DNA from: a virus
Virus record (IMG/VR): IMGVR_UViG_3300023210_002204
Location: 1 to 23,792 of that record
Direction: 5' to 3' (one strand)
DNA: 23,792 nt
In this document: in pieces, positions 1 to 23,792 of the stretch
Layout: each line of letters starts with the position of its first letter
Numbering within the stretch: position 1 is the stretch's first letter
Position numbers and translations under genes: made by a program
The notes under the pieces: model-generated
Database searches by the model: none
What the model was told of the DNA's origin: nothing
Seen by the model: the letters and a program-made list of their open reading frames with translations, nothing else

Positions 1-1007
1 AAGCTTATAAATTTGAGGACCGTCTCAAGATATTTGACTTGATTAGACCTGTAACAGTTAATAGTGGTACATCTGCTTTACATTTAGCTTTGGCTTCGGC
101 AGGAATCAGCGAAGGAGATGAAGTTATCCTTCCTTCACAAACATTCATAGCAACGGGGTTAACCATTCTACACCAAAAAGCCACCCCTGTGTTTGCGGAC
201 ATTAATTATATGAGTGGTAACATATCCCCTGAAAGTATTAGAGAAAAAATAACCGATAAAACAAAAGCAATTATGGTTGTCCATTGGGCGGGATATCCTT
301 GTGATATGGACGAAATACAGTTAATAGCTGATGAACATAACCTAATAGTTATAGAGGACGCTGCACATGCTTTCGGCTCGTGGTATAAAGATAGACCAAT
401 CGGTTCTATATCAGATTACACATGTTTTTCATTCCAAGCTATTAAAATGTTAACCACAGGTGATGGTGGGGCTGTTTGTTCGTTAACAGATGAAAACGAA
501 AAACACCTCAAAAAACTTAGATGGTTCAATATTGATAGAGATGATGACAAATCAGACGAACTAGGTGAAAGAGTTTATAACTCTAATGAGATTGGTTATA
601 AATATCATATGAATGATGTCTCAGCCTCTATAGGAATAGGTAATTTATACACTGTTGGTGGTAAACTTAAACGATATAAAGAAATCACTGGTAAATACAG
701 AGAAACATTACATAACATAGAAGGAATTACCCTATTTGAAAATAAATCAGATAGAATTTCATCAAATTGGTTATTCGGTATGCATGTGGACTGTAGAGAT
801 GATTTTATTAAGAAAATGAAGGATAACGGTATTACTACTAGTGTTGTCCATTTAGGTATTGATAAGAACGATTTATTCGGTGGTAAAGATGAGTCTTTAA
901 TTAATCAACGTAAATTCGATAATAGTCAAATTCACATACCAATACACGATGATTTAAGTAATAAAGATGTTGATAAAATAATTAATACAATTAAAAGTGG
1001 GTGGTAA
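1..1007 (+). CDS. DegT/DnrJ/EryC1/StrS-type PLP sugar aminotransferase, 5' end cut by window
   Basis: The product probably transfers an amino group to a keto-sugar nucleotide, using pyridoxal phosphate. The frame is open from the first bases, so the gene starts left of the window; the TTG at 39 is unlikely to be the start, because residues encoded before it (FEDRLKIFD) fit the family's usual N-terminal helix. Family hallmarks are NSGTSALHLAL near the start, IEDAAHAFGS (PLP-binding Asp) and SFQAIKMLTTGDGG, whose Lys (codon 444-446) matches the Schiff-base lysine. The ending IHIPIHDDLS also fits. About 334 residues are visible against roughly 370 for the family, so some 30-40 are missing. It overlaps the acyltransferase gene that follows, a pairing common in N-acylated amino-sugar pathways. 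Class is secure; which keto-sugar is used cannot be told. Confidence 0.9.
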   Translation, partial: AYKFEDRLKIFDLIRPVTVNSGTSALHLALASAGISEGDEVILPSQTFIATGLTILHQKATPVFADINYMSGNISPESIREKITDKTKAIMVVHWAGYPCDMDEIQLIADEHNLIVIEDAAHAFGSWYKDRPIGSISDYTCFSFQAIKMLTTGDGGAVCSLTDENEKHLKKLRWFNIDRDDDKSDELGERVYNSNEIGYKYHMNDVSASIGIGNLYTVGGKLKRYKEITGKYRETLHNIEGITLFENKSDRISSNWLFGMHVDCRDDFIKKMKDNGITTSVVHLGIDKNDLFGGKDESLINQRKFDNSQIHIPIHDDLSNKDVDKIINTIKSGW

Positions 1008-1527
1008 TGTAGATAACATATTTTTCGATAGGACACAACTTAAGTATTGTGGTGAAGACGTTATCATAGGTAAAACAGTTAGAATAAGAAAACCAGAAGA
1101 GGTTTCTATTGGTGATGGTACTATCATAGATGATTTTACTTATATATCTTGTGGTATGACAATAGGTAAACACTGCCACATAGCATCTAATGTTAGTATA
1201 TCTGGTAGTAAGGCTCACCTACACATGGGTGATTACTCAACAATTAGTAATCATTGCTCAATTCATTGTGTATCATCTGATTATAGAAAGATATCCTTAG
1301 ATTTACCGTCAGTTCCAGAAGAAGAAAGATTTGGTGGTGAGTTCGGTGATATACACATTGGTAACAACGTAGTCGTTGGTGCCCATTCTACGATACTCCC
1401 AAATGTTGAAATACAAGATTATGTAGCATTCGGTGCTTACAGTTTGATTAAAGATAGAGATTATATAAAAGGTTATCTATATGTTGGAATTCCAGCTAAG
1501 ATGGTTTGTAAAAGAGAAGAAATATGA
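997..1527 (+). CDS. Left-handed beta-helix (hexapeptide repeat) acyltransferase
   Basis: This 176-residue protein is built from hexapeptide ([I/V]-G-x-x) turns, for example VSIGDG, MTIGKH, IHIGNN and VVVGAHS, which form the left-handed beta-helix of acetyl/formyl transferases. The C-terminal YVGIPAKMV is typical of the WbbJ/NeuD-like sugar O- or N-acetyltransferases. His residues around position 90 (CSIHCVS) and HS near 128 could hold the catalytic base, but I cannot assign it. The start is a GTG at 997, overlapping the aminotransferase by 11 bases; the only ATG nearby is out of frame and runs straight into a stop. Directly behind an aminotransferase, acylation of the new amino group is the simplest role, inferred from context. 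O-acetylation of a glycan is the alternative. Confidence 0.85.
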   Translation: MGGNVDNIFFDRTQLKYCGEDVIIGKTVRIRKPEEVSIGDGTIIDDFTYISCGMTIGKHCHIASNVSISGSKAHLHMGDYSTISNHCSIHCVSSDYRKISLDLPSVPEEERFGGEFGDIHIGNNVVVGAHSTILPNVEIQDYVAFGAYSLIKDRDYIKGYLYVGIPAKMVCKREEI

Positions 1528-2444
1528 AAAAGATTTTAGTTTTAGGTGGTAATGGCTTCATGGGAAAAAATTTACAAGAAGTTTTTAGTGGTTCTAAATA
1601 TGAAATGCATTATCTAAGTAGGAGAGATGGTCTTGATATTACAGACGAGTTTTTATTAACAGACACATTAAAACAAATAAAACCGAATATAATTATTCAT
1701 GCTGCGGCTCATGTTGGTAGTATTAAATATGTTAGTGAAAATGCTGCGGATGTGGTAAACGATAATACAGAAATGTACTTAAACTTATATAAATGTGTTA
1801 AAAATGTTAATAAGGACATCATTGTAATTAACCCAATATCCAACTGTTCATACCCTGGTATTATTGATGTACAAAATGAAGACTTATGGTGGGACGGCCC
1901 AATACATGAGAGTGTTGAATCGTATGGAACACCAAAGAAAATGGGTTATATTATATCTAAATGTTATGAAAGGCAATATGGGGTTAAGACATTAAATCTA
2001 ATTGTGCCTAACGCATATGGACCAAATGATTACTTAGATGAGGAAAGGACGCATGCGATGAATGGTATAATTATGAGAATGTTAAATTCAATGTCCAAGG
2101 GTGATAAAGAATTTTCAGTTTGGGGTAGTGGTACACCAATAAGAGAATGGATTTATATGCCTGATGTTGGTAGGATTATTAAAAAAATTATTGATGATGA
2201 AATATTTGATTTACCCAACCCAATAAATCTAGGGCAAGAACATGGGGTATCAATAAATGAAATTGTTAACATGGTAAAAAATAGTTTAAATTATGGTGTT
2301 AATATTGTACATGATTTAACTAAACAAGATGGAGCACCAGTTAAAGTTTTGGGTAATAAATTATTTACAAAACACTTTAACGACTTTATATTCACAGAGT
2401 ACGATGAAGGTATAAAAGAGACAATAAAATATTACACAAAATAA
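1524..2444 (+). CDS. GDP-L-fucose-synthase-like extended SDR epimerase/reductase
   Basis: A 306-residue extended short-chain dehydrogenase. It has the NAD(P) loop GGNGFMG (8-14), the AAHVGSI segment seen in GDP-fucose synthases, an active-site Y142-xxx-K146 (YIISK), and the later patches PNAYGPNDY and WGSGTPIREWIY, which closely follow the fucose-synthase pattern. That family converts GDP-4-keto-6-deoxymannose to GDP-L-fucose by epimerisation and reduction. The catalytic Cys/Ser region reads NPISNCSYPG, close to the usual S-S-C-I-Y-P. The start ATG overlaps the previous stop as ATGA, so the two are translationally coupled. No GDP-mannose 4,6-dehydratase lies in the window, so the substrate must come from the host or from genes further left. 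Exact product is unproven. Confidence 0.85.
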   Translation: MKKILVLGGNGFMGKNLQEVFSGSKYEMHYLSRRDGLDITDEFLLTDTLKQIKPNIIIHAAAHVGSIKYVSENAADVVNDNTEMYLNLYKCVKNVNKDIIVINPISNCSYPGIIDVQNEDLWWDGPIHESVESYGTPKKMGYIISKCYERQYGVKTLNLIVPNAYGPNDYLDEERTHAMNGIIMRMLNSMSKGDKEFSVWGSGTPIREWIYMPDVGRIIKKIIDDEIFDLPNPINLGQEHGVSINEIVNMVKNSLNYGVNIVHDLTKQDGAPVKVLGNKLFTKHFNDFIFTEYDEGIKETIKYYTK

Positions 2445-2446
2445 AT

Positions 2447-3388
2447 ATGAAAAAAATATTCATAACTGGTGGGGCAGGATATATAGGGACAACATTAATA
2501 CCAACATTATTACAAGAAGGTTTTAATGTAACAGTATACGATTCATTAATGTTTGATAATGGTGATAAACTGTTACCATATATTTCCAATAAACATTTTA
2601 ACTTTATTAAAGGTGATATTAGGAATGAAGAATTATTAAGAGATAGTATGATTGGTTATGATGTTGTTATACACTTAGCAGCATTGGTTGGGTTTCCTTT
2701 ATGTAGAGAAGCTGGGGAAGATGAATCTTACTCTGTCAATACCAATGGTACTGAAATTGTTATTAGAAACATGAGTGAAGACCAATACTTATTATTTGGT
2801 TCAACTGGGTCAAACTATGGTGAGGTAGTTGGGGTTTGTATTGAAGAAACACCATTAAACCCATTATCTATATATGGTAGAACAAAAACAGAAGCTGAAA
2901 CTAAGGTTATGGGTAGACCTAATAGTACAGCGTTTAGGTTCGCTACAGCATTTGGTTTATCCCCAAGACTAAGACTTGACCTATTGGTTAATGATTTAAC
3001 TTATAAGGCTTATAAGGAAGGCTATGCTGTTATTTATGAATCCCATTTTTTAAGAACCTTTATACACGTTAAGGATATCACTAGAGTATTCTTATTTGCG
3101 ATACAAAATCAAAATAACATGAGGGATAATGTGTATAATGTTGGTTCTGATAAAATGAACTATTCTAAGAAGGAGGTTTGTGAATTAATAAAAAAGGAAT
3201 TACCTAACACGTATTTTAATTATGCTGATGTTGGAACTGATGTTGATAAAAGAAACTATAAGGTTAGTTACGATAAGATACGTAAATTAGGTTTTGATAC
3301 TATCGTAGATGTAACTGATGGTATAAAAGAAGTGGTTAAAAGTATGCCACTCATTAAAATAACATCTAATTACCATAATATGTTTTAA
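2447..3388 (+). CDS. NAD-dependent nucleotide-sugar epimerase/dehydratase (copy 1)
   Basis: A 313-residue extended SDR. The Rossmann loop is GGAGYIG (8-14), followed by VYDSL and GDIRN, with catalytic Y143-xxx-K147 (YGRTK) and an upstream S/T in FGSTGSNYG. It is clearly paralogous to the protein at 5796-6758: both carry an unusual central segment of the form LR(L/M)DL(L/V)VN-LT-KA followed by K-G. The family acts on the 4-position of nucleotide sugars, as epimerase, dehydratase or reductase. Starting two bases after the previous stop, it reads as part of the same transcript. The C-terminal tail (about 295-313) is not family-like. Substrate unknown. Confidence 0.85.
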   Translation: MKKIFITGGAGYIGTTLIPTLLQEGFNVTVYDSLMFDNGDKLLPYISNKHFNFIKGDIRNEELLRDSMIGYDVVIHLAALVGFPLCREAGEDESYSVNTNGTEIVIRNMSEDQYLLFGSTGSNYGEVVGVCIEETPLNPLSIYGRTKTEAETKVMGRPNSTAFRFATAFGLSPRLRLDLLVNDLTYKAYKEGYAVIYESHFLRTFIHVKDITRVFLFAIQNQNNMRDNVYNVGSDKMNYSKKEVCELIKKELPNTYFNYADVGTDVDKRNYKVSYDKIRKLGFDTIVDVTDGIKEVVKSMPLIKITSNYHNMF

Positions 3389-3401
3389 ATGAAACTAGAT
3401 G

Positions 3402-3410
3402 GATGTTTAT
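3402..3410 (+). promoter_or_regulatory. Degenerate copy of the GATATTTAT candidate late promoter
   Basis: GATGTTTAT, one mismatch from the GATATTTAT element found upstream of other genes here, and followed by the same AATAAAAAA tract as the copy at 13409. It lies in one of the few real gaps of the glycan island (3389-3438), 28 bases before the ATG at 3439. It might give a second entry point into the island. The match is inexact and the spacing longer than at other sites, so this is a weak call. Confidence 0.3.
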
Positions 3411-3438
3411 AATAAAAAATAATTTTAAAAAATGAATT

Positions 3439-4362
3439 ATGAAAAATAAAATAGGGTGGTTAGTAAATGACCAATTAACAGGAATACCAAACACAAGAAC
3501 GTTTTGGCATGATTTATTAGATTGGTTCCCCAATCTTCAAGATAAATGTGATGGATATACAAATTATGGTGTATTACCACAAAAAATAGAATCTATTAAG
3601 GAACGTCCTGATTATATTATCAGAAATGGTACTTATTTTAGAAAACTTAATATTGATGTCCCAACATTTTGTTTGATTCAAGATACAAAAGTTGATTCGA
3701 CACAAACAGATGTTATAAACTCATCTACATGTGTTGTGTTCGCCTCCAAAGAAACACATAACATTTATAAGCCTAGGATTAACCCACAAAATGTTAGGGT
3801 AATTGAACAGTCTTCTGATTTTGATTTTTTTAAACCTATACCTGAAAGACACCCAGACGTTTTACCTAACTCAATTATTTTTATAGGTGATTCTTCTCAT
3901 GTAAAAAAAGGTTTCCATAGGGTTTTAAATCTTATTGAAAAAATGCCTGATTTTAATTTTTGTTTAGTGATGAAAGATAATACGCCTATTGATGTTATCC
4001 CACCTAACAGTAGAGATAGAGTACGCATATTTAATAGAGTTGACAGGGATACTGTTAAACTTCTAATTAATTCATCTGTGTGTGCTATATGTACATCTGG
4101 TAATGAGGAAGGTCATTTTGCCGGGATAGAGATAGGTGCGTGTAACATACCAATGGTAGCTAGACCTATGGGGTGTTATCTAGACAGAAAAGATGATAAA
4201 TCTTGGGGTTTAATATCAGAAGATGAGGATTTTCCTGAAACAATAAGATATGTTGTTAATAACCTTGAAGAGTTCAGTCCTCGTAAATACTATTCGAAAG
4301 AGTATACATTGGGAAGGTGTCGTGAAAAGTGGTCTGACCTAATAAACGAATTCGTTAAGTAA
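3439..4362 (+). CDS. GT-B glycosyltransferase, GT4-like
   Basis: A 307-residue retaining-type glycosyltransferase candidate. The C-terminal half looks like a GT4 nucleotide-sugar domain: FIGDSSHVKKGFHRVL (about 148-163) resembles the conserved G-x-x-x-x-x-K-G-x-x-x-L stretch. The segment from about 220 to 245, with E224, G225, E231, G233 and A234, matches the E-x7-E donor-binding signature. The N-terminal half (KIGWLVND, later CLIQDTK and VVFASKET) fits an acceptor-side Rossmann domain of reduced size. No membrane helix or signal peptide is apparent, so it should act in the host cytoplasm. It follows a gap of about 50 bases. Donor and acceptor are unknown. Confidence 0.8.
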   Translation: MKNKIGWLVNDQLTGIPNTRTFWHDLLDWFPNLQDKCDGYTNYGVLPQKIESIKERPDYIIRNGTYFRKLNIDVPTFCLIQDTKVDSTQTDVINSSTCVVFASKETHNIYKPRINPQNVRVIEQSSDFDFFKPIPERHPDVLPNSIIFIGDSSHVKKGFHRVLNLIEKMPDFNFCLVMKDNTPIDVIPPNSRDRVRIFNRVDRDTVKLLINSSVCAICTSGNEEGHFAGIEIGACNIPMVARPMGCYLDRKDDKSWGLISEDEDFPETIRYVVNNLEEFSPRKYYSKEYTLGRCREKWSDLINEFVK

Positions 4363-4364
4363 TT

Positions 4365-5222
4365 ATGAAATTTACAGCAGAAATATTATCGGGTTTATGT
4401 AATGTTCTTAAAGCGTTTGTTACGGCTTTGAGTATGACAGAAGAGGGGAATACTAACCTAAAACCAAAATATAACCATTGGTTCGATGCTGATTATACTG
4501 AGGTTTTAGATGATAGTTTAATTTGTCATGGTCCTGAAGAGATGGGTGAGTCTTTTGTTACAGCAAGATGGCTTATACTAAAAGAAGAAGAGGAAGGACA
4601 ACCTGACTTAATTAACGACGCTAAGAAATTAGGTGACCACCCTAATATAGCGAACAAAAAACTATCACCATTATTCTCCACGCACTCCATTGATTGGTTC
4701 TATGATAGAAGTTTAATTAGTGATGATGTGTATAATAGAATTCAGAGTGGGATTAAAAAGATAAAATGGAGAGATGGGGTTCTATCTGAGGTTGATAGGG
4801 TTACAAATGAATTTGGGGAAGGTCCATTATTGTCTATACAAATAAGAACTTGGAAACATAAATGGGACCCACCTGGAGATTGGAAAAATAGTCCTAGAGA
4901 TGGTGTTGTAAGAGATTATAACTTTGAAACATATAAAGACGCTATCTATAAGTTCCTACATAGTGAAACACCACCAAAAACAATTTTCCTAACTTCCGAC
5001 ACAGAGAGTCTTTTACCACAATATTTGGATTACTTGAAAGACTACGATGTTAAGGTAGTAACTTACACCCAACCTGAAAACGTTACACAAATGCAGTTTT
5101 CTGTGGCAACTATGTTGATAGCTTCAAAATGTGATATGTTAGTATGTAGTCGTCTAAGTACATTTTCTGAATGTATTTGGTGGTTTGGTGGATGTAAAGC
5201 AACCACAATACCTGTTTTTTAA
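4365..5222 (+). CDS. Fucosyltransferase-fold glycosyltransferase (GT11/GT23/NodZ-like), putative
   Basis: A 285-residue protein with three motifs in the order seen in the GDP-fucose-using GT-B group. They are an N-terminal SGLCNVLKAF (9-18), resembling the GLGN-x-L loop; SIQIRTW (157-163), resembling the V-H-I-R-R motif that binds the donor; and a C-terminal FLTSDTES (208-215) then CSRLSTFSEC (261-270), resembling the T-D and S-x-x-S-x-F-S motifs. The standard loop Gly is replaced by Cys (GLC instead of GLG). No signal peptide or membrane segment is visible. A fucose-synthase-like gene in the same run supports a fucose or related 6-deoxyhexose donor, but that is inference. The match is by motif pattern only. 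Confidence 0.6.
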   Translation: MKFTAEILSGLCNVLKAFVTALSMTEEGNTNLKPKYNHWFDADYTEVLDDSLICHGPEEMGESFVTARWLILKEEEEGQPDLINDAKKLGDHPNIANKKLSPLFSTHSIDWFYDRSLISDDVYNRIQSGIKKIKWRDGVLSEVDRVTNEFGEGPLLSIQIRTWKHKWDPPGDWKNSPRDGVVRDYNFETYKDAIYKFLHSETPPKTIFLTSDTESLLPQYLDYLKDYDVKVVTYTQPENVTQMQFSVATMLIASKCDMLVCSRLSTFSECIWWFGGCKATTIPVF

Positions 5223-5264
5223 AAAATAAATAAAATGGGATAATTTAATTAAAAAATCAATAAA

Positions 5265-5795
5265 ATGGAAAATACTTTTGGGTATCCTGGGTCTAAACAT
5301 AATCATTCACATTTTATAGCTGAATTGGTTAAACAAATAAATTGCAAAACATATCTAGAATTAGGTATATATGATGGTATTACGTTATCATTAGTAGAAC
5401 CTTTTGTAGATAGAATCATCAGTGTCGATATTAAAGATATTAGAAGGTGGAGAATAGGTGAGTTTCATTTAGAAACTACAGATAGTTTTTTTGAACACTT
5501 TAATGAAAAGGTAGATGTTGTCTTTATTGACGCTGACCATAATTTTGAATCTGTTAAAATAGATTTTGAAAATTCAGTAAAATTATTAAATGAATTTGGT
5601 ATGATTATATTACACGACACAGACCCGATGGAAAAAATGTATTTAGAACCTAGGTATTGTGGTGATTCATATAAAATGGATGAATGGTTGCGTGAAAATT
5701 ATACAGATTTTGATGTTATGACATTACCATTAACACAAGCTGGACTCACTATTGTAAAGAGAAAGGCTGATAAAAGAGTGAATAAATACTTATAA
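5265..5795 (+). CDS. Class I SAM-dependent methyltransferase (Methyltransf_24-like)
   Basis: A 176-residue Rossmann methyltransferase. Motif I is YLELGIYDG (30-38), the acidic end of strand 2 is in ISVDIKD (about 52-58), and the core strands carry DVVFIDADHNFESV (84-97) and MIILHDTD (113-120). The FIDADH/LHD arrangement is typical of the Methyltransf_24 type, which includes sugar O-methyltransferases of polysaccharide clusters. HDTD could place a metal ion or a general base. Set between glycosyltransferases and an epimerase, O-methylation of a sugar is the likeliest role, though this comes from context. A 42-base AT-rich gap precedes it. The next gene begins immediately after its stop. Confidence 0.8.
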   Translation: MENTFGYPGSKHNHSHFIAELVKQINCKTYLELGIYDGITLSLVEPFVDRIISVDIKDIRRWRIGEFHLETTDSFFEHFNEKVDVVFIDADHNFESVKIDFENSVKLLNEFGMIILHDTDPMEKMYLEPRYCGDSYKMDEWLRENYTDFDVMTLPLTQAGLTIVKRKADKRVNKYL

Positions 5796-6758
5796 ATGAA
5801 AAATAAAAAAATTTTAGTATGTGGTGGGTCTGGCTATATAGGTGGGCTTACTTGTGATTATCTATTAGACGCTGGGTTTGAAGTTATGGTTTATGATAAT
5901 CTATTATATGAAAACAGATATCTTAAAGACATACCATTCATTAATGGTGATATAAGGGATACAGAAAAATTATATGAGGCATCAAAAGATTTTGATGTTA
6001 TAGTTTTAATGGCTGCTTTAGTTGGTGACCCAGCTTGTAGTGTCGACCATAAATTAACAGAAGAAATAAATTATAAAGCTATTAAAGATTTTTGTAATGT
6101 TGTTTCCCCTCATAAACATATAATATTTATGTCTACTTGTTCGGTTTATGGAGCTCAAGACGGTATGTTAGATGAAAATAGTGACACTAACCCATTATCG
6201 TCTTACGCAGCAACAAAATTACAAGCAGAGAAACACGTATTAGATTTAGGTGGTACCATTTTTAGATTAGGCACTGTATTCGGTTTAGGTGATACATATT
6301 CTAGACTTAGAATGGATTTAGTTGTTAATGTCTTAACTATGAAAGCTATCAAATATGGTGAAATAACAATTAATGGTGGTGAACAATGGAGGCCTATAAT
6401 TGCAGTTAAAGATATTGCTGGATATGTTACTGAGGCTTGTGAAAAAAAACATGAAGGAGTATATGTTTTATCATTAGAAAATGTTATTATTAAAGAGTTA
6501 GGTGAAAGAGTGGTTAGTATGATTCCTAATACTAAAATCAACTATACTGAAATATCTTTCCAAGACGCACGAAACTATAAAGTGGACAATTCAAAAGCTT
6601 TAGAGGTTTTTGATTATAAAGCTAAAGTAACGGTTGAGGAAGAGGTTATCAGAATGGTTGATATGTTTAAAGATGGGAGAGTTAAGAACCCTGAAGATAA
6701 AGTATATCACAATGGTGCTTATTTAACGAATAAAAAAGAAAATAAACAATTAGTTTAA
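5796..6758 (+). CDS. NAD-dependent nucleotide-sugar epimerase/dehydratase (copy 2)
   Basis: A 320-residue extended SDR and a diverged paralogue of the 2447-3388 product. The cofactor loop is GGSGYIG (10-16), followed by VYDNLLY and GDIRD. The active site is Y137-xxx-K141 (YAATK), with FMSTCSVYG upstream supplying the Ser/Thr, the more canonical form of the two copies. The shared segment LRMDLVVNVLTMKA matches copy 1. A C-terminal tail (about 290-320, ending KENKQLV) is absent from copy 1. It starts directly after the methyltransferase stop and its own stop overlaps the next ATG (TAATG). The two copies have probably specialised on different nucleotide sugars or on successive steps. Confidence 0.85.
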   Translation: MKNKKILVCGGSGYIGGLTCDYLLDAGFEVMVYDNLLYENRYLKDIPFINGDIRDTEKLYEASKDFDVIVLMAALVGDPACSVDHKLTEEINYKAIKDFCNVVSPHKHIIFMSTCSVYGAQDGMLDENSDTNPLSSYAATKLQAEKHVLDLGGTIFRLGTVFGLGDTYSRLRMDLVVNVLTMKAIKYGEITINGGEQWRPIIAVKDIAGYVTEACEKKHEGVYVLSLENVIIKELGERVVSMIPNTKINYTEISFQDARNYKVDNSKALEVFDYKAKVTVEEEVIRMVDMFKDGRVKNPEDKVYHNGAYLTNKKENKQLV

Positions 6759-7369
6759 TGGATGTAATTGATAAAACATTTTGGGAAAATAAACACGGTG
6801 TTAGTGATAGATATTGGTTAACAGGTTCTTCACTAAAAGAAATTATGACACTACATGAGATTAGTGAAGATGATTTAACCGACACAAAGGTTTTAGAAAT
6901 TGGGGTTGGTTTAGGTACGTTGTCTAGAGATATTTTTAAATACACAACGGATTTGTTATGTTGTGATATATCGGAAAAGGCGCTAGATAGTGTGAACCCA
7001 AATGTAACTAAAAAATATCTAACAACTGATTTATCTAAAATTGAGCCTGTAGATTTAGGTATATGTCATCTAGTGTTTCAACACTGTACTGATGGGGAAA
7101 TTGAAAGAATCATTAACGATATTGTATTAACTGATGATGGTATATTCACATTCCAATTCGCTTTCCTACGAAATGGTGAAAAACCGAACGCAAATGTTCA
7201 AAATTTAATTGAATTGGGTTCGCATCATTTTAGAAGTATTGAAACGATTGAGAAAATGGTCGATAAATCGGGTAAAGAAATTGTATGGACATCAAAACCA
7301 TACCATTATTATGAACCGGAGAACTTTAGTTGGTTAATGGTTAAAATTAAAAATAAAAACAATGGATAG
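6758..7369 (+). CDS. Class I SAM-dependent methyltransferase
   Basis: A 203-residue methyltransferase. Motif I is VLEIGVGLG (45-53), strand 2 ends in CCDISEKAL (68-76), and LVFQHCTDGEIERII matches the motif IV/alpha-D region of Methyltransf_11/25-type enzymes. The N-terminal WENKHG...RYWLTG resembles the substrate-entry helix of small-molecule methyltransferases. It is not closely similar to the other methyltransferase at 5265, so a second position, a second sugar or a different acceptor is likely. It overlaps both neighbours (1 base upstream, 8 bases downstream), which argues for coupled translation in the glycan transcript. No DNA-methylase motif (DPPY, PC) is present. Confidence 0.8.
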   Translation: MDVIDKTFWENKHGVSDRYWLTGSSLKEIMTLHEISEDDLTDTKVLEIGVGLGTLSRDIFKYTTDLLCCDISEKALDSVNPNVTKKYLTTDLSKIEPVDLGICHLVFQHCTDGEIERIINDIVLTDDGIFTFQFAFLRNGEKPNANVQNLIELGSHHFRSIETIEKMVDKSGKEIVWTSKPYHYYEPENFSWLMVKIKNKNNG

Positions 7370-7781
7370 TATAAAAGTTTTAAACGGTGGGATTGCTATT
7401 GATGATAGAGGTTCGGTATGTTTTGTTAATGACTTCAACTTTGAAGGTGTTAAGAGATTCTACCAGGTTGAGAATCATAGACAAGGTTTCATCAGAGCGT
7501 GGCATGGTCACAAAAAAGAGGGTAAATACGTTTACGTAACAAATGGTTCAGCACTTATTGGTGTTGTTGACATGGAAACCGAAGAGGTTTCTAAATTTGT
7601 ATTAAGTAGTAAATCACCAAAGGTTCTTTGGATACCACCTGGAAATTATAATGGTTTTAAATCATTAGAAGAAGACACTAAAATAGTGTTCTTCTCAACA
7701 TCAACTATAGAAGAAAGTTTAGGAGATGACATTCGTAAAGAATATGACCAATGGGACATTTGGGATGAAGATTATAGATAA
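7362..7781 (+). CDS. RmlC-like cupin, dTDP-4-dehydrorhamnose 3,5-epimerase-related
   Basis: A 139-residue single-domain cupin. FIRAWHGHKKEGKYVYVTNG (43-62) corresponds to the RmlC region with the conserved active-site His (R-G-x-H), here with two histidines, H48 and H50. KVLWIPPGNYNGF (87-99) corresponds to the W-I-P-x-G-x-x-H-G-F strand, with the usual His changed to Asn. At about 140 residues it is shorter than classical RmlC (about 180), closer in size to sugar 3,4-ketoisomerases of the FdtA/WxcM group. The RmlD-like gene behind it favours the 3,5-epimerase reading, while the aminotransferase upstream would suit a ketoisomerase. Both are kept open. Confidence 0.75.
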   Translation: MDSIKVLNGGIAIDDRGSVCFVNDFNFEGVKRFYQVENHRQGFIRAWHGHKKEGKYVYVTNGSALIGVVDMETEEVSKFVLSSKSPKVLWIPPGNYNGFKSLEEDTKIVFFSTSTIEESLGDDIRKEYDQWDIWDEDYR

Positions 7782-7784
7782 GAT

Positions 7785-8636
7785 ATGAGACAAACAAAAA
7801 TATTTGTATTTGGAAATTTAGGTATGTTAGGCCGTTACGTTTACATATACCTTAAACAACGAGGTTATAATGTAGTTGGTGTTGGTAGAACTGACATTGA
7901 CGCATCTGACCTTTGTAGTGGAATTCTACATAAATATGTAGAACATAATATGCACGATGGTGACATCGTAATAAACTGTATGGGTATAATTAAACCTAGA
8001 GTAAATGAATGTTCTCCTGAAGAATTTATTAAAGTTAATTCATTATTCCCAAGAGAATTAGCTAATATCTGTGAACAATACGGTGTTAAGTTAATCCACC
8101 CAACAACGGACTGTGTTTATACGGGTTCTAAGGGTGATTACAATGAGAATGACCCTTATGATGTTTCAGATGTGTATGGTATGTCTAAAGCGTTAGGGGA
8201 ACCTTCTAACTGTACAGTGGTTAGGACATCGATTATTGGTGAAGAAGTTGGGCAAGGTCGTTCATTGGTTGAATGGGTTAAAGGTAATAAAGGTGGAAAT
8301 ACTAATGGGTACTTAAATCATTATTGGAACGGTGTAACTTGTTTACAGTTTGGTAAAATAGTAGAAACTATGATTGAGGGTGATTTGTTTTGGAAAGGTA
8401 TTAAGCACTTACATTCAGATAAATTAGATAAACAACAATTATCTGAATTAATTAACGATTCATTCAATTTAGGCATAACAATAACACCTGTGACGGTTGA
8501 CACATCGGTTGATAGGTCTATAACAACAATACACAACGATAACTTAGAGAAATTCAACATACCATCATTAAAAGTACAAATACAAGAGATGGTTGAGTTT
8601 CATGATACACTTTTCTCAATGGGGGTAGTAAATTAA
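7785..8636 (+). CDS. RmlD-like NDP-4-keto-6-deoxysugar reductase
   Basis: A 283-residue SDR of the RmlD type, which reduces the 4-keto group of NDP-4-keto-6-deoxyhexoses. The cofactor loop reads GNLGMLG (10-16), lacking one usual Gly. INCMGIIKPRVNEC (63-76) matches the family's N-x-A-A-x-T-x-V-D-x-x-E region only loosely. PTTDCVYTG (106-114) is the Ser/Thr strand and Y131-xxx-K135 (YGMSK) is the catalytic pair, followed by ALGE. It starts three bases after the RmlC-like gene, the usual RmlC-RmlD order. It closes the glycan island; the next gene has a different function. Confidence 0.8.
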   Translation: MRQTKIFVFGNLGMLGRYVYIYLKQRGYNVVGVGRTDIDASDLCSGILHKYVEHNMHDGDIVINCMGIIKPRVNECSPEEFIKVNSLFPRELANICEQYGVKLIHPTTDCVYTGSKGDYNENDPYDVSDVYGMSKALGEPSNCTVVRTSIIGEEVGQGRSLVEWVKGNKGGNTNGYLNHYWNGVTCLQFGKIVETMIEGDLFWKGIKHLHSDKLDKQQLSELINDSFNLGITITPVTVDTSVDRSITTIHNDNLEKFNIPSLKVQIQEMVEFHDTLFSMGVVN

Positions 8637-8639
8637 TAT

Positions 8640-9425
8640 ATGGCAAAAACAGGTAGAAGAAGAGGTAAACTCTCAGAAGAAGAAATAGAGGAAGTGAATA
8701 ACTTCGTTTATAGTAAAAACATAGAGGAAGATAAATATCTGAAGACTATGTCAATTAACACTAAGTGTAGAAACGAAAATCAAAAGAAATTAGTTAATTC
8801 TATTAAGGAGAACGAAATAACAATTGTTTCAGGATTACCTGGGACTGGTAAAACGTTTTTAGCTTGTGCTGAAGCGTTAAAATTAGTCAAAACAAGACCT
8901 AAGTATAAAAAAATTCTACTAGTTAAATCAGTAATCCAACTACCAGGTGAAGAGTTGGGTTTTCTACCTGGTGATATGAAGGAAAAATTAGAACCTTACA
9001 TGATTTCATTTATTGATAACTTTGAAAAAATTATTGGTGAGTCGTTAACTAAGAAGTTAAGAGATTTAGGTATCATTCAGATACAACCCTTGGCCTTCAT
9101 TAGAGGAAGAAGTATAGATAATACAGTAATCGTTGTTGATGAGGCACAAAACATCTCTAGAGACAATATGAGAACACTTATGACTAGAATTGGAGACAAC
9201 TCTAAGATGGTTATCCTTGGTGATGTTAGACAAAAAGATATTAAGAACAAAAATAACAGTTCACTAGAAACCATATTAGAAAAATTTAGAGATTATGCTG
9301 GTTTTGGGTGTGTAGAACTTAGGGACCCTAATGACGTAGTTAGAAACCCAATAATAAAGGTTATTGAATCTGTTTTTGAAAATATGGTTGAGAATGAATC
9401 CAACCAAAACAGTAAATCGTACTAA
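8640..9425 (+). CDS. phoH: PhoH-family ATPase
   Basis: A 261-residue P-loop ATPase. Walker A is GLPGTGKT (65-72) and Walker B with the following Gln is VIVVDEAQN (163-171). Between them lie the PhoH signatures ELGFLPGDMKEKL and AFIRGRSID; VILGDVRQKD is the sensor-like strand after Walker B. PhoH proteins are very common in marine and T4-like phages; bacterial relatives are linked to phosphate stress and RNA metabolism, but the phage role is not established. The start follows an A/T-rich leader with no Shine-Dalgarno. The N-terminal 40 residues are basic and rich in Glu and look like a flexible extension. Confidence 0.92.
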   Translation: MAKTGRRRGKLSEEEIEEVNNFVYSKNIEEDKYLKTMSINTKCRNENQKKLVNSIKENEITIVSGLPGTGKTFLACAEALKLVKTRPKYKKILLVKSVIQLPGEELGFLPGDMKEKLEPYMISFIDNFEKIIGESLTKKLRDLGIIQIQPLAFIRGRSIDNTVIVVDEAQNISRDNMRTLMTRIGDNSKMVILGDVRQKDIKNKNNSSLETILEKFRDYAGFGCVELRDPNDVVRNPIIKVIESVFENMVENESNQNSKSY

Positions 9426-9426
9426 T

Positions 9427-9579
9427 ATGTGGAATTATAGTATATCACAATGGGTCATATCTGACGGTCAAACAGAACCGCATGGTGTCGTACTACAAAT
9501 AGATAATGGTGACACACAATACTTGACAATAGAAGACTACACACTATTCTTAAAAAACAGAGAAAAAATTAAAAAATGA
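9427..9579 (+). CDS. Small hypothetical protein, 50 residues
   Basis: A short gene between the PhoH stop and the HAD-like gene. The ATG at 9427 (MWNYSISQW) was chosen over two upstream in-frame ATGs because those would overlap the PhoH end by up to 62 bases, while 9427 starts right after its stop. The last codons overlap the next ATG as ATGA, arguing that it is translated. It contains two Trp near the start, then LQIDNGDTQYLTIEDYTLFL, suggesting a small beta-hairpin plus helix. No family recognised. Confidence 0.6.
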   Translation: MWNYSISQWVISDGQTEPHGVVLQIDNGDTQYLTIEDYTLFLKNREKIKK

Positions 9580-10274
9580 AAATAGGGATATCGATTGATG
9601 GCGTTTTAAGGGACTTACTAGGCCAAATAGAAGAAACACATAAAAAATATTTCCCAACCGAAGAAGGTGAGGAACCCATCAGTGTTAAGGATTACCATTT
9701 AGAAAAATGGGTTACATTTCCTGACGAAGAAGTTAAGCAGGGTGAAATGGATTTTAACCCTGAGTTTAATGAGGATAATTTTTTAGAATCTGAAGAAGAC
9801 ACCGAATTAATTAAAGTAACAAAAAAAGTTACTCTAGACGAATTTCTATATGAAAGGTGTACGGTAGAGGTGTTTGGTTATGCTAGTGAAATTGTTAACT
9901 CAGCTGTTGAGTCGTTAAATAATTTAATTTTAGAAAACCCTAAACACAAATTCATATTAATGAGTAGGGAGGGGGGATTAGCGGTACCATCAACGTTATT
10001 TTTCTTATCTAAAACCAAGTCTATATGCCCAAACATTAAGTTTGTTACTGAATACTCCAAGGTTTGGGACCATGTAGACATTATGGTCACAGACCACCCA
10101 AAAATATTAAACACAAAACCTTTAGATAAATTAAGTATTATCATTGACAAAGAGTATAACAAAAAGATAACTCAATCAGGTCATAGATTAAAAACAATAA
10201 AAGAGGTTGATGAGAGACTTTTAGATAATTTTGAGGAGTCGTTAAAAGGTAATAATACTCATTGGGTTTTATAA
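9576..10274 (+). CDS. HAD-superfamily-like protein with altered catalytic site
   Basis: A 232-residue protein whose start, KIGISIDGVLRDL (2-13 region), resembles motif I of HAD phosphatases such as phage 5'(3')-deoxyribonucleotidases (D-x-D-G-V-L). Here the nucleophile position is Ser6 while the second Asp (D8) is kept. FILMSREGG (126-134) fits motif II with its Ser, and DIMVTDHP (158-165) with LSIIIDKEYN (176-185) fits the motif IV region. An acidic insert (about 48-80) separates motif I from the cap region. Loss of the nucleophile predicts a non-phosphatase or binding-only protein, unless chemistry has changed. Coupled to the gene before it by ATGA overlap. The fold call is motif-based and moderate. 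Confidence 0.5.
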   Translation: MKIGISIDGVLRDLLGQIEETHKKYFPTEEGEEPISVKDYHLEKWVTFPDEEVKQGEMDFNPEFNEDNFLESEEDTELIKVTKKVTLDEFLYERCTVEVFGYASEIVNSAVESLNNLILENPKHKFILMSREGGLAVPSTLFFLSKTKSICPNIKFVTEYSKVWDHVDIMVTDHPKILNTKPLDKLSIIIDKEYNKKITQSGHRLKTIKEVDERLLDNFEESLKGNNTHWVL

Positions 10275-10318
10275 TGAAAAACGGTTTACATATAGAAAAT
10301 TAACATTATTAATTAACC

Positions 10319-10672
10319 ATGGAATTATTTGATATAGCTGGTGAAGAATTTTACTTTGATTTAGATAGTATAGCAGATTTTGTTAGAATAAGTGAAGATG
10401 ACACAAGGGGTCTTGATGAAATTTTTACTAAAAAATCTGAAGAGGACGATTTAAATGAGGGTGATGAGATTATAAAGGAAGAATTAATACAAGGTCCGTT
10501 AATAGATATGACAAGGTGGGACTTAACAAAAGCTATGGTTGAGACCATACTTAGTGAAAATGGTGTTGTAGATGAACGCATGGGAATCACAAAACTAGGA
10601 GAACAACTATCAATACCGTTTAGACTCTCATTTAATACATTAGCAAAATATAAATTAATAAAAATAAGATAA
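10319..10672 (+). CDS. Acidic hypothetical protein, 117 residues
   Basis: I do not recognise a characterised family. The first half (1-60) is strongly acidic, with clusters such as GEEFYFDLDS, SEDD and SEEDDLNEGDE. The second half is more balanced, with helical stretches RWDLTKAMVETILSE (about 65-79) and IPFRLSFNTLAKYKL, which could be a compact helical domain. Small proteins opening with a Gly-Glu-x-Tyr-hairpin (here DIAGEEFYFDL) recur near regulatory genes of large phages in my general memory, but I cannot name a function. The gap before it (10275-10318) is AT-rich with no promoter I can identify. It precedes two glycosyltransferases and the sigma factor. Confidence 0.65.
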   Translation: MELFDIAGEEFYFDLDSIADFVRISEDDTRGLDEIFTKKSEEDDLNEGDEIIKEELIQGPLIDMTRWDLTKAMVETILSENGVVDERMGITKLGEQLSIPFRLSFNTLAKYKLIKIR

Positions 10673-10685
10673 ATAAATAAATAAT

Positions 10686-11789
10686 ATGGAAAACACACAA
10701 AATTTAAATCAACAAAAAGAAAACAAAGTTGATTTTAAAGACCTTCTAGAAACACAAATTAAAAATTTAGAAAACAAAAATTTTAAATTATATTTTTTTG
10801 TGATGGACACAAAGGGTAACCCTACCGCTGGTATGGCTAATATATATAAACACGTTAAAACACTTAGGGGCTTGGGGTATGACGCTAATATATTACATGA
10901 AAAAAATGAATACACAACAGTTAAAACGTGGTTAGGGACTGAATATTCAGAATTACCACACGTATCTATAGAGGACCAACAACTTAAAGTAAACTCAGAC
11001 GATATTGTTATCATACCAGAAATATTCGCTAACGTAATGGAACAAACAGCAAAATTACCATGTAAAAGAATTGTTATGTGTCAAGCTTATGATTATGTAT
11101 TGGAGATGTTGATGCCTGGTAAGAAATGGTTAGATTATGGTATAACAGATTGTATCACAACAACAGAAAAACAATCTACACATTTAAAAGAACTAATGGG
11201 TCCATCACTAAAAACAGAAATTGTACCCGTATCTATACCTAAGTTTTTTAAACCATCAGAAAAACCAAAAAAACCTATAATCGCTATTTTTACTAGAGAC
11301 CAAAGAGACACTGTTAAAATATTTAAAACATTTTATATTAAATACCCACACCTAAAGTGGTTCACATTTAGAGATATGAGAAATATGCCTACAGAAAAGT
11401 TTGCTGAAAACATGGCAGAATGTTGTATATCTGTTTGGGTTGACGAAATATCTGGTTTTGGTACATTCCCAGTTGAATCAATGAAGTGTGACGTACCAGT
11501 ATTAGGAAAAGTACCAAATATGGTACCTGAATGGATGGAAGACAAAAATGGTCTATGGACTCATGAAATTAATGTAATTCCAGATATTTTAGCTAATTAC
11601 ATACAAGCATGGTTAGAAGATGCAGCACCTGAAGAACTATATGAAAAAATGGGTGAAATGTCTAAAAAATATACTGAAGAAGAACAAAAAGAAAAAATAC
11701 AAGAAGTATATGGTAGAATAATTGATAATAGAGTTTTAGAGGTTAAGGCTAAATTAGAAAAATTAGAACCAGTAAATAACGAAAATTAA
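10686..11789 (+). CDS. GT-B glycosyltransferase (GT4-like)
   Basis: A 367-residue protein with a GT-B outline. The N-terminal domain begins after a charged Asn/Gln/Lys-rich leader of about 33 residues with YFFVMDTKG, then AGMANIYKHVKTLRGLGYD (48-66), the helix after the glycine-rich acceptor loop. The C-terminal domain starts near IIAIFTRDQRDTVKIF. The donor site reads SGFGTFPVESMKCDVPVLG (256-274), with E265 and the G-x-F/P-V pattern of GT4 enzymes, then NGLW. A helical Glu/Lys-rich tail (about 310-367) follows. It sits apart from the left-hand island, next to a GT2 enzyme, so the pair may act on another acceptor such as a virion protein or DNA base. That is speculation from position. Confidence 0.75.
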   Translation: MENTQNLNQQKENKVDFKDLLETQIKNLENKNFKLYFFVMDTKGNPTAGMANIYKHVKTLRGLGYDANILHEKNEYTTVKTWLGTEYSELPHVSIEDQQLKVNSDDIVIIPEIFANVMEQTAKLPCKRIVMCQAYDYVLEMLMPGKKWLDYGITDCITTTEKQSTHLKELMGPSLKTEIVPVSIPKFFKPSEKPKKPIIAIFTRDQRDTVKIFKTFYIKYPHLKWFTFRDMRNMPTEKFAENMAECCISVWVDEISGFGTFPVESMKCDVPVLGKVPNMVPEWMEDKNGLWTHEINVIPDILANYIQAWLEDAAPEELYEKMGEMSKKYTEEEQKEKIQEVYGRIIDNRVLEVKAKLEKLEPVNNEN

Positions 11790-11800
11790 AATAAACAAAA

Positions 11801-12610
11801 ATGGAAAAAATAACAGTAATCCTACCAATACATGAGTTAGGGGAAAAAGAGAAAGACTACTTTCTAAACGCAATTGAGAGTGTTTGTGACCAAAACATAG
11901 AAACAAAACCAAAGGTTTTAGTTGTGGCAAGTAACGAAAACTTAAAAAAAGAAATAGAATCTTTAGAGTATAAGGATGGTATAAAAGATAATATTGAAGT
12001 TGTTGTAAACAGTGGTGATTCAGATTTTTGTTCACAGGTAAACTTTGGTGTTGATACTGTCACTACTGAATGGTTTAGTATATTAGAAATGGATGATGAG
12101 TACTCTAAAATTTGGTTTAAAAAGGTTGAAGAGTATATGTCACACTATAACGATGTTGAGGTATTCTTACCGATAGTATTGGATGTGTCACCAGAGGGGA
12201 AATTCCTACATTTCACAAACGAACCAGTTTGGGCACCGGAATTTAGTGATAAACTAGGGTTTCTAGATAATGATTCATTACTAAACTTCCCAAACTTCCA
12301 AACATCGGGTGGTGTTTATAAGAAAGAATCGTTTAAGTCAGTAGGTGGTTTTAAAAGTAGTGTTAAATTACATTTTGTGTATGAGTTATTATTAAGGATG
12401 ACCTATTATGATAAAACCATAATGACGATACCAAAATTAGGTTATAAGAAAGTTAATATGAGAGAAGACTCTCTGTTTTTTAATTATTATAATGGTATAA
12501 AAAAGGTGGACCCACTTGAAGCAAAATGGTGGTTTAATACAGCAAAAAAAGAATGTTACTTTAAACAAGATAGAGGCATAACCTATGAATTAGAGGAACA
12601 AAACGTATAA
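11801..12610 (+). CDS. Family 2-like (GT-A) glycosyltransferase
   Basis: A 269-residue GT-A protein. It starts with the family's ITVILPIHE strand, has AIESVCDQN (24-32) matching the usual A-x-x-S-x-x-x-Q helix, and carries ILEMDDEYS (94-102), where D98-D99 stands in the place of the metal-binding D-x-D. SGGVYKKESFKSVGGF (about 168-183) matches the G-x-x-x-x-x-x-x-x-x-x-G-G-F acceptor-side patch, followed by a Tyr-Glu where many members have Glu-Asp. No membrane segment is visible, so it is likely cytoplasmic. It lies 12 bases after the GT-B gene and just before the sigma factor. Donor and acceptor unknown. Confidence 0.75.
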   Translation: MEKITVILPIHELGEKEKDYFLNAIESVCDQNIETKPKVLVVASNENLKKEIESLEYKDGIKDNIEVVVNSGDSDFCSQVNFGVDTVTTEWFSILEMDDEYSKIWFKKVEEYMSHYNDVEVFLPIVLDVSPEGKFLHFTNEPVWAPEFSDKLGFLDNDSLLNFPNFQTSGGVYKKESFKSVGGFKSSVKLHFVYELLLRMTYYDKTIMTIPKLGYKKVNMREDSLFFNYYNGIKKVDPLEAKWWFNTAKKECYFKQDRGITYELEEQNV

Positions 12611-12611
12611 C

Positions 12612-13394
12612 ATGTCAGAACAACCAAAGAAAAGGGGTAGAAAACCAACAAAAAAACCTTACTTTGGTCCAGAAGAAGAAGAAGCGGTAAAGAAATATCT
12701 TGAGCTTGGAGAATTAGTTGTAGACCCTAACACACAGGATGGGTATAGATGGACAGGTACGACAGAAGAAGACATACAAAGGAATAGATTATATAGTGGA
12801 AGTTTAAAAGCTCCACTAAATAAGATGGTAGAAAGTATTATTAGAAGATACAAACTCTACTCAAAGACGATGGAATATGAAGATTTACATGCAGACACAT
12901 TAGGGTTTCTGCATGTTAAATTTCATAAGTTTAAGCCAGCAAAAGGTAAAAAATCGTATTCATATTACGGAACTGTGGTTAAACATTATCTTTTAGGTAA
13001 ACTAATCAAAGAAGATAAAAAACTTAAACAGAATTTAAATTTCGATGACGTACTCCCAATGGTGGAAGAAAAGGATGATTTGATTTACACTATTGATGAA
13101 CAAAAATTAGATTTAAATTTACTAATTGGGAACATCGGTAAATCAATAAAAAAAGAGATGGAAACTAAGGTTCTAAATGAGAATGAGAGAAAAGTAGGTA
13201 GTGCTTTGGTCTCAATTCTTGGTGGGTGGGAAAATCTATTTGATGACGATAATGTCCCAGGTAAAAATAAATTTAATAAAAACCTAATACTATATTATAT
13301 GAGAGAAATGACCTCTTTAAACACTAAAGATATTAGAAACGCAATGAAAAGGTTTAAAGTAATTTATAATATATTAAAAGAAGAATCTTTTTAA
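12612..13394 (+). CDS. Late transcription sigma factor, T4 gp55-like
   Basis: A 260-residue protein whose central part (about 65-137) follows sigma region 2: LNKMVESIIRRYKLY, then EYEDLHADTLGFLHV, then F-x-P-A-x-G and SYYGTVVKHYLLGKLIKED. This is the order core-binding helix, D-L-x-x-x-x-x-G, F-x-P-x-x-G, then DNA-melting helix. T4 gp55 has the same arrangement and directs host polymerase to late promoters together with the sliding clamp. The N-terminus has an AT-hook-like KKRGRKPTKK. The C-terminal part (about 195-260) has a helix-turn-helix-like stretch, MTSLNTKDIRNAMKRF. It stands immediately before the structural block and its GATATTTAT element. No gp55-type clamp-binding C-terminal tail (LDFLY) is seen; the end is NILKEESF. 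Confidence 0.8.
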   Translation: MSEQPKKRGRKPTKKPYFGPEEEEAVKKYLELGELVVDPNTQDGYRWTGTTEEDIQRNRLYSGSLKAPLNKMVESIIRRYKLYSKTMEYEDLHADTLGFLHVKFHKFKPAKGKKSYSYYGTVVKHYLLGKLIKEDKKLKQNLNFDDVLPMVEEKDDLIYTIDEQKLDLNLLIGNIGKSIKKEMETKVLNENERKVGSALVSILGGWENLFDDDNVPGKNKFNKNLILYYMREMTSLNTKDIRNAMKRFKVIYNILKEESF

Positions 13395-13408
13395 AATTAC
13401 CCATAATA

Positions 13409-13417
13409 GATATTTAT
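13409..13417 (+). promoter_or_regulatory. Candidate late promoter element GATATTTAT
   Basis: GATATTTAT followed by AATAAAAAAGACC, ending 13 bases before the ATG at 13431. Located in the short gap between the sigma gene and the structural block. The same 9-mer, in the sense direction, precedes 17124 and the minus-strand genes starting at 20435 and 23359. It reads as a -10-like element of a phage-specific promoter class; on the opposite strand it contains TATAAATA, the T4 late consensus. No separate -35 element is obvious, as in T4 late promoters. Confidence 0.55.
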
Positions 13418-13430
13418 AATAAAAAAGACC

Positions 13431-13784
13431 ATGGCTAGACCTAAGAAGAAAGAAGTAAAATTGAGTACAGATAGTTTTTTGGGCATGGCTCAAGAGGCTT
13501 ACAATGAACTAGTCCAACAGAGAAGTACCGCCATAAGTCAAATCAACGAAAACAAAAAAAGGGTTGATATCGATGATATGCACGATTTAGTAAACCTAAA
13601 TAAAGCTAACACAGATTTATTAAAATTAGTAGATAGTACCATAGATAAAAAATTATCCTTAGTTAAGTTAATGAGTACTTTGGTTTTTAAAGGTGACAAC
13701 ATTAAAGATATGGGTAATGATAGTTTGAACCCAGAAGATATGGAATTACTGAGAGGGTTATTTGATAAAAAAGAGGATAAATAA
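13431..13784 (+). CDS. Small hypothetical protein at head of structural block
   Basis: A 117-residue, mostly helical protein with a basic start (ARPKKKEVK) and charged helices, for example QEAYNELVQQRSTAISQI and HDLVNLNKANTDLLKLVD. A short acidic-hydrophobic end, NPEDMELLRGLFDKKEDK, follows. I do not recognise a family. Its stop overlaps the next start as TAATG, so it is coupled to the 495-residue probable virion protein. The position, first behind the candidate late promoter, suggests a virion or assembly role, or a small accessory factor, but sequence does not decide this. Confidence 0.7.
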   Translation: MARPKKKEVKLSTDSFLGMAQEAYNELVQQRSTAISQINENKKRVDIDDMHDLVNLNKANTDLLKLVDSTIDKKLSLVKLMSTLVFKGDNIKDMGNDSLNPEDMELLRGLFDKKEDK

Positions 13785-15271
13785 TGGGGTTTATTGAGGA
13801 TAAACATAGTATTGTACAGCAAGTTTCATTGTTTGAGGTTTTGGGTGACTTACCTGAAAATAAAATTGTGTCAAATATAGAATCTGTTAAATCTAAGTCA
13901 TTTAATTTAATACCATATCTGTTGGATTTACTAAGTACTACGTGTAAAGACAAGAAAGCTGTCCCAAACCTAAAAGATAGGGTCAAATGTGACTTAATCA
14001 GAATACTTATTGAAATTTTAGTTGAGTTCTTCCCCATTTTAATGAGGACATTAAAGGAGGGTATCATAAAGGGTATAAAAGCGGGGTTATTATGTCCAGC
14101 AGATTTTAAAATACCTAGCCCAACACCAATGGTGGAACTTAAACCAAGTGAGTTTGATTTAAGTAAATTGACAACATTAGATGTTAATAGTTTCCCTTCT
14201 AGTCTTTTTTTTGGTGACCCAGATAAAGATTTAAATGTTTTCTTAGCTGACTTAATACAGGGTGGTGTCGGTGGTAGTGGTACTTGGAAAAATATTTTGG
14301 ACTTCGAAGTGATAGATTATGTGTTACCTAGTGCTGTAACAACCACAGGGTTAAGGGTTAACATAAGTAATGGGTATATAGGAAAGGAGTATGATATTTT
14401 TCTTAAAGATTTTATAAATAGTATTGAACTTTTTAATTTCGATAATTTCATACCAAACCTAATGGAACAATTTAATGGTGCGATATCTAGTGTGATGGAT
14501 AAATCCCTAGGTACTATTGATATTAATTCAACGACAGATAAAGAAAAAGTGGATTCCTTAGTTGAAAAAATATTAAGTAGTGACCCATGTGACCAAAACT
14601 TCCTTGTTGACGATAGTTTTTTTGAATTTAGTTCTGACGAATTATTAGAAATTGAAAAGAAAGCTCAAAGTAGATTGTCTGGGGTTAAAATTATTGACTA
14701 CAGTTGTCAACCAACAGTGGTTAGCTCTAATGGTATATTAAGACAGAAAGTAATTAATAATGTTAAAAATTCTATAAAGGAAAACCCTAACTCAGCAAAT
14801 TTAGTAACAAAACAATACGCTGAGTCTGTGTTAGATGGTATAACTAAACAGGTGTCTGCGGATGATGATGATAATGAAAACATAAAAAAATCTTTAAGTT
14901 TTGAGTTGGCTTTAGCTTTACCTAAATTAAGTGCTAGCATAATCTTTACACCAAAGATAATGGTACTTTTTCAAATATCTAAAAAATTGGTGACAAACAC
15001 TGTCGATAGTTTTAAGAATAATTTTGATTTTGCTAAAGCTAATAGTGTATTTTTTGAATACGTGGTTAGAGAAGCTGGTGCGGCTTTATTAGAGATAATA
15101 TTTGACGCAATAAAAGAAGAGATATTAAAGGTTGTTATAGAATTAATAACTTCCCTAGTAAAAGAAGCGATTAATAAAAAATTAAATCAGTTAAGAAGTT
15201 TAACTGGTGGTTATAACATAAAATCTGGTTTATCAGCAGTAAAGGTACCAGATATTTCAGAATTTTTATAA
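13784..15271 (+). CDS. Probable virion/baseplate-region protein, 495 residues
   Basis: No named family recognised. The protein opens with a mixed region, then a strongly hydrophobic helical stretch around 69-104 (includes LIRILIEILVEFFPILM), a Pro-rich turn (PSPTPMVELKP) and a Gly-rich loop (GGVGGSG). A long helical C-terminal region (about 370-470) has hydrophobic faces, such as AGAALLEIIFDAIKEEILKV. These could form oligomer contacts or insert into a membrane; they are interrupted by charges, so classic transmembrane helices are doubtful. It is translationally coupled to the small gene before it and stands two genes ahead of the gp5-like baseplate protein, so a tail or baseplate role is the best inference. 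Confidence 0.7.
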   Translation: MGFIEDKHSIVQQVSLFEVLGDLPENKIVSNIESVKSKSFNLIPYLLDLLSTTCKDKKAVPNLKDRVKCDLIRILIEILVEFFPILMRTLKEGIIKGIKAGLLCPADFKIPSPTPMVELKPSEFDLSKLTTLDVNSFPSSLFFGDPDKDLNVFLADLIQGGVGGSGTWKNILDFEVIDYVLPSAVTTTGLRVNISNGYIGKEYDIFLKDFINSIELFNFDNFIPNLMEQFNGAISSVMDKSLGTIDINSTTDKEKVDSLVEKILSSDPCDQNFLVDDSFFEFSSDELLEIEKKAQSRLSGVKIIDYSCQPTVVSSNGILRQKVINNVKNSIKENPNSANLVTKQYAESVLDGITKQVSADDDDNENIKKSLSFELALALPKLSASIIFTPKIMVLFQISKKLVTNTVDSFKNNFDFAKANSVFFEYVVREAGAALLEIIFDAIKEEILKVVIELITSLVKEAINKKLNQLRSLTGGYNIKSGLSAVKVPDISEFL

Positions 15272-15282
15272 AAAAGGAAAAA

Positions 15283-15717
15283 ATGGCAAAACTAGGATGT
15301 GAGGACGTAAACCCAAGAAACACTAACTTCAAACAACCAAAATCTATATTAAGTGCGCTATTAGCGTTATTTAGAGTACCAACATCAATACAAACACCAA
15401 CACCAAAGGCTTTAATATTAGCCTCAAAAAGTAGACCTGGATTGAGCCCTAAAATGATGGCGGCTAGGGTTATACAAAGACAGGCTGAAGCTGGGTTACA
15501 TGTTGGGCCTCTAGGTACTGGTCAGATAAATTCATCCGAAATAATGGAAAGAATTAGAATGGAAGAGATTGTCGGAGCTATAGCGACAGAGATGAAAATA
15601 GAGTTAGCAATAACGCCAGGGGGTAAATCAACAGTAACTGGTACGGCTGGCCCTATACCAGTTGTTGGTACGGCCTTTTTAAGTGAAATACTGGGTGGTT
15701 CAGGTTTAGCTTCTTAA
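15283..15717 (+). CDS. Hypothetical structural-block protein, 144 residues
   Basis: Unrecognised protein. The first third is basic with Pro/Thr repeats (SIQTPTPKALILASK), the middle is helical (MMAARVIQRQAEAG and IMERIRMEEIVGAIATEMKIE), and the end is rich in Gly, Thr and small residues (GGKSTVTGTAGPIPVVGTA), like an extended beta or linker region. It is preceded by AAAAAAGGAAAAA, one of the few start sites here with a possible weak Shine-Dalgarno (AAGGA). Lying between the 495-residue protein and the baseplate gene, it probably belongs to the virion. PAAR-like spike tip was considered but the motif pattern does not fit. Confidence 0.65.
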   Translation: MAKLGCEDVNPRNTNFKQPKSILSALLALFRVPTSIQTPTPKALILASKSRPGLSPKMMAARVIQRQAEAGLHVGPLGTGQINSSEIMERIRMEEIVGAIATEMKIELAITPGGKSTVTGTAGPIPVVGTAFLSEILGGSGLAS

Positions 15718-15727
15718 ATTTTTTATT

Positions 15728-15907
15728 ATGAAAAAGATTAGTGAACAAACAAATATTGAGTTGGAGGGTTATAAGGAAGATTTAAAGCAAGATTTTACTT
15801 TAGTTAAAAAGGAATTAATATTTAGAGCTAAACATTTAGAAAACATTAAAAAAGAATATCTAAAAGTTTTAGAAGAAATTAAAATAAGATACGGTATAAA
15901 AATATAA
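15728..15907 (+). CDS. Small helical protein, 59 residues
   Basis: A short open frame filling the gap between its neighbours, ATG at 15728 and TAA at 15905-15907. The product begins MKKISEQTNIELEGYKED and is almost entirely charged helix, with a Leu/Ile spacing suggesting a coiled coil (LVKKELIFRAKHLENI, then EYLKVLEEIKIRYG). It fits the gap almost exactly: 10 bases after the previous stop and 2 bases before the next ATG, which argues that it is real. Possibly a small tail or baseplate assembly factor; no family recognised. Confidence 0.65.
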   Translation: MKKISEQTNIELEGYKEDLKQDFTLVKKELIFRAKHLENIKKEYLKVLEEIKIRYGIKI

Positions 15908-15909
15908 TT

Positions 15910-17091
15910 ATGGCTACAGATGAACCCAATTACGACTTACCTGGACAAAACAATGAGTCAACCAACGCGGATTATAATGATTATGTTATGCGTTGGGGTC
16001 AGGTTGTTGAGTCTACAGACAAAGACCCATCTGGTGCAGGAAAATGTAAGGTATTTATTAGAGAACTAGATAGGCATTTATTTGGTAAGAATGGTAAGAA
16101 AGGACTAAATGAGGATGATTTTTTAAAAAACGCGGAAGATTATTCTCAGATAGTAGACGCTTTACCTTGGTCTTTGCCGTTACAACCAAAATTTTTAGTT
16201 ACAAACCCACAGGTGGGTGAGAGTGTCTTAGTGATAATTCCAGATAGAAAAAATGATAAGTTAGAGAGATTTTATATGGGACCTTTCATATCACAGCCAC
16301 AATACTTAAATAACGATGGTAAGGTAAGGGGTCTTTTAACCGGTAAAAGGGGAACTTTTAGCGGTTTATTTGCGTATAGTAAAGCTTGGTTTGATAATAA
16401 TGGGGCTAGGTTAGGGGGTAAACTTAGTAGCTCTAATTGGTCTATATATGGTGACGACCCAAGAGACCCAAATGATATAGCTGTAAATGGGAGAGGCAAT
16501 GAAGATATAATATTGAGAACCTCTAAAAAATATGACGAAGTTTTATTAAGGGTTAACAAATATAGTAATAAGAATAATAAAATATTAAATTTAAAAAACC
16601 CTGGTTATATATCTGTTGTTTCGTATAAAGATATTGGAGGTTTAACACCCAGCAATGTTTCAACACCACCAGTAGCCCAATTTGAGTCTTTAAAAAATAC
16701 AACATCTGTTAATGTTGTTGCTGATAGAATTAACTTAATATCACATAGAGGTTCACATAAAGGAACCCCTAGTGGTGGTGGTGCTATAATATTAAATTCA
16801 AGTGAACCAGAAAAACAACTGGGAATGGAAACTAAATTTTTACACCCAACGGTTTATGGGGATGTCCTATGGGAGGTTTTAAAAAAATTACAAGTTTGGG
16901 TTGAGACCCATAAACATAGTGGTGGCGGTGTTGCTTACACTGAACCTGTTAAAGAATCAGAAACAACAGAATTATTAAGCATATTAAATACGGCTTTGGG
17001 TTCTAACCCTACACAAAAAATTAGTTCAGACGGTTCTAAATATAAAATATATGGTGGCGAACTAATATCCAACAATATTAAAATTAATTAA
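15910..17091 (+). CDS. Baseplate hub/spike protein with gp5-type OB domain
   Basis: A 393-residue protein. Residues 27-126 fit the OB-fold domain of T4 gp5-like spike proteins: MRWGQVVEST, then GKCKVFI, ALPWSLPLQP (84-93), VGESVLVIIPD (102-112) and FYMGPF. This is the strand, strand, P-W-x-x-P-x, G-x-x-V order seen in gp5 and VgrG. The rest holds Gly/Asn-rich strands, INLISHRGSH, and a C-terminal helix with WVETHKHSGGG (about 331-341). There is no recognisable lysozyme domain and no long octapeptide beta-helix, so cell-wall digestion is likely left to another protein. It probably sits at the tail tip. OB assignment is good; exact T4 equivalence is moderate. Confidence 0.75.
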   Translation: MATDEPNYDLPGQNNESTNADYNDYVMRWGQVVESTDKDPSGAGKCKVFIRELDRHLFGKNGKKGLNEDDFLKNAEDYSQIVDALPWSLPLQPKFLVTNPQVGESVLVIIPDRKNDKLERFYMGPFISQPQYLNNDGKVRGLLTGKRGTFSGLFAYSKAWFDNNGARLGGKLSSSNWSIYGDDPRDPNDIAVNGRGNEDIILRTSKKYDEVLLRVNKYSNKNNKILNLKNPGYISVVSYKDIGGLTPSNVSTPPVAQFESLKNTTSVNVVADRINLISHRGSHKGTPSGGGAIILNSSEPEKQLGMETKFLHPTVYGDVLWEVLKKLQVWVETHKHSGGGVAYTEPVKESETTELLSILNTALGSNPTQKISSDGSKYKIYGGELISNNIKIN

Positions 17092-17099
17092 AATTGTTA

Positions 17100-17108
17100 G
17101 ATATTTAT
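17100..17108 (+). promoter_or_regulatory. Candidate late promoter element GATATTTAT
   Basis: GATATTTAT followed by TAGTAAAAGAAACTA, ending 15 bases before the ATG at 17124, inside the 32-base gap behind the baseplate gene. Same sequence, orientation and near-identical spacing as the copy at 13409. It would give the 509-residue virion-type protein its own late transcript, ended by the terminator at 18673-18700. Confidence 0.55.
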
Positions 17109-17123
17109 TAGTAAAAGAAACTA

Positions 17124-18653
17124 ATGAGTATATATAGAACTTATTTTGGTAAGGATACTGTAATCGTGAGAAACAGTTGTGCTAACACAGGAAGAAACCC
17201 AATAGCTGAATTATTCCATGGCGGTTCTTTGGACTTGGATAAGGTTTTATATTCAAGGTACCTTTTTGGTTTTGACTTAACCGAATTGGTAGATAGGGTT
17301 AACACAAGTGAGTATTCATTAACTGGAATGACCCATAAAATCAATATTACAAACACATCTTGTTTTGATTCGGAATTATATTGTAAAACATTTTCATCAT
17401 CTTGTGGTGAATCGTCTAGAGCTACAGCTTTTGATATGGTACTTTTTGAAATACCAGAAAAATGGGCTGAAGGTGTAGGGTATGATTATATAGCTAGTGA
17501 TACCATAATACAACCTAATAAACAAAATAAAGTTTTTTCTGACATAAGAGACCAAGCTTATTGTGACGGTCCAGCAAATTGGGAAGATAGATTGTCCGCT
17601 ACAGTATGGTCTCAACCAGGTGTTTATAATGACCCTTATATGTGGTATTCGGGTAATACTAGTGGTTACACAGGGACAACAATAGACTTAGTTAAAGCTG
17701 AACAATACTTTGAAAAGGGTAGTGAAAATGTCTGTATAGATGTTACAGATTATATAAATGGGTTAATTAGTAGTGGTATTACTGAGGCTAATTTAGGGTT
17801 ATCTTTTAAACCAGGTTTAGAGGCAGCACTACAAGAATCTCTTTGTTATACTGGTTTCTTCACTAGGGATACACAAACTGTGTACGAACCCTTTATGGAA
17901 ACCACATATGATGACTTAATTAAAGACGATAGGTGTGAGTTTCACCTAGACAAGAGTAATAGACTATACCTTTATGTTAATGCGGGTGGAGAACGTGTTA
18001 ATGCAAGTATCTCAGGTGTTACAATATACGACCAAAACGAAAATGTGTACCAAACATTCACTAGTGACCAGATAAACCAAACTACAACCGGTGTTTATTA
18101 TGTGAACGTTAATGTAACTAGTGACCCAACTAGTGGTTATTGTGGTAATATACAATTTACTGATATATGGAGTAGTGTAACCATTAATGGTGTTAATGTT
18201 GGTGATGCCGAAATGTCTTTTATTATAAAAGACCAAAACTCATACTATAATATAGGGTCAAACGATAACAGTGGTGTTGGTGTCGGTAATACAAAAAATA
18301 TATCTATATATGATTACCATTTTTCCTTTAGTGGTATTAAACGAAAAGAGAAAATTAAACGTGGTGATACAAGAAGAGTTGATATTGAAGCTCTCATACC
18401 ATACACAACAAATTATAAACCGATAGATAGAATATATTATAGAATATACATTAAGGAAGGTGAGACACAAATAGAATATGTAGATTGGAAAGAAGTTAAT
18501 AGAACTGAAGATAGTAATTACTTCTTAATAGACACTTCTTGGTTTATACCTAATGATTACTATATGGAATTTAAAATAGAATCAAGTAGTAATGTTAGGA
18601 CGTATCACGACATTATACAGTTTGAAATTGTATCTGAGAAAGACTGGTGTTAG
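17124..18653 (+). CDS. Probable tail/fibre-associated protein with DNRLRE-like beta-sandwich
   Basis: A 509-residue, Thr/Ser/Asn/Tyr-rich protein with little helix, as expected of a virion adhesin or baseplate-fibre component. Residues about 10-275 resemble the DNRLRE/CBM96-type jelly roll: YSRYLFGFDLTEL near the start, then CIDVTDYINGLISSG, and a final FTRDTQTVYEPFMETTYDD that matches the closing R-E-x-x-x-x-P-x-L-x-V-T-Y strand. Two further beta regions follow (about 285-400 and 410-505), perhaps Ig-like. Unusually for a cytoplasm-made phage protein it has many Cys. It has its own upstream GATATTTAT element. Receptor or glycan binding is a plausible guess only. Confidence 0.6.
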   Translation: MSIYRTYFGKDTVIVRNSCANTGRNPIAELFHGGSLDLDKVLYSRYLFGFDLTELVDRVNTSEYSLTGMTHKINITNTSCFDSELYCKTFSSSCGESSRATAFDMVLFEIPEKWAEGVGYDYIASDTIIQPNKQNKVFSDIRDQAYCDGPANWEDRLSATVWSQPGVYNDPYMWYSGNTSGYTGTTIDLVKAEQYFEKGSENVCIDVTDYINGLISSGITEANLGLSFKPGLEAALQESLCYTGFFTRDTQTVYEPFMETTYDDLIKDDRCEFHLDKSNRLYLYVNAGGERVNASISGVTIYDQNENVYQTFTSDQINQTTTGVYYVNVNVTSDPTSGYCGNIQFTDIWSSVTINGVNVGDAEMSFIIKDQNSYYNIGSNDNSGVGVGNTKNISIYDYHFSFSGIKRKEKIKRGDTRRVDIEALIPYTTNYKPIDRIYYRIYIKEGETQIEYVDWKEVNRTEDSNYFLIDTSWFIPNDYYMEFKIESSSNVRTYHDIIQFEIVSEKDWC

Positions 18654-18672
18654 TCACTAAACAATATAGCAT

Positions 18673-18700
18673 AAAAAACCCACTACTAAGTGGGTTTTTT
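18673..18700. terminator. Bidirectional rho-independent terminator
   Basis: Six A, then a perfect stem CCCACT/AGTGGG with loop ACTA (18679-18694), then six T. Because the stem is flanked by A-run and T-run it can stop transcription from both sides. It lies between the stop at 18653 (plus) and the stop at 18704 (minus), exactly where two converging transcripts meet. Confidence 0.92.
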
Positions 18701-18703
18701 AGT

Positions 18704-18982
18704 TTATTTACAAAGTTGTGTAGCTATTTTATGTTGATACGTGTTTATTAAGTCTTTGTCTGTCTCTAACTTTTTCATATCAGATTTTAATTGATTTAAT
18801 AATTTTTCTATTATAGGGTCATCTTCTTTGGATACATGTGATTTATTAATCAAATCAACCAAATCCTCATAACTTTCAGCACTAAAATCATCACAAATAT
18901 TATTTTCAGAACTTTGTGAGTTATCTATATCTGTTTGTTTATCTGACTCCTCTTTCAATATCTTACGAATTAACTTTCTCAT
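18704..18982 (-). CDS. Small acidic protein with capsid-targeting-like N-terminus
   Basis: A 92-residue protein. It opens with a basic amphipathic helix, MRKLIRKILKEE, then a Ser/Asp/Asn/Glu-rich acidic stretch (14-40), then a helical domain (EDLVDLINKSHV and PIIEKLLNQLKSDMKKLE). The start overlaps the previous gene's stop by one base (TAATG). The N-terminus resembles T4 internal-protein targeting sequences cut by gp21 protease after (I/L)-x-E, here LKE before the next Glu. No enzymatic motif is seen. It is the last gene of the minus-strand run and its stop is followed at once by the terminator. Confidence 0.7.
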   Translation of the reverse strand: MRKLIRKILKEESDKQTDIDNSQSSENNICDDFSAESYEDLVDLINKSHVSKEDDPIIEKLLNQLKSDMKKLETDKDLINTYQHKIATQLCK

Positions 18983-19743
18983 TACTTAAAAGGCCAAGTA
19001 TTCCTATTACCCATAGGGGTAACATTATCACCAAGGTAATTAGTTAAATCAGTAATAACCTCATCAACCAAACCCCATTCACCTAACATTTTTGCGTTTC
19101 TTAATTTTTGTACCATAACATCGTAAGAAACTTTATTAGATTCAGAAAGACCTTCTTTTAATAACTCATTTAATAACGTAGTATTATGCTTAAGTGTGTT
19201 TTGTGTATCACGTTCTCTTACTGATAGGCTTTCTGACATATAATCCACATAACCAGAAGTTATTTGTTTAGGTTTAATATTAAATGTGTCAATACCATTA
19301 TCGTTAAGTAGTTGAAGGTAGTTCTTTGCGTCTTTAACTGTAGATGGTAAGGATACGTTATTTCCGAGTAAATACGTTTTAAGTTCATTACTCCTCTCAC
19401 TGATGACTAACTCAAAACGATATCTTTTACCATTAGACCCACTATCGGATACCACATCACCAACAAACCATGGGTTGTGGTCATTTTTGAAGTCCATATT
19501 TCCAATGACTATAGTCCCCATTTTTTCAATATCAAAAGATATACTGTCAACAATGTTTGTTCCATGTTCACTCCCATGTGCGGCAAATTTATCACCTAAT
19601 TTACTCATACCTCGTTCTCTGGCTTTTGTTGCGGCACTAGCATAAGTTTTTTTATCTAATTCACTTATACCATCTTCCTTAATAATTTTCGTGACCAAAG
19701 ACTCGATATTTTTTTCTGTTAATTTAATTACTTTTTTGCTCAT
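18982..19743 (-). CDS. Hypothetical protein with IIKED N-terminal motif, 253 residues
   Basis: The start is placed at the ATG 19743 (MSKKVIKLTEKN), nine bases past the upstream gene's stop; a longer frame to 19791 would run into that gene and adds Cys-rich residues unlike the rest. The N-terminus, KLTEKNIESLVTKIIKEDG, is a basic helix ending in I-K-E. After a helix (about 28-55) comes a beta-rich region (TIVIGNMDF, NPWFVGDVVSD, RYRFELVISE, about 75-125), then helices, ending with LRNAMKL-like helical segments and NTWPFK. No family recognised. In the context of its neighbours it may be a capsid-internal protein injected with DNA, which is inference. Confidence 0.7.
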   Translation of the reverse strand: MSKKVIKLTEKNIESLVTKIIKEDGISELDKKTYASAATKARERGMSKLGDKFAAHGSEHGTNIVDSISFDIEKMGTIVIGNMDFKNDHNPWFVGDVVSDSGSNGKRYRFELVISERSNELKTYLLGNNVSLPSTVKDAKNYLQLLNDNGIDTFNIKPKQITSGYVDYMSESLSVRERDTQNTLKHNTTLLNELLKEGLSESNKVSYDVMVQKLRNAKMLGEWGLVDEVITDLTNYLGDNVTPMGNRNTWPFK

Positions 19744-19751
19744 ATCATTTT

Positions 19752-19997
19752 TTATTTTGGGGCAAACCCACCTTGTGCACCTTCTCGCCACATATCATCA
19801 GCGTAAGATGAGGCTAAATCTAATATCTCATCTCTAATATCACTATGTATAAGTTCTTGGTCAACTAATGGTTGTAGATATTCCACTAATCTATCATATC
19901 CATTGTCAGAGGTTTCTTGATAACTATCAATATCAAACTCACGTAATAATTTTTTATTAGCTAAATCAATATTTTTTATTTTATCTAATCTTTTCAT
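19752..19997 (-). CDS. Small hypothetical protein, 81 residues
   Basis: An 81-residue helical, acidic protein. The N-terminal part, MKRLDKIKNIDLANKKLLREFD, is a basic helix ending in L-R-E, and shares the pattern x-A-N-K-x-x-L with the upstream gene at 20010-20435 (EANKMVLGLIKEE). The remainder (SDNGYDRLVEYLQPLVDQ, then IRDEILDLASSYADDMW) is two to three helices. Upstream, the message reads TAAAAAAAAAGGGGGC before the ATG, a purine run that may act as a ribosome site in a genome that otherwise shows few. No family recognised. Confidence 0.65.
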   Translation of the reverse strand: MKRLDKIKNIDLANKKLLREFDIDSYQETSDNGYDRLVEYLQPLVDQELIHSDIRDEILDLASSYADDMWREGAQGGFAPK

Positions 19998-20009
19998 GCC
20001 CCCTTTTTT

Positions 20010-20435
20010 TTAGTAAGCGTAATTTTCACCTCTTTTTCCAGCTTCATCTCTCATGTGGTGCTGATATTGTCTTTTTTGTTCTTCCCTCTTTTTAGCTTCA
20101 GCGATTTCTTTATCTTTATTAGCTATTTGGTAATCGTTAATTTTACTTTTAAGGTTAGACACCTTTGTAATAAACTTACCAAAATCTTCAGAAAACTTAT
20201 CAATCTCACTATGATAACCATCGGAACCAGATACAGCGTTGGCTATACTTTCTTTAAAACTCATTTTTAATTTTTCTAATTCACTTTCTAGTCTATCTAT
20301 AGCTGAGTATGCTGGATGTTTAGTGAGCGTAGTTGTCTTCTCTTTTTTAGCTTCAACCGCTTCTTCTTCTTTTATAAGACCTAAAACCATTTTATTGGCT
20401 TCAATCATATTTTTTCTTTTATCACGTATTCTCAT
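20010..20435 (-). CDS. Charged coiled-coil protein with IKEE N-terminal motif
   Basis: A 141-residue protein. The start chosen is the ATG at 20435 (MRIRDKRKN): it lies 14 bases behind a sense-direction GATATTTAT, whereas the longer frame back to 20552 would cross that element and the divergent promoter. MIEANKMVLGLIKEEE (10-25) is a helix ending in I-K-E. The protein then runs through a Lys/Glu/Thr linker, a long coiled coil (AIDRLESELEKLKMSF, then FITKVSNLKSKIND) and a highly charged tail (AKKREEQKRQYQHH). It could be a scaffold-like or capsid-internal protein. First gene of the minus-strand run of four. Confidence 0.7.
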   Translation of the reverse strand: MRIRDKRKNMIEANKMVLGLIKEEEAVEAKKEKTTTLTKHPAYSAIDRLESELEKLKMSFKESIANAVSGSDGYHSEIDKFSEDFGKFITKVSNLKSKINDYQIANKDKEIAEAKKREEQKRQYQHHMRDEAGKRGENYAY

Positions 20436-20449
20436 ATTATAGTTTTTAT

Positions 20450-20458
20450 ATAAATATC
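20450..20458 (-). promoter_or_regulatory. Candidate late promoter element GATATTTAT (minus strand)
   Basis: On the minus strand the sequence reads AAGATATTTATATAAAAAC, placing GATATTTAT 14 bases before the ATG at 20435. Same 9-mer, direction and spacing as at 13409 and 17100. It shares the divergent gap 20436-20493 with a host-type promoter facing the other way, so one short region serves two transcription classes. Confidence 0.55.
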
Positions 20459-20489
20459 TTGTTAAATTAAAAAAATTACAATATATTTG
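20458..20489 (+). promoter_or_regulatory. Bacteroidota-type promoter (TTG, 20 bases, TATATTTG)
   Basis: CTTG at 20458-20461, a spacer of 20 bases, then TATATTTG at 20482-20489, matching the TAnnTTTG -7 element of Bacteroidota primary-sigma promoters. The start codon of the next gene is only five bases past the element, so the transcript should begin at or close to the ATG (20494). A second TATATTTG inside the first codons (20499-20506) is treated as coding. Confidence 0.65.
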
Positions 20490-20493
20490 TGTA

Positions 20494-21075
20494 ATGAATA
20501 TATTTGTATTAGATAAAGATATTAAGTTGTGTTCACAGTACCACTGTGACAAACATTTAGTTAAAATGATTACCGAACATAATCAGATACTAGCTTCAGT
20601 TAAGTGGAAGTCCCAAGGTATTACTAAAAAAAAACAAATAACAAAAGAAGATACTAACAAGTTCACCGACTTCCCAAGGAAAAATAGTGATGGGACACCC
20701 AACCCATATGGTATAGGGTTTCAGTATCACCCTTGTACTGTTTGGGCTGGTGAATCTATAGATAACTACATATGGCTTTGTAATCTAACATTAGAAATGT
20801 GTAAAGAGTACACTAAAAGATACGGTAAAATACATGCGGGTGAAGAAATTGTAAAATGGCATAAATATAATTCACCACTATTAGCAATAATAGGTATGAC
20901 CCCATTTGTCCAAGCAATGCCAGATGATGTAAAAGATAAAGACCCAATTACAGCTTACCGTAATTATTATAAAAAATATAAAGTTGATTTCGCTAAATGG
21001 ATACACACAGAAACACCATTATGGTTTAAAGAAATTAAAATTGAAAAAACAACAACAAATAGTTTGTTAGTTTAA
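20494..21075 (+). CDS. Conserved phage protein of unknown function (HCDKH/HPC motifs)
   Basis: A 193-residue protein starting MNIFVLDKD. Clustered polar residues suggest an active or metal site: YHCDKHLVKM (16-25), YHPCTVW (78-84) and later RYGKIHAGEE (109-118). Further marks are NYIWLCNLTLEMCKEYT, TPFVQAMPDDVKDKDP and a closing FAKWIHTETPLWF. I know this pattern from uncharacterised proteins of large phages, where His, Cys and Trp positions are kept, but no function is established to my knowledge. It faces away from the virion-type genes and has a host-type promoter, so early expression is likely. The transcript may be leaderless. Confidence 0.75.
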   Translation: MNIFVLDKDIKLCSQYHCDKHLVKMITEHNQILASVKWKSQGITKKKQITKEDTNKFTDFPRKNSDGTPNPYGIGFQYHPCTVWAGESIDNYIWLCNLTLEMCKEYTKRYGKIHAGEEIVKWHKYNSPLLAIIGMTPFVQAMPDDVKDKDPITAYRNYYKKYKVDFAKWIHTETPLWFKEIKIEKTTTNSLLV

Positions 21076-21093
21076 GAAAAATAACTATATTTG
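21063..21093 (+). promoter_or_regulatory. Bacteroidota-type promoter (TTTG, 19 bases, TATATTTG)
   Basis: TTTG at 21063-21066, a 19-base spacer and TATATTTG at 21086-21093: a full match to the TTTG-N(19-21)-TAnnTTTG consensus known from Bacteroides and flavobacteria. The predicted RNA would start near 21097-21100, leaving a leader of about 25 bases of A/T-rich sequence before the ATG at 21123. Confidence 0.8.
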
Positions 21094-21122
21094 TATTGTT
21101 AATAATTAAATAATAAAATAAA

Positions 21123-21866
21123 ATGGCTAAAAAGAAAGACCTTAAAATCCAACACCCAGAATATACAGTCGATGTTATAGAAGTTTTGTCAACTATGGAC
21201 CCAACAACATCCAATAAGTACTTACCTTTTATGATTAAATGTACGGCTGATTGGGTAAGCTGGATTCAAAATGAATTGAAGAATGAAACATTTAAAGAAA
21301 TGTTCGAAGTTATCCAAGACTTTGAGGACTTGTCTAAGAGAAATCTTTTAGAAAATAAAGACATATATTCTTATGAGTCTAACCAAGATATTATTGAGTC
21401 TGTAAAATTAGCCAAAGAAAAAATTACACGTTCTGAAGTTAAGAAAAAAGAAACTGAAGTTTTATACGAAAATGATAGATGGACAGTTATAATACCTTTA
21501 AGTACACGTAGTTCAAACCTATACGGTAAATCAACAAAATGGTGTGTATCTAGTGAAGACCATAACTATGGTAAGTACTACAAACAATACACCGATAATG
21601 GTGTTCTTATCTTTCTAATTGATAAGGACGTGAAAGAAAAAGATTGTTTCACTAACAATTTATCAAAAGTAGCGTTCCATAACGATAGAACTAAAAAAGA
21701 TAATGGGATTACACTTTGGGATGTTAAAGACAAATCCATGAATGTTTCTGACACAATGAAAGTTTACTCAATGGTTGGTGGTGAGATTATGGATATTATT
21801 AACAAAAGGTTGGAAGAAGGTCCGACAAATAAAGAACAAGCTAAAAGCAGGGGTGTTAGGGATTAA
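21123..21866 (+). CDS. Phage protein with TKWCxS motif, unknown function
   Basis: A 247-residue protein. The first 100 residues are helical and charged. The core contains WTVIIPLSTRSSNLYG, then KSTKWCVSSEDHNYGKYY (136-153) and NGVLIFLIDKDV. This order (strand, G-x-x-T-K-W-C-x-S/A, aromatic, Y-x-x-x-G, hydrophobic strand) recurs in many uncharacterised proteins of large Bacteroidota and other phages; no activity is established that I know of. KVAFHNDR and ITLWDVKD continue the beta region. It has a strong upstream host-type promoter and a good terminator behind it, so it is a single-gene transcription unit, probably early. Confidence 0.7.
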   Translation: MAKKKDLKIQHPEYTVDVIEVLSTMDPTTSNKYLPFMIKCTADWVSWIQNELKNETFKEMFEVIQDFEDLSKRNLLENKDIYSYESNQDIIESVKLAKEKITRSEVKKKETEVLYENDRWTVIIPLSTRSSNLYGKSTKWCVSSEDHNYGKYYKQYTDNGVLIFLIDKDVKEKDCFTNNLSKVAFHNDRTKKDNGITLWDVKDKSMNVSDTMKVYSMVGGEIMDIINKRLEEGPTNKEQAKSRGVRD

Positions 21867-21886
21867 TCCCACTTGTTCTTTATGTA

Positions 21887-21914
21887 AAAGGAGGTCGAAA
21901 GACTTCCTTTTTTT
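21887..21914 (+). terminator. Rho-independent terminator with GAAA loop
   Basis: Ten-pair stem AAAGGAGGTC/GACTTCCTTT (one G-T pair) closed by a GAAA tetraloop, followed by seven T (21908-21914). It stands 20 bases after the stop of the 21123-21866 gene. The AAAGGAGG in the stem looks like a ribosome site but has no start codon at the right distance. Confidence 0.9.
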
Positions 21915-21936
21915 GTTTATAATCGTATATTTTTAT

Positions 21937-22260
21937 ATGTTTAATTTTAAAAAACCACCAAAACACCATTTTTTAGATGGCTCCCCTTTTTGGTGTTTAT
22001 CATCAAGGCAATATGGTTATGTTGATGAAGAAACAGGTCAAATTAATATACCGTATGATGTTGAGTTAACTCCTACCGATGTTTTTGCTGGAATAACTGT
22101 TAATAACAATATTGGTGACGTTATTTTTGAGGCAAATAGAGATGGGGTTTTTCACGGAAACGAACCTTTAACAACAGAAGAAAGGGTAAGGGAAATTTTT
22201 AGGGAAGAGTATTATAATATATTAAGAGAAGACACTGAAAATGGTCTTAATCATCTTTAA
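21937..22260 (+). CDS. Small hypothetical protein, 107 residues
   Basis: The start is the ATG at 21937 (MFNFKKPPKHHF); the frame is open upstream but would cross the terminator, so the longer form is rejected. The first half has a basic, Pro/His-containing start and a short beta region (YGYVDEETGQINIPYDVEL). The end is a charged helix with VREIFREEYYNILREDTENG, which resembles the (I/L)-x-E motifs at the N-termini of nearby minus-strand proteins but at the opposite end of the chain. It converges with the minus-strand gene and overlaps it by 14 bases (22247-22260). Family unknown. A TATATTTT stretch precedes the ATG but lacks the final G of the host-type element. Confidence 0.6.
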   Translation: MFNFKKPPKHHFLDGSPFWCLSSRQYGYVDEETGQINIPYDVELTPTDVFAGITVNNNIGDVIFEANRDGVFHGNEPLTTEERVREIFREEYYNILREDTENGLNHL

Positions 22261-23359
22261 TATCACCTAATCTTGGTTGATATTGTAAAGTACCCTTTTT
22301 TATGAAACTAATAGCTGTTTTATGGAATATATCTGTACATTCATCTTTTGGTTCTGATGTGGTCCTGTCATTAACATCTTTATAACATAATAAAGCTATT
22401 TTGTCACCACCTCTTTGATGAATACCGGACTCCTCAAACCAATAAACCCTAGGCATACCCCAATCAGTTATTGGTTCCCCTTTCTGATACCAATAAAAGG
22501 GTTTATTATAATACACTGAAAATGTGTCGTCAGTTAGTTCAGGTTCAATATTTTTAACCCAATCAAACTCTTCTTCAGATTCTTTAATATATCTACCAGA
22601 AAAATCATTAATAATATTACCATTATCGTCCTCCATTGACCATATACCCAAATTAACATAAGTTACAATATCGTCAACACTAAAGTTTACGAATCGTCTT
22701 TTAGTTAATTTTGTGGGTATGTCTTTTGGGTTGTTTATAACTATAACACCATCATTACCATTATGTGACTCTAACTTATAAGATTTATCCCATATTATTT
22801 TACCTAACACTATTTCATCTCTTTGTATATCACTAACACTAATAGGTTTTGATTTATCATAACCAAATTCCAACTCATCAACATTGTTTTCTCTATAATA
22901 CATTTGTTTACCTATTATATCGTCAACAGTAAAAGTAATTGGGCCTTCCGCCCAATCGAAGTCACTTGACTCCGTAACCATTGTCGGATTTTCAACCTCC
23001 TTAAATTTACCCCACAAGAATATTCTAGAGGTGTACGATATATTAGTATATCTACCATCGTAAATTATTTTATTAGACTTACCAAACTGTTTAAACGTAA
23101 TCATCCCAAGTTTAGGGAATCTATGGTTTGGTTCTTGTTTGATAATGTGGAATTTCTGGCTTTCATAACTAGAAATCCAATCAGGAGCCTCTTCTATATG
23201 TGGTTGAGGCCGTGTAGAATCTTTATCCATAATAGAATAGTCAGGCACGAACTGGTATGTTTTACCCACCTCTAGTTGGTCTACTTTGTAATATGTGTCA
23301 ACACCCCTAACCCATTCTAGACCATCAATCTCTTCCTTTATAATTCTTTTCAGATTCAT
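22247..23359 (-). CDS. Repeat-containing protein with IIKEE N-terminus, 370 residues
   Basis: The start is placed at 23359 (MNLKRIIKEE) rather than 23383, because the residues before it (MLYMIFIN) are encoded by the GATATTTAT element and the spacer after the capsid terminator. The N-terminal helix ends in I-K-E before an acidic residue. The same opening returns twice: IKEEIDGLEWVR (7-18), VTESSDFDWAE (128-138) and IKESEEEFDWVK (258-269), each followed by a beta-rich stretch such as TFTVDDIIGKQMYY and NFSVDDIVTYVN. This gives about three units of 120-130 residues. No enzyme motif seen. Located next to the capsid gene on the same strand; a virion-internal role is inferred. Confidence 0.65.
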   Translation of the reverse strand: MNLKRIIKEEIDGLEWVRGVDTYYKVDQLEVGKTYQFVPDYSIMDKDSTRPQPHIEEAPDWISSYESQKFHIIKQEPNHRFPKLGMITFKQFGKSNKIIYDGRYTNISYTSRIFLWGKFKEVENPTMVTESSDFDWAEGPITFTVDDIIGKQMYYRENNVDELEFGYDKSKPISVSDIQRDEIVLGKIIWDKSYKLESHNGNDGVIVINNPKDIPTKLTKRRFVNFSVDDIVTYVNLGIWSMEDDNGNIINDFSGRYIKESEEEFDWVKNIEPELTDDTFSVYYNKPFYWYQKGEPITDWGMPRVYWFEESGIHQRGGDKIALLCYKDVNDRTTSEPKDECTDIFHKTAISFIKKGTLQYQPRLGDIKDD

Positions 23360-23363
23360 ATTA

Positions 23364-23372
23364 ATAAATATC
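23364..23372 (-). promoter_or_regulatory. Candidate late promoter element GATATTTAT (minus strand)
   Basis: Minus-strand reading ATGATATTTATTAATATG. The 9-mer ends only four bases before the ATG at 23359, closer than at the other sites, so the transcript would be nearly leaderless or use another start. It lies directly behind the capsid terminator, where a new promoter is expected. Confidence 0.4.
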
Positions 23373-23383
23373 ATGTAAAGCAT

Positions 23384-23410
23384 AAAAAAAGGGGAACAAA
23401 TTGTTCCCCT
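23384..23410 (-). terminator. Rho-independent terminator of the capsid gene
   Basis: On the minus strand: AGGGGAACAA, a very short loop, TTGTTCCCCT, then seven T. The stem is perfect with a GGGG/CCCC base. It begins 26 bases after the stop of the capsid gene (23437) and separates it from the next minus-strand gene, as expected for a very highly transcribed gene. Confidence 0.92.
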
Positions 23411-23436
23411 CTCATTATAACATTTTAAGATTTATA

Positions 23437-23792
23437 CTATCTTAATTCTCTAACATCAAATGTACGTAATCCATCAACCTTGATTGTCCCGTAGAAGCGG
23501 TTGTTCACCATTTTCTTAGCGTAACGTGTCATGATACCTTTTACAGGTACGAAGTTGAAAGGGTTATACATTGTAGGAGTCAATTGTAATGGTACATAAG
23601 GTGCGTAAATGTACCCAGTATCCAATAATGACTTACCTTTATGTCCAATAATGATTGAGTTAGCTGGAGCGTAAGGGTCACGGTAAACAGTATATCTACC
23701 ACCTAATGAACCTACTCTCTCAATTCCCATATTATATTGGTCTTGTTCTGGAGAAGCGTTAGATACGTGGAAGTACTCTAAATCATCAAACA
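23437..23792 (-). CDS. Major capsid protein, T4 gp23-like, C-terminal part
   Basis: Only the last 118 residues are in the window; the frame is open to the edge, so the Met at 23730 is internal. The segment matches the C-terminal P-domain end of gp23: DPYAPANSIIIGHKG, then SLLDTGYIYAPYVPLQLTP, NPFNFVPVKGIMTRYA and the closing FYGTIKVDGL. In T4 the equivalents are D-x-Y-A, V-G-Y-K-G, A-G-x-Y-Y-A-P-Y-V-P-L and F-Q-P-V-x-G-F-x-T-R-Y. gp23 forms the hexamers of the T4-like head and is processed by the gp21 protease during maturation. Its own terminator follows. This is the strongest marker of the phage's lineage in the window. Confidence 0.95.
   Translation of the reverse strand, partial: FDDLEYFHVSNASPEQDQYNMGIERVGSLGGRYTVYRDPYAPANSIIIGHKGKSLLDTGYIYAPYVPLQLTPTMYNPFNFVPVKGIMTRYAKKMVNNRFYGTIKVDGLRTFDVRELR

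Follow-up and report, generated by a model that had tools for sequence, protein, structure and literature searches.

Why would a T4-like phage carry an eleven-gene run of sugar enzymes, and to what would the sugars be attached? Earlier, phage sugar-gene clusters were either set aside as possible 'stuffer' DNA or taken to be there for the host LPS. The DNA analysed here (the window) is a complete IMG/VR record of 23,792 bases, which the cassette of sugar genes enters truncated at the contig start. Judged from sequence comparison, the island at positions 1-8636 belongs to a hypervariable glycan locus, of which it forms the right-hand part; the locus occupies a fixed site in an uncultured clade of the T4 superfamily.

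An eleven-gene island within a T4-related phage

The eleven open reading frames of the island are intact, all on the plus strand and continuous with the phage genes that follow (Table 1). As a first-pass annotation of the same DNA had described, they are closely packed, with overlaps or gaps of 0-4 bases at every junction except for 50 bases before position 3439 and 42 before 5265. That annotation had assigned a class to each gene by eye, and profile searches returned functional matches for ten of the eleven: the aminotransferase, acyltransferase, four SDR enzymes, two methyltransferases and cupin were borne out, the first of two proposed glycosyltransferases (g05) gained weak support, and the second (g06) gained none. 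In g06 we found no Pfam match, no functional family match and no useful PDB sequence match, and its single-sequence AlphaFold model (pLDDT 39) is unusable; since both family match and model failed, 'glycosyltransferase' is unproven for this gene.

Table 1. Features of the window, with the evidence for each assignment
Feature	Coordinates	Strand	Evidence and remarks
g01, DegT/DnrJ/EryC1 sugar aminotransferase	3..1007	+	PF01041 7e-85; 5' end lost at contig start
g02, left-handed beta-helix (hexapeptide) acyltransferase	997..1527	+	PF00132 1.7e-17; GTG start
g03, SDR, GDP-L-fucose-synthase type	1524..2444	+	PF01370 2.8e-36
g04, SDR, GalE-like epimerase type	2447..3388	+	PF01370 2e-27
g05, probable GT-B glycosyltransferase	3439..4362	+	PF00534 8e-4; PHROG glycosyltransferase 1.8e-7 (weak support)
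g06, possible glycosyltransferase	4365..5222	+	PHROG without assigned function only; relative in contig L085
g07, methyltransferase (Methyltransf_24)	5265..5795	+	PF13578 7e-10; 56-88% identical in relatives
g08, SDR, core of shared module	5796..6758	+	PF01370 1.6e-29
g09, SAM methyltransferase	6758..7369	+	PF08241 24.2 bits (9e-6), above one curated cut-off (21.2)
g10, RmlC/FdtA-like cupin isomerase	7362..7781	+	PF00908 2.5e-10, PF05523 5e-6; 66-87% identical in relatives
g11, RmlD-like SDR	7785..8636	+	PF04321 1e-20; 50-81% identical in relatives
PhoH	8640..9425	+	PF02562 1.4e-60; right edge of variable region
HAD/NT5C-like protein, conserved right anchor	9576..10274	+	PF06941 9.5e-5, under cut-off
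GT1b, GT-B glycosyltransferase	10686..11789	+	In 31/31 contigs, clade-wide
GT2-family glycosyltransferase	11801..12610	+	PF00535 6e-9; in 31/31 contigs, clade-wide
Late sigma factor (gp55-like)	12612..13394	+	Identified through its family
Major capsid protein, C-terminal part	23437..23790	-	phrog_138 major head protein 4e-18

The closest NCBIfam model to g01, which also matches sugar aminotransferases in the PDB, is PseC, with a score under its cut-off; g02 matches the NeuD/PglB family (2e-14) and g03 matches NF047922 (9e-40, with the motif NPISNCSYPG), both likewise under the cut-off, which for NF047922 is an equivalog threshold. The two SDRs g04 and g08 are paralogs of one family. We reject a dTDP-rhamnose pathway (RmlA-D) because g10 and g11 miss the equivalog cut-offs of TIGR01221 and TIGR01214 by a wide margin; the window also has no RmlA- or RmlB-type gene.

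A near-identity search for the island across phage records gave no match. At greater distance, g05 has relatives (43-46% identity) in the cassettes of six related phages, and g08 was found directly in eight further phage contigs (56-92%), while a pattern-based scan of species genomes, which may miss some, returned bacterial relatives of g08 at 36% identity or less. Methyltransferase g09 is a single-gene insertion in the window, missing between g08 and g10 in four relatives (L002, G016, G017 and G020), and g11 is the final cassette gene ahead of PhoH.

PhoH and the late sigma factor do lie beside the island, as the first-pass annotation had it. Nine of the 22 members of the sigma family match the phrog_234 late sigma transcription factor (best 1.8e-5), and the T4 gp55 chain 7d7c is matched at E 0.047. 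Together with the capsid protein of T4 type, 84-94% identical across relatives in the fragment present here, and the DNA polymerase B in the relatives' left flank, the sigma factor places the clade in the T4 superfamily. An island for making, modifying and transferring sugars within a T4-related phage is supported. Among cultured phages, the search for backbone relatives yielded only Flavobacterium phage immuto, through a sigma match of 27%; no sugar cassette was seen near its sigma gene. Shine-Dalgarno motifs precede 8 of 181 genes, with 9.4 expected from shuffling, and their lack, with the link to immuto, hints at a host among the Bacteroidota.

Cassette exchange at a fixed site

We compared 31 cassettes on contigs of up to 380 kb. 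The locus runs from DNA polymerase B through dUTPase and a two-domain glycosyltransferase to the variable cassette, followed by PhoH, the HAD protein, two glycosyltransferases, late sigma and baseplate genes. Every contig compared (31/31) carries a cassette, and the HAD/NT5C-like right anchor is found in all of them. Four clade-wide glycosyltransferases flank the cassettes: a GT-B enzyme and the two-domain enzyme on the left, and GT1b and GT2 on the right; the latter two had gone unmentioned in the first-pass annotation. Between these conserved flanks lies an exchangeable sugar cassette, as in O-antigen and capsule loci. Where both edges are known, cassettes hold 5-23 genes, and the 354 cassette genes represent 182 families; of these, 114 are confined to one cassette.

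Cassette content is barely coupled to backbone relatedness (rho 0.19). The window shares no cassette family with its closest backbone relatives (L004, L008 and L012, 73-78% identical), yet five with G020, whose backbone proteins are about 51% identical. Likewise, G008 and G012, whose backbone proteins are 47-48% identical, have 17 of 20 cassette genes in common; over one block of 8.9 kb their DNA is 94.5% identical, between flanks of 65-71%. The identity of PhoH, at the right edge, is also uncoupled from the backbone (rho 0.19, versus 0.69 for the next gene). Cassette reading frames are intact, and dN/dS values of 0.05-0.31 show purifying selection on the enzymes. Comparison of the contigs establishes both the fixed site and the exchange, and cassettes have very probably been gained, lost and swapped there, either blockwise or gene by gene. 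Probably this happened, as we infer, by recombination within the conserved flanks.

The putative sugar pathway

Across the relatives, the cassettes encode transferases of the GT2, GT7, GT10, GT11 and GT17 classes, methyl- and sulfotransferases, GDP-mannose dehydratase, enzymes of the GDP-fucose-synthase type, UDP-GlcNAc 2-epimerase, NeuB, DegT and hexapeptide proteins. No 4,6-dehydratase signature was seen among the window genes; in the clade, GDP-mannose 4,6-dehydratase is present in 13 of 31 cassettes and a nucleotidylyltransferase in 6 of 27 contigs. Since relatives thus have the dehydratase often and the nucleotidylyltransferase sometimes, the pathway probably starts partly from host nucleotide sugars.

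We reject phage-autonomous, lipid-linked O-antigen assembly, for which neither an initiating transferase (PF02397, none in 27 contigs) nor a flippase (PF01943, none in 21 contigs) was found; hydropathy also indicated no multi-span membrane protein among the 354 cassette genes.

Candidate acceptors of the glycan

From their enzyme classes, each cassette would make a particular set of rare sugars, often fucosylated, methylated, acetylated or sulfated, from host nucleotide sugars. The cassette glycosyltransferases and the four clade-wide ones may then assemble an oligosaccharide in the cytosol, the likeliest acceptor being a virion protein from the adjoining late genes, so that each phage lineage would bear its own surface glycan. 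Grazers, phage-binding molecules or receptor mimicry might drive the variation. We consider the complete model, which joins the exchangeable cassette at a fixed site to cytosolic synthesis and a virion-protein acceptor, just short of an even bet. Late-gene synteny is weak evidence for such an acceptor. GT1b has a profile match to the glucosyltransferase 8xsg (7e-16), which is also the top Foldseek match (TM 0.72) to its AlphaFold model (pLDDT 88). Its nearest solved relative is AmGGT, kin of the accessory glucosyltransferase in the cytoplasmic adhesin-glycosylation system of Actinobacillus; GT1b is distant from the protein-glycan enzyme (about 21% identity), and other enzymes that match its structure well use small molecules as substrates. 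No relative of GT1b was detectable among 50,697 phage records.

Of three uses that had been proposed for the island, decoration of the virion is favoured: an acceptor in the cytosol, a virion protein being the likeliest, appears to fit better than O-antigen synthesis by the phage itself or DNA glucosylation of the T4 type, both of which are weakened. More specifically, the locus might be an O-antigen-like 'serotype locus' owned by the clade, in which the four conserved soluble glycosyltransferases would attach a core glycan to proteins of the virion, while the cassettes of 5-23 genes would give each lineage a particle glycan of its own making. This is conceivable but somewhat doubtful; if true, phages that exchange cassettes would thereby vary their virions antigenically.

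Alternatively, during infection the cassette could change the O-antigen, capsule or glycoproteins of the host and block adsorption of competing phages, a form of superinfection exclusion or serotype conversion through the host lipid carrier, flippase and polymerase. The enzyme classes overlap those of O-antigen loci, the variability is O-antigen-like, and the authors of the pelagimyophage study proposed this role for glycosyltransferases of SAR11 phages (PMC7029224). Against it, the cassettes lack an initiating transferase, a flippase or any other multi-span membrane protein, and their place beside late genes would leave little time for replacing a surface coat. O-antigen pathways, however, often use glycosyltransferases that are soluble or peripheral, and the missing flippase is therefore compatible with use of host lipid-linked intermediates. 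On balance we regard host-surface remodelling as rather unlikely.

The sugars might instead protect DNA from host nucleases, like the glucosyl-hydroxymethylcytosine of T4. The conserved left-anchor glycosyltransferase adjoins DNA polymerase and dUTPase genes, and related enzymes adjoin replication genes in Justusliebigvirus. Long fucosylated, sulfated and methylated oligosaccharides would be odd on DNA, however, and the left enzyme (family F7) has no match among PDB sequences. Of 27 contigs, 11 have genes of the thymidylate-synthase family, and three contigs of 128-226 kb have none; the seven genes that we read all keep the Asn of LGxPFN rather than the Asp of dCMP hydroxymethylase, an identity that is ruled out for these seven. 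Judged by this family, the T4-type pair of dCMP hydroxymethylase and base glucosyltransferase was not found. Hydroxymethyl-uracil routes are conceivable; overall, DNA hypermodification seems improbable.

Non-functional passenger DNA from hosts, filling headful-packaged genomes, would suit the high turnover, and 'stuffer DNA' was raised for LPS clusters by the cyanophage authors (PMC3037559); it is very hard to reconcile with a cassette in every contig compared, with intact, selected frames and with recognisable families that are nearly all glycan enzymes. Broken copies in related phages, which the first-pass annotation had named as fatal to its reading, are contradicted by the same frames and dN/dS values. 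Chimeric assembly, in which host polysaccharide DNA would have been joined to that of the phage at about 8.6 kb, was the annotation's other stated concern. It has the abrupt shift of functional class at 8636/8640 as its sole support and deserves virtually no credence, as the independent contig L002 aligns unbroken across 7373-9384 (80% DNA identity), the order g10-g11-PhoH recurs in further contigs, GC is uniform (0.29-0.36) and the search for g08 found no close homolog in bacteria.

A fixed-site cassette that is present in every member examined, under selection, freely exchanged and flanked by conserved glycosyltransferases makes the acceptor, and the selection for diversity, a testable question. 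Its existence suggests that rapid exchange diversifies surface-sugar loci in phages as it does in their hosts. Many new transferases come with the locus, as does a sugar module, g08-g10-g11; the scanned genomes contain no close relative of its first member among bacteria.

Comparison with known systems

Autonomous glycan supply has a counterpart in chloroviruses and mimiviruses, which are eukaryotic viruses. We know of no homologous locus or exchange cassette in them. There, virus-encoded GDP-mannose dehydratase, GDP-fucose synthase and the viruses' own transferases supply virion glycans (PMC4691112).

In bacterial O-antigen and capsule loci, such as galF-gnd, genes for sugar synthesis and for transferases form an exchangeable cassette between fixed conserved flanks. 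Flanks and cassette are alike here, but the locus is phage-borne, and the initiating transferase and flippase/polymerase of lipid-linked synthesis were not found in it. In mycobacteriophages, virion glycosylation as far as known uses few transferases. It has been demonstrated on virion proteins, whereas the present, putative system comprises a whole variable pathway. A passage in PMC12363180, citing Freeman 2023, describes glycosylation of capsid and tail tube by the phages' own enzymes in Che8, Corndog and Myrna.

The host recognition cluster of pelagimyophages and cyanomyophages is a large hypervariable island with glycosyltransferases in a fixed place, between VrlC and gp14 among structural genes; it has tail fibres inside and diverges gradually (PMC7029224). 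In contrast, the present site lies between replication and late-sigma regions, whole blocks are replaced, the genes that can be recognised encode glycan enzymes in nearly every case, and the cassette families shown include none of tail fibres.

Another close likeness is to the LPS islands of T4-like cyanophages and pelagiphages, where genes for nucleotide-sugar enzymes and glycosyltransferases are also clustered within the genome of a T4-like phage. P-SSM2, S-SSM7 and S-SM2 (Kyanoviridae) belong, like the present clade, to the T4 superfamily and have clustered epimerases, GDP-mannose dehydratase, glycosyl- and methyltransferases. A run of 15 sugar genes is known from P-SSM2, and one of its clusters lies near phoH (PMC3037559); with this run, and with relatives' cassettes of up to 23 genes, the earlier view that the island is larger than usual for a phage does not stand. 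The cyanophage clusters occur in larger-genome cyanophages only and vary in position, the P-SSM2 cluster that we read adjoining hli genes, whereas every member of the present clade examined has its cassette at one site, between dUTPase/two-domain glycosyltransferase and PhoH/late sigma. Sugar clusters in T4-like phages are thus already known, from P-SSM2 and the pelagimyophages; what is new here is the universal fixed site, the conserved flanking glycosyltransferases and the exchange of blocks.

Genes of the window

The IMG/VR record (IMGVR_UViG_3300023210_002204) spans exactly the 23,792 bases of the window. The first-pass annotation had proposed a run of eleven ORFs at positions 1-8636, and all eleven were found, on the plus strand and with tight junctions. 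Profile searches also bore out its aminotransferase, acyltransferase, four SDRs, two methyltransferases and cupin; of its two glycosyltransferases, one gave a weak match and the other was left without identification. None of ten island proteins scanned against NCBIfam reached any model's cut-off, so these matches do not specify the exact sugar. The island and the phage genes do not differ in base composition. The late sigma factor was unrecognised alone, and was identified through its family, in which 9 of 22 members matched the PHROG late-sigma family and T4 gp55 appeared among the matches (E 0.047). Its closest cultured relative is in Flavobacterium phage immuto (27%), with no annotated sugar genes in that region; GT1b had no match among cultured phage records. 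Shine-Dalgarno motifs are not enriched upstream of genes in the window and relatives G001, G003, G004, G008 and G012 (8 of 181, versus 9.4 after shuffling), a finding consistent with a Bacteroidota host.

Features of the window
Feature	Position	Remark
DegT-type sugar aminotransferase	island, from contig edge	truncated at edge; profile match
Hexapeptide acyltransferase	island	profile match
Four SDRs	island	one GDP-fucose-synthase type, two GalE-like, one RmlD-like; profile matches
GT-B glycosyltransferase	island	weak profile match
Protein of no assigned function	island	profile searches
Two methyltransferases	island	profile matches
RmlC/FdtA-like cupin	island	profile match
PhoH	8640-9425	directly after island
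HAD/NT5C-like protein	9576-10274	after PhoH
Glycosyltransferase GT1b	10686-11789	
Glycosyltransferase GT2	11801-12610	
Late sigma factor	12612-13394	after GT2; identified through family
T4-type capsid protein	downstream of sigma	

A fixed site with variable content

A search of viral contigs with the sigma protein yielded 137 relatives, and loci were taken for 80 of them. From 22 contigs the stretch upstream of sigma was taken, to a maximum of 40 kb; together with shorter loci these gave 31 cassettes, that of the window among them. The left backbone runs DNA polymerase B, a conserved GT-B glycosyltransferase, an exonuclease or HD protein, dUTPase and a two-domain glycosyltransferase; the right runs PhoH, HAD, orf15, GT1b, GT2 and sigma. 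The cassette between them, in contigs that show both its edges, holds 5-23 genes and measures 3.5-19 kb; its genes are nearly always on one strand. Clustering at 35% identity sorts the 354 cassette genes into 182 families, of which 114 occur in a single cassette. Scanned against Pfam, 175 family representatives included several families of glycosyltransferases, SDRs, GDP-mannose dehydratase, methyltransferases including FkbM, sulfotransferases, DegT, NeuB, UDP-GlcNAc 2-epimerase and hexapeptide acyltransferases. Fucose chemistry recurs, with GDP-mannose 4,6-dehydratase in 13 cassettes, a GDP-fucose-synthase-type SDR in 9, and fucosyltransferase families GT10 and GT11 also present.

Some members are on contigs of jumbo-phage size (L018, 380 kb; L042, 345 kb). 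A 457-aa cassette protein of G012 (L129:16412-17785) fuses a HAD phosphatase to a nucleotidylyltransferase, and the fusion recurs in G008 (L125) and G015 (L121). In G003 the left two-domain glycosyltransferase occurs twice (L102:7426-9000 and L101:11447-12988); one copy stands some 16 kb to the left of the other, and the genes between them are unrelated.

Exchange of cassettes

Shared cassette content scarcely depends on backbone identity (Spearman 0.19, 465 pairs). Over the same pairs HAD identity tracks the backbone (0.69), whereas that of PhoH, the gene bordering the cassette, shows no such link (0.19). PhoH occurs in at least two divergent types (~35-45% versus 60-80% identical), whose distribution does not match backbone relatedness; the gene probably recombines together with the cassette. 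Within the stretch available, the window has no cassette gene in common with its nearest backbone relatives (L004, L008 and L012; GT1b and GT2 73-78% identical); it shares five cassette families with G020 (backbone ~51%). In G008 and G012, 17 of 20 cassette genes are common to both, and one block of 8.9 kb is 94.5% identical in DNA, against 65-71% for the backbone; contigs L073 and L076 repeat the G008 gene order, which argues against assembly error.

Compared with the related locus L002, g07-g08 and g10-PhoH are 80-82% identical against 68% for the backbone, and the window differs by a clean insertion of one gene, the g09 methyltransferase. dN/dS values of 0.05-0.31 indicate purifying selection on the shared module g07-g08-g10-g11. 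In species genomes, no g08 relative above 36% identity was found. The module occurs outside the cassette site too: in L090 and L003, relatives of g08-g10-g11 or g11 lie amid other genes, and the PhoH-sigma backbone is absent from the stretch taken.

Function and acceptor

The pathway looks cytosolic, because hydropathy analysis found no cassette protein with several membrane spans (the few candidates have one segment each, in most cases a marginal one) and neither the initiating transferase PF02397 (27 contigs) nor the flippase PF01943 (21 contigs) was found; as controls, both models match in most cellular genomes. Nucleotidylyltransferases, which the first-pass annotation had advised seeking, occur in 6 of 27 contigs, and this rarity suggests that host nucleotide sugars are used. 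The GT1b model has a confident GT-B fold (pLDDT 88); the structure that it matches best is that of the Actinobacillus glucosyltransferase AmGGT (TM 0.72), related to an accessory enzyme of a system for protein glycosylation in the cytoplasm.

Among the three uses originally put forward, we therefore favour virion decoration: the cytosolic character of the pathway, the thymidylate synthases and the resemblance of GT1b to AmGGT speak for an acceptor in the cytosol, for which a virion protein would be the simplest candidate. Remodelling of the host surface is possible, through host carriers. T4-style hydroxymethylcytosine is not supported, since all seven thymidylate synthases read retain the Asn typical of the true enzyme.

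In relative G006 (IMGVR_UViG_3300033984_000473, 41393-43651), thymidylate synthase matches are split in three within one 761-aa open frame, the first two pieces ~1.1 kb apart; the gene possibly carries an intein or large insertion.

Comparison with known systems

Sugar clusters of T4-like cyanophages were described previously, their function left open by the authors (PMC3037559); the P-SSM2 run has 15 genes, including a GDP-mannose dehydratase. In pelagimyophages a hypervariable island holds glycosyltransferases together with tail fibres (PMC7029224), at another site than the present cassette. In mycobacteriophages, phage enzymes are reported to glycosylate the virion (PMC12363180), and in chloroviruses viral GDP-fucose synthesis serves virion glycans (PMC4691112). 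In Escherichia phage vB_vPM_PD06 (L146, 43764-46940), four glycosyltransferases in a row adjoin primase/helicase and DNA polymerase, one of them distantly related to the left-anchor GT-B of the present clade; 87 Escherichia phage records carry GDP-mannose dehydratase relatives. What sets the present clade apart from the described systems is that all members examined carry a glycan-dominated cassette at a fixed site, with conserved glycosyltransferases in its flanks and with exchange block by block.
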